Source: Methanosarcina vacuolata Z-761 (GTDB lineage: Archaea; Halobacteriota; Methanosarcinia; Methanosarcinales; Methanosarcinaceae). Taken from it: DNA of 64,000 bases. The DNA is taken from assembly GCF_000969905.1 (NCBI RefSeq), contig NZ_CP009520.1, positions 3,348,001-3,412,000 on the forward strand, in the 5' to 3' direction. The position numbers and the translations under genes were made by a program. Positions within the stretch are counted from its first letter, which is position 1. Every line of letters starts with the position of its first letter. The notes under the pieces are model-generated. The model did not search any database, was not told the DNA's origin, and was given only the letters and a program-made list of their open reading frames with translations. This document shows, one piece after another, positions 1 to 64,000 of the stretch.

Positions 1-79
1 AATATATTTATTGGAGCGTGTAAAAAACCTTAAATACTATTCCTACATTGAAAACATTAGTGGTAAATTTATGTATGTA

Positions 80-88
80 TTTATATAA
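80..88 (+). promoter_or_regulatory. Putative TATA box for the vht operon
   Basis: The AT run TTTATATAA lies about 70 nt before the first start codon of the hydrogenase operon. That is the position expected for an archaeal TATA element with a short leader. No start-site data are available, so this is inferred from composition and spacing. Confidence 0.45.
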
Positions 89-157
89 TTACTGTGGACA
101 ATTATTCAAAATTTTCTTTCGGATGTATAATTTGGGTAAAATCAAGATGTGGTAGAG

Positions 158-1309
158 ATGAGTACTGGAATAAAAAATCTTGTCCGTACACTGGACAGTG
201 TGGACTTCTTAAAAATGGATCGACGCACTTTCATGAAAGCATTAGGTGCAATGGGTGCAGCTACATTCCTTGGCACATATAAATCTGAGATTGTAAGTGC
301 GCTTGAACTCGCAGAGACCAAGCTTCTTTGGATCCACGGTTCCGAATGTACCGGCTGTTCCGAATCGGTCTTAAATGCAGGTAATCCTGACCTTGTACAA
401 GCACTAGAAAAGCTTAATGTCAATCTTGCTTACCATGAGACTCTTTGTGCACAGCAGGGAATTTGGAATGATGGTAAGCTTGTAAACACCGCTGAGCTTA
501 ACTCCGAAATTCTCCAGGAAGAAATTTATAAAGAAGGCAACTACATTCTGGTCGTTGAAGGCGGAATTCCAAACGGTCCGGATGGTTCAGGCCGCTACCT
601 GGTTATTGGAAACAAGCCTTTCAAGCAGACCCTTGGAGAGGCTGCAAAGAATGCTGCAGCTGTCGTTGCAGTTGGAGCCTGTGCCTGTTGGGGAGGAATT
701 ACCAATGCAGAAAGCGATGTTGCCAAGGACACTGACTATAGAGGAGTAGCATTTTCAAAAACCGAGGCATCAAAAGGTATGCTTAAAGAACTTGGCATTG
801 ATAAGCCCGTAATCAATATTCCTGGTTGTCCGGCTCACCCTGATTGGGTACTCCTTACCCTGGGCGCAGTTATTCTTGGTAAGATTAAGATCCCAGATGA
901 CCTTTCTGCCGTTCTGGACGAGTATAACAGGCCAAAAGTCTTCTTCCCTCCAGACCATGTTGTGCATGACAACTGCCCCCGCCGTGGATACTACGACCGC
1001 GGAGAGCTTGATGAAGAGATTGGTGGGCCAGGGTGCCTGTGGAAACTTGGATGCAAAGCTCCTTACGCCCATGCAGACTGTGGAATCCGCAGGTGGAACG
1101 GTTCAGTAAGCATGTGTACTCAGGCAGGCGGCCCCTGTATTGCCTGTGTTGAACCAGGCTTCCCAGACTCCTCAAGACCCCTGTACGTTGAACGTGAAGA
1201 TGTAGGAGTTGCCGGAACAAACATTGATACAGTAGCCAAAGTTGCAGTTGGAGCAGCTGCAGTTGCAGCAGGCGTACATGCTGTTAGGAGAATGGGAAAA
1301 GGAGAGTGA
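158..1309 (+). CDS. vhtG: Methanophenazine-reducing [NiFe] hydrogenase small subunit
   Basis: Electron-transfer subunit of the membrane-bound F420-nonreducing hydrogenase that oxidises H2 on the outer membrane face and feeds methanophenazine through cytochrome b. The N-terminus carries a twin-arginine motif (DRRTFMK) before a hydrophobic stretch, so the folded subunit and its partner are exported by Tat. The proximal-cluster motif is complete (HGSECTGC), followed by GACACWGG and the GCPAHP cysteine. The medial/distal cluster residues follow in [20 protein letters not shown] and CIACVEPGFPD. A hydrophobic C-terminal segment rich in Ala and Val anchors it in the membrane. An in-frame GTG at 149 is an alternative start; ATG 158 is preferred because the next residues match the family. 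It is first gene of vhtGACD, 7 nt ahead of vhtA. Confidence 0.95.
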   Translation: MSTGIKNLVRTLDSVDFLKMDRRTFMKALGAMGAATFLGTYKSEIVSALELAETKLLWIHGSECTGCSESVLNAGNPDLVQALEKLNVNLAYHETLCAQQGIWNDGKLVNTAELNSEILQEEIYKEGNYILVVEGGIPNGPDGSGRYLVIGNKPFKQTLGEAAKNAAAVVAVGACACWGGITNAESDVAKDTDYRGVAFSKTEASKGMLKELGIDKPVINIPGCPAHPDWVLLTLGAVILGKIKIPDDLSAVLDEYNRPKVFFPPDHVVHDNCPRRGYYDRGELDEEIGGPGCLWKLGCKAPYAHADCGIRRWNGSVSMCTQAGGPCIACVEPGFPDSSRPLYVEREDVGVAGTNIDTVAKVAVGAAAVAAGVHAVRRMGKGE

Positions 1310-1316
1310 GTGAAAA

Positions 1317-3092
1317 ATGGTAAACGTTACAGTTGATCCCTTAACTAGAATTGAAGGTCACCAGCGCATATCCACTGAAGTAGGTGCTGACGGTGTTATT
1401 ACCGATGCCCAGTCATCTTCTCTTATATTCAGGGGTTTTGAACGCATTCTGCAGAACCAGGATCCAAGAGATGCAGCTTTTCTTACTCAGAGAATTTGTG
1501 GTGTCTGTCCTCTTGCTCATGGATTAGCATCCACAAATGCTCTTGACGACCTTTATGGCGTAGCTGAGAGCGTTCCAAAAGATGCTCTTATGATGAGAAA
1601 CATTTTCCAGGGCCTGAATATGGTTGCAAGCCATGCAACTCATATATATGTTCTCTTTGGTCCTGATCTTGCAAACCCGGCATACAAAAAGGTCCTTACA
1701 ACACTTGGAGACACCGGAAACGCAGTCTGGAATGAAATGGTTGGAAGGTTTGCCCCAATCAGCTACAAGATGGATGGCGCGGCTGTACCTGTAGGGAGTT
1801 CCTATCTTGCAGCAATTCCTGAGAAGAAACGCCTTCAAGAGGCTATTGCACTCATTGCCGGTAGAATGCCCGGTCCTTCATCCCTTTATCCAGGTGGATA
1901 TACCTACCCGGCTACTGTCGGAGATATAACCAAACTTTCCACTTACTATCTGCAGGTCATGGACTTCGTATCCAAACATACTCTGAAAGTTGATTTCAAT
2001 ACCTGGATCAAAAATACCTATCAGGCAAGCTCTCCTCAAAAAGCAGTAAGCTTTGTTACTGAACACCTGACTGACCTTTATAATAAAACATCGACTTCAA
2101 ATGACTTCTCCAAAGATGCAGGTTGGGGAGATGTGGAATTCTATGCAGCTTTTGGTTCAGAACTTGTAGGAGAAAAGATTCTCGGTCTTCCAGCAAGCCT
2201 TAAACATGATACAATCGGTGGGTACAAGGACCCAGCAAAGATCTGCTTCGTTTCATATGGCGGATACTACAAGTACAAAGACGGATACGACCCGAAGAGC
2301 CCAGCAGGAGACCGTATTTTCACCTCAGGTGTGGTAACAGGAAAGCTCGAATACCAGAAATTTGATCCGGAAAAGATTACTGAGAGTACTGCTCACTCCT
2401 TCTACCAGAACAGTTCCAATGACCTCGCACCAGCAAAAGGTGAAACCGTTCCATATACTGATCCAAATAAAATCGTTTACACAGGCGGTTCAAACAGCCA
2501 GTACAGCTGGGACAAGGCTCCGAGATATGACGGAATGGCAGGTGAAGTCGGGCCTCTTGCACGCATGCTAAATATAAAAGAGCCTCTAGTAACAGGTCTG
2601 GCTCAGGCTTTCGCTGAGAATGGTTACTCTGCAGCTAACGTTTACACCAGGATGCTGGCTCGTATGCAGGAAACTGCAATTCTCGCATATGAACTTCTCA
2701 ACTGGGTAACAGTTGATTACAACCCAAACGGCAAGATTTCCGTGCCTATAGACCTTAATACAGCTAAAAACAATTCGGGAATGGGCCTGTGGGAAGCACC
2801 TCGTGGAGCTCTTGGTCACTGGATCTCTGCTGGCAGCGATGGAAAAGTTACCAACTATCAGTGTATAGTTCCGGGTAGCTGGTTGATGTCCCCAAGAGAC
2901 AGCAAAGGAATTCCTGGCCCACTCGAACAGTCTCTCATTGGTTCAAAAATCAATACAGTTGGAGATGTCGATTATACCAATCCAGTTGGCATTTTCCATA
3001 TGGGAAGGTCCTACGATCCTTGCATTTCATGTGCAGTCCACACCATTGACCTGACTGGGAAAAACGCTCCAAATACACTAAGAATCCTCTAA
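1317..3092 (+). CDS. vhtA: Methanophenazine-reducing [NiFe] hydrogenase large subunit
   Basis: Catalytic subunit holding the Ni-Fe(CN)2CO centre. The N-terminal ligand motif RICGVC lies near residue 60 and the C-terminal motif DPCISCAVH near residue 577. The 14 residues after that His form the peptide expected to be removed by the maturation protease once nickel is inserted. RIEGH near residue 12 supplies the conserved Glu. There is no signal peptide of its own: it rides with the Tat-tagged small subunit. A Shine-Dalgarno-like GGAGAGTGAG precedes the ATG, and the start almost abuts vhtG. At 591 residues it is full length for group 1 methanogen enzymes. Confidence 0.96.
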
Positions 3093-3117
3093 GTATAGTA
3101 CAGGGAGATGACCCACA

Positions 3118-3882
3118 ATGAAATCTAAAGGCGACAAGCCGATGATTGTTGAGCGCTATACAGTAACTGACAGGATAGCTCATACTGTCCACGCTGTTGC
3201 AATGTTAGTGCTCATCATTACCGGGTTAAAGATCTATATGGGATGGGAATTTATGAGTTTCCATACCGCCCGCGGTCTTCACATGATAGCGGTCCCATTC
3301 CTGCTTGCAGTGAACTGGATCCTTATTCCTTACAACATCTTCTCTGAAGGTCATGGGTTTATGGGAAAGATCTCGCACTTTACGGACCATTATATTTTCG
3401 GCCCTAAGGATGCAGCTCGCTTTGGCGGTATAATTGGTAACTTCTTCAGGAAAGGCAGATATCCGGCATTCAGTATATATGATGAAACTACTGGCCACTA
3501 CAAGACCAAACTTCATCCCTTAATGAAGATCCTGATCGTGCTTGAAGGTACAGCTATCTTCTTAATCGCGGTTTCAGGTGTTGTGCTTTACAAGCTCGAC
3601 TGGTCACTTTTCGGCCTCCCAATAGCCTCATGGATACTGACTATAACAGGCTTTATTTCGCCGTTATTCAACCTGTCTCCTCTGGAATTCCTCAGGGTAC
3701 TTCACCTGCTGATGACCTACTGGTTTGTTTTTGAACTTGTAGTTCACGTGGGTATTCTGGAATTCGATCCTCATGTCTGGAAGTACTATAAAGCTATCTT
3801 CCTGACAGGAAAAGAGGATCTGAGAGATACTCATTATTCTGAGGTTCTCCCAGCTTATTACCCTACAAAGGAAAAGCCGTGA
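3118..3882 (+). CDS. vhtC: Hydrogenase-linked cytochrome b subunit
   Basis: Membrane b-type cytochrome that takes electrons from the VhtG Fe-S chain and reduces methanophenazine. The protein (254 residues) has several hydrophobic helices (around residues 22-44, 58-80, 135-160, 165-185 and 195-220) with His residues in helix contexts such as AHTVHAV, GLHMIA, LHLL and VVHVG, suitable as haem ligands. A GGAGATGA ribosome site precedes the ATG. It lies 25 nt after vhtA in the same operon. The loop between helices 2 and 3 is basic and probably cytoplasmic. Family assignment is firm from gene order and sequence; exact haem ligands are inferred. Confidence 0.93.
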
Positions 3883-3911
3883 AAATATCATAAAGAAAAA
3901 TATCAAATTTA

Positions 3912-3951
3912 AGGTAGTACAGGCATTTTTGAAAAGCCTGTATACCTTTTT
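3912..3951 (+). terminator. Terminator-like hairpin between vhtC and vhtD
   Basis: AGGTAGTACAGGC is followed by an A/T-rich loop and then GCCTGTATACCT plus a T-run. The 7-bp stem TACAGGC/GCCTGTA is extended by AGGTA/TACCT. The structure sits between the cytochrome and protease genes and could attenuate transcription into vhtD or shield the vhtGAC 3' end from decay. Confidence 0.6.
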
Positions 3952-3973
3952 AACTGCTTTTTTGAGTGAAAAT

Positions 3974-4459
3974 ATGTCTATACTAAATGCTCCTATACGC
4001 ATCCTTGGCTGCGGAAGCCCGTTAATGGGAAACGATGGTGTTGGCCTCAAAGTCATTGAGGTTCTTCAAGAATCAGAACTTAAAGACCTCAAGGATATCG
4101 ATATCATGGATGCAGGGGTCTGCGGGCTTGACCTTCTAAATCTTCTCGATGACGCCAGGAAAGTCATCATAGTTGATGCAATTCTGGCTAACAGCCCTCC
4201 AGGTTCAGTACACCATATAGAAGGGAAGGAATTACTTGAAGGCGTAGAGTTTCACCCCCTGGTTTCAGTACATGACCTGACAATTACAGATGTATTGAAA
4301 ATAGGAGAACAGGTCCAAGAACTTCCAGAAATTGTGGTCATCGGGATTGAAATCGGATCAATTGTCACGGAAGCTACGCTGGAAATCAGTCCAGATGTCC
4401 TTAAAGGTGTGGATAAAGCCATAAAGCTCATCAAGGAAGAGGTCTTTTCTTCACTTTAA
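3974..4459 (+). CDS. vhtD: Hydrogenase maturation endopeptidase
   Basis: HycI/HyaD-type protease that removes the C-terminal peptide of the hydrogenase large subunit after nickel insertion. It carries the family N-terminal GCGSPLMGNDGVG (usually GNxLxxDDG), then DAGVCGLDLL and the SVHDLT histidine segment. These supply the acidic and His residues that bind the nickel-loaded precursor. Reading could begin upstream at 3929, but ATG 3974 has a GAGTGA ribosome site and the expected N-terminus, giving 161 residues. The second hydrogenase operon in this window has no protease gene, so this enzyme may serve both large subunits. Confidence 0.9.
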   Translation: MSILNAPIRILGCGSPLMGNDGVGLKVIEVLQESELKDLKDIDIMDAGVCGLDLLNLLDDARKVIIVDAILANSPPGSVHHIEGKELLEGVEFHPLVSVHDLTITDVLKIGEQVQELPEIVVIGIEIGSIVTEATLEISPDVLKGVDKAIKLIKEEVFSSL

Positions 4460-4600
4460 TTTTATTTTTACTATTTACTTTAATTTTTGTTTTGTTCAAT
4501 TTTCCCAACTTTTCCCCACTTTTTAGTTCTGTTTTTTTCCCTTTTTTAATTTTGGCTTTGCCCTCTGTTTTTAGTTTATATTTTGCCCCATATTTGCTAT
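4460..4600 (+). terminator. T-rich termination region after vhtD
   Basis: Directly after the vhtD stop codon the sense strand is a long run of T-tracts broken by single A or C residues, with no hairpin needed. This matches archaeal oligo(U)-dependent termination. Confidence 0.5.
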
Positions 4601-4702
4601 TTTATTAATTTCAATTCTTTCCTTCTACAGTAATTTATATCTGGTAAAAGGCCCATTTGAATATAATATATTAGAAAGAATTTATAATTCCGGGGTGGGA
4701 AT

Positions 4703-5230
4703 ATTTCACGATTCCTTCGTCAAGTAGTACTTAAAATACTTTCTTTTGGAGCAATTTTCTATGTAGCAACGCTTGTTGCTGCAAATACCTCTATTACTCA
4801 GAAGAATCTCGAGACCGAAGTTATCATCAACGTACCGGCTGCCAGGGTATGGCAAGCGCTTACTGATTTCGGGGCATACCCACAGTGGAATCCGTTTATC
4901 CGTGAGGTGACCGGAGTTTCCAGTCCAGGTGAGAAATTAACAATTCAAATTCATCTAGGCGACCGTGTTATGACAATTCGGCCAACTATTCTTGTCATTC
5001 AGCCAGAAAGAGAGCTGCGCTGGATCGGTCATCTGTTAATTCCTGGGATATTCGATGGTGAGCACAGTTTTGTAATAGAGCCAGCTGGTGAGAACCGAGT
5101 GCGTCTGATTCAGCGAGAGACATTTAACGGGCTTTTGGTGCCGTTTTCGGGTTCCCTGCTTGGCAATACTAAACGGAATTTTAGTATGATGAATCTGGCA
5201 CTTAAAGAGCGCGTGGAGCAGGCAAACTAA
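4703..5230 (+). CDS. SRPBCC (START/polyketide-cyclase-like) domain protein, start codon unclear
   Basis: The reading frame is open from the TAA at 4685 to the TAA at 5228. It encodes an N-terminal hydrophobic segment (about FGAIFYVATLVAA) and then a complete SRPBCC fold start (TEVIINVPAARVWQALTDF, AYPQWNPFI), continuing to the C-terminal helix. SRPBCC proteins bind hydrophobic ligands in a deep pocket; the substrate here is unknown. No ATG, GTG or TTG occurs in frame before the GTG at 4907, which would remove the first strand and helix of the fold. The start given (ATT, 4703) follows GGTGGGA but is speculative. Either a non-standard start is used or the start codon has been lost and the gene is decaying. 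Confidence 0.55.
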   Translation: MSRFLRQVVLKILSFGAIFYVATLVAANTSITQKNLETEVIINVPAARVWQALTDFGAYPQWNPFIREVTGVSSPGEKLTIQIHLGDRVMTIRPTILVIQPERELRWIGHLLIPGIFDGEHSFVIEPAGENRVRLIQRETFNGLLVPFSGSLLGNTKRNFSMMNLALKERVEQAN

Positions 5231-5250
5231 GCTAAGCCTGAAATCCTGCT

Positions 5251-5312
5251 GGACAAATAAGTTAAATTTCAAGCCCCTGCTGGACAAATAAGTTAAATTT
5301 CAAGCCCCTGCT
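5251..5312. repeat. Two exact-type 31-nt tandem repeats
   Basis: The unit starting GGACAAATAAGTTAAATTTC occurs twice head to tail just after the SRPBCC gene, with a partial third unit. The rest of the gene-free stretch to 5599 shows no recognisable gene or RNA. Confidence 0.75.
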
Positions 5313-5599
5313 AGACGAAACTCTAGAAAAAGAACCGGATATAATTCCGGAAAAAGAAAAAGTGAGGTTTCTGTTTCTCAGGGTGTGTTTCCAAACGGAG
5401 CTACGAGCCCAGAAAAAATTTATACAATCGGGGTCAAGGGCCCAAGAACCGATTCCTTTAATCAACAGATTTTTCGAAACAGATCTCTAAATTTTAAATA
5501 TCATCTTTTTTATTATCCTTTCAGGTTAGTATAGATCTCTTTTTATTGAAACTTCCATTTAAAACTGTTTATATTAGTAAGGCTCTTTTCCCTTTACGG

Positions 5600-6520
5600 T
5601 TACTCGGATTTTCCAGGCACCCAGTTGCTATAGAGTTTCCATTCAATCAAAGAGTCTTCACTGTCGGTTTCGATGTAAAATCTCCATATAAAAGGCTCTG
5701 TTATCGCAGAGAATTCAAAATTTACAAGAGTATCAGGCAAAAGTATAGATTCTTTTGCTTCACCTGTATTTGTTTTTATCATAATACTTGATTCCTTAAC
5801 ATTCAGGTTACTTACTTCGAGACGTACCGATTTTCCAGCTTCAGCTTCAAAAGAAGAACTACTCCCACTCCAGGTTCCTGCAGTATGGAATTTACGTCCC
5901 TTACTATCAACCGTAGGGGGTAGTCTGGTCATAGGTGGAGTTATGGGTCTAGTTACATGCACAGGCTTTTGGTCAAGCGGAACTGCCTGGGTTTTCAGGA
6001 TTGGAGGTCCCGCTACCGGTGCTTCAGGAGGTTGTGGTATTTTAACCGCAGGAGCCCCTACTCTCGGAGCACGTGGAATCTCTACTGGCGGGACTTCAGG
6101 TGCTCTTACCGGTCCAACCGGAGATGCTCTTGGTGATCGAACCGGAGATTCCGGGAATAATGGAGCAGAAATTTCTGATACCTGCGGCTCAGTTACTGGT
6201 GAAACCGAAGGCTTCCGGGCGCCCGCGAAAAATTCCTCATCAAGACTTCCTATAGTCTCTGACCCTATTATACCATCAACTTTCAGGCCTCTTGACTCCT
6301 GGTAACTTCTAACCGCAAGTTCGGTTTCCCCGCCAAAAATACCATTGGCTCCAACTTCAGGCACGGGAAAATCCAAAAATATTAAAGCCTGTTGAACTTT
6401 CCTTACCGCAGAGCCGCTATCTCCTTTCTGGAGAACTATTTCTTTGTCATAGCAGCCCTCCAGAACTTCATCACCTGCAAATCTCGACGACCTTAAGTCG
6501 TGACCATCCCCAATAGTCAT
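5600..6520 (-). CDS. Peptidoglycan-binding-domain protein with Pro-rich linker
   Basis: Three parts are visible in 306 residues. Around residues 28-95 lies a PG_binding_1-type three-helix domain (LQKGDSGSAVRKVQQAL, VDGIIGSETIGSL). Residues about 105-205 form a low-complexity Pro/Val/Ala linker with repeated PxxxP units. Residues about 210-306 look like a beta-sandwich (FHTAGTWSG, SVRLEVSNLNV, IEWKLYSNWVPG). There is no signal peptide or membrane segment. Methanosarcina has no murein, so the first domain probably binds another polymer or serves as a protein-interaction module. It is divergently oriented to the second hydrogenase operon. No specific function can be assigned. Confidence 0.8.
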   Translation of the reverse strand: MTIGDGHDLRSSRFAGDEVLEGCYDKEIVLQKGDSGSAVRKVQQALIFLDFPVPEVGANGIFGGETELAVRSYQESRGLKVDGIIGSETIGSLDEEFFAGARKPSVSPVTEPQVSEISAPLFPESPVRSPRASPVGPVRAPEVPPVEIPRAPRVGAPAVKIPQPPEAPVAGPPILKTQAVPLDQKPVHVTRPITPPMTRLPPTVDSKGRKFHTAGTWSGSSSSFEAEAGKSVRLEVSNLNVKESSIMIKTNTGEAKESILLPDTLVNFEFSAITEPFIWRFYIETDSEDSLIEWKLYSNWVPGKSE

Positions 6521-6784
6521 ATTCTATCCCCCATATTTGCCGCACAACTTTTCCCTGAAATATGCAGCGTTATCACTAAACGTTACTAGCCTTAAAATTT
6601 CAATAAATAAAGTAGTGATATTAAAATATATAAGTTTTTAGAAAAATTATATTTATTAAATGACTTAAATTTAATTTAAACGATCTTCTGCTATTGCAAA
6701 GTAAAGGAGTTACCTGTAACGCGGGTTATCGAAGATTTGTTAGTCTTTTATAGATATGATAGTCTTTAATATATTGGACTCTAT

Positions 6785-6802
6785 TTTTTATATATATTTA
6801 GA
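6785..6802 (+). promoter_or_regulatory. Putative TATA element of the second hydrogenase operon
   Basis: A TTTTTATATATATTTAGA tract ends about 17 nt before ATG 6819, and no Shine-Dalgarno sequence precedes that ATG. Initiation about 25 nt downstream of this element would give a leaderless or nearly leaderless transcript. A second AT block near 6765-6778 (TTTAATATATTGG) is the alternative TATA. Confidence 0.4.
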
Positions 6803-6818
6803 TATAATTATTTGTAAC

Positions 6819-8066
6819 ATGGGGGGAAGTGGAACGGATAATGACGACTTACTTGAAAAGTTTAAAAATCTCGATTTCATGAAAATGGATCGGCGGACAT
6901 TTATAAAAGCTGTGGGGGTATTAGGGGCTTCACTGTTTTTGCAAACGTATAAAAACGATATAGCAAAAGCTCTTGAGTTTTCTGAAACTAAAGTTGTATG
7001 GCTTCACGGAGTAATGGATAGTGGCTGTACCATATCAATGCTGGACGGAGGATCTCCTGATATCATCGAATTCCTTCAGGAGTACAATCTCAAACTTCTC
7101 TATCATGAAGTTTTAATGATGCAGCAGGGGATTTTCGTAGATGGGAAGCTCGCAAATACCAGTGATCTTAATTCAGAGATTGTACTGGATGAGATCCTGG
7201 GAAGGGAAAAAGATTATGTTCTGGTCTCCGAAGGAGCAATTTCGAACGGACCTCAAGGTTCCGGGAAATATCTCATGCTGGGAGGAAGGACCTATAAAGA
7301 GATTTACGCGAAAGCTGCTAAAAACGCTTTAGCAATTGTTGCAATTGGGAATTGTGCGACTAACGGTGGGGTGAACTCTGCTAAGAGTGATATAGTCGAA
7401 CTTATGGACCCACGTGGGGTTGCTTTTACTATGGAAGATGCTTCAAAGGGGATTTTAGATCTTCTTGGCATCGAAAAGCCTGTAATTAATCTTACTGGTT
7501 GCCCTACTCATCCAGACTGGGTTTTTTTGACAATAGGTGCAGTTGTTTTGGGAAAGATAAAGATACCTGATGATTTGCCTAATGTCCTGGACCACTGGAA
7601 ACGTCCAAAGGTTTTCTTCCCGCCTGACCACGTTATTCATGATAATTGTTCTCGTCGCGGGTACTATGACCGTGGAGAGTTTGAGCTTACAGTAGGTGGG
7701 CCGAAGTGCCTATGGAAACTGGGGTGCAAGGGACCCTATACCCATGCAGACTGTGCTACTCGCAACTGGAACGGCCATCTCAATTACTGTCCTCAGGCAG
7801 GATCTCCCTGTATTGGCTGCGTCCAGCCGGGCTTCCCTGATAGCACCAGGCCTTTTTTTGTGGAAATTGAGAAGACAGGAATTGTAGGTACGAATATCAC
7901 TACTATAGCGGGCGTGGCAATCGGAGGCGCGCTACTTGCTGCAGGGGCTCATGCTGTAAGGAGAACTGCCATGAAAAGACCTGAGGACGAGGAAGGCTTT
8001 GCCGAAGAAAGCACTCCAGAAGAAACCGGAGAGAAACCCATAGAGGAAGCCGGAGGTGAAAAATAA
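6819..8066 (+). CDS. vhxG: Second [NiFe] hydrogenase small subunit with altered proximal-cluster motif
   Basis: Paralogue of VhtG with the same architecture: Tat motif [50 protein letters not shown] and a hydrophobic C-terminal helix, plus an acidic tail of about 30 residues absent from VhtG. At the first cluster-binding site the VhtG sequence HGSECTGC reads HGVMDSGC, so the first proximal-cluster cysteine is Asp (codon 7017-7019, residue 67) and the preceding Glu is Met. All other cluster cysteines remain. A frame extension back to 6756 encodes promoter-like AT sequence and is rejected. The symbol vhx is used because such a second, enigmatic G-A-C operon is known in Methanosarcina; vhoG is the alternative name. 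Confidence 0.9.
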
Positions 8067-9856
8067 TGGTACAGGTCACTGTTGATCCTGTTTCGAGAAT
8101 TGAAGGGCACTACAGGATCAATACCGAAGTCAATGGAGAAGGCGTAATTACTGATGCACAGAGTAACGGTTTGCAGTTAAGGGGTTTTGAACGTCTCCTG
8201 CAGCGCCAGGACCCCAGGGATGCAGCACTTCTGTCCCAGAGGATCTGCGGGGTCTGTCCGGTTAGCCACGGCATAGCTGCAGCAAATGCCCTCGATGAAC
8301 TTTTTGGAGTCGCAGGTGAGGTTCCCAAAAACGGTCTTTTAATGCGAAACATCCAGCAGGCTCTGAATTACATAGCCAGCCATGCAGCACACGTCTACGT
8401 GCTCTGGGCCCCTGACCTTGCAAACTCAGCTTACCGTGACATCCTGGCAAAATACGGTGATGTTGGAAATTCAGTCTGGAAAGAACTTCAGGGGCGTTTT
8501 GCACCTTTGATTTATCAGATTGACGGTGCCAGTTATCCGGCAGGCTCGTCCTATCTGGGCGCTATAGTGGAATTTCGCCGTTTGCACGAAGCCATTTCTT
8601 TAATAGCTAGCAAGATGCCACATCCGGTTCTTCAGCATGTTGGAGGTGTAGTTTATTCTCCGACTGTTGCTGATATCGGGCAAATTCTAAGCTATGTCAC
8701 GAAAACGATGGAGTTTGTTAAAGCATTTACTCTTGGGGTCTCTCCCGATACCTGGATTGAAAATACTTACAGAGCTTCTTCTCCTCAAAAGGCTGCTAAT
8801 TTCGTTCTTAATCACCTGCAAGAACTTCTGAATAAATCCCTTGACAGTAAGGACTTCTCACACTCGGCTGGCTGGGGAGACGTCCCTCTCTTTGCGGCTT
8901 TTGGCTCGGAGCTTATAGGGGAAAAACTTCTCGGCCTGCCTATCAGTATGAAAATGGACCTTGCAGGGACTTACAAAGATCCCGATAAGATTGGTTTTCT
9001 TTCCTACGGAGTTTTCTTTAAGCCCGAGAAAGGAGATGGATATGACCCTACAAGTCCTGCTGATAGCAGAGTTATTCCCTCCGGCTATATGGATGGATAT
9101 TTCAAGCTTGAAAAATTTGACTACAGGAAGATCTCAGAAAGTATTAGCCACTCCTTTTACATTGACGATGTAAACGATCGTCCTCCCTGGAATGGGGTTA
9201 CGGTTCCGGAAGGGACCCCCGAAAATATTGATTATACAAAAGGATCAAAGAGCCGTTACTCGTGGGCAAAAGCCCCTCATTATGACGGCATTCCGTGTGA
9301 AGTCGGCCCTCTTGCCCGTATGATGGTTATGGGAGAACCTCTTGTTACGGCATTGGTAAAAACTTTTCAGGATAACGGCTACTATCCTGTCAACAACTAT
9401 ACCCGCATGATTGCAAGGATGCAGGAAATTCTTGTAGTGGTCCCGGAACTTATAAAATGGCTCACGCAGGACCTTCAGGCAGGCGGAAAGGTTGCTGTGC
9501 ATACCGATCTTTCCATGGCAAAGAGTTCCACAGGAATGGGTTTATGGGAAGCTCCGCGAGGGGCACTGGGGCACTGGATTGCTACAGATTCGGATTCTAT
9601 GGTAACTCTTTACCAGGCTGTGGTTCCGAGCACCTGGAACCTTGCTCCAAGGAATTCGCAGGGAATCCCAAGCCCTGTTGAACAGGCCCTAATAGGCACC
9701 AAAATCTCGGCTGCCGAAAATGCACTTGGAGTGGATTATTCAAATCCTCTCGGAATCCTGCATACAGCCCGGTCTTACGATCCCTGCCTGGCATGTGCAG
9801 TTCATACAATTGATAAAACCGGAAAGCACCCGGACTATATAATCAAGGTACTTTGA
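8066..9856 (+). CDS. vhxA: Second [NiFe] hydrogenase large subunit
   Basis: Paralogue of VhtA (596 residues). The nickel-binding motifs RICGVC and DPCLACAVH are both intact, as is RIEGH, so a NiFe centre can be expected. A 14-residue peptide follows the last His and should be removed by a maturation protease, presumably VhtD, since this operon has none. The start codon overlaps the vhxG stop by one base (TAATG), indicating translational coupling. The retained active-site ligands argue against simple decay of the operon despite the unusual small subunit. Confidence 0.93.
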
Positions 9857-9870
9857 AGGAGGTTGAAAGT

Positions 9871-10662
9871 ATGGTACGATCTGCTCAAAGACCTGCTTCC
9901 AGAAGTGTAATTGTTGAACGTTATACGTGGCTTGAGCGGGTTACTCATCTGGTTCATCTTGTTACCCTGTTTATCCTGCTTATTACGGGATTCAAAATCT
10001 ACTTTGGTTGGGGTTTCATGGCTTTTCAAACAGCCCGAACCTGGCATATGATTGCTGTGCCTTTTTTCCTGGTTGCAAATTGGATTCTGGTCCCATACAA
10101 CCTTTTTTCCTGCAAAGAAGAAAGATGCAGTGTCAGAGACAGGACCGTGCATTTTAAGGACTCTTACATTTTCGGAAAAGCTGATGCAGAACGGTTCATT
10201 GACATAATAAAGAATTTTTTTGGAAAAGGCAGGTATCCGGCATTTAGTATCTATGATGAAACTACTGGTCACTACGAGACTAAACTCCATCCTGTGATGA
10301 AAATACTGATTGTCCTTGAGAGTATAGCAATTGTTATTGTAGCAATTACAGGAGTAGTGCTTTACAACCTTGACTGGTCTCCTTTCGGAATTCCCATTGC
10401 GGCATGGATACTTTCCGTAACCTGGTATTTTGCGTCCTTTTTCAATATCAATGCTTTGGGTTTACTCCGATTATTACATCTGCTTGCAGCTTACTGGTTT
10501 GTCTTTGAACTTGTGGTCCATGTAGGAATTATTGAATTTGATCCATACGTATGGAAATATCATAAGGCAATATTCTGGTCCGGAAAAGAAGATCTCTCAG
10601 ATAGGCAGTTTGTCAAAATAATTGATGAGGACGAGCAAAAAAGAGTAACAGGTGAACACTGA
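9871..10662 (+). CDS. vhxC: Cytochrome b subunit of the second hydrogenase
   Basis: Paralogue of VhtC (263 residues from ATG 9871) with the same helices and His positions ([32 protein letters not shown]). A strong ribosome site, AAGGAGGTTG, precedes ATG 9871; a TTG at 9853 that overlaps the vhxA stop is less likely. Relative to VhtC it carries a longer loop with two extra Cys residues (SCKEERCS) after the second helix. It is the last structural gene of the operon. Confidence 0.92.
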
Positions 10663-10799
10663 TAACAAAAGCAGATAGTGAATAATGCTGATAGTGTAGA
10701 ATGCAGACAGTATATAGCAGTTAGTATGTAGCAGTTAGTATGTATTTGTTAAGCATATAAATGTGTAAATGATTATATACTAATCTATCATTATTATAT

Positions 10800-10949
10800 A
10801 TGGTAATTGAGATGTATGGATTTGGGGAAGTTCGAAGAAGAATTAACCCGATCATTCTCAACCTTTTAATCCTTTTCTTTTTGGTAATGCTTGGGCTGAT
10901 GGTGGTAGAGTTAGTTCTTAAAAGTTTAATCATTTATAGCCCTTTTTGA
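10800..10949 (+). CDS. 49-residue single-helix membrane peptide downstream of vhxC
   Basis: A short frame (ATG 10800, alternative ATG 10812; stop TGA 10947) encodes a basic N-terminus (GEVRRRINP) and then one strongly hydrophobic stretch of about 24 residues (ILNLLILFFLVMLGLMVVEL). A TATA-like sequence (ACTAATC...TTATTATATA) lies just upstream. It could be an accessory subunit of the hydrogenase/cytochrome complex or an unrelated small membrane protein. The opposite-strand frame here looks like a shadow. Coding status rests on composition alone. Confidence 0.5.
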   Translation: MVIEMYGFGEVRRRINPIILNLLILFFLVMLGLMVVELVLKSLIIYSPF

Positions 10950-11060
10950 GAGTTCTCGGCTTTTCTTTTATTTCCATCTTTTATCTTTTCTTCATTCTCT
11001 CCATTTTTGTTTCTTCTACAACCGAAATCCTTATTGTAAAGCCCGCGATATGGCAGGACT

Positions 11061-11591
11061 ATGACAATGCAAAGGGAAATCCAGGTAATCTGCGGGAATG
11101 TAAATATCCCTAATCTTTCCGGCTTTCTAAAATCAATAAATTCGATAGCTTCCGAAAATGATGTCATTATCCAGGGTTTGAACGCAGACCTGATCGCAGG
11201 GGAAAGACACCTTCATTTTGCAGTGGGAAAAGCTCTTCGGGCAATTGCTGCAGGCAGGAACATAGCAAACGATCCCGGTATCGAGATTATGCGGTATGCG
11301 TCCGGAGAGAGGCAGATTGAAAGGAGTTTTTCGATTGGGCTATGTAAAGGGGAAAACAATGCCGTATTCGTGCTGCTTGGAAAAATGGACAATCTGGTGC
11401 TGGCTCTCTCTGCATTAAAAGAACTCATTACTGAAAAGCCCTGTTCCGAGCTGCTTGCATATTCCGATTACAAAAAGCAGGGAATCCTTTCTGTGTTCGG
11501 GATCACGGATGCTGAAATTGAAGCTTCAGGGAAGGAGCACATTCCCGAACTTGTGATTGAGAGGGTAGCGCTGGCAGATTTTGCAAAGTAA
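11061..11591 (+). CDS. cgi121: KEOPS complex subunit Cgi121
   Basis: Cgi121 is the tRNA-binding subunit of KEOPS, which with Kae1, Bud32 and Pcc1 makes the t6A modification at A37 of ANN-decoding tRNAs. The 176-residue protein shows the family pattern: an N-terminal strand (IQVICGNVN), a helix-strand pair with VIIQGLNADLIAGERHLHFAVGKALRA, a mid region (IMRYASGERQIERSFSIGL) and a C-terminal helix ending in VIERVALADF. It is a single-gene unit followed by a pyrimidine-rich tract. A t6A-modifying methylthiotransferase lies about 3 kb downstream and acts on the product of this pathway. Confidence 0.85.
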   Translation: MTMQREIQVICGNVNIPNLSGFLKSINSIASENDVIIQGLNADLIAGERHLHFAVGKALRAIAAGRNIANDPGIEIMRYASGERQIERSFSIGLCKGENNAVFVLLGKMDNLVLALSALKELITEKPCSELLAYSDYKKQGILSVFGITDAEIEASGKEHIPELVIERVALADFAK

Positions 11592-11609
11592 AAAAGGGCA
11601 ATCTGAACC

Positions 11610-11850
11610 TGCGTCTATAATTTCTCTTCAGCTTCTCTTTTTCATCTATCTTTTTCTTTCATCTTCTGTTTCTCTTCAATCTCTCTTTTTCTTCAATCTT
11701 CTGTTTCTCTTCAATCGCTCTTTCTCTTCAATCTTCTGTTTCTCTTCAATCTCTCTTTCTCTTCAATCTCTCTTTTTCTTCAATCTCTCTTTTTCTTCAA
11801 TCTTCTGTTTTTCTTCAATCTCTCGTTCTCTTCAATCTTCTGTTTCTTGT
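11610..11850. repeat. CTTCAATCT-type pyrimidine microsatellite
   Basis: About 240 nt of degenerate repeats of TTCTCTTCAATCTCT, TTCTTCAATCTTCTG and close variants lie between convergent cgi121 and the amidotransferase gene. The strong strand asymmetry (nearly all pyrimidine on plus) could act as a U-rich terminator for cgi121. Confidence 0.8.
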
Positions 11851-11870
11851 TTCTACGTAATTTTTACCAC

Positions 11871-12602
11871 TTAGTTTTCTTGCCCACATTTTTCTTCAAA
11901 CCAGTTCATGAGAGAAAAGGCCAGGTTCCTGGAACTATCAAAAAAGCTTTCCTGCCCAAGTATTTCCTTTTCAGACTGGATATATTTTCCTGATACAAGA
12001 TCGTGCCCTGAATCCCTGATCAGATTTCTTACCCACTGCCTGTTGGCTTCAGGGTGAAACTGTAGCCCGAGAACATTTCCATTGTAAATAAATCCCTGAT
12101 TCGGGCAGGCCTCACTTTCAAAAAGCTTCACTGCTCCGGCTGGAATTTCAAAGGTGTCTCCATGCCACATAAAACCGGTAAACTCAGGAAACATGCAGGA
12201 CGGAAGCTTTGAATCCTTTAGCTCGCTCGGGCTTTGTTCGATATTTTCTTCTATAGACCGTACCGTATGCCAGCCGATTTCCTTATACGGATTTTTCGTA
12301 ACTTTTCCTCCAAGCACTTCGGAAATCATCTGAGCTCCAAAACAGCTCCCAAGCACGGGTTTGCCGTCTTCTATTACTGTTTTCACAAATTCTTTTTCAG
12401 GTTTTAACCAGGAATATTCCTCTTCCTGATAAATGCTCATGGTGCCGCCCATTATAAGGAGCAAATCGAATTCTTCAGGGGCAGGAAAAAAAGAGTTTTC
12501 GTAAAGCAGGGTTTTCGTAAGTTTATATTCTTTATCATCTATCCAGGTCCCTATACTTCCCAGGGTATCGTTTTTCAGGTGTTGTAAACAGTGAATTCTC
12601 AT
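11871..12602 (-). CDS. Class I glutamine amidotransferase-like protein
   Basis: Stand-alone GATase1 domain of 243 residues. The nucleophile elbow GSCFGAQ supplies the catalytic Cys and QFHPEA the His-Glu pair; an LLIMGG oxyanion-strand motif is also present. Such free-standing domains related to the GMP-synthase amidotransferase usually hydrolyse a gamma-glutamyl bond of an unknown substrate. The C-terminal 60 residues are helical and lineage specific. The gene stands alone and converges on cgi121. The substrate cannot be told from sequence. Confidence 0.85.
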   Translation of the reverse strand: MRIHCLQHLKNDTLGSIGTWIDDKEYKLTKTLLYENSFFPAPEEFDLLLIMGGTMSIYQEEEYSWLKPEKEFVKTVIEDGKPVLGSCFGAQMISEVLGGKVTKNPYKEIGWHTVRSIEENIEQSPSELKDSKLPSCMFPEFTGFMWHGDTFEIPAGAVKLFESEACPNQGFIYNGNVLGLQFHPEANRQWVRNLIRDSGHDLVSGKYIQSEKEILGQESFFDSSRNLAFSLMNWFEEKCGQEN

Positions 12603-12764
12603 GGGTGTTTCCCCTTAAAGTATATTGAGCAGAAACTGCTCTTTTTGAATTAAACTTTAAATGCACTTCAGGTAAGGCTTAAATCAAATTGTCTAGCAAC
12701 TGTTTGTTTTAGGAAGCATTCTTAATTGAGTTTCAGGCAAGCTTTAGAGCCTGAATTTCTGGCA

Positions 12765-12852
12765 GTTTTAAGCCAGACTTTTTTAGCCATCAGTTTTAAG
12801 CCAGGTTTTTTTAACCATCAGTTTTAAGCCAGGCTTTTTTAGCCATTTTTTT
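12765..12852. repeat. Three 28-nt imperfect repeats in a divergent promoter region
   Basis: The unit CATCAGTTTTAAGCCAGGCTTTTTTAGC-like occurs three times. Each contains the small palindrome AAGCC-A-GGCTT followed by a T-run. The gene-free stretch from 12603 to 13117 otherwise holds a promoter-like ATTAATATACTATTG near 12977 and nothing else recognisable. Confidence 0.7.
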
Positions 12853-13117
12853 ATACTTCTTATCTGTATGCTTTATTTTGGAGTCTTCTTGAAGGCCCTC
12901 TATTTGGACTTTCTGTGATGAACGCTTCATAAATAAATATATGACTCCATATATGCCTTCATTCGGCCAATAGATTCATTAATATACTATTGTGTTATGA
13001 GATCAATTAAATATAAAGAGTAAATTGCCGAAAAAAGATTTCATATCAGGAAGCAGATTATTCGCAAGTAGAAAATGGGAGTTGATTCTTATATCTCATC
13101 CAAAAACCGTAGAGGAA

Positions 13118-14179
13118 ATGATTGATTGTTCAGGGCCTATAGAATGTGATTTATTGCCCAGACTTATTCATGTGACCGAAGCTGCTGCCATTGCCGCAGC
13201 GTACCAGATGGGGCGTGGGAACAAAAGTTTTGCCGACCAGGTAGCAGTTGCCGCCATGCGAAGGATGCTGAATAAACTTGACATGAAAGGCATAATCCAG
13301 ATAGGGGAAGGAGAAAGGGATGAGGCTCCCATGCTTTATATCGGGGAGCACGTAGGAACAGGAAAAGGAAACCTTGAAGTCGATATTGCAGTCGACCCGC
13401 TTGAAGGGACAAACCTTACTGCAGATGGCGGGCCTGGCTCAGTTGCAGTTATGGCAATGGCTGAAAGGGGAGGAATTTTCCACGGCCCTGATATCTATAT
13501 GGACAAGATTGTTGTCGGGCCAGATGTAGTGCGCTACGAAGAGGAACACCCTGATGAAAAGATTGACCTGGATGCTCCAGTCAGGTACAACCTTGAGATA
13601 GTCGCAAAGGCTCTCGATAGAAGTATTGAAGAGCTTGTAGTCGTTGTGCTTGACCGGCCAAGGCATGCCCAGAAAATAACCGAAATTCGGGAAGCAGGCG
13701 CCCGCGTAAAGCTAATCAGTGACGGAGACCTTATGCCCGGAGTTTCAACTGCAATCCGTGGGTCAGGCGTTCATATGGTAATGGGCGCAGGCGGTTCGGG
13801 TGAAGCAGTACTCACAGCGGCTGCAATCAAAATCCTGGGCGGAAAAATCCTTGCAAGGCTTGTGCTTCCCACGGTCGCAAACGGAAAGAGCCAGGATAAG
13901 GTCGACAAAGAAATTGAAGAAAAAATGCCAAGGCTCGAAAAAATGGGAATCACCCTTCAAAACATCAATGATGTCCTTGATACCAACAAGCTTGTGCCAG
14001 GGAACGACGTGATCTTTTCAGCATCAGCTGTAACTCCCGGCCATTTTCTGCGAGAAGTTAATCTGTTCGGTAGCGGGGATGCCAGGGTACACACAATCTC
14101 AATGGGTGCATCCGGATCTGTCAGGTTTACGGACAGTATTTATATAAAGGATAAGCGTGAGACTCCTCTCTACCTGTAA
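13118..14179 (+). CDS. glpX: Fructose-1,6-bisphosphatase class II (GlpX type)
   Basis: Dephosphorylates fructose 1,6-bisphosphate in gluconeogenesis. It carries GlpX signatures: VTEAAAIAAAYQMGRGNK at the N-terminus, IGEGERDEAPMLYIGE with metal-binding acidic residues, DPLEGTN, and the GGSGEAVLTAAAIK segment. From ATG 13118 (preceded by GAGG) the protein is 353 residues, near the usual 320-340. The frame is open back to TTG 13025, adding 31 residues that do not resemble the family. Most methanogens use the bifunctional aldolase/phosphatase, so a GlpX enzyme is a notable alternative. It is a single-gene unit. Confidence 0.88.
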   Translation: MIDCSGPIECDLLPRLIHVTEAAAIAAAYQMGRGNKSFADQVAVAAMRRMLNKLDMKGIIQIGEGERDEAPMLYIGEHVGTGKGNLEVDIAVDPLEGTNLTADGGPGSVAVMAMAERGGIFHGPDIYMDKIVVGPDVVRYEEEHPDEKIDLDAPVRYNLEIVAKALDRSIEELVVVVLDRPRHAQKITEIREAGARVKLISDGDLMPGVSTAIRGSGVHMVMGAGGSGEAVLTAAAIKILGGKILARLVLPTVANGKSQDKVDKEIEEKMPRLEKMGITLQNINDVLDTNKLVPGNDVIFSASAVTPGHFLREVNLFGSGDARVHTISMGASGSVRFTDSIYIKDKRETPLYL

Positions 14180-14254
14180 ATCCTTTTATTCTCTTTTTTC
14201 ATCTTTTTTAAAACACGGACTTTGCGAAGATACAGAATTTGATTACAGAACTTG

Positions 14255-14470
14255 GCTACAAAATTTGATCACATAACTTGATTACAGAATTATAAAATAC
14301 AGAACTTGATTACAGAATTATTGAACACAGAACTTGATTACAGAATTATCAAATACAGAACTTGATTACAGAATTATCAAATACAGAACTAAGGAATACA
14401 TAATTCAAAATTCAAAGTTTCAAAATTCAAAGTTTCAAAATTCAAAGTTTCAAAATTCAAAATTACGAAA
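14255..14470. repeat. Two adjoining tandem arrays (28-nt and 15-nt units)
   Basis: ACAGAACTTGATTACAGAAT-type units repeat about five times to 14390, then TTCAAAATTCAAAGT repeats four times to about 14465. Together they fill the gap between glpX and the next gene. Confidence 0.8.
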
Positions 14471-14499
14471 TTAAAAAACATAGAGTTTAGAGTTAAATC

Positions 14500-15840
14500 A
14501 TGAAAGTCTATCTTGAAAGTTTTGGCTGTTCGGCGAGCCAGGCCTCGGCTGAAATAATGAAGGCAAGCGTCGAAAGACTGGGGTATGAACTGCTGGGCCC
14601 TGAGGCTGCCGATCAGGCAGAGGTCTATATCTGCAACTCCTGTACGGTAAAATACACTACGGAACAGAAGATCCTGTATAAAATTCGCAGCATGGGCGAG
14701 AAGAACGTGGAAGTTATCGTTTCAGGCTGTATGCCTGAAGTCCAGCTTGAGGACATCCTGCATGCAAATCCCGAAGCCCATATCCTAGGGGTAAATGCGA
14801 TTTCTCGGCTTGGAGAGCTTCTTTCTTCAATCGAGCAGAGAAAAAAGGAATGTATTCCCGGAGGAGAACATCTGGAGTTCCGGGCTTCCGAACCTGTGGG
14901 ATTTCTCAATGTTCCGCATGAGCGTTCCAACCCTAATATTCACATCTGCCAGATCTCGCAGGGCTGCAATTTTGCCTGTTCCTACTGCATTGTAAAATAT
15001 GCAAGAGGCAAGCTGCACTCTTTTTCACCGGATGAGATCGTCGAAGATATCAGGTCAGCTGTTGTCGAGGGTTGCAGGGAAATCTGGCTTACTTCCCAGG
15101 ACGACAGCCAGTATGGAATGGACACGGGTGTCAGACTTCCGGAACTCCTGCGCATGATCTCAGAAATTCCAGGCGACTTCAAAGTCAGGGTTGGAATGAT
15201 GAATCCTTTTTCTGTCCTCCCCATCCTCGATGACCTTGTAGATGCTTTTGATTCCGACAAGGTCTTCAAACTTCTTCACCTCCCAATCCAGTCTGCTTCT
15301 CATTCGGTCCTGAAGAGAATGAACCGCCTGCACAAAATGGACGTAGTGGACACGATAATTACTAAATTCCGTTCCCGTTTCGAGGATTTATCCCTCTTCA
15401 CCGACATAATTGTAGGCTTCTGCGATGAAACCGACAACGAGTTCAAGGAAACTGTCGAATGGGTACAGAAATACCGTCCCGAAAAGGTTAATATTTCAAG
15501 ATATTCTCCTCGCCCGCACACTAAAGCCTTTTCTTTTCGGAACCTTGACTCCAGGATTTTAGTTCAGCGTTCTCATGAATTGCATAAGGTCTGTGAACAA
15601 ATCAAGATTGGGTCCAAGCAGGCGATGATCGGCTGGAAAGGTCGGGCCTTTGTCTCGAAATATACGGAAATCGGGGATATTCTCACCCGCACGGATGCTT
15701 ACCGTCCCGTTGTTATACGCGGCTCGAATCTAAAGCCTGGCCAGTATGCAAATGTTGAAATTGTTGCTGCAAAACCTGGATATTTCCTTGGAAAATTGAT
15801 TGAAGACCGACCGGTTTCTGAAATAGAAGAAATTCAATAG
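14500..15840 (+). CDS. tRNA N6-threonylcarbamoyladenosine (t6A37) methylthiotransferase
   Basis: Radical SAM enzyme of the MiaB/MtaB class that converts t6A to ms2t6A at tRNA position 37. The N-terminal UPF0004 domain (residues 1-120) has its cluster Cys residues in ESFGCSASQASA, CNSCTVKYTTEQK and VSGCMPE. The radical SAM core carries CNFACSYC near residue 160, and a TRAM domain occupies the last 60 residues (VKPxxY-type GQYANVEIV). At 446 residues it matches the archaeal/eukaryotic branch (CDKAL1-like, e-MtaB). Substrate t6A is produced by KEOPS, whose Cgi121 subunit is encoded nearby. Confidence 0.9.
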   Translation: MKVYLESFGCSASQASAEIMKASVERLGYELLGPEAADQAEVYICNSCTVKYTTEQKILYKIRSMGEKNVEVIVSGCMPEVQLEDILHANPEAHILGVNAISRLGELLSSIEQRKKECIPGGEHLEFRASEPVGFLNVPHERSNPNIHICQISQGCNFACSYCIVKYARGKLHSFSPDEIVEDIRSAVVEGCREIWLTSQDDSQYGMDTGVRLPELLRMISEIPGDFKVRVGMMNPFSVLPILDDLVDAFDSDKVFKLLHLPIQSASHSVLKRMNRLHKMDVVDTIITKFRSRFEDLSLFTDIIVGFCDETDNEFKETVEWVQKYRPEKVNISRYSPRPHTKAFSFRNLDSRILVQRSHELHKVCEQIKIGSKQAMIGWKGRAFVSKYTEIGDILTRTDAYRPVVIRGSNLKPGQYANVEIVAAKPGYFLGKLIEDRPVSEIEEIQ

Positions 15841-16014
15841 GGAATGCCAGGTAAGGTGTATATTTAATTTTCATCATGGCTGTTTTCAATTTCTTCAAAT
15901 AACATTTTTTAGAATCTCTACTCAAGGAATTATCTTTCCAAAACCAAAGTTCGAAGTATGCGAGTTTGAAAGCTTCTAGTTTTTCTATAACGACCAAAAT
16001 TCAAGCTTTAATTG

Positions 16015-16140
16015 AGTTCAAGATCTAATTGAGTTCAAGATCTATGAATTCAAGATCTATGAGTTCAAGATCTATGAATTCAAGATCTATGAGTTCAAGA
16101 TCTATGAGTTCAAGCTCCAATTGAGTTCAAGATCTAATAA
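16015..16140. repeat. 15-nt GAGTTCAAGATCTAT tandem array
   Basis: About eight units of GAGTTCAAGATCTAT and GAATTCAAGATCTAT follow each other in the gap 15841-16380. The rest of that gap has a TATAAATAC-like promoter element near 16290 ahead of the next gene. Confidence 0.85.
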
Positions 16141-16380
16141 AGAAACTCATGATGGTTTTATTGTGGTTTGATTTTTTATATCCAGACTTTTTTTAAAACT
16201 TGAATATTCTGGACTTTCTCTGAAGCTATTTTCTACAGATATTCTGCTCGGTACAGGATAGATACAACAAGTTCCCGGGCACATAGAAAAGTATAAATAC
16301 TTTTACTCATATGAGTGAAAATAGGATTCCAAGACTTTTGAGTATAGATGGTCACAAAGGAAACAGGTGGAGTAAAAAGA

Positions 16381-16812
16381 ATGAACATTTGCGTAACAGC
16401 CAGTGGTGAGGGGCTCGACTCCGAAGTGGACCCAAGGTTTGGGAGATGTAGCTACTTTGTAATTTATAACCCTGAGACCAGACATGTGGAATCTATATCA
16501 AATGCCGCTGCGTTCACTTCTGGCGGTACCGGCATAAAAGCAGCAGAAATTATTGCAAACGCAGAAGTCGATGTCCTCTTAACAGGCACAGTGGGGCCCA
16601 ATGCTTTTTCGATGTTCTCAGAGCTTGGTATTGATGTTCAAGTCGGAATAAAAGGTACAGTGCAGGAGGCTATCAGGCAGTATAAAGCTGGAGAACTTCA
16701 GTCAATCCGCAGTCCCAATACCACTCCTGGTTCTGGCATGAGAAAAGGAAATGGCATGGGAAGGGGAATGAAAGGAGGTGGTATGGGAAGAGAGACAGGT
16801 AGAGGCAAGTAA
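16381..16812 (+). CDS. NifX/NifB-type dinitrogenase iron-molybdenum cofactor family protein
   Basis: Small ribonuclease-H-like fold of the family that carries or protects metal-sulfur clusters (NifX, NafY, orange protein ORP). The typical start MNICVTASGEGLDSEVDPRFGRC is followed by VDVLLTGTVGPNA and an EAIRQYKAGEL helix; the C-terminal 25 residues are a Gly/Met/Arg-rich tail (GMRKGNGMGRGMKGG). ATG 16381 follows GGTGGAG with good spacing; an upstream in-frame start at 16348 is less likely. It is the first of several NifX-like and MinD-like genes on this strand, which suggests cluster trafficking, not nitrogen fixation as such. Confidence 0.85.
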   Translation: MNICVTASGEGLDSEVDPRFGRCSYFVIYNPETRHVESISNAAAFTSGGTGIKAAEIIANAEVDVLLTGTVGPNAFSMFSELGIDVQVGIKGTVQEAIRQYKAGELQSIRSPNTTPGSGMRKGNGMGRGMKGGGMGRETGRGK

Positions 16813-16873
16813 TCCTTAGTCTTGATAAAGTTAGTAAAATAAAATTTCTGAGAAAGACACATTCCTCCATGTG

Positions 16874-17171
16874 TGAAAAACGGTATTATTCTCCTTTGTT
16901 TGCGAAAAACGGTATTATTCCCCACAATTTGTTAAAAACGGTATTATTCACCAGAATTTGCAAAAAACGGTATTATTCACCAGAATTTGCAAAAAACGGC
17001 ATGATTCACCCTAATTTGTGAAAAACGATATTATTACCCATAGTTTGCAAAAAACGGTATTAATCCCCATAATTTGCAAAAAACGGTATTATTCACCAGA
17101 ATTTGCAAAAAACGGTATTAGTTTCCATAATTTGCGAAAACAGCATTATTCACCAGAATTTGTTAAAAACT
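16874..17171. repeat. 29-nt tandem array, about ten units
   Basis: Units of the form TTTGCAAAAAACGGTATTAT plus TCACCAGAA run head to tail between the two nifX-like genes. There are no unique spacers, so it is not a CRISPR array. Individual units differ at one to six positions. Confidence 0.9.
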
Positions 17172-17257
17172 TACATATTGTGTAATCTCAAAATATGTGT
17201 CAATGCAATCAAAAAACACCACTAATTGATAAAACGATAGGCAATGCAGGTGATTAT

Positions 17258-17635
17258 ATGAAAGTAAGTATTCCTACAAGAGATGAGAATGGTCTGGACG
17301 GAATTGTTGAACAGCATTTTGGAAAAGCTCCGACCTACACCATAATAGACACAGAGACCAACCAGGTAACTGTAATTCCTAACACCAGTGAGCACATGGG
17401 AGGACTCGGACTGCCTCCAGAGTACCTTCATGAAAATGGAGTAGATATAATGCTCTGTGGCGGACTCGGATTCAAGGCTGTCAATATGTTCGAATCTTAT
17501 GGAATCAAGGTTTTTGTGGGGGCTGGCGGTACTGTAAGGGATACGTTTGAGGCCTGGAAAGCAGGAAAGCTCCATAACGCGACTGCTGAGAATTCCTGCT
17601 CCGAACATGGGCATGACGACCATCACCATCAATGA
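17258..17635 (+). CDS. NifX-type protein with His-rich C-terminus
   Basis: Second NifX-like protein (125 residues). Its start, MKVSIPTRDENGLDGIVEQHFGKAP, and body VDIMLCGGLGFKAVNMFESYGIKVFVGAGGT follow the family. It ends in HGHDDHHHQ, a metal-binding-type tail that the first copy lacks. ATG 17258 is preceded by AGGTGA; the upstream start at 17195 lacks family similarity. A Cys lies in the GGLGF region and another in the tail. It is likely a carrier or sensor of a metal or metal-sulfur unit in company with the CDF transporter downstream. Confidence 0.85.
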   Translation: MKVSIPTRDENGLDGIVEQHFGKAPTYTIIDTETNQVTVIPNTSEHMGGLGLPPEYLHENGVDIMLCGGLGFKAVNMFESYGIKVFVGAGGTVRDTFEAWKAGKLHNATAENSCSEHGHDDHHHQ

Positions 17636-17644
17636 AATCACGAA

Positions 17645-17700
17645 AAGTACTGTCAGAGAGAGTAGTACTGTCAGAGAGAATAGTACTGTCAGAGAGTGTC
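17645..17700. repeat. 18-nt AGTACTGTCAGAGAGART repeat, three units
   Basis: Three near-identical units directly after the stop of the His-tailed NifX-like gene, with a fourth partial unit. Confidence 0.8.
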
Positions 17701-17779
17701 AGAAAGGTTTCAATTTTCTAAAAATTCGATTGTCTAAGTTGTGATATGAATAAATGACTCACTTAAAACGGATCTTCAA

Positions 17780-19012
17780 ATGAATGCGCAAGACAACCTG
17801 GAACTGGGGGTTAAAACATCAAGGAACGCAACCCTGGCGCTTGCATTCCTTGCTTTCCTTAAAGGAGCTGTGGGTATTTATTCCGGAAGCACAGTCTTGT
17901 TTGCTGATGCTGTCCACACTGGTCTGGATATTTTTGCCTCTCTAGCAGTCTGGATTGGGCTCAAGATAAGCCTTAAAAGCAGTAAGCATTTTCCTTATGG
18001 GTACTACAAGGCAGAGAATATCATAGCTCTCTTTGTTTCTCTATTAATCCTGCTTTCTGGCGTTGAACTGTTAAGGGAAGGCTTTACAGGCGCAAATACT
18101 ACTTCCCAGATTGAATTTCAGGGGCTTGCCCTTGCAACGGCTGTTTTTTCAGTACTTACAATCTATGGCCTTTCCATATACAAACGAAATGTAGGGACAA
18201 AGATCAATTCTCAGTCCTTAATAGCTGACGCAGTGCATTCTTATACGGACGCCTTTTCTTCGATGATAGTGGTTGTGGCAGTCCTTGGCTCTATGTTAGG
18301 GGTCTCGAAACTTGACAGTTTAGGTACTATTATAATTTCTCTTTTGATCTTCAAAATGGGAATCGAAAGTGCCAGGGATGCAGTGCTCACCCTGATGGAT
18401 GCCTGGCTCGATGAAGAGGAAAGTGAGAGAATTAAAAAAGACATACGCAATATCCCGGGCTTGATGGACCTTGAAGACCTGAAACTCCGAAAATCCGGAC
18501 TTGTGGTTTTCGGGGAAGCTACGGTTGAAGTTGAGGGTGAAACCGACCTGAAAAGGGTGGAGCTGCTCTCTGAGGAAATCAAAACGGCTGTTAAAAAAGA
18601 AGTGGAAAACCTGGAGCATATTGTTGTTAATGTAAAGCCTGTACAACGGAAAAATTTTAGGTTAGCTCTTCCCGTTTTTGATAAGAATGGGTTTCAAGCA
18701 AAGCTTTCGGAGCACCTTGGAAAAGCTCCTTATTTTCTCTTTGTAGAGATAGAAGAGGGCAAGGTTGGAGATTATCAAATTATCGAAAACCGATTTTTTA
18801 ATTCTGAGAAAAAAGGAGGCATGAAAGCCGTGGACCTGATTATTCAGGAAAAAGCAAACGTCCTTGCGGTAAGAAATGTCGGTGAAGGCCCATACTATAT
18901 GCTCCGAGATAATTTTATCAAAATTCTTCAAATCCCCGATGGGGTAGATACTGCCAGAGAAGTCCTCGACAGGTTCCAGAACCTTGAAGAAATCACAGTG
19001 CCTGCGAAATAA
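17780..19012 (+). CDS. CDF cation-efflux transporter fused to a NifX-like domain
   Basis: The first 300 residues are a cation diffusion facilitator: six membrane helices with the metal-site motifs FADAVHTGLD in helix 2 and IADAVHSYTD in helix 5, and a cytoplasmic ferredoxin-like domain (LTLMDAWLDEEE onward). Residues about 300-410 form a NifX/NifB-type domain (RLALPVFDKNGFQAKLSEHLGKAPYFL, MKAVDLIIQEKANVLAV). CDF proteins exchange Zn2+, Fe2+ or Mn2+ for protons. The fusion suggests the soluble domain senses or delivers the transported metal. It lies between NifX-like genes and MinD-like ATPase genes on one strand. The 3' end of the gene is tandemly repeated downstream. Confidence 0.9.
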   Translation: MNAQDNLELGVKTSRNATLALAFLAFLKGAVGIYSGSTVLFADAVHTGLDIFASLAVWIGLKISLKSSKHFPYGYYKAENIIALFVSLLILLSGVELLREGFTGANTTSQIEFQGLALATAVFSVLTIYGLSIYKRNVGTKINSQSLIADAVHSYTDAFSSMIVVVAVLGSMLGVSKLDSLGTIIISLLIFKMGIESARDAVLTLMDAWLDEEESERIKKDIRNIPGLMDLEDLKLRKSGLVVFGEATVEVEGETDLKRVELLSEEIKTAVKKEVENLEHIVVNVKPVQRKNFRLALPVFDKNGFQAKLSEHLGKAPYFLFVEIEEGKVGDYQIIENRFFNSEKKGGMKAVDLIIQEKANVLAVRNVGEGPYYMLRDNFIKILQIPDGVDTAREVLDRFQNLEEITVPAK

Positions 19013-19103
19013 CATGGAAAATTACAGTTTCTGAAAAATAATATGGAAAATCACAGTGCCTGCGAAATAAACATGGAAAATTACAGTGCCTGCGAAATAA
19101 CAT
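18993..19103 (+). repeat. 32-nt array derived from the 3' end of the CDF gene
   Basis: The last codons, stop codon and following bases of the transporter gene (AATCACAGTGCCTGCGAAAT plus AACATGGAAA) recur about four times up to the ribosome site of the next gene. Each unit carries a copy of the gene's C-terminal codons and TAA. Confidence 0.85.
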
Positions 19104-19114
19104 GGAGATCGGAT

Positions 19115-19996
19115 ATGAAAATTGCAATTGCAAGTGGAAAAGGAGGAACCGGGAAGACCACGGTTTCTTTAAATCTTGCCCTTTCTCTTTCAGATGTACA
19201 GCTAGATGTACAGCTAGATGTACAGCTTTTTGACTGCGATGTAGAAGAACCTAACTGTAATCTTTTCCTTGGTTTTGACCTTGAAAAAGTAGAAGATGTA
19301 GTTTGTCCAGTACCTGTAATCGATCAGGAAAAATGCAATATCTGCAGGCAATGTTCGGACTTTTGCCGTTATAACGCCCTGGCAGCCCTTCCTACCAGAG
19401 TTTTGTTTTTTCCTTCTCTTTGCCACGGATGCGGAGGATGTGCTGTTCTCTGCCCGGAAAAGGCAATCCAGGAAACTCATAGGTCCCTTGGAGTAATCGA
19501 AAAAGCAAAAGGAAAAAGTTCACCTGAGTTTTACAGGGGGCTTTTAAATATCGGGGAAACGATGACATCGGCTGTTATCAAAGCGCTCAAGAAACATATC
19601 GATAGCCGGAAAACTGCAATTCTAGATGCCCCGCCTGGAACTTCCTGCCCTGTTATTGCTTCTGTTGATGACGTGGATTACTGTGTGCTTGTGACTGAAT
19701 CAACCCTTTTTGGTTTCCACGACCTCAAGCTTGCCGTAGGCGTTGTAAGGGCGCTTAAAGTTCCCTTTGGGGTTATCATTAACCGCTGGGGGTTAGGGGA
19801 CTCAAGGGTAGAAGAATACTGTAAAGCCGAAGGAATCCCGGTCCTTCTCAAGATCCCAAACGATCTCAGAATTGCAGAACTCTATTCTCGCGGCATTCCC
19901 TTTGTTCGAGAAATGCCGGAATGGAAAGAGAAGTTTCTCGATATGTTTGAAGCAATAAAACTCCAGCTTGCAGGTGTAGAGGAAGAGATAACATGA
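19115..19996 (+). CDS. MinD/Mrp-type ATPase with inserted 2x[4Fe-4S] ferredoxin domain (first copy)
   Basis: P-loop ATPase of 293 residues. The deviant Walker A is SGKGGTGKTT near residue 7 and the switch sequence is DAPPGTSCP. Between them sits a ferredoxin insert with CNICRQCSDFCR and CHGCGGCAVLCP. Such ATPases pair in operons with NifX/ORP-type proteins and are thought to move or assemble metal-sulfur clusters. A 12-nt sequence in the gene is triplicated (residues 27-38, DVQL three times) right after the first helix. ATG 19115 has a GGAG site; the frame upstream is made of the 32-nt repeats and is unlikely to be translated. The stop overlaps the next gene (ATGA). Confidence 0.9.
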   Translation: MKIAIASGKGGTGKTTVSLNLALSLSDVQLDVQLDVQLFDCDVEEPNCNLFLGFDLEKVEDVVCPVPVIDQEKCNICRQCSDFCRYNALAALPTRVLFFPSLCHGCGGCAVLCPEKAIQETHRSLGVIEKAKGKSSPEFYRGLLNIGETMTSAVIKALKKHIDSRKTAILDAPPGTSCPVIASVDDVDYCVLVTESTLFGFHDLKLAVGVVRALKVPFGVIINRWGLGDSRVEEYCKAEGIPVLLKIPNDLRIAELYSRGIPFVREMPEWKEKFLDMFEAIKLQLAGVEEEIT

Positions 19997-20925
19997 AGCA
20001 GCTTACTGTAATCAGCGGAAAAGGCGGGACTGGAAAAACAACCCTTACGGCAGCTTTTGCCTCGCTTGCAAAAAATGCTGTCATTGCCGATTGCGATGTG
20101 GATACAGCTGACATGCATCTGATCCTGAAACCCGAAATTCTGGAAAAAGAAGACTACTACGGCTTTGAGGTTGCCAGGATTGACCCGGAACTCTGTATCG
20201 AATGCAGAAAATGCAGAGAATTTTGCAGGTATGGAGCGGTAAATGAAAATTTTGAAGTTGACCCTTACGGATGCGAGGGATGTGCTGTTTGTACCATTGT
20301 TTGTCCCAATGGAGCAGTTTCCATGGAACAAAGAGTATCGGGGCAGTCCTTTTCTTCCGAAACTCGTTTCGGGCCTATGGCTCATGCAAAGCTCGGCATC
20401 GGAGAAGAGGCAAGCGGAAAACTTGTAAGCGCCGTTCGAAGCAATGCAAAAAAGCTTGCAGAACAATATCATAAAGATTTAATCATAATTGACGGACCTC
20501 CTGGAACAGGCTGTTCCACAATTGCAGCTATTACAGGTACGGATCTGGTTCTGGTGGTAAGCGAACCAACCGTTTCCGGAATTCATGACCTTAAAAGAAT
20601 TATTGAGCTTGCTGTACATTTCATGATCCCGACTGTCGTCTGCATAAACAAGTCTGACATAAATGAAGAGAATACTCAACTGATTGAAAATTTCTGTGCC
20701 GAACAGGAAATTCCGGTAATAGGCAGGCTCCCTTATAATGACATTGTAACGAAGGCAATGCTTCAGGAACAAACCTTGATAGAGTATACTAAAGGCAGCG
20801 AGTGTTTAAATGAAAGTGAGTTTTCGGATCAGGTCTGCCAAATCTGGGCCAGAGTGGAAAATATACTGATGGGTGTTCAGGATAAACAGAAAGGGATTAA
20901 AACTCTCAAAATGAAAAACTTATAA
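19993..20925 (+). CDS. MinD/Mrp-type ATPase with inserted 2x[4Fe-4S] ferredoxin domain (second copy)
   Basis: Paralogue of the preceding ATPase (310 residues) with Walker A SGKGGTGKTT, ferredoxin motifs CIECRKCREFCR and CEGCAVCTIVCP, and DGPPGTGCS. Its start overlaps the previous stop by four bases, so the two are translationally coupled and probably form a heterodimer. The C-terminal 30 residues are variable. The pairing of two ferredoxin-bearing MinD ATPases with NifX-like proteins resembles the bacterial orange-protein gene set. Confidence 0.9.
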   Translation: MKQLTVISGKGGTGKTTLTAAFASLAKNAVIADCDVDTADMHLILKPEILEKEDYYGFEVARIDPELCIECRKCREFCRYGAVNENFEVDPYGCEGCAVCTIVCPNGAVSMEQRVSGQSFSSETRFGPMAHAKLGIGEEASGKLVSAVRSNAKKLAEQYHKDLIIIDGPPGTGCSTIAAITGTDLVLVVSEPTVSGIHDLKRIIELAVHFMIPTVVCINKSDINEENTQLIENFCAEQEIPVIGRLPYNDIVTKAMLQEQTLIEYTKGSECLNESEFSDQVCQIWARVENILMGVQDKQKGIKTLKMKNL

Positions 20926-21028
20926 TTTTAGGTTATAAAACATACAGTATCAGGTTCAGAGCTTCAGATTCTTTTTTCATGGGCCATCAATTTATATAAG
21001 ATTTATTTTATATAATCATTAAAAACTA

Positions 21029-21205
21029 ATGATCTCCAATCAATAATCTCCAATCAATAATCTCCAATCAATAATCTCCAATCAATAATCTCCAATCAAT
21101 AATCTCCAATCAATAATCTGCAAAATAATAATCCCTAAAACTACAAATAATCCCTAAAACTACAAATAATCCCTAAAACTACAAATAATCCCTAAAACTA
21201 CAAAT
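21029..21205. repeat. Two tandem arrays (14-nt and 19-nt units)
   Basis: AATCTCCAATCAAT repeats about seven times (21029-21120), then AATCCCTAAAACTACAAAT repeats four times (to 21205). They occupy most of the gap between the ATPase pair and the next gene. Confidence 0.88.
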
Positions 21206-21301
21206 CTTTAAAGCTAACAATATCTCTGCGCTTAATTTTTGATAACCGGGTTTTTGCCTGTACTTCTTTAATCGAAGTCGATTTTTAAATATGGGGGTTT
21301 A

Positions 21302-21958
21302 GTGCTGAAAGATATCGCTGTTGGAACCTGTGTACACCTGTTATCCCGGATAGATGACAAAGCTCTTGCCGAGTTCTGGAAAGAAACCTCTGCTGGGAAA
21401 TCTCCGATAGTTGATTCTCAGGGTAATCTGGGTTATTCCCTGTTGAGCGAGGACGGCATTTTATTTATCAGAAATGATTTTGCAGTTACGAGTTATGAGC
21501 AGTTTGAGCTGGTTTTTGGAGACCTTTTCCTGCCAGACACGGTTCAGGAACTCCTTATTAAAGATAAAGTGCTGCTTCTTATGGTGTGCAGGAAAGGCAC
21601 GCAGGACTTTTTACTCTCCGAACTTCGTACTGATGTCAAGTTCATGCTTGACCTGCCGCGTGGAGAATACTTCTTTTTTGTATTTCTCCTGGACGCAGGC
21701 GCTGAATCCCTTTTAAACTCCACAGTCCACGCCATAGGTTTTCCATCCAGGATGCATTTGAACAGCCCGGAGCTTGAGACCTTTTATCTCAAACACCCTG
21801 TTGACATCTGGGAATTTGTAGATCCTTCACCTATTGAGATTAAACGCGGAGGGCCTTTCTATATCAACATGATTATGATAAACATCGAACAGATTCCGGG
21901 CTGTTCCCTGCTTTTTTCCGAACTTCTGCAGGAAGATGAATCCACGCCTCCTCTTTGA
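21302..21958 (+). CDS. Hypothetical protein (218 residues)
   Basis: No family is recognised. The start is GTG 21302 after GGGGGT. The sequence is a mixed alpha/beta soluble protein with alternating hydrophobic strands (GEYFFFVFLLDAG, FYINMIMINIEQI) and a YEQFELVFGDLF helix; there is no signal peptide or membrane helix. Base composition and codon use match the neighbours. It lies downstream of the metal-cluster genes on the same strand but is separated by about 375 nt of repeats, so it is probably its own unit. Confidence 0.7.
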   Translation: MLKDIAVGTCVHLLSRIDDKALAEFWKETSAGKSPIVDSQGNLGYSLLSEDGILFIRNDFAVTSYEQFELVFGDLFLPDTVQELLIKDKVLLLMVCRKGTQDFLLSELRTDVKFMLDLPRGEYFFFVFLLDAGAESLLNSTVHAIGFPSRMHLNSPELETFYLKHPVDIWEFVDPSPIEIKRGGPFYINMIMINIEQIPGCSLLFSELLQEDESTPPL

Positions 21959-22155
21959 AATCTTTTCTCTTAAATGAGCCCTACATCTAAAGCTCTGCAT
22001 CTAAAGTCCTGTTTTCTCTCTACTTCAGGTGCAGATTGAGGACTTCAGGTGCAAGTGTAAAATTAGTATAATTAGTATGGTTTTTCAGATTCCAGAAGTT
22101 CAAAAATCGTAAAATTAAAATGAAAATATATTATCCATAATATATGATAAGAAAT

Positions 22156-22551
22156 TCAATTTCTCACAGTCGTTATTTGTTGAACTGCAAGGATATCAAA
22201 TAATGTAATTACTCCAGCCACGAAGAAGATTACTGAAGGTATTGTGCTATAAATAATAGAACCTCCTGTAGCTAATGAAAATAGAAAATAAAGCGCGTAT
22301 AATGGACTTATAATTAAAATAGCCCACATAACGTATGTGAGTGCATCCTTACTCATATTTTCGCTATTGATTTCCGGTTTTTTATTTGGTTTCACATTTT
22401 TGCTATTGGTATCTGGTTTTTTATTTGGTTTCACATTTTCGCTATTAATATCTGGTTTTTTATTTGGTTTCATATTTTCGCTATTGGCATCTGGTTTTTT
22501 ATTTGGTTTCACATTTTCGCTATTGATATCTGGTTTTTTATTTGGTTTCAT
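22156..22551 (-). CDS. Small membrane protein with five 13-residue N-terminal repeats
   Basis: The first 65 residues are five copies of a 13-residue unit (VKPNKKPDINSEN and variants), encoded by a 39-nt tandem DNA repeat. The last 65 residues contain two hydrophobic helices (MWAILIISPLYALYFLFSL and VIFFVAGVITLFDIL). The repeats are strongly basic and polar, so the protein presents an extended, disordered Lys/Pro/Asn arm on one side of the membrane. Function is unknown. Unit number probably varies between strains by slippage. Confidence 0.7.
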   Translation of the reverse strand: MKPNKKPDINSENVKPNKKPDANSENMKPNKKPDINSENVKPNKKPDTNSKNVKPNKKPEINSENMSKDALTYVMWAILIISPLYALYFLFSLATGGSIIYSTIPSVIFFVAGVITLFDILAVQQITTVRN

Positions 22552-22734
22552 ATTTTTATGCTCCGAGTATCATTATTCATCGAATTGTCTCCTAATATTA
22601 ATTAATAATGTAAAACATATATAATAATTTGAGCCTGGGGTAGTTTTTTCAAGAAAAGTTCCAGATAAGAAAGTTTAGGTGCAAAGTCTCTTGAATGAAA
22701 AAATAGTTATAATTGCGGTTTCCAGTAATTCACA

Positions 22735-23100
22735 ATGCAGCTCTTTACCAGATACGAAGAAATAGAACCTTACGTCACAAAAGACGGTTCAATTATCCGC
22801 GAACTTATGCATCCGTCGGTCCACGGCAACTCAAATCAGAGCCTTGCCGAAGCCACTGTGCCAGCCGGAGGAAAAACCCTTCTTCACAAACACCACTTGA
22901 CCGAAGAAATTTATCACATTACCGAAGGCAGCGGGATAATTACTCTTGGCTCTGAAGAATTCAAGGTCAAAAAAGGAGATACTGTTTGTATTTCTCCCGG
23001 CACTCCGCACAGAATTCAAAACACAGGAAATACGCCGCTGAAAATTCTCTGCTGCTGTGCGCCGGCTTATTCGCATGAGGATACGGAATTGGTGGAATGA
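22735..23100 (+). CDS. Cupin-domain protein
   Basis: Single cupin barrel (121 residues). The two cupin motifs are visible: HKHHLTEEIYHITEGSG and GDTVCISPGTPHRI, giving three His and one Glu as probable metal ligands. Three consecutive Cys residues (LCCCAP) sit at the C-terminus. The substrate is unknown; related small cupins act as isomerases, dioxygenases or sugar binders. A 5'-truncated second copy occurs 2.3 kb downstream. Confidence 0.85.
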   Translation: MQLFTRYEEIEPYVTKDGSIIRELMHPSVHGNSNQSLAEATVPAGGKTLLHKHHLTEEIYHITEGSGIITLGSEEFKVKKGDTVCISPGTPHRIQNTGNTPLKILCCCAPAYSHEDTELVE

Positions 23101-23147
23101 ATTCAGGAATCAAAAGAAACGTTTTTTGAGTGGAGAGTTCTCTTATA

Positions 23148-23629
23148 TTAAGCAATTTGCTCCGATATGTTTGCATACTGAACACTTATTTCATTATACT
23201 CAGCATCATTGAGTCCATCCATTTTTCTCTTTTTAAGTAGCTTAGCCTGTTTTGACTTGTAAATCGCCAGGCAGTTCCTCCCCGCATCTTCTCTTGTGAA
23301 ACATTTGTCTTCGATTTTCTCTATTTCAATTGAACTCAGTTGCTTCCCACTACCGGTTGTGAAATATCTTACATAAGGTTTGAATCCTGAATCCTTAAAA
23401 AGCATTTCAAAATCTTTTTTGTCATCTCACAGAACGAAACTCCTTTCTTTTTCGACCAGTTCCTTTTGATCAAGAATAAATATCTCCCGCCATCTTGGAC
23501 TTTGCTGGAAAGTGAATACATAATGTCTGGAAGGTAAACAAGTTCAATTTCAGGTTGTGGTACAAAAAATCTAGCTTTGTTACAAAATCAGTGTAAACCT
23601 TCACAATTAAGAAAGTTAGTCACTCTCAT
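23148..23629 (-). pseudogene. Frameshifted hypothetical gene
   Basis: Read from ATG 23629, the frame encodes MRVTNFLNCEGLH, meets a TGA, and continues with FVPQPEIELVYLPDIMYSL and KKKGVSFCEMTKK. It then shifts by one base at an A6 tract (near 23422-23428) into the frame encoding DFEMLFKDSGFKPYVRYF and onward to a stop at 23148. The two parts join into one plausible protein of about 160 residues, so this looks like a decayed gene with one nonsense and one frameshift change. The last 85 codons are intact. No family is recognised. A sequencing error in the A-tract could explain the frameshift but not the TGA. Confidence 0.5.
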
Positions 23630-23839
23630 CGCCGGGAAAAAGGTACACAAAGGTAAAAATCATAGTATCAAACTGCAGAAATATTATTTTTGCATCACAA
23701 CTTTATGCGTGGCCTTAAGATCCTCTTTGTCTTGGCCGGGCTTCTCGAATTATTTTATTAGGGAAGCAATAGCACCATATTTAATTTGGTAAATGAGGTA
23801 CAATAATCTTTAAAAATTGGATCATTTTTGAGGTCCTAT

Positions 23840-24397
23840 TTAAGAAAGTAGTCCTAAGTTATCAAACTCTGTACTGATGATCCGCAGACCCTCCTCGCAA
23901 TCCTCTGGAATTTTGCCACCTGCGATTACCAGCTTACCAGAACTGAATATAAGCACTACTAGTTTGGGAGCATCGATCCTGTAAACAAGCCCGGGAAATA
24001 CTTCTGGCTCGTACTCAACGTTCTCCATGCCAAGGGCCATAACAATTGTGTTCAGGTTTAGGTTCGTTTTCAAATCAGCGGTGGCTACAATGTTCTGAAC
24101 ATGAACTTCAGGGTCTAGATCTATTTTATCGAAGCCGATGTCCTTTAGTGTGTTAGCCAGAGTGATTATGGCCTTATGGGCGTTCTCGACGCTCTTGGAT
24201 CCGGTGCATACCACTTTTCCGGAAGTGAAAATTAAAAAAGCAGCTTTGGGATTCTGAATTCTGTATACGAGGCCGGGGAACTTCGCTTTGTTATATTCTG
24301 CGCCTTCCAACCCAGACTCCATTATTTTTACCAGGTCGAAATCTTCCGCCAACGTGGTGGATGCCACTATGTTCTGTATAGTTATTATAGACTCCAT
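23840..24397 (-). CDS. tbp: TATA-box-binding protein (TBP) paralogue
   Basis: General transcription factor that binds TATA boxes and recruits TFB and RNA polymerase. The two direct TBP repeats are clear: [46 protein letters not shown], then [48 protein letters not shown] 24397 gives 185 residues, normal for archaeal TBPs; an earlier ATG (24406) adds three residues. Methanosarcina genomes carry several TBPs, and this copy sits among orphan and broken genes rather than in a housekeeping context. That suggests an auxiliary TBP. The short acidic C-terminal tail of some archaeal TBPs is absent. Confidence 0.93.
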
Positions 24398-24406
24398 AAA
24401 ACACAT

Positions 24407-25118
24407 ATCCTAAATGTTTTTAAATAGATGTAATTATCGGTTAAGACACAAAATGAGGTTCCATTACAAAAAAAATTATTAAATTTATACTCTAAAATAA
24501 ATAAAAAGTCATTGGTCATCGGTTAAGGAATTTTTCTTGCCTGAAAGCTATCGATTTTGCACTTTAATCCTGATTAAACTTTTGCCTTTTTACATGGAAT
24601 CGATACCTTGTTCCAGTCCACAATATATTAAAACCTTAACTCTGCCACGAATAGGGAATATCTTTTTCAATAACAATGCTCTTGATCATGTTTCACTCAG
24701 AATCATTAAAACACAGTATATAATTTTTCAGTGGGTCCCCCCGGAAAGAAAGATAACAAATTGATGTTTGAGCCTATAGGTCTCGAATTTAAAAATAAGC
24801 AAAAATGCAAAAATTACTTATTTTATACCCTATAGGAAATAAATTTCTCCATATTTTTCAGTTTATTTCAAACAAAATTTTCAAACAAAATTTTCGATAT
24901 CTATAGAACAAATCGCATTAAATGTATAAAAAATCTCTGGTAATTTGAAAGCAATAGAGGGAAAAATGCAAAAATCCTTTAAAAAACAACATCAAAAGAT
25001 ACAATACTTGAATTGGTTTATTCCCTACGCGAAGGAGAGTCAAGGTTAAAATTTATAACAATTGTTGTGGAAATGGAGGCAATTTATCACGATTCCTCAC
25101 TTAACCGAAGACGCATAA
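24407..25118. other. Gene-free AT-rich stretch
   Basis: The region contains AT-rich promoter-like DNA upstream of the TBP gene and a weak hairpin near 24791-24833 (AAAATAAG/CTTATTTT) flanked by two CCTATAGG sites. A 75-codon frame at 24537-24764 has no family resemblance and biased composition. I see no convincing gene or RNA. Confidence 0.5.
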
Positions 25119-25382
25119 CAGAGCCTTGCCGAAGCTACCGTGCCAGCCGGTGGAAAAACTATTCTTCACAAACATCACCTGACCGAAGAAATCTATCACA
25201 TTACAGACGGTAGCGGGATAATGACTCTCGGTTCTGAAGAATTCGAGGTCAAAAAAGGGGATAACGTTTGTATTTCTCCCGGCACTCCGCACAGGATTCA
25301 AAACACAGGAAATACGCCGATGAAAATTCTCTGTTGCTGTTCGCCGGCTTATTCACATGAGGATACGGAATTGTTGGAATGA
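25119..25382 (+). pseudogene. 5'-truncated duplicate of the cupin gene
   Basis: This 264-nt segment aligns without gaps to 22837-23100 of the intact cupin gene, from the codons for QSLAEATVPAGG to the stop. Directly before the homology a TAA stands in frame, and the first 34 codons are missing. The two metal-binding cupin motifs survive (HKHHLTEEIYHITDGSG, PGTPHRI), so an 80-residue product could start at GTG 25140, but the barrel would lack its first strands. The duplication brackets the TBP gene. Confidence 0.7.
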
Positions 25383-25393
25383 GTTAAATAAAA

Positions 25394-28300
25394 TTAGATT
25401 CTTAAGAATTTTTCGTCTTTAAATAAAATGACCTTCGATTTCTCTTCTTTTTCGATTTCAGAGAGGATTTCAAATGCGGTATTAGCTGAATACTCGTGAT
25501 CTGATTCCAGTAAACCTTTCAGCTGCTCTCTGTTTTTTACAGTACAAATCTCTACAAGTGCCTCTGCCGCACTCAGCCTCACATCTGAGTCATCATCTTT
25601 CAGTGCGTTTATTAGCGGCTGCACAGCTGTATCCGATTTAATATTTCCAAGTGCCTCTGCCACACTTCTCCGCACATATGAATCTTTATCTTTCAGTGCA
25701 TTTATCAATGGTTTTACTGCTGTATCCGATTTTATGTTTCCAAGTGCCTTTGCCGCTCTCCACCGCACATATTCATCTTCATCTTTCAGTGCGTTAATTA
25801 GCGGCTGCACAGCTGTATCCGATTTAATATTTCCAAGTGCCTCTGCCACACTTCTCCGCACATATGAATCTTTATCTTTCAGTGCATTTATCAATGGTTT
25901 TACTGCTGTATCCGATTTTATGTTTCCAAGTGCCTTTGCCGCTCTCCACCGCACATATTCATCTTCATCTTTCAGTGCGTTAATTAGCGGCTGCACAGCT
26001 GTATCCGATTTGATATTTCCAAGTGCCTCTGCCACACTTCTCCGCACATTTGAATCTTCATCTTTGAGTGCGTTGATTAACGGCTGCACAGCTGTATCCG
26101 ACTTGATATTTCCTAGTGATTCTGCCGCATATCGCCGCATATATGAATTTTCATCTTTGAGTGTATTGATTAGCAGTTGCACGGTTATATTCGACTTGAT
26201 ATTTCCAAGTGCCCCTGCTGCTCTCAACCGCACATTTGAATCTTCATCTCTGAATGTGTTGATTAGCAGCTGCATGGCTGTATCCGACTTAATATTTCCA
26301 AGTGTCTCTGCCGCATAATGCCGCACAAATAAATCTTCATCTTTGAGTGCGTTGATTAACGGCTGCACAGCTGTATCCGACTTGATATTTCCAAGTGCCT
26401 CTGCCACACTTCTCCGCACATATGAATCTTTATCTTTGAGTGCATTGATTAGGGGTTGCACTGCTTTATCCGATTTAATATTTCCAAGTGCCTCTGCCGC
26501 ATAATGCCGCACATATAAATCTTTATCTTCGAGTGCGTTGATTAACGGCTGCACTGCTACATCCGACTTAATATTTCCGAGTGCCTTTGCTGCACTCCTC
26601 CTCACCTCTGAGTCTTTATCTTTGAGTGCGTTGATTAACGGCTGCACTGCTTTATCCGATTTAATATTTCCGAGTGCCTTTGCTGCACTCCTCCTCACTT
26701 CTGAGTCTTTATCTTTGAGTGCGTTGATTAACGGCTGCACTGCTTTATCCGATTTAATATTTCCGAGTGCCTTTACTGCACTCCTCCTCACTTCTGAGTC
26801 TTTATCTTTGAGTGCGTTGATTAACGGCTGCACTGCTACATCCGACTTAATATTTCCAAGTGCTTTTGTCGCATTCAGTCGCACCTCTGAATTTTCATCT
26901 TTAAGTGCGTTGATTAACGGCTGCACTGCTTTATCCGACTTAATATTTTCGAGTACCTTTGCCGCACTCCTCCTCACTTCTGAGTCTTTATCTTTGAGTG
27001 CGTTGATCAACGGCTGCACTGCTTTATCCGACTTAATATTTTCGAGTGCTTTTGTCGCATTCAGTCGCATCTCTAAATTTTTATCTTTAAGTGCATTAAT
27101 TAACGGCTGCACTGCTTTATCCGACTTAATATTTCCAAGCGCTTTTGTCGCATTCAGTCGCACCTCTGAATTTTCATCTTTAAGTGCGTTGATTAACGGC
27201 TGCACTGCTTTATCCGACTTAATGTTTCTAAGTGCCTCTGCCGCTCTCCATCGTACACTTGGATTTTCATCTTTCATCGCATTGATTAGCAACTGCACGA
27301 CTGTATCCGACTTAATATCTCCAAGTGCTTCTGCCACCCTCCGCTGCACATACCAAACTTCGTCTTTGAGTGCGTTGATTAGAAGCTGCACAGCTGTATC
27401 CGACTTGATAGTTCCAAGTGCCTTTGTTGCATTCAGTCGCACCTCTGAATTTTCATCTTTGAGTGCATTGATTAGGGGTTGCACTGCTTTATCCGACTTA
27501 ATATTTCCAAGTGCCTCTGCCGCATAATGCCGCACAAATACATCTTCATCTTTGAGTGCATTGATCAGGGGTTGCACTGCTTTATCCGACTTGATATTTC
27601 CAAGTGCTTCTGCAGCCCTCTGCTGCACATACCAATCTTTATCTTTGAGTGCATTGATAAGGGGTTGCACTGCTTTATCCGACTTGGTCTTTCCAAGTGT
27701 CTCTGCTGCAATCTGTCGCATCTCTGAATCTTTATCATTCAGAAATTTAACTATTATACTAATTCCAGTGGTTCCTATTTTTCCCAGACTTTCTATATAA
27801 CTTATTTTTTCCAGTTTATACCTAGAATCCATTTTATCGGCAAGTAAAACACACAGTTTTTCCTTTATTTTGTCACTTGCTTTATTTACGCACTTTGAAG
27901 CTAGGAAAATTTCGGGTTGAAATATTAACTTTTGATCTTCTTTTGGAAGCATTGAATCAATAAATTCGTCAATCGAGTCCAAATCTAGCATTTCAGAGGT
28001 GAATATCACAACTTCTTCCCATTTTGGATGACTAAATGCCTCCGATACATCAAATCCTGCTTCAAAAAGCTCTTTTAGCTTTATAGCTGCAAAATATTCC
28101 TGAAAAGACTGGTGGATTCCATATGATACATAATCATCATTTTTATAAAGTACTCCAAGATTGGAGCAGTCTTCAAGAATCAACTGAGGGCGAATTTCTT
28201 TAAATAGAGAATCTTCAGAACTTTTTTTGACAAATTTGAGAGCTTCAGAATATTTACATGAAACTTCATTTCTGCACTGAAGTTTAAAATACAGGTCAGT

Positions 28301-29731
28301 AAGGGCATTCTCAATTTGTATTCTATCTGCGTGAAGACTTTTTCCTTTTTCTTTCTGATGATTAAAAAGAGTAGAAATAAAAGCTTCGTACAATTCAGAA
28401 CGGTTTGAAGGCAGTAAGTCATTGGAATTGTCTTTTCTTCCCATAGCAACTTTAATGGCGATGTAAAGCATCATCGGGTTAGATAGTATGGATTTTAGCT
28501 GTTGGTTGCTAAGGATTTTGTCTTTGAGAGTATCTGCTAGTTCTCCATTTGAAACGTATCGACTTATGAATACCTCTATTTTCTCGTCTGTTAGTTTTTC
28601 CAGTTCTGAGACTTTGAAACTATTTTTTACACTCTCAAAAAAGCCTGGTCTTGAAGAAATAACAAATCTACAATTGTTGTAATCAGCAATGAAATTTGAA
28701 ATCTTATCGTAGGGATGGAACTCATCGGTAGTTGAAAGTAAATCAAAGCCGTCAAGGAGAATAATTACTTTTCCTTTCAATACCTTTTCTAGAGTGTTCT
28801 CTGAGATTCCTTTCTCTCTAGCTTTCATAGCGACGTATGCGTCAAAAGGTTTCTTTATGAATCGCTCTTCACTTATATAAGAGTTTAATTCAATGTATAG
28901 AGGAATGTTTTCGTTTTTTCTCTCAAGATAACTTTTAGCAAGAGTATAACTCAACCATTTAAGTGTGGTCGTTTTTCCTGAACCTGATTCCCCAGAAATA
29001 ATAAGTTTTATCTCTTTCTCAACAAGTTCAAGAACTTCAAATTCTTGTTCTTTATTGCTTTCCTCATCGTGAAATTTTAAAGTTACTGGTAAAATTTCTT
29101 TAGCTGAAAGCTCTGTATATACTTCACTGATTCCGGTTTTTCCATCTTCGTCTATTATTTTATTTAGGTATTTTTCTAATGCTTTTTCAAAGTCTACGCC
29201 GGATTCTTTTTTATCTTGATTTTCTCCACCGCCCTTGATTACTTCTTTTATTTCCTGAACGTTATGAGATATTTCTTTGACGTCTTGAGATATCTCTTGA
29301 ACTCCTTGATTTGTTTCTTGGACTGTTTTACATGTTTGTTTTGCTAAGTAGAGCCCAAGATAGTCTCTAAGTTCAGGTTCTTCTTCTATTTTGGTATCTA
29401 TTATCTCAAAAAAGGAATTTAAGATTAAATCTGCATCTTCGTGGGAGAAATCCTCCTCACTGAATAATTCAAAAAACTCATTGATCAAAATGTTTGAGCA
29501 ATCAAGCTTATCCGGGCTTTTCAGATATTTTTCGATTGCTTTTTCCACGTTTTCCTGATGAAAAAAAGTATCAATTTGTATTCCAGTCAATTTATAATTT
29601 TTATTTGAGAACTCTTCAATTGCTTTATCATATACTTTTGAAGAAGTATCAGAAATATATTCAGGGATATTCTTGAAAGACTCATATAAGAGGTTAGTAA
29701 ATAAGCCTAAAGCTAATTCTGAAATAACCAT
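25394..29731 (-). CDS. NACHT-HEAT STAND NTPase (1,445 residues)
   Basis: Large signal-transduction ATPase. Residues 1-180 form a helical N-terminal domain ending in a coiled-coil-like run (VQEISQDVKEISHNVQEIKEV). Residues about 200-620 hold the NACHT module: Walker A GESGSGKTT near 247, Walker B VIILLDGFD near 322, sensor CRFVISSRP near 354, and helical winged-helix-type sequence after it. From about 650 to 1,390 there are 23 HEAT units of 31 residues (ALGNIKSDKAVQPLINALKD plus variable 11 residues). STAND NTPases of this plan sense a ligand with the repeat domain and activate an effector; many are antiviral in prokaryotes. The effector of this copy should lie in the N-terminal helical domain. 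No RNA or partner gene is seen. Confidence 0.93.
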   Translation of the reverse strand: MVISELALGLFTNLLYESFKNIPEYISDTSSKVYDKAIEEFSNKNYKLTGIQIDTFFHQENVEKAIEKYLKSPDKLDCSNILINEFFELFSEEDFSHEDADLILNSFFEIIDTKIEEEPELRDYLGLYLAKQTCKTVQETNQGVQEISQDVKEISHNVQEIKEVIKGGGENQDKKESGVDFEKALEKYLNKIIDEDGKTGISEVYTELSAKEILPVTLKFHDEESNKEQEFEVLELVEKEIKLIISGESGSGKTTTLKWLSYTLAKSYLERKNENIPLYIELNSYISEERFIKKPFDAYVAMKAREKGISENTLEKVLKGKVIILLDGFDLLSTTDEFHPYDKISNFIADYNNCRFVISSRPGFFESVKNSFKVSELEKLTDEKIEVFISRYVSNGELADTLKDKILSNQQLKSILSNPMMLYIAIKVAMGRKDNSNDLLPSNRSELYEAFISTLFNHQKEKGKSLHADRIQIENALTDLYFKLQCRNEVSCKYSEALKFVKKSSEDSLFKEIRPQLILEDCSNLGVLYKNDDYVSYGIHQSFQEYFAAIKLKELFEAGFDVSEAFSHPKWEEVVIFTSEMLDLDSIDEFIDSMLPKEDQKLIFQPEIFLASKCVNKASDKIKEKLCVLLADKMDSRYKLEKISYIESLGKIGTTGISIIVKFLNDKDSEMRQIAAETLGKTKSDKAVQPLINALKDKDWYVQQRAAEALGNIKSDKAVQPLINALKDEDVFVRHYAAEALGNIKSDKAVQPLINALKDENSEVRLNATKALGTIKSDTAVQLLINALKDEVWYVQRRVAEALGDIKSDTVVQLLINAMKDENPSVRWRAAEALRNIKSDKAVQPLINALKDENSEVRLNATKALGNIKSDKAVQPLINALKDKNLEMRLNATKALENIKSDKAVQPLINALKDKDSEVRRSAAKVLENIKSDKAVQPLINALKDENSEVRLNATKALGNIKSDVAVQPLINALKDKDSEVRRSAVKALGNIKSDKAVQPLINALKDKDSEVRRSAAKALGNIKSDKAVQPLINALKDKDSEVRRSAAKALGNIKSDVAVQPLINALEDKDLYVRHYAAEALGNIKSDKAVQPLINALKDKDSYVRRSVAEALGNIKSDTAVQPLINALKDEDLFVRHYAAETLGNIKSDTAMQLLINTFRDEDSNVRLRAAGALGNIKSNITVQLLINTLKDENSYMRRYAAESLGNIKSDTAVQPLINALKDEDSNVRRSVAEALGNIKSDTAVQPLINALKDEDEYVRWRAAKALGNIKSDTAVKPLINALKDKDSYVRRSVAEALGNIKSDTAVQPLINALKDEDEYVRWRAAKALGNIKSDTAVKPLINALKDKDSYVRRSVAEALGNIKSDTAVQPLINALKDDDSDVRLSAAEALVEICTVKNREQLKGLLESDHEYSANTAFEILSEIEKEEKSKVILFKDEKFLRI
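25612..25983 (-). repeat. Duplicated 186-bp block within the HEAT-coding array
   Basis: The DNA for two consecutive 31-residue HEAT units (25612-25797) is repeated almost base for base at 25798-25983. This lies inside a larger 93-bp periodic array that spans about 25590-27740. Near identity at silent positions indicates a recent duplication. Confidence 0.85.
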
Positions 29732-29821
29732 TGTATCCCTGTTGATATGAAAATCTCTTCCTTAATTCTCAATCAACTCTTTATAAAATCATCTATATTA
29801 ATTCTTTCTATTTTATTCGGT

Positions 29822-29853
29822 AAAGGCTGCTCTCCTCCGTCGAGCGTGACAAA
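29822..29853 (+). repeat. 32-bp direct repeat, copy 1
   Basis: AAAGGCTGCTCTCCTCCGTC plus GAGCGTGACAAA. It matches copy 2 at 30706-30737 at 30 of 32 positions. It lies about 90 nt upstream of the NACHT-HEAT gene start and 70 nt before the nuclease pseudogene. Confidence 0.9.
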
Positions 29854-29922
29854 TCTTTCCTGATTCTTTATAATCAAATTCAAAGCTTTTTAGTAATTAG
29901 TGACTGTATCAATAGTCTTAAT

Positions 29923-30630
29923 ATGAAAATCGTAACTTGGAACTGTAATATGGCTTTCCGGAAGAAATAAAAACAAATTCTTCCTTATAATCCCGATTTA
30001 TTGATTGTTTCTGAGTGTGAGCATCCGGATAAATTCAGCGATAAATTTTACGACGATGTTTTATGGATAGGTGATAACAGAAACAAGGGTCTGGGTGTTT
30101 TCAGTTTCAATGATTTTGAAATTGCAATCCATGAATCTTATTGTGAAAATTACAGATATGTCCTTCCTGTCACAGTGAACGGCGGTGAAGCAATGAATTT
30201 TATTGCTATCTGGTCTCAGAACAATAAAGAGGACCTAGGAAGGAGATACATTGGAGAAGTTTGGAAGTCACTGAATTACTATAAGGACTTGTTCAGATTT
30301 CCAACGATTATTGCAGGTGATTTCAACTGGAATGTTATCTGGGATCAGGGGAATCAGAAATATCCTCTTTACGGAACACTCACTGATGTAATTAATTTGT
30401 TAGAGCAATTTGATATTTTCAGTATGTATCATACTTTTACAAATACAGAGTTCGGGATTGAAAAGGAACCGACGCTTTATTTCAGGAAAAATCAGAAAAC
30501 TCCTTATCATATAGATTATATTTTTGCGCCTTCTGAAATAATTAATCGCGGGAAATCGTTTTCGGTTGGTAAATATGAAGATTGGATTTCTCTGAGTGAT
30601 CATATGCCTTTAATAGCAGAATTAGAATAA
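29923..30630 (+). pseudogene. Endonuclease/exonuclease/phosphatase (EEP) family gene with internal stop
   Basis: The frame opens with MKIVTWNCNMAFRKK, the typical EEP start with the Asn metal ligand, then hits TAA at 29968-29970 and continues in the same frame as QILPYNPDLLIVSECEHPDKF to 30630. Later motifs are intact: SECE (metal Glu), AGDFNWN (catalytic Asp and Asn), LYFRKN, HIDYIFAP and SDHMPLIAEL (catalytic His). A single nonsense change therefore separates the first strand from the rest. A restart at TTG 30001 would lose the WNCN strand and the SECE lead-in. The gene runs opposite to both NACHT genes and is bracketed by 32-bp direct repeats. Cleavage of DNA or RNA would be the ancestral role. 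Confidence 0.75.
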
Positions 30631-30705
30631 CTACTCACTTCTTGGAACTTCTTTACGGAAATCTTGTATTATATTCTCTTTATCTGTCTTCTCTTATTAT
30701 ATGGG

Positions 30706-30737
30706 AAAGGCCGCTCTCCTACGTCGAGCGTGACAAA
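30706..30737 (+). repeat. 32-bp direct repeat, copy 2
   Basis: AAAGGCCGCTCTCCTACGTC plus GAGCGTGACAAA, in the same orientation as copy 1 (29822-29853) and differing at two positions. The two copies are 884 bp apart and enclose the EEP pseudogene. Confidence 0.9.
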
Positions 30738-30852
30738 GACGACCCAATATGGCGAATATGGTTTCACGGGTTAATTTTTCCATTTATTGGGTTGAAATGA
30801 GGTTATTTTATCCTTTATTGTGATCTTCTACTGCTTTCTACAGTTTTTTAAT

Positions 30853-33800
30853 TTATTCCCAATCTAAAAACAGCTCGGTTTTTAAGATTTCCTCCATTTC
30901 AATGCTTTCCAGGATCTCAAAAGCGAGATTTGCCGTAAATTCGTCTTCCGAGTCAAGTAAAGCCTGCAAACGTGGCCTGTCCTCTTCAGTACATATCTTT
31001 TTGAGAGTTCCGGCTACTTCGGCTTTTACAAAGCGGTTACAATCATAAAGGCTGTTGATAAGGGGTTCGACGGCCTTTTCAGGTTTTATCCTGCCGAGAG
31101 CTTTTGCAGCAGCCAACCGCGTAAAATCATCCGTATCCGTAAGGGCGGCAATAAGGTGATCAACTGCGTTTTCGGCTTTAATCTGGCCGAGAGCTTCGGC
31201 TGCTCCTGATCTTCCTTTATTATTTGGATCCATCAGCGCATCAATAAGAGGTTCTATAGCCTGGCTGGATTTTATTTTACCAAGGGCTTTTGCAGCTTCT
31301 TCTTTTACAGAGCCGTCGTTATCAAAAACCAGAATAGCTATCAGGGGCTGGAGAGCTTTTTTTGATTTTATCTGGCCGAGGGTGTCGGCAGCAAAACGGC
31401 GTACGGTTGCGTCCCTGGACTTGAGGGCACTGACCAGCGGAGGGATAGCTTTTTCACAATCAAAAAGGTTCAGGGATCCGGCTGCAAGCCTCCTGACTTC
31501 ATCGTCCTCGTTATCAAGGGCGCTGATCAGGGATTCAAACGCTCTTTCACTTCTGTTTTCGGACAGGCTTTGCAGGGCTTTTGCTGTTTCTTTTCGCACA
31601 AGTTTATCTTCGTCTTTAAGAGCGTTATCAATGAACTCAAAGATCTGGTCCGATATGCAATCAGGAATCCCATAAGGATTTATCTGGCCAAGGGCTCTTA
31701 CTGCTCCCTGCCTTGTGAAAGGGTCCTGAGACTTAAAAATCCTGATAAGGGGGTCAAGGACTTTTTCGCATTCCAGTTGCCCGAGTGCATTTGCAGCTTC
31801 CTTCCTGACAAAGCGGTTTTCATCCCCGAGGGCAAAAAGCAGCGGAGCAATGGCTTTTCTAACTTTCATCATTCCGAGAGCTTTTGCGGCTTCCAGTCGG
31901 ACTAAATGACTGTTGTCCTGGAGTTTATTTATCAGGGTTTTAGCAGCTTTCTCGGACTTTATTTCTCCAAGGGATTCTACGGCTGTCTTTCTTACAAACT
32001 CGTCCTCATCCGAGAGTGCTGAAACGAGGGAGTCAAGCGTTTCCTCGGACCCTACTCCCCCGAGGGCTTTTGCAGCTTCCCTTCGGACGAAACGGCTTTC
32101 GTCCCCAAGCATATTGACGAATGTTCCGGAAGTTTTGTCCGATTTGATTTCTCCAAGGGCTTTTGTAGCGATCCAGCGTACAAATTCATCTTTATCTTCA
32201 AGGGCATCTACAAACGGTTCAACAGCCCTTTCCGACCTCATCCGGCCCAAGGCTTCAGCAGCTCCCAGCTGGACAAGTTTGTCTTCTTCCTGAAATGCTT
32301 TTATAAGGGCTTCCGCCACTTGCCTGGAATTTGTCTTTCCAAGGGCTCCTACAGCTCCAATCCGAACAAAGTCGTCTTTGGCCCCGAGTGCGGAAATAAG
32401 GACTTCCATCGCTTTCTCAGATCCAATCTGCATTAGCGCATTTGCAGCCTCCAGCCGGACAGCCCGGTTCTTATCTTCAAATGTGTCCCTGAGCAGTTCT
32501 ATTGCTCTTTCGGACCCTATTAAGCCAAGAGACTTTATGGCTTCTATCCGTACAGAATAATCTGCATCCCCAACTGCAGCCTCAAGTGGAATAAGTGCCA
32601 TCTCGGACCTGGTTTCCCCGAGCACTTTCGCAGTCTCTCTTTTTACCCTGATATCTTTATCTTTAAGTGCTCCAGTATTGGCCCTGATCCCACAGGCTCC
32701 GAGCCTTCCAAGGCTCTGAACAGCCTTTATTTTTTCTACAGTATACCTGCTGTCAAGTTTTCTGGCAAGCAAAGCACATAGCTTTCCTTTTGTTTCGGGA
32801 CTGGCTCTCCCAGCACATTTTGAAGCCAGATACAAGTTTCCGCTTGAGACCATCAAATTTAAAAGTTCGTCTCCTGATTCGAGCAAGTCCGAGGTGAGCA
32901 TTATCACATTCTCCCATCTCGGATTCCTGAAAGCCTTTGAGATATCCATCCCGTTTTCACAGTATGTTTTCAGCTTTAAAGCCGCAAAATATTCCTGAAA
33001 AACTCGATTTATTCCGAACTTTACTTCGGAACTCTTTCTTATCAGAAGTCCAAGCTCTAAGCAGGCCTGAAGGAGTTTTCCCGCCTTTAACCTACCAGAC
33101 CTGCTGCACTCTGTAATCCTTCCAGATTTGCTGCACTCTGTTTTGCTGCACTCTGTTTTGCTGCATTCTGTAATCCTTCCAGAGCTGCTGGCTTCTATAT
33201 ATGATTCTGCCACTTCAAGGGCATAGCTATACTTACATGAAACCTTATTCTTGCACTGGAGTTTGAAGGCCAGATTCATAAGGACATTTTCAATATTTGT
33301 TCTTTCGGTGTTCAGCTCCTGAGAATCTATTCTTCCAGTACCTAGCTCCTGATAACTTATTCTGTAATCTTTAAAAAGCTCCGAAACAAAAACCTGATAG
33401 ATTTCTGCCCGGACGAAAGGAATTGAATCAAAAAAATTAAAGTGCTGGACACCTTCATGTTTTCCTCTTCTTCCCATATGTGCCGTTGAAAGTTTGATCC
33501 AGAGATAAAGCAGCAGAGGATTCTGGAGGATAGGCTTTGACTGAATCTCACCCAGGCTTCTGGCTTTTAAAAGCTTTGCCTGTCTCTTATTGGGAACGTA
33601 CTTTTCTATAAACAGCCTGATTTTTTCATCAGTCAATTTTTCAAGTTCGGAAAGTGCAAATGTACTTTTTAAACTATCAGACGGCTCGGGTCTAGAGGCA
33701 ATAACATATCTACAGGCTTCATACTCGGAAATAAAATCGGAGATCTCATCAAAAGGGGAAAAATTCTCTGAAGGCATGAGCAAATCAAGCCCATCCAGTA

Positions 33801-34236
33801 ACAGCAGGGCTTTTCCTTCGAGCAGCTTCTTAAAATCCGTCTCAGAAATGCCTTTTTTCGTTACCTCTGCTTTTAAGTAATTAGAAAAAGAACCTTTAAC
33901 ATAGGACTTAAGTTCTATATATATCGGAACAAATCCTTCTTTTTTCAGGAGGTATTCCCTGGCATAAACCGTACTCAGCCATTTTAGGGTGCTTGTCTTT
34001 CCTGAACCTGCTTCCCCGTAAATTATCAGGTGCCTTTCTTTTTCCACGATTTGTGAGATCTTGAAGTCATAGGCAAGAGAAACCCTTTCTTCAAAAAGCC
34101 TGCGCGTGATTGGTAGTATTTCTCTGGCGGATAATTCTACATAGTTAGAGTTTTTATCTCTATCTTCCAGTATTACGTTTTTCAGGTACGTCCCCATGTA
34201 CCCGTTTGAACTACTTTCAGTTATAGACTCAGGCAT
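30853..34236 (-). CDS. NACHT-HEAT STAND NTPase lacking an N-terminal effector domain (1,127 residues)
   Basis: Paralogue of the first NACHT-HEAT protein, beginning almost directly at the linker before the NACHT module. Walker A is GEAGSGKTS near residue 74, Walker B ALLLLDGLD near 143, sensor CRYVIASRP near 175. A short Cys/Lys/Ser microrepeat (TECSK units, about residues 360-390) interrupts the helical region. About 18-19 HEAT units follow from about residue 500, but they are diverged from one another, unlike the near-identical units of the neighbour. With no recognisable effector it may act through a partner or as a regulator of the first protein. It lies 160 nt downstream of the ClC gene on the same strand, so co-transcription is possible. 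Confidence 0.92.
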   Translation of the reverse strand: MPESITESSSNGYMGTYLKNVILEDRDKNSNYVELSAREILPITRRLFEERVSLAYDFKISQIVEKERHLIIYGEAGSGKTSTLKWLSTVYAREYLLKKEGFVPIYIELKSYVKGSFSNYLKAEVTKKGISETDFKKLLEGKALLLLDGLDLLMPSENFSPFDEISDFISEYEACRYVIASRPEPSDSLKSTFALSELEKLTDEKIRLFIEKYVPNKRQAKLLKARSLGEIQSKPILQNPLLLYLWIKLSTAHMGRRGKHEGVQHFNFFDSIPFVRAEIYQVFVSELFKDYRISYQELGTGRIDSQELNTERTNIENVLMNLAFKLQCKNKVSCKYSYALEVAESYIEASSSGRITECSKTECSKTECSKSGRITECSRSGRLKAGKLLQACLELGLLIRKSSEVKFGINRVFQEYFAALKLKTYCENGMDISKAFRNPRWENVIMLTSDLLESGDELLNLMVSSGNLYLASKCAGRASPETKGKLCALLARKLDSRYTVEKIKAVQSLGRLGACGIRANTGALKDKDIRVKRETAKVLGETRSEMALIPLEAAVGDADYSVRIEAIKSLGLIGSERAIELLRDTFEDKNRAVRLEAANALMQIGSEKAMEVLISALGAKDDFVRIGAVGALGKTNSRQVAEALIKAFQEEDKLVQLGAAEALGRMRSERAVEPFVDALEDKDEFVRWIATKALGEIKSDKTSGTFVNMLGDESRFVRREAAKALGGVGSEETLDSLVSALSDEDEFVRKTAVESLGEIKSEKAAKTLINKLQDNSHLVRLEAAKALGMMKVRKAIAPLLFALGDENRFVRKEAANALGQLECEKVLDPLIRIFKSQDPFTRQGAVRALGQINPYGIPDCISDQIFEFIDNALKDEDKLVRKETAKALQSLSENRSERAFESLISALDNEDDEVRRLAAGSLNLFDCEKAIPPLVSALKSRDATVRRFAADTLGQIKSKKALQPLIAILVFDNDGSVKEEAAKALGKIKSSQAIEPLIDALMDPNNKGRSGAAEALGQIKAENAVDHLIAALTDTDDFTRLAAAKALGRIKPEKAVEPLINSLYDCNRFVKAEVAGTLKKICTEEDRPRLQALLDSEDEFTANLAFEILESIEMEEILKTELFLDWE

Positions 34237-34334
34237 AAGGTCCCCCCAAAATATCTAAATGGTATTTCCTTTCCAGATTCTATTCTTATTGTCAGGGGAT
34301 CTTTTTTAGGTTTACTGCTTTCAGTATGTACCTT

Positions 34335-34411
34335 CAGTAAGTATCCTGACTATTTTCAGTAGGTATCCTGACTATTTTCAGCAGGTATCCGGACTATTTT
34401 CAGTAGGTATC
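34335..34411 (-). repeat. 22-nt array derived from the 3' end of the ClC gene
   Basis: On the minus strand the unit GTCAGGATACCTACTGAAAA (plus TA) repeats about four times after the ClC stop. The first unit is the coding end itself (codons for VRDTY and TGA). The array lies between the ClC and NACHT genes. Confidence 0.85.
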
Positions 34412-36217
34412 CCGGACTTTTTCTACGACTTTCTTGTTATATGCATTTACGATGTCGCTTCGGGTAATGAGGCCGAGTAGTCTGGTTTTATCCTCTCTGT
34501 CCACGACTGGAAGCCTGCCTATTTGCTTTGAAGCAAAGCGTTTGAGGACCGCATCAAGGGTTTCATCAGGATAGGCAACTTCCAGACGCCGGGTGGCTAT
34601 ATCCTTTACTTTTTTGTCAACGTCTCCGGACTTTACTTTGCTCCGGAGGTCTGAAAGGGTTACTATACCTGAAAGTTTGCCTTTGGAATCAAGGACTGGA
34701 AAACCGACGTGGCGGCTTACCTGCATTAGGGTTGTAAGTGTCTCAACACTCTTCTCCTCAGAGACTGTCTGGACATATGTGATCATGGCGTCTTTTACAA
34801 ACAAGGAGCTCATGATATCCACTTCCCTGCCTTTTCGGATCTTAAATCCTTTCCTGCGTAGGCCCTCCGTGAAAATGGACTCCGGATAAAGGGCATTTGA
34901 CATCACATTGCTGAGTACGCAGGCAAACATGAGAGGAAGAATCATATTATAATCCCTTGTAATCTCAAAAAGGATCAGAATGGCAGTAAGGGGAGCCCTG
35001 GCAGTTCCGGCAAAGACTGCACCCATCCCGACCATAGCATATGCCCCTTGCTCAGCTAAGGTCCCCGGAAAAAACAGGTTTGCGACTGTCCAGAAAGCCC
35101 CTCCCAGCATTGCACCTGTAAAAAGGGAAGGGACAATCGTTCCTCCTGAGCCACCAGAGCCCAGGCTCAGGGAAAAAGCAAGGATCTTTAAAAAGAGCAG
35201 GATTATCAGGATCTTGAAAGTAAACTGGTTGTTGAGGACATCCGTTATTACAGTATAGCCCATTCCCATAACTCTGGGATAAAAAATACCCATTGCGCCG
35301 ACTGCGAGCCCTCCCAGAGCAGGCTTGAAAACGGGATGGAAAGGGATTTCCGAAAAAATATCTTTTGTGTAGTAAAGCGTCCGGATCAGGACTGTAGAGA
35401 CGATCCCCGCAAGAAGTCCGAGCACAAGGCAGAGTCCGAGTTCTTTGTAGGGGTTAATCAACTGGTAAGGCGAGATCTCTATAGGTTTTATTCCGAAAAG
35501 TGTGCTTGAGACAAGGGTTGCAAAGACCGAGGAAATAACTATCGGAATAAAAGTCCTGGTTTCAAGTTCCCCGTAGATTACCTCTACCACAAAGACAACC
35601 CCTGCAAGAGGGGCGTTAAACGCAGCTGCAATTCCGCCGGCAGCTCCACAGCCTAAAAGGATCTGAAGCTGCCTTTCCGTGCTATTCAGGATTTTTCCCA
35701 TAAAAGCCCCGGTACCGGCTCCTGCAAGGATTCCGGGTGCTTCCTTTCCCAGGGAACCTCCTGAACTGATTGTGATTATTGAAGTAAAAACTTCCAGAAA
35801 AACATCCTTGAGATTAAGCCTTGCTCCGCGGAGGGTTACGGTTTCTATAAGCCCGTCAACGCCGTATTTCTTTTTCATCAGAAAATGGGAGATTAGTCCT
35901 ACCAGCAAACCCCCAAAGGCAGGCACGAATAACACATAATAGTGTGGGAACTCGTGCAATGGGAACCCTTGCTGCATACCCAGAAAAGTGTTGCTGTACT
36001 GGAGAGTCCTGTCATAAACTCCGATCACGAACCCTGTAAGGAGCCCGATTATAATAGCAATTGTATTGACTCTGGCAGTTTCGGTATCAAACCGGGCAAT
36101 ATACTCTGTTATCCTGGGATATTCTCTTACATTGTGGAATACCACTCTGTGCTCTGGACTAACTTCCAAAAACTCGTGCCTCTTAAATCCTTTTATCTCT
36201 TCCTTTTTCTTGAACAA
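34400..36217 (-). CDS. ClC-family chloride channel/transporter with CBS pair
   Basis: Membrane anion channel or Cl-/H+ exchanger of 605 residues. The ClC pore motifs are present: GSLGKEAP (with the gating Glu), GSGGSGGTIVPSLF and GMGAVFAGTARAPLTAI. About ten to twelve hydrophobic helices span residues 45-440. Residues about 470-600 form two CBS domains (MITYVQTVSEEKSVETL, GFPVLDSKGKLSGIVTLSDL, GRLPVVDREDKTRLLGLITRSDI), which bind adenine nucleotides and gate the channel in relatives. It is upstream of the second NACHT gene on the same strand. The gene end is tandemly repeated. Confidence 0.93.
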   Translation of the reverse strand: MFKKKEEIKGFKRHEFLEVSPEHRVVFHNVREYPRITEYIARFDTETARVNTIAIIIGLLTGFVIGVYDRTLQYSNTFLGMQQGFPLHEFPHYYVLFVPAFGGLLVGLISHFLMKKKYGVDGLIETVTLRGARLNLKDVFLEVFTSIITISSGGSLGKEAPGILAGAGTGAFMGKILNSTERQLQILLGCGAAGGIAAAFNAPLAGVVFVVEVIYGELETRTFIPIVISSVFATLVSSTLFGIKPIEISPYQLINPYKELGLCLVLGLLAGIVSTVLIRTLYYTKDIFSEIPFHPVFKPALGGLAVGAMGIFYPRVMGMGYTVITDVLNNQFTFKILIILLFLKILAFSLSLGSGGSGGTIVPSLFTGAMLGGAFWTVANLFFPGTLAEQGAYAMVGMGAVFAGTARAPLTAILILFEITRDYNMILPLMFACVLSNVMSNALYPESIFTEGLRRKGFKIRKGREVDIMSSLFVKDAMITYVQTVSEEKSVETLTTLMQVSRHVGFPVLDSKGKLSGIVTLSDLRSKVKSGDVDKKVKDIATRRLEVAYPDETLDAVLKRFASKQIGRLPVVDREDKTRLLGLITRSDIVNAYNKKVVEKVRDTY

Positions 36218-36498
36218 AAAGGTAAGTTTCAGGTTTATTTTCCCTGAGTATTTTTCACTCGAAGGATTTCAAGCATTTATTTAAATGTATCATTATATTA
36301 TATTATACAATGTATGCCCAGAGTACAGCCTGTGAAAATCGAAGATTGTTTTCCTCGATTTTTTTCACTATATTCAGCCTTCTTAATCTTTGTTATATTC
36401 AGCCTTTTTAATCTTTGTTATATTCAGCCTTCTGCATCTTTGTTAGATTAAGTCTCTTTATCTTCAGTATTTTCTATGTACCGCCCTTTATTCAATTC

Positions 36499-37071
36499 TT
36501 ATCTTTTGTTATTCTGGATAAGTTCCAGAACCTCACAGAGTTTTTTTGCAGTTTCGGAAACGGTCTGCATACCTATGGAGTCTTCTTCTGCCGGGTTCCA
36601 GGCTATTCCTCCGAAATGAGAATTATCACCAACTATAATCATGCCGTGAATATGCATCCAGTCATGGATTGATTGAATGGTTTTTTCCTGACCTCCGTTT
36701 CTTGAGCCCCCGACTGAGAGAGCGGCTCCAACTTTGTTTTTAAGTGAAAAGTTATTGCGGCGAAGCAGGACACTTCTATCAAAAAGGGCTTTGAGCTGGG
36801 CAGGATAATTTCCCATATAAACGGGAGATGCAACAATTATACCGTCTGCGGACCTCATTTTTTCATAAACTTCTTCCATATCGTCTTCAATTACACATGA
36901 GTCATTCTCCATACAAGCTCCGCAAACTTTGCAGGGTGCAATCTCCATGTTTGAAATAAAAACGGTATCAGTTTCAAAACCCCTTTCTTTTGCTATTTCG
37001 AGAGCGGTTAAAATCATTTTTTCACAGTTTTTTCCCTTTCGTGGGCTGCCTGAAATCCCCAGTATCTTCAT
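36499..37071 (-). CDS. isf: Iron-sulfur flavoprotein (Isf type)
   Basis: Flavodoxin-fold FMN protein with one [4Fe-4S] cluster. The N-terminus ILGISGSPRKGKN binds the FMN phosphate, and the compact cysteine motif CKVCGACMENDSC (C-x2-C-x2-C-x5-C) matches that of the characterised Methanosarcina thermophila Isf. ASPVYMGNYPAQLKALFDR is the second flavin loop. Isf proteins are electron-transfer or O2/H2O2-reducing proteins in methanogens. The gene is divergent from pta-ackA with about 250 nt between, so both promoters lie in the AT-rich gap. Confidence 0.88.
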   Translation of the reverse strand: MKILGISGSPRKGKNCEKMILTALEIAKERGFETDTVFISNMEIAPCKVCGACMENDSCVIEDDMEEVYEKMRSADGIIVASPVYMGNYPAQLKALFDRSVLLRRNNFSLKNKVGAALSVGGSRNGGQEKTIQSIHDWMHIHGMIIVGDNSHFGGIAWNPAEEDSIGMQTVSETAKKLCEVLELIQNNKR

Positions 37072-37321
37072 TTAAATCATTCCGAAATTCTTTTATATTA
37101 TTTATCACGTATAATCAGTAATAATTGTAAAGTATACCATCTGCCAAAAATATCACAGATCGTTATATATTTTAAAGAAAAAAAGTCCATATATAAGTTT
37201 TTGTTGGCAGTCTTAATTATATATTTATTATTTTTATATATATCCCTATTCATTTTACGTAAATTTATATATTAAGACCCAGCTAACTTAAACTACTCCA
37301 ATTATATAGGAGGTTGGTTGA

Positions 37322-38323
<1,002 letters not shown>

Positions 38324-38449
38324 ATAATTTAAAACGTTTCTATATTTACGAACGTTTTAGGAAGCTTTTTATTGACTTTCATATATAAAATATTTTATTG
38401 TATATATAAAACGTAAATTAAAAGCAATCTAATGAATTGGGGTTTAAAC

Positions 38450-39676
38450 ATGAAGGTACTGGTAATAAACGCAGGAAGCTCATCCCTAAAATATCAATTA
38501 ATTGATATGACTAATGAGTCACCCCTTGCAATCGGTCTCTGCGAAAGGGTCGGAATCGATAACTCGATCATTACTCAGAAGAGGTTTGATGGCAAGAAGC
38601 TGGAAAAGCAGGTTGACCTGCCAACCCACAAGGTAGCTCTCGAAGAAGTTGTCAAGGCTCTTACCGACTCGGAATTTGGTGTCATAACAGACATGGGTGA
38701 AATCAACGCTGTCGGGCACAGAGTTGTGCACGGTGGCGAGAAGTTCACAACATCTGCTCTATTTGATGCAGGTGTAGAAGCGGCTATCAAGGATTGTTTT
38801 GACCTGGCACCCCTTCACAATCCTCCAAACATGATGGGAATCTCAGCCTGTGCAGAGATCATGCCTGGAACGCCGATGGTTATTGTTTTTGACACTGCAT
38901 TCCATCAAACAATGCCCGCATATGCCTACATGTATGCTTTGCCATATGATCTGTATGAAAAGCATGGAGTAAGAAGATACGGTTTCCACGGGACTTCCCA
39001 CAAGTACGTTGCCGGAAGAGCCGCCCTTATGCTTGGAAAGCCCATAGAAGATACCAAGATTATTACCTGCCACCTTGGAAACGGTTCAAGTATTACAGCA
39101 GTGAAAGGTGGAAAATCTGTTGATACCAGTATGGGCTTTACTCCTCTTGAAGGGGTTGCAATGGGTACCAGATGTGGTTCCATTGACCCGGCAGTCGTTC
39201 CCTTCGTTATGGATAAAGAAGGCCTGTCAAGCAGAGAAATTGACACTCTCATGAACAAGAAGTCCGGTGTGCTTGGAGTTTCCGGGATCAGCAATGACTT
39301 CAGAGACCTTGATGAAGCAGCTTCTCACGGCAACGAGAGAGCCGAACTTGCCCTTGAGATCTTCGCATATAGTGTTAAGAGAGTCATTGGTGAGTATTTA
39401 GCTGTGCTCAATGGTGCAGATGCGATTGTCTTCACCGCAGGTATTGGAGAAAACAGCGCAAGCATCAGAAAGAGAATCCTTGCTGGTCTTGACGGCCTCG
39501 GCATAAAAATCGATGAGGAAAAGAACAAGATCAGAGGCCAGGAAATCGACATCAGCACCCCTGATGCGAGTATAAAGGTTTTTGTCATTCCAACCAATGA
39601 AGAACTTGCCATTGCAAGGGAAACAAAGGACATTGTTGAGACCGAAGCTAAACTACGCAGCTCGGTACCTGTTTGA
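38450..39676 (+). CDS. ackA: Acetate kinase
   Basis: Phosphorylates acetate with ATP to acetyl phosphate, the substrate of Pta. The protein is 408 residues, the same length as the crystallised M. thermophila enzyme, with its signatures: [10 protein letters not shown] (N-terminal), [11 protein letters not shown] (catalytic Arg), DTAFH (catalytic Asp), [17 protein letters not shown] and FTAGIGENS. An in-frame ATG at 38432 is less likely than 38450, which follows GGGGTTTAAAC. A strong terminator follows the stop codon. Confidence 0.97.
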
Positions 39677-39678
39677 TC

Positions 39679-39713
39679 GTAAAGGAGAAGTCTCCTTTAC
39701 TTTTTCTATTTTT
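39679..39713 (+). terminator. Terminator of the pta-ackA operon
   Basis: GTAAAGGAG and CTCCTTTAC form a perfect 9-bp stem with a 4-nt loop, followed at once by TTTTTCTATTTTT, three bases after the ackA stop codon. Confidence 0.85.
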
Positions 39714-39843
39714 GAGTTTAAACAGTATTCTTTCGTTTTCCGCTTTTTTCAAGAATTGTTTTTCCAGCCCTTTCAGAGCTGAAACTTATGTTGTTACAAA
39801 ATTAATACCCTTAATGAATAACTGTCCTTAAGTTATCATGCTT

Positions 39844-40592
39844 ATGAAGCAGGTGGATATTGTTCCTCGTACATCCGGACAAGATAGGGCATTGGTAACC
39901 AGGATTTTTGGAGCTGCCAGAGCAAAGAACAGGCACATACTGGGTCTTGAGCTTTTGACATTTTGAAAGCTTACGGCATACCTTTAATAAAGACCAGGTT
40001 TGCAAAAACTGCAGAAGAGGCTGTAATCGCAGCAGAAGAGATAGGTTATCCTCTTGTAATGAAGGTCGTTTCTCCACAGATATCTCATAAATCCGATATT
40101 GGAGGAATCAAATTCTCCCTTCAGAACGCTGCTGAGGTGAAAACTGCCTACCAGGACATGATAGAAGGCATCCAAAAGAAACTGCCGGATGCATACCTTG
40201 AAGGTGTACAGCTTCAGCCCATGCTCTCAGGTGGCAAAGAGGTAATTTTAGGGATGGTTCATGACCCCACATTTGGACCCATGCTGATGTTCGGGCTTGG
40301 TGGAATTTATATAGAAATTCTCAAAGATATCCAGTTTGCGATAGTCCCTGTTGACGAAAGAGAAGCCAGAGAAATGATTACAGGAATCAAAACCTATCCC
40401 TTACTTGCTGGAGTCAGGGGTGAAAAACCTTCTGATATTAACGCGCTTGTAGACATAATTTTCAGGGTTTCGAACCTTGTTTTCGATTTTCCGGAGATTG
40501 AAGAATTCGAGATAAACCCTATGATGGTTTTTGAAAAGGGAAAAGGCGCACTTGCTGTGGATTTGAGGTTGATATTGAAGAGTGACATGTGA
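39844..40592 (+). pseudogene. Remnant of an ADP-forming acyl/acetyl-CoA synthetase (beta, ATP-grasp part)
   Basis: Residues MKQVDIVPRTSGQDRALVTR through [12 protein letters not shown] are read from 39844. The frame then shifts by one base at 39951/39952 and continues as [25 protein letters not shown] to 40592, the family's ATP-grasp domain ([44 protein letters not shown]). A single lost base restores one frame. The CoA-binding alpha domain expected upstream in fused methanogen enzymes is absent, so this is a truncated and frameshifted remnant. If the downstream frame were used alone from TTG 39963 it would give 209 residues. It sits just after the pta-ackA terminator, where an alternative acetate/acetyl-CoA enzyme would be redundant. 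Confidence 0.65.
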
Positions 40593-40611
40593 TTTTTTTG
40601 GGGTCAAGTAC

Positions 40612-40740
40612 AACCGCTGACCCGCAATCATTGATCCGTAACCGTTGATCTGTAACCGTTTATTCATAACCGTTTATCCATAACCGTTGATCCGTAACCG
40701 TTGCGCCGGCTGATCACAAACCGTTGCGCCGGTTTATCAC
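40612..40740. repeat. 18-nt ATCCGTAACCGTTG-type tandem array
   Basis: Seven to eight degenerate copies of TGATCCGTAACCGT, TTATCCATAACCGT and AACCGTTGCGCCGG run through the gap after the synthetase remnant. Confidence 0.8.
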
Positions 40741-40797
40741 GCCGATAGGGTTTGGGGATAAGATTCTCAAACTCAAACTTTTATCGGGTTTTCGCTC

Positions 40798-40818
40798 AAG
40801 CCTTTTTTAAAAAGGCTT
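40798..40818. terminator. Hairpin AAGCCTTTTT/AAAAAGGCTT
   Basis: A near-perfect palindrome of 21 bases with a GC-capped stem and an A/T core, symmetrical enough to act on either strand. It lies in the gene-free stretch 40593-41028 ahead of the regulator operon. No other feature is seen there. Confidence 0.5.
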
Positions 40819-41028
40819 GCGGGCAAGCAGTTATTTGAAAAGGCTTGTGGTCAATTTTTCGAGTTTTTTCCAAATCCTTATGAAAAACTTATTTTCGCAA
40901 CCCTTTGGCAGTGGTTTCAGAATTCTGAGACGTTTCAGGCCTGGTCATAGTAAAATTATAACATTTGTTTCGTACATACTGGGAGTAGTAAATGAGGTGG
41001 TAAGACGGCCCAGGAACGGAAAAGATTC

Positions 41029-41637
41029 ATGCTGGCTGTGGGTATCCTGCTTATTTCGAGCACTGTAGCTATTAATCTCCTACTTGAGGATTCACCAGTG
41101 GTAATCCAGCTTGAAGGGGACACGTTCAAGGTTGTGGATATCCCGTACGTGTATACTGTAAAAGAAGCGTATATTCTCCTTTTTTCCGGGTTTCTTGGAG
41201 GTCTGGCGCTGGCTCAGGTTCTACTGTACCTGGGGGTTCAAGGATCTGAGCTTTCAATAACAGGACAAGAAGCACAGGTAACTGCTTTCAACGTTATCAC
41301 AGAGAAAGCTCCAGAGAAGATTTTTGAGGTCTCGCTTGAAAATGATCCTGTTGAAGAAAACCTGTACAGAGATAACATCGACCCCACAGATGTCCTTCTG
41401 CGGGCCCTTGAAGGAGATGAAAGGAAAGCCATTGAACTGATTGCAGCAAAAGGAGGAAGAATTCTTCAGAATGAACTCGTGAATTCCCTTGACTTTTCCA
41501 AGGCCAAAGTTTCTCGAGTTCTCATGAACCTGGAAAGGAGAGGCATAATAACAAAGAAAAAGTACGGGCTTACAAACTGCATTTCGATAGCTGATGAACT
41601 TAAGGATAACGTTGGGATTAAGGGTGAAATGAAATGA
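41029..41637 (+). CDS. Membrane-anchored winged-helix transcriptional regulator
   Basis: Two hydrophobic helices (residues 1-20 and 45-70) enclose a short extracellular loop. The cytoplasmic part ends in a MarR-like winged helix at about residues 120-195 (GDERKAIELIAAKGGRILQNELVNSL, KAKVSRVLMNLERRGIITKKK). It could sense an envelope signal and act on DNA at the membrane. The reading frame is open upstream for 12 codons without a start (ending in a basic segment, QERKRF), so the true N-terminus may be slightly longer. Its stop overlaps the next start (ATGA), making this the first gene of a three-gene operon. Confidence 0.75.
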   Translation: MLAVGILLISSTVAINLLLEDSPVVIQLEGDTFKVVDIPYVYTVKEAYILLFSGFLGGLALAQVLLYLGVQGSELSITGQEAQVTAFNVITEKAPEKIFEVSLENDPVEENLYRDNIDPTDVLLRALEGDERKAIELIAAKGGRILQNELVNSLDFSKAKVSRVLMNLERRGIITKKKYGLTNCISIADELKDNVGIKGEMK

Positions 41638-42482
41638 GGAAAAGTGCTCTTATTTCGATTTCAGTTGTTTTACTGGTCCTGGTTCTCGGAGGGGCATGGT
41701 ACTATGGAAATGGGGCCGATGTAAAAATTACTGATATGTATGTTTCTCCTTTTGGGGCAGGTGACTCTGGAAAGCTGAACATAACGCTTCAAAATAACGG
41801 TTTAAAGCCCGTTGATGTATGGCTTGAGATTGACAACGCTTTTGTGGACGAAAATGGGGTGAGCTACTCAACATCGAGGCTGATAATTTCCGATAATTCC
41901 ACAAATCCATGGGATGAAGGAACAGTTTCTCTTCAGAAGCCTATCGAGCTTGTTCCCGGAAACAATTCAGTCAGTGTATGGCTCGGATATAGACTTCCAG
42001 GGGAGTACCCTGTAAATGTCAGGGTCGTTCAGAATAGCAGGCTTCTGGATGAAGATACTTATCTCGTAAATGTCCCGTTTCCTGAACTCCACCTGAAACT
42101 GGAAGATGAAATGGAGCACACAAACACTTCTGATGTTTACAGGGTTTATGGCTATCTCCTAAATTACGGGCTGAGCTCTGCAGACAAAGTGAGTACTAAC
42201 TTAACAGTGACGAACGAGAAAACAGGGGAAATTGTGTTCACATCTTCCGGGTTTTATTCCGTGAGTGGACAGGATAAAAGTGCCCTCAGAACCTGGCCAG
42301 GTTATCCATATGCAATTGTGGAAATTGCTCACGGCAAGCCTTCAGGAGATTCGTACATGCCTGTACAGAATGTGATTGTTGGGAAAGAAGGAGATCGTTT
42401 CCTGCTGAATGTAACATCCCGATGGCAGGACCAGGTAACATCTGCCGAATTGCATATTCCGGCTCAGGAGGAGGGTAGGTGA
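41634..42482 (+). CDS. Membrane-anchored extracellular protein (DUF7490-like)
   Basis: An N-terminal signal-anchor (SISVVLLVLVLGGAWYYG) is followed by two beta-sandwich-like segments with CARDB-type patterns (ADVKITDMYVSPF, GKLNITLQNNGLKPVDVWLEI, LHLKLEDEMEHTNTSDVYRVYGYLLNYG). The 282-residue protein has many Asn-x-Ser/Thr sites. The family is common in Methanosarcina surface or signalling loci, but its function is unknown. The four-base overlap with the regulator gene and the overlap with the HEAT lipoprotein gene argue for one functional unit at the cell surface. Confidence 0.75.
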   Translation: MRKSALISISVVLLVLVLGGAWYYGNGADVKITDMYVSPFGAGDSGKLNITLQNNGLKPVDVWLEIDNAFVDENGVSYSTSRLIISDNSTNPWDEGTVSLQKPIELVPGNNSVSVWLGYRLPGEYPVNVRVVQNSRLLDEDTYLVNVPFPELHLKLEDEMEHTNTSDVYRVYGYLLNYGLSSADKVSTNLTVTNEKTGEIVFTSSGFYSVSGQDKSALRTWPGYPYAIVEIAHGKPSGDSYMPVQNVIVGKEGDRFLLNVTSRWQDQVTSAELHIPAQEEGR

Positions 42483-42487
42483 GGCAC

Positions 42488-43987
42488 ATGATAAAAAGAG
42501 ATGAGCTTTTCAGTTGCAAAAGCGCAAAACTTTTGGTTCTTATGCTTTTGCTTTTCGGAAACTGTGCTGGCTGTCTTGAGAAGGACCCGGTAGAGGCCCA
42601 TGTGAATTCACTGGTTCAGGGTCTAGGAGATGAGGACGAGAGAGTCAGTTCGGTTTCAGCTAATGAACTTTGTGAGATTGGGGAACCTGCAGTAGATCCT
42701 CTTATAAAAGCTTTAAAAGACGATAATTCACAGGTTCGAAGCCTTGCTGCCCAGGATCTTGGAATAATAGGTGACAAAAAAGCTACAAACTCTTTAATAG
42801 AAGCTCTGAAGGACCCGGTTCCGGAGGTTCGTATGAATTCAGCTTTTTCACTTGGTGAACTTCAAGCAACTGAAGCTGTTGAGCCCCTTATCGAGCTTTT
42901 GAAGGACGAAGACGGAGAGGTCGTTCGTTATACGGTAATTTCACTTGGAATGTTGAAAGATCCCAGGGCTACTGAACCTCTTTGTGAGGTTCTGAAACGC
43001 GATGATGCCAGTATAAGCTATGATGGCGATTCGGATATGCGTTATACCGGCAATTCGGATATACGCTCTGAGGCTGTGTTTGCCCTTGGAGAAATAGGAG
43101 ATCCGCGAGCAGTTGACACCCTCCTGGACCTATTAAGTGATAAGGAAATTGGGAGTTATGCAGCTTCCAGTCTTGGCCTTATGAAAGGTGAATACGTGTT
43201 CGGAAAACTTATTAAACTGCTGGAAAACAAAAATCCTACAATCCGGACCAACGCCGTATCTGTATATGAGCATATTCAGGATCCTGCTGCTGTCCCTATT
43301 ATGATTCGGATGCTGAATGACCAGGTTCCAGAAGTACGTAGAGAAACTGCTTACGCTTTGGGTCATTTTAATGAGTCTGAGGAAATTGCCCAGACCGAAG
43401 AGCCCTTAATTAATGCCCTCGGAGACAGCAAAGTAGAGGTACAGGCAGCTGCTGCTGGTTCTCTTGGACTTATTGAGAGCAAAAAAGCGATTCCACTCCT
43501 TGCAGAGATAATTCAGTCTAAAGATTCTACTCTCTGCGAGACTGCTATCTATTCCCTGGCGAGATATAAAGATCCTGAGGCTGCAGACGCTCTTATTGAC
43601 GCTCTTGGAAATGAAAACTGGCATATAAGAATGGAAATTGTTTATTCCCTTATGGAAGTTGGGGACACAAGGGCAGTCGACCCTATAATTTCCTTACTTG
43701 TGGATGAAAATTATGAAGTAAGAAAAAGTGCTGCAAGCGCACTTGGAAAACTTGGCGATAGGAAAGCTGTTGAGCCTATTATTAAGGCCCTTGAGACCGA
43801 AAGAGAGTCGGATGTCAGAATTACTGAAGTTCAAGCTCTTGGGATACTGGGGGGACCAGAAGCCATCAAATGTTTGAGTCGGGTCAGTACTGACAAAGAC
43901 GAGTATAAATACGTCAGGAATTCTGCAGAGAAAGCATTGGTGATACTCAAGGGAGGTGGGACAGTGAATGCCTCCTCTTTTTATTAA
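42488..43987 (+). CDS. HEAT-repeat lipoprotein
   Basis: A short signal peptide with a lipobox-like GNCAGC (Cys near residue 29) is followed by about 13 HEAT/PBS-lyase-type repeats of about 31 residues (VDPLIKALKDDNSQVRSLAAQDLG, VEPLIELLKDEDGEVVRYTVISLG). The repeats form an alpha-solenoid for protein binding outside the membrane. ATG 42488 is preferred over GTG 42479 because AGGTGA stands 6 nt before it. An unusual run (YDGDSDMRYTGNSDIR) between repeats reads like a small internal duplication. It is the last gene of the operon. The repeats resemble those of the NACHT proteins of this window in length and motif, though they are not near-identical to them. Confidence 0.85.
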   Translation: MIKRDELFSCKSAKLLVLMLLLFGNCAGCLEKDPVEAHVNSLVQGLGDEDERVSSVSANELCEIGEPAVDPLIKALKDDNSQVRSLAAQDLGIIGDKKATNSLIEALKDPVPEVRMNSAFSLGELQATEAVEPLIELLKDEDGEVVRYTVISLGMLKDPRATEPLCEVLKRDDASISYDGDSDMRYTGNSDIRSEAVFALGEIGDPRAVDTLLDLLSDKEIGSYAASSLGLMKGEYVFGKLIKLLENKNPTIRTNAVSVYEHIQDPAAVPIMIRMLNDQVPEVRRETAYALGHFNESEEIAQTEEPLINALGDSKVEVQAAAAGSLGLIESKKAIPLLAEIIQSKDSTLCETAIYSLARYKDPEAADALIDALGNENWHIRMEIVYSLMEVGDTRAVDPIISLLVDENYEVRKSAASALGKLGDRKAVEPIIKALETERESDVRITEVQALGILGGPEAIKCLSRVSTDKDEYKYVRNSAEKALVILKGGGTVNASSFY

Positions 43988-44119
43988 TAATTTATTTGGG
44001 TTGTAGAGATACGAATTTAATGTAATAAGTTTTGAATCGAAATAATTTCAGGATGAATAAATTTCACAAATATTTCAAATTTTTACAGTCTACGAGCTGT
44101 TGATTAATAACGTCAAATA

Positions 44120-44138
44120 TTAGCGGAAACTTTGCTAG
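44120..44138 (+). promoter_or_regulatory. Conserved upstream element of the first S-layer gene
   Basis: TTAGCGGAAACTTTGCTAG lies 61 nt before the start of the first S-layer-domain gene. A near copy is found at 46671-46689 before the second, so the upstream region was duplicated with the gene or is kept under selection. Confidence 0.5.
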
Positions 44139-44198
44139 GGGAACTTTACTAGGTTTGGAATGTCCAAAAAAATACTAAAACAAGGAGGAAACAACTTA

Positions 44199-46373
44199 AT
44201 GAAAAAATATACAGTATTTTTGGTGGCTACTTTTACTATCCTAATTTCAGTTGCTGCCGACACTGCAAATGCAGCAGACAATGCTAGCAACATAACCAGC
44301 GTTTGTGATATAGCCGAAACCGATTATAAAAGCGAGAGCTGGTCTAACGGACAATATCCAGTAATCGATTTATTTGGAGAAAAAGAGGTCCCACTGTTTA
44401 CCACCAATGGAAGCACTGGGAATGTACATGTTAACAAACTTGCCAAGTTGCTTCTTGATGATAATAATACTTACACCCTCCTCCAAGGCGGTGAAAAACT
44501 CGATCTTGGCAACGGATACGCTCTTGAAGCTAAACAGATCAATATTGACAATGAGGAAATATGGTTTGAGTTCAGTAAGGATGGAAAATATATTGCTGAT
44601 CAGATAGTCCCAGCCAATACTGATGGCAACAATACATGGACTGTCACCCTTGACAATGTTCAGGGTGAAAACAATGTCGTTGCCATGAAAGTTCATGTCA
44701 AGAATATATTTGTGGGTGCGGTAGACAATATCGTTCAGATTAACGGTCTCTGGCTTACTGACTACACAAATGCTACAACTCTCAAGGTAGGAGATAAAAT
44801 CGGAGAATTTACTCTTGAGAATATTGTCAGCGGAGTAAATACCTCTAACATGGGAAGCCTTGTTTTTGAAAATAATACGGGATCTTCAGTAGCTTGTAAT
44901 GTTGTCGGTACTAATTATAAATGCAACAGCTGGTCTAATGTAGCAGCAGACACTGCAAGTACAGAAGACACTGCAAATACAGCAGACATAGCAAATACAG
45001 AAGACATTGCAAGTACAGAAGACACTGCAAGTACAGAAGACAATGTAAGCAATATGACCGATGTTTGCAATGTTGTCAGTACCAGTTATAAATGGGTATC
45101 TAATGAACAGTATCCAGTAATCGACTTATTTGGAGATAAATATGTTCCGCTGTTTACCACTAATGGAAGTATCTGGGATTCACATGTTACCAAGCTTGCC
45201 AAGTTGATTATTGACAGTAATGAACATCAAGTTCTCAAAGACGGTGAAACAATCGAGCTCGGCCAGGGCTACGCTCTAGAAGCAAAGCAGATCAGTATTC
45301 CCAATAGTCAGGCCTGGCTCGAGGTCACAAAGGACGGAAAATATGTTGATGATCGAATAGTTACACTCAATGATGACAAGAATACAACATGGAATCTTAC
45401 TCTTGACAACGTTCAGGGCGAAAACAACGTTATTGTCATGAGAGTTCATGTTGACAGTGTAGGCGGATTGGTAGAAGATAATATCCTTCAATATAGTTGT
45501 GTTACGATTGACGGAATCTGGCTTATTGATTATTCAGATGTCATAAACCTTGAAATCGGGGATAAAATAGGAGGATTGACACTTGAAAAAATAATCGGTG
45601 GCACGAATATCTCTAACCAGGGGAGCCTTGTTTTTAAAAATGCTACGGGATCTTCTATAAGTTATAATGTTGTTGGTACTGATTATACATGTGAAAGCTG
45701 GTCTAATCAATACCCAACTATCAATTTATTTGGAGAGACGTATTTTCCGTTGCTTGCCAATAGCGACAAATCACGGAAACCTTATAACGACCCAATCTGG
45801 GAATGTCATGTTGATAAGATTGCTAAACTCATTCTTGATAGCGATAAGAAACACCTCCTGAAGACCGGTGAAAAAATCGATTTCGGCCAGGGCTACAGTC
45901 TCCAGGTCAAGGAGATCGACGTTGATGGAGAGAGGGCTTGGATTGAATTCGATAAAGATGGAAAATATGTAGATGACACTATCGCTTTAACTTATCCCAA
46001 TGAGCATTATTGGACTTGTTTACGTGACAATATTCAAGGCGAAGACAATATTCCTGTCCTGAAAGTCTATGTTAGCAAAGTCTATCAGGACGGAAACGAC
46101 AGTATTGTCCAGATTGGCGGGATATGGCTAATTGATTATGCAAATGCCAGAACCCTTAAAATCGGGGATAAAATCGGGGAATCAACGCTTGAAAAAATAG
46201 TTAGCGGGACAAACTCATCTAACCCAGGAAGTCTTGCTTTCAAGAAAACTCAAGCTGTTGATTCTTCACCTACATCCGAAGAGAAAACGGTTGTGTCCAC
46301 TAACAAGAGTACAAGCCCATCTATTTCATGGGATTTGGACTTCTTGAATTTTATCACAAGCAAATTTCGATGA
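44199..46373 (+). CDS. S-layer-domain protein with three domains (first copy)
   Basis: A Sec signal peptide with a probable AANA-type cleavage site near residue 27 is followed by three tandem Methanosarcina S-layer-type domains. Each has the pattern WSN-QYPVIDLFGE, LLxxxxxxYxLxxGEKLDLGxGYALEAKQI, TLDNVQGENNVVVMKVHV, DGIWLIDYxNxxTLKIGDKIG. Domains one and two are joined by a low-complexity linker (repeated ASTEDTA units). The domains form beta-sandwiches in the known S-layer structure. Unlike the main two-domain S-layer protein, this protein has no C-terminal membrane helix, so it may be secreted or held by contacts. ATG 44199 follows AAGGAGG. Length 724 residues. Confidence 0.85.
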   Translation: MKKYTVFLVATFTILISVAADTANAADNASNITSVCDIAETDYKSESWSNGQYPVIDLFGEKEVPLFTTNGSTGNVHVNKLAKLLLDDNNTYTLLQGGEKLDLGNGYALEAKQINIDNEEIWFEFSKDGKYIADQIVPANTDGNNTWTVTLDNVQGENNVVAMKVHVKNIFVGAVDNIVQINGLWLTDYTNATTLKVGDKIGEFTLENIVSGVNTSNMGSLVFENNTGSSVACNVVGTNYKCNSWSNVAADTASTEDTANTADIANTEDIASTEDTASTEDNVSNMTDVCNVVSTSYKWVSNEQYPVIDLFGDKYVPLFTTNGSIWDSHVTKLAKLIIDSNEHQVLKDGETIELGQGYALEAKQISIPNSQAWLEVTKDGKYVDDRIVTLNDDKNTTWNLTLDNVQGENNVIVMRVHVDSVGGLVEDNILQYSCVTIDGIWLIDYSDVINLEIGDKIGGLTLEKIIGGTNISNQGSLVFKNATGSSISYNVVGTDYTCESWSNQYPTINLFGETYFPLLANSDKSRKPYNDPIWECHVDKIAKLILDSDKKHLLKTGEKIDFGQGYSLQVKEIDVDGERAWIEFDKDGKYVDDTIALTYPNEHYWTCLRDNIQGEDNIPVLKVYVSKVYQDGNDSIVQIGGIWLIDYANARTLKIGDKIGESTLEKIVSGTNSSNPGSLAFKKTQAVDSSPTSEEKTVVSTNKSTSPSISWDLDFLNFITSKFR

Positions 46374-46670
46374 AGAAGACCCCGGCTCTACAAAAGCATC
46401 AAATACCACAGTCTAAAGAAAAAAATCAACAAACAATTTCCAGCTTTGTAGAAATCCTCTTCAAACAGACAGAAACGGATCATCTTCAATTATCGAAAAT
46501 CCAGCCCATATCTTGAGTTGCAGGTTTAAGACTACTCCACCCACTCCAAGAAGATTTCTACAGAGCCTAATTTCCTTAATTCATGTTTTTATCGGTCTAG
46601 CAATAAAATTTGGGTCTTGTCGAAAGACTTTATGTTGTTTTCCTGGTTTTTGATCGATAACGGTCAACGA

Positions 46671-46689
46671 TTAGTGGAAACTATGCTAG
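46671..46689 (+). promoter_or_regulatory. Conserved upstream element of the second S-layer gene
   Basis: TTAGTGGAAACTATGCTAG, differing at two positions from 44120-44138, stands about 120 nt before the second S-layer-domain gene. The rest of 46374-46808 holds no recognisable gene. Confidence 0.5.
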
Positions 46690-46808
46690 ATTTTGAAGAT
46701 CCAACAAACTACTAAAAAACTGAGTATAGTTAACTCGCCCTGGACGAATTAAAGCCCAGAGGACGGCTTAACAACCTGTAAGTAGCAGGAACAAGGAGGA
46801 ACAGTAAA

Positions 46809-48665
46809 ATGAAAAAACATAAAGTAATTGCACTGGTTGCTCTTACTCTACTAATTTCAATAGCAGTAAACACCGGAGGTGCAACAGACAATAATTGCAA
46901 TAAAGATAATATTTGTAATGTTGTCGGCACCCATTATAAATGCAGTACCTGGTCTAACGAACAATATCCAGTAATTGATTTATTTGGGGAGAAAAATGTT
47001 CCATTGCTTGCTAACCACTGTAATATATGGAATGCACATGTTAACAAGCTTGCCAGGTTGATTCTTGACAGTAACGCAACTTATACCCTCAAAGATGGCG
47101 AAAAGCTCGACCTTGGTCAGGGATATGCTCTTGAAGTCAAGCAGATTGACATTGACAATGAGAAGGTCTGGCTTGAATTTACCAGGGATGGCAAATATAT
47201 TGCTGATCAAAACGTTTCAACTACTACTGATAGCAACAAGACATGGAATGTTACCCTTGATAATGTTCAGGGTGAAAAAAACAATATTGTTGTCATGAAA
47301 GTTTATGTCAATCAGCTATTTGCGGGGGCAGTAGACAATATCGTTCGGATTGACGGGATCTGGCTAATTGACTATGCAAATGCCAGAACCCTTAACATTG
47401 GAGATGAAATCGGAGGATTCACACTTCAGAAAATCATCAATGGAACAAATTCGACTAACCTGGGGAGCCTTATTTTCAAAAATGCTAAGAAATCTCCTGT
47501 AAGCTGTAATGTTGTCAGTGCCAGCTATAAATGCAGTAGCTGGTCTAATGAACGATACCCAGTAATTGATTTGTTTGGAGAGAAGAATGTTCCCTTGCTA
47601 GCCAATAATGGTTCAATCTGGCAATCACATGTTGGCAAGCTTGCAAGGTTAATGGTTGACAGTAATGAGACTTACACTCTCAAAAACGGTGAAAAAGTTG
47701 ACTTTGGAAATGGTTACGCTCTCAAAGTCAGACAGATCGACATTGATAGTGAGAAAGTCTGGCTAGAGTTCACTAAAGACGGACAACACATAGCTGATAA
47801 AAATCTCTCCGTTAATACTGATGATGAAAACAAGACATGGACTGTTACTCTTGACAATGTTCAGGGTGAAAATAATATTGTTGTCATGAAAGTCCACGTC
47901 AAACAGTTATTCGTAGGTGTGGAGAACTGCATTGTTTTTATCGATGGCATCTGGCTGATTGACTATTCAAATGCCAGAACCCTTAACATTGGAGATGAAA
48001 TCGGAGGGTTAACACTTCAGCAAATCATCAATGGAACAAATTCGTCTAACCTGGGGAGCCTTATTTTTAAAAATGCTACAGAATCTCCTGTAAGCTGTAA
48101 TGTTGCCAGTACCAGCTATAAATGCAGTAGCTGGTCTAACGAACGATACCCGGTAATTGATTTGTTTGGAGAGAAGAATGTTCCACTGATTGCCGATTAC
48201 GATCCAATCTGGAAATGTCATGTTGACAAACTTGCCAGGCTTGTCCTTGACAGCGGTGACAAATTCACCCTGAAGGACGGCAGTAAACTTGGTCTCGGCC
48301 AGGGTTACAGTATCAAGGCCAGGCAGGTTGACGTTGCCGGTAAGAAGGTTTGGCTTGAATTCGATAAAAATGGAAAATATGTAGATGATACTATCCTTTC
48401 AACTGGTGAAAATTGGACTTGCTACCTTGACAAAATTCAAGGTGAAGACAATGTCCCTGTCCTGAAAGTACATATTAGTAACGTCTATCAACGTGGAAAC
48501 ACCAGTGTTGTCCAGATTGACGGGATCTGGCTGATTGACTATTCAAATGCCAGAACCCTCAAAATTGGGGATAAAATCGGAGGATTCACACTTGAGAAAA
48601 TCGTTAGTGGAGTAAATAAATCTAACATGGGAAGCCTTGTTTTCGGAAAAATATCAAATAGCTAA
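46809..48665 (+). CDS. S-layer-domain protein with three domains (second copy)
   Basis: Closely related to the preceding gene (618 residues, no linker). The signal peptide (VIALVALTLLISIAVNTGGA) is followed by three S-layer-type domains repeating WSNExYPVIDLFGEKNVPLL, LDLGQGYAL, QGENNIVVMKV and DGIWLIDY. Domains two and three are more alike than either is to domain one. There is no C-terminal membrane helix. AAGGAGGAACAG precedes the ATG. The tandem arrangement with the first copy indicates duplication; both are likely minor cell-envelope proteins. Confidence 0.87.
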   Translation: MKKHKVIALVALTLLISIAVNTGGATDNNCNKDNICNVVGTHYKCSTWSNEQYPVIDLFGEKNVPLLANHCNIWNAHVNKLARLILDSNATYTLKDGEKLDLGQGYALEVKQIDIDNEKVWLEFTRDGKYIADQNVSTTTDSNKTWNVTLDNVQGEKNNIVVMKVYVNQLFAGAVDNIVRIDGIWLIDYANARTLNIGDEIGGFTLQKIINGTNSTNLGSLIFKNAKKSPVSCNVVSASYKCSSWSNERYPVIDLFGEKNVPLLANNGSIWQSHVGKLARLMVDSNETYTLKNGEKVDFGNGYALKVRQIDIDSEKVWLEFTKDGQHIADKNLSVNTDDENKTWTVTLDNVQGENNIVVMKVHVKQLFVGVENCIVFIDGIWLIDYSNARTLNIGDEIGGLTLQQIINGTNSSNLGSLIFKNATESPVSCNVASTSYKCSSWSNERYPVIDLFGEKNVPLIADYDPIWKCHVDKLARLVLDSGDKFTLKDGSKLGLGQGYSIKARQVDVAGKKVWLEFDKNGKYVDDTILSTGENWTCYLDKIQGEDNVPVLKVHISNVYQRGNTSVVQIDGIWLIDYSNARTLKIGDKIGGFTLEKIVSGVNKSNMGSLVFGKISNS

Positions 48666-48742
48666 CTACCTGCACCAACCACCTTAAAAACAAACATTAC
48701 CCACCCTAAAAACAAAAATTACCCACCTTAAAAACGAATTAA

Positions 48743-48839
48743 TGTATCGATTCCAGAACTAGTCCATCATTGAAAAAATTCATTGTTAATGAATAAATTT
48801 GAAATTTCAAATCTGTGAAGGTGTTTTGGAATCGATACA
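48743..48839. repeat. 13-bp inverted repeat TGTATCGATTCCA around a 71-bp core
   Basis: TGTATCGATTCCA (48743-48755) is the exact inverse of TGGAATCGATACA (48827-48839), and ATTTGAAATTTCAAAT forms a palindrome inside. It lies in the 537-bp gap after the second S-layer gene. It may be a very small MITE or a 3'-end structure. The same gap holds a three-unit ACCCACCTTAAAAAC repeat (48677-48735) and AT-rich promoter-like sequence near 49060-49145. Confidence 0.65.
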
Positions 48840-49202
48840 CTGGGAAACATCATAAAGAGTTACAGCCTGAGTTCCCAGGTTTCAAGATCTAAATCGAATT
48901 TCACAAGCCTAATAGTTAGAGGATTTGATTCTAAAATTTGATTCTAAAGTTAGAGCCTGAAGTTTATATGCTTAAAAAATTAGCATAATTCGATATCTTG
49001 AGATGTTTATGCGCTTAGAAAAGTGGGACTTAGGTTATAGCAGAAGACTGTATGTATGTTAATTAAACTATAATAACTACTTTATAATAATTAAATTATA
49101 ATAATTTATAATAATTAAACTGTAGCAATTAAATTATATTAATTAATTTTTAATGCCAAAACACGTCACTGTCATTAGACAAATGCTGATCGGGGAAAAT
49201 AG

Positions 49203-50543
49203 ATGAAAAGTAAAGTTATATCAGTAATACCGATTTCCACTTTTTCGTTTTCACTCTCATCTATTGCAATATCTAACAAAGTATGCAGAAGATGTAACAT
49301 TTTAAAAGCTTTTAGAATAGCGGCACTTACGGTTTTAATACTGATGGGTATCGCAGGTGCATCACCATTTGCATATATTGCAAACTTAGAGAGTAACAAT
49401 GTTTCTGTAATTGACACTGCTACAGATACTGTTACAGCTACGGTGAATGTGGGAAACGAGCCCTCAGGGACTGCAGTTAGTCCGGACGGAACAAGAGTAT
49501 ATGTGACAAACTGCATGAGCAATAGCGTCTCTGTAATTGACGCAGCCAAGAATAAGGTAATAGACACAATATACGTAGGAAGCTACCCCTTAGGAGTTGC
49601 ATTCACTCCAGATGGAACAAAGGCGTATGTTGCAAACACTGCGAGCAACACTATCTCTGTAATTGACACGGCAACAAACAATGTTACAGCCACAGTAAAA
49701 GTCGGAAACTTGCCTTACAAAATTGCAGTCTCCCCGGATGGAAAAAAGGTATATGCTGTGAACTCCGGCATTCCTCCTGACTACCAGGGTAATGTTTCTG
49801 TAATCGACACGTCAACAAATAATGTTACAGCCACAGTAAATGTGGAAAAAGATCCGCATGGAATTGCAGTCAGTCCGGATGGAACAAAGGTGTATGTGGT
49901 TAACTCCAATAGTTATCCTTACTACAAAGGTACTGTTTCTGTAATTGATACGGCAACAAATAATGTTACAGACACAGTAAATGTGGGAAGCTTGCCACAT
50001 GGAATTGCAGTCAGCCCGAATGGAACGAGAGCATACGTAGCAATAGATATACCTGGTAGATATTCAGGTAAAAGTAATATTGATGCAACTTCACATACAG
50101 GCGCTGTTGATGTTATTGACACAACTAAAAACGAGGTTATAGATAGAGTGAGTGTCGGAAATTATCCTTACGAAGTTGCAGTCACCCCAGATGGAAATAA
50201 GGTTTATGTAATGAACTATGGGAGCAATACTACTTCTGTAATTGACACAGCCACAAACAACGTTAATATTACGGTGCCCGTAGGAAGATCCCCTACTGCT
50301 GTGGCAATTGGTCCGGTAATAAAATCCAGTTCTACTATTGGATTAAATGGTACTTCTTTCTTGACCCCTATAAAGCAAACCGAGAACCAGACAAATGATA
50401 CCGGGATGACAGCAAACGGAGGAACAGCGGGTAAGCAGAAAAGAGAATCTGTCCCTACTCAAGCATCAATTCCTTTTCTAAGCTCTATTTGGGTACTTGT
50501 AGCATTACTGGGTGCAGTTGCATTTGTCAGAAAGATGAAGTAA
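49203..50543 (+). CDS. YVTN beta-propeller surface protein
   Basis: About seven repeats of 42 residues with the pattern VSVIDTATNNVTATVNVG, PxGIAVSPDGTKVYVxN make a seven-bladed YVTN propeller over residues 60-385. The N-terminus has an export signal (ALTVLILMGIAGASPFA) preceded by a long basic segment, and the C-terminus has a Ser/Thr/Gln-rich stretch and a membrane helix with Arg/Lys at the end (PFLSSIWVLVALLGAVAFVRK). It is thus a cell-surface anchored protein. Such proteins are abundant in Methanosarcina envelopes. The start, ATG 49203, follows GGGGAAAA. It may be an adhesion or S-layer-associated protein. Confidence 0.85.
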   Translation: MKSKVISVIPISTFSFSLSSIAISNKVCRRCNILKAFRIAALTVLILMGIAGASPFAYIANLESNNVSVIDTATDTVTATVNVGNEPSGTAVSPDGTRVYVTNCMSNSVSVIDAAKNKVIDTIYVGSYPLGVAFTPDGTKAYVANTASNTISVIDTATNNVTATVKVGNLPYKIAVSPDGKKVYAVNSGIPPDYQGNVSVIDTSTNNVTATVNVEKDPHGIAVSPDGTKVYVVNSNSYPYYKGTVSVIDTATNNVTDTVNVGSLPHGIAVSPNGTRAYVAIDIPGRYSGKSNIDATSHTGAVDVIDTTKNEVIDRVSVGNYPYEVAVTPDGNKVYVMNYGSNTTSVIDTATNNVNITVPVGRSPTAVAIGPVIKSSSTIGLNGTSFLTPIKQTENQTNDTGMTANGGTAGKQKRESVPTQASIPFLSSIWVLVALLGAVAFVRKMK

Positions 50544-50719
50544 TGACGCTATTATGTTGCCACATCTTGATTTAACCCAGCAATTCTAAGCAAGGAGGAC
50601 TTTATTTTTCTCTCTTGCTTTTCAATCAGTCTTGAGCCTCATGGCATTAAAATATTTACATATTTATAAATAACCCGCTGAGGTTTAGTCCCAAAGAATT
50701 ACGAGGAGAATTTTTCAAT

Positions 50720-50914
50720 TTAATCTTCAACAAGTTCGATGGCATCTTCCGGGCAGGCTTCCACACACTGGTTACACTCTATACAATTTTCCGGGCGGGC
50801 TACAACTGCCTTTTTTACTTGATCAATTTCCTCGATATCAAAAACGTCTGCAGGACAAACTTCGTAGCAGGCAAGAGCTCCGGTACACTTTTTATAGTCG
50901 ATTACTGGGTGCAT
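50720..50914 (-). CDS. 2x[4Fe-4S] ferredoxin
   Basis: 64 residues with two cluster motifs. CIECNQCVEACP is standard. The first, CTGALACYEVCP, has a spacing of C-x5-C-x3-CP, with only three Cys apparent within it (C10, C16, C20). The missing x2 ligand suggests a 3Fe cluster or a modified site. It is a small electron carrier for central metabolism. GGAGGGAG precedes the ATG. The 277-bp MITE-like element begins 35 nt upstream of the start codon. Confidence 0.85.
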   Translation of the reverse strand: MHPVIDYKKCTGALACYEVCPADVFDIEEIDQVKKAVVARPENCIECNQCVEACPEDAIELVED

Positions 50915-50948
50915 TTTCTCCCTCCACAGTATTCTTTCCAGATTAAAA

Positions 50949-51225
50949 CCTACTTTCGGCAGGTCGACATAAGGAATTTGAATATTTTTCTTGTATCGTT
51001 TTTCAACATTTGATAGTTATCTAATAGAGTTAAAGCTGGTTAACGTGTGGCTTAACTCCAACGACATATATAAACACTAAATCTTTTTTCTATCAAAGTT
51101 CAGCATGAAATATTATGTTTGGATCATATGTAAACCTAATTACTACATACAACAAGGGATCATCATTTCAAAATCGACATAAGTAAAATTATAGAAAATG
51201 AAATGTCGACCTGCCGAATCTAGGT
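50949..51225. mobile_element. MITE-like element with 22-bp inverted ends and TTAAAA target duplication
   Basis: The left end CCTACTTTCGGCAGGTCGACAT (50949-50970) and right end (51204-51225) are inverted repeats matching at all but about three positions. TTAAAA flanks both sides (50943-50948 and 51226-51231). The 277-bp element contains no long open frame. It sits immediately upstream of the ferredoxin gene and must have replaced or displaced its promoter region. Confidence 0.8.
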
Positions 51226-51284
51226 TAAAAGTTAAATTTGCAGCGCGAATACTCTATCAATAACGATTTTGTTATTTCGCCTTT

Positions 51285-51446
51285 TCACTGAATTTCAATG
51301 TCTACAGTCTTTTTTACTGGATTTCAAGTTTCAGTCTCTTTTACTGGATTTCAATGTCTACAGTCTCATTTACTGAATTTCAACGTTTACGGTTTCTTAC
51401 TGGATTTCAACGTTTACAGTCTCTTACTGAATTTCAATGTCTACAG
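51285..51446 (-). repeat. 27-29-nt array derived from the 3' end of the Hsp20 gene
   Basis: Six units of the minus-strand sequence ACTGTAGACATTGAAATTCA plus GTAA follow one another. The first is the coding end of the Hsp20 gene (codons for TVDIEIQ and TAA); the others are copies with one to five changes. Confidence 0.85.
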
Positions 51447-51720
51447 TCTCTGAACTCTCTCTGTAAGGCACTATGACAAACAGTTTTCCATCACAATATC
51501 TGGCGACCGCTTTTTGAGGGACAACCGCGCAGCAGAATGCATAAGTCCCGGCGTACTCGACTCCGGTCTCTTCTCTTTTCGCTCTTACGAAAAAGCCTTC
51601 TTCAACCATCTTTAATTCGATGTTCTCTTTCTTTACTCCAGGCAGATCGATCTGAATTTCAAGGTTTCCTTTGTCATCAGAACACGAAACTATATCAGGA
51701 GACATTTTCACCATGGCCAT
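51424..51720 (-). CDS. Small Hsp20-family protein
   Basis: 98-residue protein with an alpha-crystallin-type beta sandwich: LEIQIDLPGVKKENIELKMVEEGFFVRAKRE, then VPQKAVARYCDGKLFVIVPYRES. It lacks the long N-terminal arm and the usual C-terminal IxI tail except for the terminal VDIEIQ. Archaeal small Hsps of this minimal type may work as dimeric holdases. The gene is a single unit. Its 3' end is tandemly repeated downstream. Confidence 0.75.
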   Translation of the reverse strand: MAMVKMSPDIVSCSDDKGNLEIQIDLPGVKKENIELKMVEEGFFVRAKREETGVEYAGTYAFCCAVVPQKAVARYCDGKLFVIVPYRESSETVDIEIQ

Positions 51721-52030
51721 GATACCCTCCCAAATAATATTTTCCCTAGCAAACTACATAATACAACTAATTTCGTCCATATATCGGCGAGTTTAGTGTA
51801 AGGCGTTAAGGCACCTGTGTTCAGAATTTCATTTTGGAATATAGATGCTTTGACATTCAGATATTTGAATATTAGATGTTACGGCACAAGATTTGAATCT
51901 TAAATGCTACGGAATTGGATATTGAAATCTTAAATTTACGACATTAGATGTCGATTTTTTATTCAAATTCTTGTTCCTGACCTCCACACAAACCCCAATA
52001 ATAGAGTAAAAATCTCGATATTTATAATTT

Positions 52031-52052
52031 GTGAATCGATATATCGATTCAC
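52031..52052. promoter_or_regulatory. Perfect 22-bp palindrome
   Basis: GTGAATCGATATATCGATTC followed by AC reads identically on both strands. It lies in the 490-bp gap between the Hsp20 gene and the 3' end of the uracil-DNA glycosylase gene. It could be a dimeric repressor operator or, as RNA, a hairpin. The rest of the gap shows only weak repeats of TTGAATCTTAAATGYTACGG. Confidence 0.55.
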
Positions 52053-52210
52053 AGACCGTTTCACACCGTGTTATTCTGATTTTTGAAGGTAAAACAGACG
52101 TAGCAAAGCTTTATTGCAGGATTCTTGAAGTAAAGATCTCCTAATTGGCAATTTTCGGGCGGGTAAGTTTTTTACTTTTTTTGCAAAGGCTTGACTTTCA
52201 TCCGGGATGT

Positions 52211-52753
52211 TCAACTCCATAGCTCACGGTTTTTGTCAATGAAAGCACGCTGGATCTCTTTTTTTGAAGAGGTGTAAATCAGGGCTGCGGGATGGTAAAG
52301 TTTCAGGATTGTTCTTCCCTCGTGTTCCACAGGGACTCCCCATTCGAGTTTTTTTCCGGGGCAAAAGGACTTTTCGGCTGTATTACCAAGAAGAATTATG
52401 ATTTTCGGGCTAAGCAGGATTATCTGAGAAAGCAAGAAGGGCTTACAGCACTCGATCTCGTTTGTACTGGGTCTTCGGTTTTCAGGGGGGTGGCATTTGA
52501 CTGTGTTTGTTACCATCCAGTCTTCTTCGGAAAGCCCCATGTACTCGATCATTTTATCCAGTTTTTTTCCTGCCCTGCCGTAGAACGGAATCCCGGTTTC
52601 GTTTTCGTTTTTTCCGGGGGCTTCTCCTATGAAGAAAACTTTCGGGTTACAGGAACCTTTTCCTATGACTCTTTTGATTGCACTTTTATGGAGTGGGCAT
52701 CGGGTGCATTTAATTATCTCCCTTGAAACAGTTTCGTATCCGGCTTCCACCAT
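52211..52753 (-). CDS. Family-4 uracil-DNA glycosylase (Fe-S type)
   Basis: Removes uracil from DNA. It shows motif A GEAPGKNENETGIPFYGRAG and motif B YHPAALIY. Four cysteines expected to bind a [4Fe-4S] cluster are CTRCPL at 16-19, one in the ECC pair and one in SFCPGKK. Length 180 residues is slightly short; the frame is open upstream for about 20 codons without a start, and a strong AAAGGAGGT site at 52811-52819 lies 60 nt before the ATG. The N-terminus may therefore be longer or preceded by a short overlapping frame. It is divergent from pgk. Confidence 0.9.
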   Translation of the reverse strand: MVEAGYETVSREIIKCTRCPLHKSAIKRVIGKGSCNPKVFFIGEAPGKNENETGIPFYGRAGKKLDKMIEYMGLSEEDWMVTNTVKCHPPENRRPSTNEIECCKPFLLSQIILLSPKIIILLGNTAEKSFCPGKKLEWGVPVEHEGRTILKLYHPAALIYTSSKKEIQRAFIDKNRELWS

Positions 52754-53017
52754 CGTTCTGATTCGGTCCTCAAAATCTCTATGGTTATCCTTTTCATATG
52801 TCGTCGCCTTGTACCTCCTTTAATATTTTTATATGTGACCCGATATATTATTGAATTGTGGCCAGTTTTTGATTCTGGTTTTTATATAAAATTCGTAATC
52901 CATCTCACGAGACCTGCATACAAACAAACTTATTTATGGAAAAAATTCCATGACAAACATAACCACTATTCAATGATAAAAAATTCTCTGAAATTTGCTG
53001 TTAAATTTTATTCTTCA

Positions 53018-53031
53018 CTATATATATAAAA
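53018..53031 (+). promoter_or_regulatory. TATA element for pgk
   Basis: ACTATATATATAAA stands 30 nt before the pgk ATG. Transcription would begin only a few nt before the GAGGT ribosome site, giving a very short leader. Confidence 0.55.
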
Positions 53032-53059
53032 AATCTCATTCACAAAGGTGCGCTGAGGT

Positions 53060-54298
53060 ATGACTTCTAGAGACTTTCTCACAATCGATGATTTTGACAC
53101 ACACGGAAAGACAATTCTTGTAAGGGTTGACCTGAACTCCCCTATGGATCCACAGGGTAATATTCTGGATGATATGCGGATCCGAAGCCATATTGCCACC
53201 TTGAAGGATCTTGAGGACGCAAAAGTTGTTTTGCTTGCACACCAGAGCAGGCCCGGGAAAAAAGACTTTACTACAATGAAGCCTCATGCCAACCTGATGT
53301 CCAAATATCTGGGAAAGCAGGTTCTCTATGTAGATGATATCTTCGGAACTTACGCAAAGACCAGAATTGCTTCTATGGAAAATGGAGATGTCATCCTGCT
53401 CGAAAATGTAAGGTTCTATTCCGAAGAAAGCCTTGAAAGAACTCCAGCAGAACAGGCAAAAACCTATCCGGTTAAAAAACTGGCACCTTTTGTGGATATC
53501 TTCCTTAATGATGCCTTTGCCGTATCTCACAGGTCTCAACTTTCCGTAGTCGGATTTACTGAGGTTCTCCCTACCGGAGCCGGGAGGGTCATGGAAAAGG
53601 AACTCACATCTCTGGACCGAGGGGTCAAAGGAGGGGAACGGCCAACAATTTTCGTGCTAGGAGGAGCAAAAGTTGATGATTCGCTCCATGTGGCGGAAAA
53701 TGTGCTTGCAAATGGAGGGGCTGACCGTGTACTCCTGACCGGAGTAGTCGCAAATGTGGCACTTGCGGCATCTGGCATAGATATAGGGAAAGTAAATCTG
53801 GACTTCATCAAATCCCAGGGCTATGAAGACCAGATTGAAAAAGCAAAAGGTATACTTGCAAAATTCAAAGATAAAGTTGGCCTTCCCAGGGACGTGGCTT
53901 TAAACGACAATAAGAAGCGGGTTGAAGTACCTGTCTCTGAACTTAAATCTGATTCACTCCCCATAAACGACATTGGGCTTGAAACCATCGTGAACTTTAC
54001 CAGTGAAATCGAAAGTGCAAAAACTGTTATCTTAAACGGTCCTGCAGGGATTTCCGAAGTTGCCGAGTTTGCCCTTGGAACGCACGAGATTATAAAAGCT
54101 GCTATTAAATCCGAGTTTTCAATTATTGGCGGTGGGCATATTTCGGCAGAAGTCGAGCATCTTGGGCTTGCACACCGTTTCTCTCACATCAGTACAGGTG
54201 GTGGGGCACTAATTGATTATCTCTCCGGAGTAAAGCTTCCTGGTGTAGAGGCTCTGAAGGCTGCAGCTAAGAGATATGAGGAAGCTAAGAAGATCTAG
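53060..54298 (+). CDS. pgk: Phosphoglycerate kinase
   Basis: Interconverts 1,3-bisphosphoglycerate and 3-phosphoglycerate in glycolysis/gluconeogenesis. The N-terminal motif VRVDLNSPMD, substrate-binding LAHQSRPGKKD, VRFYSEESLE, the hinge FVLGGAKVDDS and the nucleotide site STGGGALIDYLSG are present. It is full length at 412 residues, as expected for archaeal PGKs. A GAGGT ribosome site precedes ATG 53060. It is a monocistronic unit with its own terminator. Confidence 0.96.
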   Translation: MTSRDFLTIDDFDTHGKTILVRVDLNSPMDPQGNILDDMRIRSHIATLKDLEDAKVVLLAHQSRPGKKDFTTMKPHANLMSKYLGKQVLYVDDIFGTYAKTRIASMENGDVILLENVRFYSEESLERTPAEQAKTYPVKKLAPFVDIFLNDAFAVSHRSQLSVVGFTEVLPTGAGRVMEKELTSLDRGVKGGERPTIFVLGGAKVDDSLHVAENVLANGGADRVLLTGVVANVALAASGIDIGKVNLDFIKSQGYEDQIEKAKGILAKFKDKVGLPRDVALNDNKKRVEVPVSELKSDSLPINDIGLETIVNFTSEIESAKTVILNGPAGISEVAEFALGTHEIIKAAIKSEFSIIGGGHISAEVEHLGLAHRFSHISTGGGALIDYLSGVKLPGVEALKAAAKRYEEAKKI

Positions 54299-54348
54299 TT
54301 GTTCTGTTTCCTGCAAGTTATAACATCTGTGAAAATAAGTATTCTATT

Positions 54349-54400
54349 AGGGAGTTTCCTTCTGTGAGTTCTCTTCTATAAAACTCCCTGGCTTTTCTTT
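54349..54400 (+). terminator. Terminator of pgk
   Basis: AGGGAGTTT and AAACTCCCT pair over 9 bp around a 23-nt loop, followed by GGCTTTTCTTTTT, 50 nt after the pgk stop. Confidence 0.6.
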
Positions 54401-54639
54401 TTAAAACGCCCTTTTTCATTTTCCGGCTTCTTAAAAGTAAAATCCCGGAAATATACTTTTACCAGCACCGATAAACATACTGTTATACTAGCTTCCACGT
54501 AAATATTATCATACTAACCTTAGGTAGATGCATATCTGGCATTTGCAGCCAGTACTGGTAATGCCGGTAGTAATCACATATAATGCTGGTTAATAGTTAA
54601 AGGCAAAAATTCAAAATAAATTGAGGTGTTGGTTCAAAT

Positions 54640-55248
54640 GTGCTTACAGACGTTGAAGGCAGGGCTGCAGTCAAACTTGCAAGGAAAACTATCGAGTTAT
54701 TCCTATCTGAAGAAAAGTTTCCGGAACCTCAGGAACTGGGTTTTGAGCTTTCTCCGGTTTTCGGAGAAAAAAGAGGAGTTTTTGTCACACTTACTGAAAG
54801 CGGACTTCTTAGGGGCTGTATAGGACATCCGTTTCCGGATTCGAGACTTGAGGACGCGATTATGGATTCTGCAATTTCTGCGGCAACACGGGACCCGCGT
54901 TTTCCTTCAGTGAGAGAAGATGAGCTTGATAAAATAGTTGTTGAGGTAACAATTCTTACCCAGCCCGAAAAGATTAATGCCCCTGCAGAAGAGCTTCCCG
55001 AGCACATAGAAATCGGAAGGCATGGGCTTATTGTAAAGCAGGGATATTGCCAGGGTCTTTTGCTTCCTCAGGTCGCCCCTGAGTATAATATGGATTCTAT
55101 TGAATTTCTGAGCCATACCTGCCTGAAAGCCGGCCTTTTGCCTGACGCCTGGCTCAAAGGAGCCGAAGTCTCCTGTTTCGAAGGGCAGATTTTCAAGGAA
55201 AAAGAACCATGTGGCGAGGTCATTGAGGAAAATATTTCAGGTGAATGA
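54640..55248 (+). CDS. AMMECR1-domain protein
   Basis: 202 residues with the conserved LLRGCIGH motif near residue 50 and [23 protein letters not shown], followed by [25 protein letters not shown]1 proteins are universal in archaea and often lie by MEMO genes; a role in oxidative or redox signalling is suspected, but the biochemical activity is unknown. The start is GTG 54640 with GAGGTG 11 nt upstream; an ATG at 54638 is out of frame. It is a single-gene unit. Confidence 0.9.
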
Positions 55249-55471
55249 GAACTCTTGCGGTTCCCTGGCTTTCTTAAACATTTTAGAATTCTTACGCAGC
55301 TTTTAGAGTACTGCGGGCAGCCTGCAGGCTTTCAGAGTCCAATTCCTGAGCCTGTCCGCAGGTGATTTATGGAGTGAGAGTTTTTCAGGCTGGAATCAAG
55401 TTGAAATCCAGTTTATTCGGATTGTGGTATCGTGGTATGTGGTATTGAGTATTCTTATCCTGAGTGCCGGT

Positions 55472-55951
55472 TTATTCAATCTCGATTCTCTTTCCAGCTA
55501 CGGGTTTTGTTTTCGGTAGAGTGATAGTTAAGACTCCGTTTTTGAGCTGTGCAGTTGCTCCTTCTTCAGTTACGCCGTTGGGGAGAGGAATCTCACGGTA
55601 ATAGCGCATGAAAGACCGTTCTTTTTTGAGGTAACCTTCTTTTTCAGCTTCTTCTTCGTTTCCTTTCCCTGCACTGATTACCAGAACGTTATCCTTTAGA
55701 TTGAGTTCAACATCTTCTCTGTCAACCCCGGGCAGGTCGGTTGTCACAACTACTTTCTCATCTTCTTCCATAACATCAGTTAGCGGAGAGAAAGCTTCGT
55801 TTCCGAACCGGCTTTCCAGTGCAGGAAAAGTCCTGAACATATGTTCCATATAGTTCTGCATTCTTCTGATGTCATCAAATGGATCCCAGCTATACATGTC
55901 ACGGTCTGTTCTTTTCATTGGAAATTTCATATCAGATTCCTCTTTAGTCAA
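55472..55951 (-). CDS. Hsp20/alpha-crystallin small heat-shock protein
   Basis: 159 residues with a typical layout: an N-terminal arm (YSWDPFDDIRRMQNYMEHMF), the alpha-crystallin domain (PLTDVMEEDEKVVVTTDLPGVDREDVELNLKDNVLVISA, ERSFMRYYREIPLP, AQLKNGVLTITLPK) and a C-terminal KRIEIE. It is an ATP-independent chaperone that holds unfolding proteins. The canonical size separates it from the shorter Hsp20 4 kb upstream, which has a different N-terminus. Confidence 0.93.
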   Translation of the reverse strand: MTKEESDMKFPMKRTDRDMYSWDPFDDIRRMQNYMEHMFRTFPALESRFGNEAFSPLTDVMEEDEKVVVTTDLPGVDREDVELNLKDNVLVISAGKGNEEEAEKEGYLKKERSFMRYYREIPLPNGVTEEGATAQLKNGVLTITLPKTKPVAGKRIEIE

Positions 55952-56438
55952 TTCCAGGTTTCTTTGATTACAAGCTTTCCAGAGTCCAGACGCCCCAGAT
56001 TTCAGGATTGCTTTTCGTTCATTTTTCCTAATTTTACTTGTTTTTATAGTGTTTTGATCTGTAAATTTAGTCCAGAACAGTTATTATCCAACTCTCCAGA
56101 GAACAGCCTGGATGTTACGGGAAAGAAATAACGGCGGAGGTCCGTTTTGATCTCACCCGTTTTTTTACAGGCACGATAATGAGAGTTCAAGACTCCCACG
56201 TTTTTTAGGAGGTTGGGACAAGTCCATTTTTTGAAAGCGGTACAGGTTCGCCTTCGGTCTGTTCGCAGATATCTATTGAGTAACTGATGGGTAACACTTA
56301 CAGTTCTGGTTAAATTGCTCTGTAAGGGTGGTGTTGTACCCAAGTTACTACCCTATAGATAGTATGATTGGTATTTATAGTTTTCGCATAATACAGATTT
56401 AATATTTAGATGACGAAGCTTAGAACCCCTGAGTCTTT
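55952..56438. other. Gap with possible transposon remnants
   Basis: The minus-strand frame around 56044-56343 has a basic Arg/Cys-rich sequence (RYLRTDRRRTCTAFKKWTC) that could be the tail of a transposase or an out-of-frame reading of one. In a neighbouring minus frame a short stretch (ICEQTEGEPVPLSKNGLVPTS and stop) looks like the end of a protein. Neither is identifiable. Weak stem structures occur near 56291-56340. Confidence 0.3.
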
Positions 56439-56672
56439 ATGGGTTATCTCCCATTTGATGAAGAAGGAGCACACTTTTTGTTTTAGTTGATTTCCAGACG
56501 TTATGAAAAGAGTTCGACTATCTTTACGTCGGATAAGTCATATGGAGAATGGGGAGAGATATTAAAGGAACATGTAATAGTGACTGCGGTACTTGATAGA
56601 ATACTCCACCATTGTCTGACAACTAATATCAGAGGGAAAAATGCATGTACTGATAGTAAAAAACGAACATGA
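56439..56672 (+). pseudogene. IS21-family istB (transposition helper ATPase) remnant
   Basis: The frame reads MGYLPFDEEGAHFLF, TAG, LISRRYEKSSTIFTSDKSYG, EWGEILKEHVIVTAVLDRIL and HHCLTTNIRG. These match the C-terminal half of IstB helper ATPases (GYLPF, LISRRYE, TSNKSFGEWGE, AILDRLLHH). A TAG replaces the expected Gln codon between FLF and LIS, and sequence before 56439 is already degraded with two more stops. The istA gene and the N-terminal Walker motifs are gone. It is the only trace of this insertion element here. Confidence 0.7.
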
Positions 56673-56901
56673 TATTCTTTGAATAACATACACAAAGAAA
56701 TGAAAGTACTTGAAAACACTTTCATGCCAGATAGGACAATAACAAGAGATCCTGATAGTATTTAATGGAAGATATGAGGGCTAAACTGAATACAGAATGT
56801 AGTATTTGCAGCTTCCAGAACAAAACTTGACAATAGAGTATAGCTTGAGAAATTTAAAAACGTTATCAGCAAATATGCAAGGAGAGAGTTGATGGCTGTA
56901 T

Positions 56902-56921
56902 CCTACGATTTGAATCGTAGG
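56902..56921. terminator. Perfect 8-bp hairpin
   Basis: CCTACGAT and ATCGTAGG form a perfect stem with loop TTGA, 47 nt past the aminopeptidase stop codon. On the minus strand it could end the aminopeptidase transcript; alternatively it is the end hairpin of a lost IS200/IS605-type element. The sequence from 56673 to 56967 has no other recognisable feature. Confidence 0.5.
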
Positions 56922-56967
56922 GATTAGCCTTTATTACTCCCTAAATAAGCTGATTCTCCAAAAAATT

Positions 56968-59829
56968 TTATTTATTTTCCGGCTTCAGTCCCGGAATTTC
57001 TCCGTGCGCCATACTGTATGCTGTAACAGCATTCGGAGCTCCAAGCAGGAGTTTTCTGATCCTGTTATAAACACTCGGGTATTTCTGGGCGTTAAGTTCT
57101 CCGAGAAGGTCTGCCAGGATCTTTACCAGCGGAACATGATACTTTGATTCCATCTGGTCTATGTTTGCAAAGGCATTGAGCATATTAACCGTGCTGTACT
57201 CGTTCACAGGGGCGAGCTTTCTCAGGATTTCTGCAAAGAGGGCCCTGCCTTCCTCGGTCTGGAGGGATTTTTTCCGGTTGCGGGCAAAGCTTCCATAAAG
57301 GGCGCGCTGGTCATTTGTCTGCTCGATCCTGAAAGCTTCTGACCTTTCCATTTCCCTGACAAGTTCCACTGCATCAACGCTGCTGTTACTTCCTATTACA
57401 GAAAGGAAAGCTTCCCAGGCAACGAGGTTTTTCTTTGACTCCGCTTCAAAGGCTCTCAGGACTTCAACTTTGTCGGGCGCCGAACTATTCAGGTATGCAG
57501 CAAAAGCGCTCAACCGGTCAGTTGCACAGGTTGCAGTCTCAAACTGTTGTTTTATCATTGCATGAATCTCAGAAGTATCAAGGGTTGCAAGGATGCCAAG
57601 ACATACATTTTTAGCTTGCCGGTTTTTGATTACCCTTGCCGTCTCCTCAAGAGTTGAATCTCTGGGGACCGATGATTCTTCAAAGAAGCGGTAGGCGGAA
57701 ATTACAGAGTTTACATATTTCCGGGCAACAGCTTTCAGGAGTTTCTGTCTAACTTCATAAAGCTCCTGGTACCTGTGGGCAAACTCTTCATCCTCAACAG
57801 ACTCAAAAATAGTCAGGAACTGACCTCCCGCCTTTTCAAGAAGCTGCCGGTCATTCAGAAGCCTGTAGTAAAGCTCGATAAAGTCTTCAGAGGGCTTTGA
57901 TTCAGGATTTTTGAGGAGCTTTAGTTTTTCCCTGTCAACAAGAGTATAGAAAGCCGTAAACCTGCCTATGGTATCTCTGTCTTTCCTTACCTGCATCATG
58001 AGCTCTTCGTGGCTTGCTTTGTATACAAGTTTCCCATAGAATGAATAGCCCCTATTAAGTGATAGGAAGGCTGGCATATCCACATTTTCAATCACAATCT
58101 CAGCGGTTTCCCCGCTTATCCTTTCCAGGATCTCGGCAAGTTCATTTCCATTTTCGTCAACAAGAGCTGCCCTGAAAGGGAATTCCCAGGGTTTTCCACC
58201 ATCCGGGACTTTTTGTTTGAGGAAAAATGTGAATTTTCTGGAAGCTCCGTCATATTCGGCTGAAACCTCGACTACAGGGAATTTAGTCTGTCTCAGCCAG
58301 GTTTCAGCCATCTCTTTTAATGGCTGCCCGCTTTCTTCTTCCATGGCTTCAATCCAGTCCTGGGTGGCTGCGTTGGAATGTTTGAACTTTTTGAAGTACC
58401 TGTCCAGGCCCCTGACAAAAGTATCCTTCCCTATAAGGGCCTCGACCATGCGCACGTATTCCGGGGCTTTCACATAGGTAACTGAGGTAATCAGGTCATT
58501 TGGATCATTGAAGCCGTCAGGAATGATCGGCATGGAAGCTGCACCCGCATCCAGGGCAAAGGTCCCCGACGCCGGCGCAAGCAGCTCAAGCACTCTGCCG
58601 AGCCTGTTGTAGTCCTCGCCAAAGAGAAAGGCATGATGCTGTTCTTCCACATGCACGGTCACTGCTTCGTTCAGCCAGATCTCAAATGGGCTTCTTCCGG
58701 TGACCTCGGACCCGTTCTGGTTATGGTGATATTCGTGCGCCTTTACCCGGGTCATATATTCAAAAGCCGGGTCCGTTATCTGCGGGAAAGGCATTATGCG
58801 GTTTGTGGTAATCGTGGTGTTCCCAACATTTTCCATGCCTCCGAAGTCCGAGTTCTGCATGCCGATTTCCCGGTAGACGGTGCCTGTATACCTGTATCCT
58901 GGACTGATGGTCCTGTTAAGCTCGGCAAGCCTTTCCCTGATTTTAGTAAGGTCTTCTTCCAGCGTGGATTCGGGTTTTGCCTCACGTTTTATTTTCTCCC
59001 GCATGCGGACAAGGTCCCAGAGCTCCATCCTGACAGGCAGCTTCTCCTCATCGAACTGCTCAGGCCCTGTGAAAAGGTAAACCCACATAACCGCATCATG
59101 CAGGATATCCAGTGCCTTTTCGGCTGCAGCCGCATCTGAAGCAGGGGGCACAAGCAGTTCAAGCATGAAAGTGCCTCCGTCAGGGTACTCAAACTCCCTT
59201 TTAAAGGTCGCATAAGTCCCAACCCCCAGGAAAAAGAGATAAGTCGCCATTGGAGTTACCGAGTTATCATATACGATTTTGTCCCGCCCGGGCTTTATGG
59301 TATGCCTCTCAACCACGACATCCCCGTTCGTAATGATGTTCGTGTACCGCGAATCCGCAATTATGGCAGTTTTGTAAGTGCATTTTGCGGCCATGTCGTC
59401 AATGCACGGCACAATTCTCTGGAACCCCCACTGCTGGCACTGTGTGATCTGCTGAGGTGGAGCTCCTGCCGGCGTTTCGTCATAGTAAAGCCCTTCAAGG
59501 ATATTTTTAGTCGGCCTGCAAACCGTATCCGTAACAACCGCAACCTCGGTATGCGGTGGAATCTCTTCCATGAAGTTAATCTCAAGAATCGCGTCATCCT
59601 TCCGGTATCTGTAAGAAACCTCGTACTGTATGCAGCTTACAGCCCTGATCTCAAGGTCCCTGCAGTTTAATTCCAGCTTCTCAATAGGGGCATCCTTTGT
59701 CCTTACCCTGAGTAAGGATTTCACATTCGTCTTGTCATCATAAACATCAAACGCCAAATTCATATGCAAAACGTCAACAGTAAGTTCCCCGAAATCTTCA
59801 GGATAATATTTGTAAAGCCTATTCTTCAT
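56968..59829 (-). CDS. M1-family metallo-aminopeptidase
   Basis: Large zinc aminopeptidase of 953 residues. The catalytic set is clear: GGMENVGN (substrate N-terminus recognition) at residue 330, HEYHHN at 365-370 and Glu 388 in LNEAV, giving H-E-x2-H-x18-E. The N-terminal 200 residues are the saddle-shaped beta domain, with QCQQWGFQRIVPCIDD before the catalytic domain. The C-terminal 400 residues are helical (ERAP/PepN-type). There is no signal peptide, so it is cytosolic and probably trims peptides released by the proteasome. An insertion of about 45 residues rich in Glu/Lys/Arg (275-315) precedes GGMEN. Confidence 0.93.
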   Translation of the reverse strand: MKNRLYKYYPEDFGELTVDVLHMNLAFDVYDDKTNVKSLLRVRTKDAPIEKLELNCRDLEIRAVSCIQYEVSYRYRKDDAILEINFMEEIPPHTEVAVVTDTVCRPTKNILEGLYYDETPAGAPPQQITQCQQWGFQRIVPCIDDMAAKCTYKTAIIADSRYTNIITNGDVVVERHTIKPGRDKIVYDNSVTPMATYLFFLGVGTYATFKREFEYPDGGTFMLELLVPPASDAAAAEKALDILHDAVMWVYLFTGPEQFDEEKLPVRMELWDLVRMREKIKREAKPESTLEEDLTKIRERLAELNRTISPGYRYTGTVYREIGMQNSDFGGMENVGNTTITTNRIMPFPQITDPAFEYMTRVKAHEYHHNQNGSEVTGRSPFEIWLNEAVTVHVEEQHHAFLFGEDYNRLGRVLELLAPASGTFALDAGAASMPIIPDGFNDPNDLITSVTYVKAPEYVRMVEALIGKDTFVRGLDRYFKKFKHSNAATQDWIEAMEEESGQPLKEMAETWLRQTKFPVVEVSAEYDGASRKFTFFLKQKVPDGGKPWEFPFRAALVDENGNELAEILERISGETAEIVIENVDMPAFLSLNRGYSFYGKLVYKASHEELMMQVRKDRDTIGRFTAFYTLVDREKLKLLKNPESKPSEDFIELYYRLLNDRQLLEKAGGQFLTIFESVEDEEFAHRYQELYEVRQKLLKAVARKYVNSVISAYRFFEESSVPRDSTLEETARVIKNRQAKNVCLGILATLDTSEIHAMIKQQFETATCATDRLSAFAAYLNSSAPDKVEVLRAFEAESKKNLVAWEAFLSVIGSNSSVDAVELVREMERSEAFRIEQTNDQRALYGSFARNRKKSLQTEEGRALFAEILRKLAPVNEYSTVNMLNAFANIDQMESKYHVPLVKILADLLGELNAQKYPSVYNRIRKLLLGAPNAVTAYSMAHGEIPGLKPENK

Positions 59830-59963
59830 AAAAGAGTCACCGAATAAAAGTTATAAGAGTAATATTGTGGGATAGAAAAGGAAGGGATGTGATTTAAAGG
59901 TGTAGTTTTAATAACTTTTCAACAATCAAAGTGTATAAAAATTCTAAATACATATGATGCAGT

Positions 59964-60380
59964 ATGAGTTTTAGCTTGATTTTAAACAAAGAGTATACAA
60001 AAGAAGAAATTGAATCTATATTTGATACTCGTTTTGGTTATGGAATAAAAGGAATAAACTTGAGAAAATTCACAGATGGTAGGCCATATATTATTTTGTT
60101 CTCAAAACAATTTGGTCCTTACACAGATGAATTTAGTGAGAATAGCTTTTCCTATAATGGGGAAGGAGTAAACAAGAATCAAAAATTAACAGCTGCAAAT
60201 AAAGCTCTAACTGATTCGCAAACAGATGGAAGAGAAATATATGGATTTAGACAAAATCATGAAAAAGGAGTATGGAAGTATCTTGGATTGCTCAAAGTGA
60301 TCGATTGGAAGTATACTCCTAAAAACGGATTTAATACTTATGTTTTCAAATTAAAACCAGTTAATTTCCCAAACAATTAG
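59964..60380 (+). CDS. Stand-alone SRA/YDG-like domain protein (tentative)
   Basis: 138 residues, soluble, with no start ambiguity. The pattern is a strand-turn-strand core: KFTDGRPYIILFSKQFGPYTDEF, SFSYNGEGVNKNQKLTAANKAL, then REIYGFRQN, WKYLGLLKVIDWKY. The YNGEG, NQKL and N-x-AL run followed by a short beta-barrel resembles the domains fused to HNH nucleases or helicases in modification-dependent restriction enzymes (ScoMcrA/SRA-like). No nuclease is fused or adjacent. If the assignment is right it is an orphan reader of modified DNA or an anti-restriction protein. The fold call is by eye and uncertain. Confidence 0.5.
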   Translation: MSFSLILNKEYTKEEIESIFDTRFGYGIKGINLRKFTDGRPYIILFSKQFGPYTDEFSENSFSYNGEGVNKNQKLTAANKALTDSQTDGREIYGFRQNHEKGVWKYLGLLKVIDWKYTPKNGFNTYVFKLKPVNFPNN

Positions 60381-60557
60381 TGCTATTTAACTATTCGTTA
60401 TCAATTTTTGATATCCTTCTTTCATTATTTATCTTGAAACGTCAAATTTTATTACAGTTCACAAGCTCATTTTTATTACAGTTTCCAGCTTACTGTGATT
60501 TTCTTATCACCTAAAGAATGAAAAAAGAAAATGTAACCTGAAAAGTAAAAACTCTTC

Positions 60558-61085
60558 TCACTCAACCTCAACATTTAATGTAAATTTCTCCTCCGTGCCG
60601 GTTATATTCTCCCAGGACCTCCTATATATGCCATTTACCTCCTGGCTGCCCGGAGCTGTAGCTTCAATTACCCATAGATGAATTCCGGGGACACCTGTAA
60701 GGTTTTCAGGGTTTAGACCTTCGATATATTCGTCGTCTAGAATACTGAGCCCACTGCTCAGGTTAAGTTTCCATAAATAGCCTGCTGATGGGTCTTCTCT
60801 AAGAATAACAGTAAAATTCTCTCCTTTTTTGAGGCTTATGGTTTTTCCGCTGTCAGCTTCGGTTACTACCTGACCTTTCTCTACTATTTCGTTAGCTTCA
60901 GTTGTGTTGTTAGTCACGTTTGCGGGTATTTCAGGATTCACAGGCTGGAGCTGGTCGTTATTTCCCTGAGTTTCATTCTCCTGAGCTTCATCTCCCATGT
61001 TTCCTGTCTTTCCCGCACAGCCGGCTGCAAAGACGATAGCAGCGACGACGAAGAGCATTGCTATGGCTTTTAAAACTTTCTTCAT
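60558..61085 (-). CDS. Chagasin-type (I42) protease-inhibitor lipoprotein
   Basis: A lipoprotein signal with lipobox FAAGCAG (Cys near residue 23) is followed by an acidic/Asn-rich linker and an immunoglobulin-like domain with all three inhibitory loops of chagasin: DPSAGYLW, GVPGIHLWVIEA and RRSWEN. Chagasin-family proteins inhibit papain-like cysteine peptidases. In an archaeal envelope it may protect against foreign or self-secreted peptidases. The family is found in several archaea; the target here is unknown. 175 residues, single-gene unit. Confidence 0.85.
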   Translation of the reverse strand: MKKVLKAIAMLFVVAAIVFAAGCAGKTGNMGDEAQENETQGNNDQLQPVNPEIPANVTNNTTEANEIVEKGQVVTEADSGKTISLKKGENFTVILREDPSAGYLWKLNLSSGLSILDDEYIEGLNPENLTGVPGIHLWVIEATAPGSQEVNGIYRRSWENITGTEEKFTLNVEVE

Positions 61086-61320
61086 AACCCTCCTCCCGAA
61101 AATTCTCTTCTTTTATTTCAAAGTGAAAGTTCGTTTTACTTCTTTATTGATGCTATTGACACTAATCTATTTCGTCGCTAAATTCTGGTCTCATACCTGT
61201 TTATGTAAAAATCAGATTTCGAAGAAGCTGGAGGCGATAATGACTTTCTGATATGCAGCAAAGCTCCTGTGAACTATCTTATTATAAAATGAAGCACAAT
61301 TTCTATCTGGTGACAGGAAA

Positions 61321-61611
61321 ATGACTCTCACTGTGGGTATAAAAGGTGATTTCACACCTCAGGAGGTAAGTGAGGTCATCCGTGCAGCTCTGGAACAGAA
61401 TGAGCGTGTGGCTAAATACAAGATAAAAAAGTATTCGGATATTTGTGAGAATCTTGAAAAAAAATATGAAATGGACTCAGATACTTTTATGGAAAAATTC
61501 GATTCCGGAGAACTCGGAGACGACGATGACTTCTTCGACTGGTATGCAGCAAAAAGGGGACTTGATATCTGGAGTAAAAAGCTAAAAATTATCTCAACGA
61601 TTAACATATAA
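61321..61611 (+). CDS. Small antitoxin-like protein (first paralogue)
   Basis: 96 residues, soluble and highly charged. The pattern is a short strand (TLTVGIKGDFTPQEVSEVIRAAL), two helices with KYKIKKYSDICENLEKKYEMDSDTFMEKFDSGELGDDDDFFDWYAAKRGLD. Its Asp/Glu-rich GELGDD...W motif and small size resemble archaeal proteins found as antitoxins next to short toxin genes. No toxin gene is adjacent. The second paralogue is at 62681-62971 with the same length and conserved WYAAKRGLD. Function inferred only by resemblance. Confidence 0.7.
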   Translation: MTLTVGIKGDFTPQEVSEVIRAALEQNERVAKYKIKKYSDICENLEKKYEMDSDTFMEKFDSGELGDDDDFFDWYAAKRGLDIWSKKLKIISTINI

Positions 61612-62004
61612 CCTAAAAACTGTCACCTATAAATCAGTATCAAGCTCAGAAATATCCGATCTCCTTCGCAAGTTATATATACTATCCCCAATAAATGGGA
61701 ATATTGTATAAAAGTCTCTAATTTGGAGCGTGTTTTTTCAGATAATGTTGCACCAGAGGATCAATGTAGAACTGAACCTTCAGATGCATCCATTGAAGTT
61801 TTCAGCTTTTTCGTCTCATTTTAAGAACTCTATAAGAGCTAATCTATATGCTTTTGCGGAGAACCCTCTTTGATTTTTGAGCTAGTTGAAAACTGCCGAC
61901 AATAAGGTCTGATTGACTAAAACACAAAAACAAGTTAAGACAAAACAAAAACGAGCTAAATAAAGAGCACACTTAGTACCTTTATTTGCGAGGCTTGAAA
62001 TAAA

Positions 62005-62244
62005 ATGTCAGAAGAATCAGATGATCCAGACAGTAGTGATAGTAGCAGTCGTCAAAAAATGTTCACAGTAACCGGAGTGGTTCTGTGTGCTATACAGCTT
62101 ACGTTCTTCGTAGGCATGATTTTAAAATTTATCGAGACGGATTTCCTCGGTGGTTTTACATTCATGCTGCTTGCTTACTCTTCAGCATTCGTTTACAGGA
62201 ATCTGGAGAATTCCGGGAAAATTCCCAGCCTAGCCGAGAACTGA
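62005..62244 (+). CDS. Small two-helix membrane protein
   Basis: 79 residues with a Ser/Asp-rich N-terminus (SEESDDPDSSDSSSR) and two hydrophobic segments (VTGVVLCAIQLTFFVGMIL and FLGGFTFMLLAYSSAFVY). No family is recognised. It lies between the two antitoxin-like paralogues. The 390-nt gap before it (61612-62004) holds no recognisable gene. Confidence 0.6.
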   Translation: MSEESDDPDSSDSSSRQKMFTVTGVVLCAIQLTFFVGMILKFIETDFLGGFTFMLLAYSSAFVYRNLENSGKIPSLAEN

Positions 62245-62279
62245 TGACTGTGTGGCTTTGATCTGAAAACCACATTCTA

Positions 62280-62345
62280 TAGTAACTATCTGTTCTGAAT
62301 TTTTCCTTTTTCCTTTTTCCTTTTTCTTTTTCTTTTTCCTATTTT
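62280..62345 (+). terminator. Polypyrimidine tract after the small membrane-protein gene
   Basis: Repeated TTTTCC/TTTTTC units (about 60 nt) follow the stop by roughly 50 nt, an oligo(U)-type termination signal. The rest of the gap to 62680 contains a three-unit TTGACTAATAARC repeat near 62583-62618. Confidence 0.5.
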
Positions 62346-62680
62346 TTGTCCTTTGTCTTTTACCTTTCACCTATTGAAATTATTTAATGCTTTATTGTTT
62401 TCCATTTCAGACCCTTCACTTTAAATTGATCATGATTTTTAAATGTAGATAATATAAAGTTTTTAGTTATATTTTCTGCTCAAAAGAGGTAAAAGGTTAT
62501 TAATTGTGAAAACGTAGGGTACAAATAAGCCTCAGGCACGAAAAAAGGAATTAATTGAATTTTTCAGGCCAGAAGAAATGGCTTGACTAATAAACTTGAC
62601 TAATAAGCTTGACTGATAAAATAGAAAAAGAAATATAGGATTATTTTTTAGTACCAGCAATAACTTTCAATGGGATAAAC

Positions 62681-62971
62681 ATGGAGTTGACTTTGCAGAT
62701 TGATACCGATTACTCGCTTCAGGAAGCAAGCGAGATTATTCGCTCGGCTCTGGAACATGAGAAACATCTTGCAAAATACAAAATAGATCGCTACGCTATG
62801 ATCTGCGATGAATTCGAAGATCGTTACGACCTGATCTCTACCGAATTCATACAAAAATTCGAAGCCGGAGAACTTATCGCTGAGGATAAATATCTTGAGT
62901 GGTATGCTGCAAAGCGAGGGCTTGATCACTGGAAGAAAAAGCTGGCTCTCCTTAAAGGCATCAGAATGTAA
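62681..62971 (+). CDS. Small antitoxin-like protein (second paralogue)
   Basis: 96 residues, paralogous to the protein at 61321-61611: TLQIDTDYSLQEASEIIRSALEHEKHLAKYKIDRY, then STEFIQKFEAGELIAEDKYLEWYAAKRGLDHWKKKL. Conserved positions include the AKYKI, F-x-x-KF-x-x-GEL and WYAAKRGLD segments. The second copy lacks the DDDD run of the first. No toxin partner is visible within several hundred bases on either side. The gap 62972-63522 holds no recognisable gene. Confidence 0.7.
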   Translation: MELTLQIDTDYSLQEASEIIRSALEHEKHLAKYKIDRYAMICDEFEDRYDLISTEFIQKFEAGELIAEDKYLEWYAAKRGLDHWKKKLALLKGIRM

Positions 62972-63522
62972 CTGCTCTAAAAGCTTATCAACAAACTTCT
63001 CAAAAGCAAGAATATTCAAAAGCTTCTAGAAAATTAATCGACAATTTCAATTTTGTATCCTTTTCAAATTCAATGGAGAATATTCCAACCTGAGAAATGC
63101 ACAACAACTTTATCATATAGTTGGGAAGTGGACTGCATTGCTTGACATTGTTTTTCAGATTTGATTAAATTATTAAATTTTCAGCAAAGACATGAAATTT
63201 ACTTTTACCCATACAATTTGAGAAGGATATACAATTTTTAAAAAATGAATTGATAACTTTTAAAAAGTTAATCTACAACTCTTTGAGAACTATTCTTTGA
63301 GAAACTATTCTTTTGAGAAACTGTTTGAGTTCTTTCCCAATTATTACTTGGTTTTTAAATTTAAAATGTTTTCACATCAGTCTGAGGTTGATCTAACCCC
63401 TTAATTTTGATATAAGGCATTTTTGTATCTGGCACTCATTTTTAAGTGTATAAAATAAATGGAAATGTATTTATAACTGTCGTACTATATTTTCATGTTA
63501 AGCTTTTTTAATGGTGATCTGG

Positions 63523-64000
63523 ATGGGCTCAAAAATCGGGTTAATGGAACTGGTCTTTCGGTCGGAGAGACGCAGAACCCTCCTGATTTACCTCAAAGAT
63601 GGGCCCAGATCCATAGATGAAATTCAGGAACACCTGTCGGTAGATTCTGTCTCTATCCTCCCCCAGCTTAAAAGACTTAAGGACAGAGAACTAATTATAC
63701 AGAAGGGTCACACTTATGAGCTTTCCATTATGGGAAAAGCAATTGTAGATAAGATGTTGCCTCTTCTGGGTACTCTGGAAGTGTTCGAAGATAATTTTGA
63801 TTACTGGTCACGACGGAGTTTCGATGGAATCCCCTTTTTTTTACGAAGTAGAATCCTGGAGTTAAAAAGCTGCAAAATTATCCGTCCGGATCTGAGCCAT
63901 ATGTTTGAACTGGACCCCAAGTTTGTGGAAAATCTCCTTCTTTCAAGGCAGGTTATCAGCTTCAGTTCCTATTTTCATCCCTCACTTGTTTCTCTCTACC
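63523..64000 (+). CDS. Winged-helix transcriptional regulator, DUF1724 (Msr-like) type, partial
   Basis: The start is ATG 63523 after GGTGATCT, which pairs with the 16S rRNA 3' end; ATG 63511 is an alternative. An N-terminal ArsR-like winged helix (ERRRTLLIYLKDGPRSIDEIQEHLSV, ILPQLKRLKDRELIIQKG) is followed by the beginning of a DUF1724-type sensor domain (GIPFFLRSRILELKSCKIIRPDL). The frame is still open at the window end. Relatives in Methanosarcina (Msr proteins) regulate methanol and methylamine methyltransferase genes. Targets here are unknown because the downstream sequence is missing. Confidence 0.8.
   Translation, partial: MGSKIGLMELVFRSERRRTLLIYLKDGPRSIDEIQEHLSVDSVSILPQLKRLKDRELIIQKGHTYELSIMGKAIVDKMLPLLGTLEVFEDNFDYWSRRSFDGIPFFLRSRILELKSCKIIRPDLSHMFELDPKFVENLLLSRQVISFSSYFHPSLVSLY

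Follow-up and report, generated by a model that had tools for sequence, protein, structure and literature searches.

In [NiFe] hydrogenases, electrons leaving the NiFe site first reach the proximal iron–sulfur cluster, which draws much attention in studies of redox bias and oxygen tolerance. The class nearest to the locus described here is Vho/Vht, the group 1 [NiFe] hydrogenase with which Methanosarcina reduces methanophenazine and in which four Cys hold this cluster. Asp in place of one proximal Cys is known from R. eutropha HofKG (group 1h, PDB 5aa5), which reads GLGCDGD, and from FrhG of Methanothermobacter marburgensis (PDB 3zfs, 4ci0, 4omf), a group 3, cytoplasmic enzyme that reads GCTGD; in the latter, Asp60 was identified by cryo-EM as a proximal-cluster ligand of a working enzyme with a 3Cys:1Asp [4Fe-4S] site (PMC3930138, PMC3591093). 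As to the paralogous vhx genes, M. barkeri vhx was described as incapable of yielding active hydrogenase (PMC6030560), and another report cites an absence of detectable hydrogenase activity for an M. barkeri strain with only fre and vhx (PMC13224831). The M. barkeri vhx promoter-RBS region gave zero reporter expression, with no discernible RBS (PMC11409679); vhx lacks a protease of its own, and a response to acetate stress was seen in its transcripts (PMC6913021). Here, a vhx operon was analysed in a window of 64,000 nucleotides, the whole stretch of DNA under study, from Methanosarcina vacuolata Z-761 (contig NZ_CP009520.1, positions 3,348,001 to 3,412,000); the operon features given below lie on its forward strand.

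The vhx operon and its proximal-cluster motif

The window carries an ordinary hydrogenase operon, vhtGACD (149..4459; VhtG 149-1306), which includes the maturation protease gene vhtD, and downstream of it the paralogous operon vhxGAC (6834-10662), in which no maturation protease gene was found. The small-subunit gene vhxG (6834..8066, in an ORF at 6756..8066) was assigned an ACG start and encodes a Tat signal, MDRRTFIK, seen by inspection; vhxA (8066..9856) encodes the large subunit with both nickel ligand motifs, RICGVC (RxCGxC, 8240-8257) and DPCLAC (DPCxxC, 9779-9796); and vhxC (9853..10662) encodes a membrane cytochrome b subunit, whose similarity to Ni_hydr_CYTB (E 3.9e-5) falls just under the cut-off. 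VhxG is 59-60% identical to VhtG and matched the Pfam families NiFe_hyd_SSU_C and Oxidored_q6, but scored 165.3 bits against NCBIfam TIGR00391 hydA, below the cut-off of 179.5 bits, compared with 194.3 for VhtG. In a tree of Methanosarcinaceae small subunits it was nested with VhtG/VhoG (node 100), and its Tat signal and cytochrome b partner likewise agree with the Vho/Vht type. Vhx and Vht/Vho thus have in common the G-A-C operon, Tat small subunit, cytochrome b, nickel ligands, and distal and four-Cys medial clusters, whereas Vhx stands apart by M-D-S for E-C-T, the missing D protease gene, the ACG start and the silent promoter. At 11621-11848, a tandem repeat array (period 17/35/104) with about 12 copies of ATCTCTCTTTTTCTTCA lies under a low-complexity ORF (11581-11874).

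The first-pass annotation had pointed to Asp in place of a proximal-cluster Cys at 7017-7019, with Met for the preceding Glu and with the remaining cluster ligands and both nickel motifs intact; the window letters bear this out for VhxG and VhxA, and add an exchange of Thr for Ser. VhxG encodes HGVMDSGC at 7005-7028 (CAC GGA GTA ATG GAT AGT GGC TGT), where VhtG has HGSECTGC preceded by W-I. Within the VMDSGC motif (7011..7028), Met (7014-7016), Asp (GAT, 7017-7019) and Ser (7020-7022) stand for the E, C and T of VhtG at positions 87-89, residues being counted on the ORF from 6756, and Asp88 occupies the position of the first proximal-cluster Cys. The other proximal ligands, Cys91 (7026-7028), Cys200 (third ligand, 7353..7355) and Cys249 (fourth ligand, 7500..7502), are present, as are all the distal (H295, C298, C318, C324) and medial (C333, C345, C352, C355) ligands at 7638..7820, which were assigned to the two clusters by homology to group 1 enzymes. 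In an alignment of 70 small subunits, obtained from 40 regions retrieved in a search of 112 Methanosarcinaceae genomes, Cys249 and the distal and medial Cys columns were invariant, and Cys200 was so wherever sequence was present. The medial cluster has four Cys, the same as in VhtG, and, set beside NiFeSe enzymes, this points to a [4Fe-4S] cluster. AlphaFold2 run on VhxG with 17 sequences gave a mean pLDDT of 44.8, and hence no geometry was used.

Distribution, origin and maintenance of the Asp

On the 70-sequence tree, the Vhx sequences grouped in a single clade (100), which a long stem sets apart from its sister clade, where G-E-C-T-G-C is retained; the stem branch, of length 0.28, precedes the origin of the Asp. 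V-M-D-S-G-C was found in 18 Vhx genomes, the window genome among them, whereas Cys is kept in 5 of the 23 as V-E-C-T-G-C or A-G-C-T-G-C, one of these five genomes being presumably M. acetivorans C2A. Most Vhx thus lack the four-Cys proximal cluster of the Vho/Vht-type group 1 class, which is no diagnostic trait of that class, as group 1h departs from it too. M-D-S for E-C-T occurred in 18/18 sequences of one Methanosarcina clade and in 0/52 relatives, and a scan across G, A and C returned positions 87-89 as the sole strictly class-specific residues. Nucleotide trees built on all sites returned the MDS clade as monophyletic with SH-like support of 1.0, whether the motif codons were included or left out; on the protein tree its support was low (46), and a tree restricted to codon positions 1+2 did not recover it. 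Cys-bearing Vhx of M. acetivorans-like genomes branch outside the MDS clade, which indicates that Cys is ancestral and Asp derived. The change from Cys to Asp, with both neighbours, probably happened once, in the ancestor of M. barkeri-like Methanosarcina. By point changes it takes five substitutions in six bases; a compensated 2-base shift from GTA GAA TGT ACT to GTA ATG GAT ACT ('GA' past 'ATG') was considered as the origin of the block but is not proven, and one sister gene (G095) carries exactly the starting sequence of this proposed shift. In the VhtG of two Methanosarcina MAGs (L095 in G094, L097 in G091), Ser occupies the first proximal Cys position (AESTGC/SESTGC, codons AGC/TCC), and neither of these incomplete genomes gave a vhxG match. 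The first proximal Cys position appears to be labile in the family.

The median NG86 dN/dS over the Asp genomes (n=18, median dS near 1) was 0.096 for VhxG, 0.108 for VhxA and 0.143 for VhxC, and 0.127, 0.150 and 0.145 for VhtG, VhtA and VhtC of the same clade, so that VhxG was no higher than Vht. Four-fold sites underwent a mean of 4.0 changes on the Vhx tree, and Met, Asp and Ser underwent none inside the Asp clade; the Ser codon is AGY in 11 and TCN in 7 genomes, and the Asp codon is GAT or GAC. The paralogue had been proposed in the first-pass annotation to be no relic, a view that an Asp unique to this strain or a dN/dS near 1 across orthologues would have contradicted. Neither was seen: the Asp recurs in 18 genomes and dN/dS is about 0.10-0.14 for the three genes, which together indicate that the variant is maintained without decay, and relic status was ruled out on dN/dS. 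It is hardly credible that the vhx operon is a decaying set of pseudogenes whose Cys disappeared through drift: the ACG start, the silent promoter and the single frame disruptions in MAG L080 and in vhxC of L066 could be read in this way, but nearly all vhx frames are intact at a dN/dS of about 0.1, Asp and Ser were kept through codon turnover, and the tree gives no hint of recent gene conversion behind the dN/dS signal. Purifying selection on vhx shows a function, not specifically H2 oxidation. A functional enzyme of altered redox potential, also raised in the first-pass annotation, is plausible.

We consider it probable that vhxGAC encodes a selectively maintained, low-abundance, membrane-bound Vho/Vht-type H2-uptake [NiFe] hydrogenase with a 3Cys:1Asp proximal cluster. 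Counting against this reading are the published lack of activity (PMC6030560, PMC13224831), the silent promoter (PMC11409679), the missing protease gene and the hydA score below the cut-off. Asp88 would most likely ligate this cluster as a [4Fe-4S] site with one oxygen ligand; the other proximal Cys are unchanged, though their decay would be expected upon cluster loss, which counts for a retained cluster. Going by Asp-ligated ferredoxins in general, an oxygen-ligated proximal cluster would probably have a more positive potential; as this cluster is where electrons from the NiFe site arrive first, the shift would bias the enzyme further towards H2 oxidation with methanophenazine and away from the reverse reaction. 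The literature holds no clear consensus on the effect of Asp ligation on cluster potential (PMC9503767). It is improbable that the site instead holds a three-Cys [3Fe-4S] cluster, or that its fourth iron is labile, with Asp88 lying nearby but bound loosely or not at all. Asp-ligated [4Fe-4S] sites are often labile, for example in Pyrococcus ferredoxin, and the two VhtG with Ser imply that the position tolerates change, but strict retention in 18 genomes and independent recurrence would not be expected of a residue in a non-bonding role.

Rnf, taken to mark H2-independent metabolism, exceeded the family cut-off in eight genomes of the genus, including 1 of the 18 with Asp-type Vhx (G081) and 3 of the 5 with Cys-type Vhx; the two Cys-type genomes with no Rnf match over the cut-off are incomplete MAGs. 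This distribution fits a link to H2-cycling metabolism but is confounded by shared descent.

Start codon and expression of vhxG

At the ancestral start-codon position (6834..6836), the 23 vhxG genes read ACG in 18 cases, ATG in 4 and GTG in 1, and the sister-clade genes read ATG in eight of nine, the ninth (G005) not being alignable there. A Shine-Dalgarno-like GGGGGGA precedes the ACG (6821..6827), for which several sister-clade genes have GGAGGTG. Between the ACG and the Tat motif lies a leader (6837..6884), ten codons of which showed 2/2/19 changes at codon positions 1/2/3. Because nearly all of these changes fall at third positions, the leader is taken to be translated and initiation must lie upstream of it, where most of the vhxG genes have no ATG, GTG or TTG. 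A downstream ATG (FMKM) was rejected as the start, since the leader ahead of it changes almost only at third positions and that ATG itself is not conserved. It is possible that the ACG is a conserved non-canonical archaeal start codon.

In the window, an in-frame ATG at 6819 sits ahead of the Shine-Dalgarno sequence, so that a reporter fused at 6819 would lose it; our guess is that the published vhx fusion (PMC11409679) lost it in that way. Upstream of vhxG, at about 6735-6830, short conserved elements (GATAGTCTTTTAATATA and an A/T-rich TATATA stretch) are common to many vhxG genes, including those of the M. acetivorans type, in contrast to the description of the vhx promoter as not conserved.

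The ACG start could explain poor vhx expression without catalytic failure. Vhx would probably be made in small amounts or only under special conditions, owing to the published weak promoter and to the ACG start indicated by the comparative evidence. Expression also bears on another reading, in which Vhx is maintained without H2 turnover, serving as a sensor, an assembly partner or a structural paralogue, with the Asp as a sign that electron transfer is no longer fast. This reading draws on the lack of M. barkeri hydrogenase activity attributable to vhx (PMC6030560, PMC13224831), on the silent promoter (PMC11409679) and on the long stem branch (0.28) that predates the Asp. We regard it as unlikely, as expression can account for the silence, the cytochrome b subunit is co-maintained, and the nickel ligands, the PRGALGHW motif and the medial and distal ligands are all conserved, which a paralogue without electron transfer would not need.

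First-position Asp in other hydrogenases

The swap in Vhx had been likened in the first-pass annotation to that of group 1h, and the analogy holds in that both exchange one proximal Cys for Asp, but not in the position of the exchange. Alignment of G-C-D-G-D of 5aa5 with G-C-T-G-C of NiFeSe enzymes puts the Asp at the second Cys, giving C-x-x-D as in M. marburgensis FrhG, whereas GVMDSGC of Vhx follows D-x-x-C (D-S-G-C), with the Asp at the first. VhxG is also not close kin to HofK/HhyS: 5aa5 ranked below NiFeSe, Hyd-1 and other enzymes, and its alignment begins at residue 150. A group 1h origin of Vhx was ruled out by ligand position. That the shared type of exchange reflects a group 1h-like adaptation to oxygen is very improbable, as the ligand position and the clade both differ and a strictly anaerobic host has no obvious use for it. 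FrhG of the window genome was likewise excluded as sharing the swap, since it reads GCTGC with four Cys. Three further small subunits (L202, L222 and L225) read DCAGD, with Asp at the second Cys as in group 1h and FrhG, and are scattered among DCAGC relatives. Judging from the alignments compared, the first-position swap is absent from the solved structures among them.

In a survey of 393 genomes of the phylum, 110 small subunits including the two window proteins were aligned, with PDB and plasmid comparators as the bacterial coverage, and 97 read C-x-x-C, 3 C-x-x-D and 10 D-x-x-C. Eight of the D-x-x-C sequences belong to one Archaeoglobaceae-type family and read L-Q-G-Q-S-D-[ST]-A-C; we take three of their genomes to be Ferroglobus placidus, Geoglobus acetivorans and G. 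ahangari. These eight formed a clade (0.987) that is sister to same-family paralogues with S-C-[ST]-A-C and well separated from Vhx, and their dN/dS was about 0.055, with dS near saturation. The membrane-bound Ferroglobus/Geoglobus hydrogenase (L229, L230) resembles Vhx in its first-Cys Asp, other cluster Cys, Tat small subunit, cytochrome b, large subunit and Cys-type paralogue, the last lying elsewhere in the genome in G. ahangari; it is unlike Vhx in its separate clade, Cys-bearing sisters, Ser instead of Met before the Asp, ordinary start codons and the gene order small subunit-cytochrome b-large subunit, seen in the two operons examined. H2 and Fe(III) support growth of one of the Geoglobus species. 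The separate clade with Cys-bearing sisters indicates that the first-position Asp arose there by convergence with Vhx, and such independent recurrence speaks for its being a workable solution. Another small subunit, L191 (L232 7154-8077, G301), reads MQGATDNGC, has no obvious Tat signal and adjoins genes for a large subunit, a protease and hyp proteins; it likely represents a third D-x-x-C lineage. As far as these sequences tell, the first-ligand Asp had at least two origins, probably three. The wider notion that D-x-x-C marks a recurrent, independently evolved [NiFe] class tuned for one-way H2 uptake, with the Methanosarcina enzyme held scarce by a conserved ACG start, is possible but doubtful.

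This exchange of Cys for Asp, found in nature at the ligand of the pair opposite to that in group 1h and FrhG, arose more than once and has sister enzymes with Cys within the same genome or in closely related ones; it is a ready-made comparison for seeing how direction and rate depend on a single ligand. The status of Vhx is also reopened, in that the literature holds it unable to form an active hydrogenase whereas the sequence evidence shows selection acting on it, and the silence of vhx could be traced to expression by way of the ACG start. On comparative grounds, Vhx is a real, conserved and convergently evolved ligand-swap variant of a known enzyme class, found in an enzyme generally dismissed as inactive.
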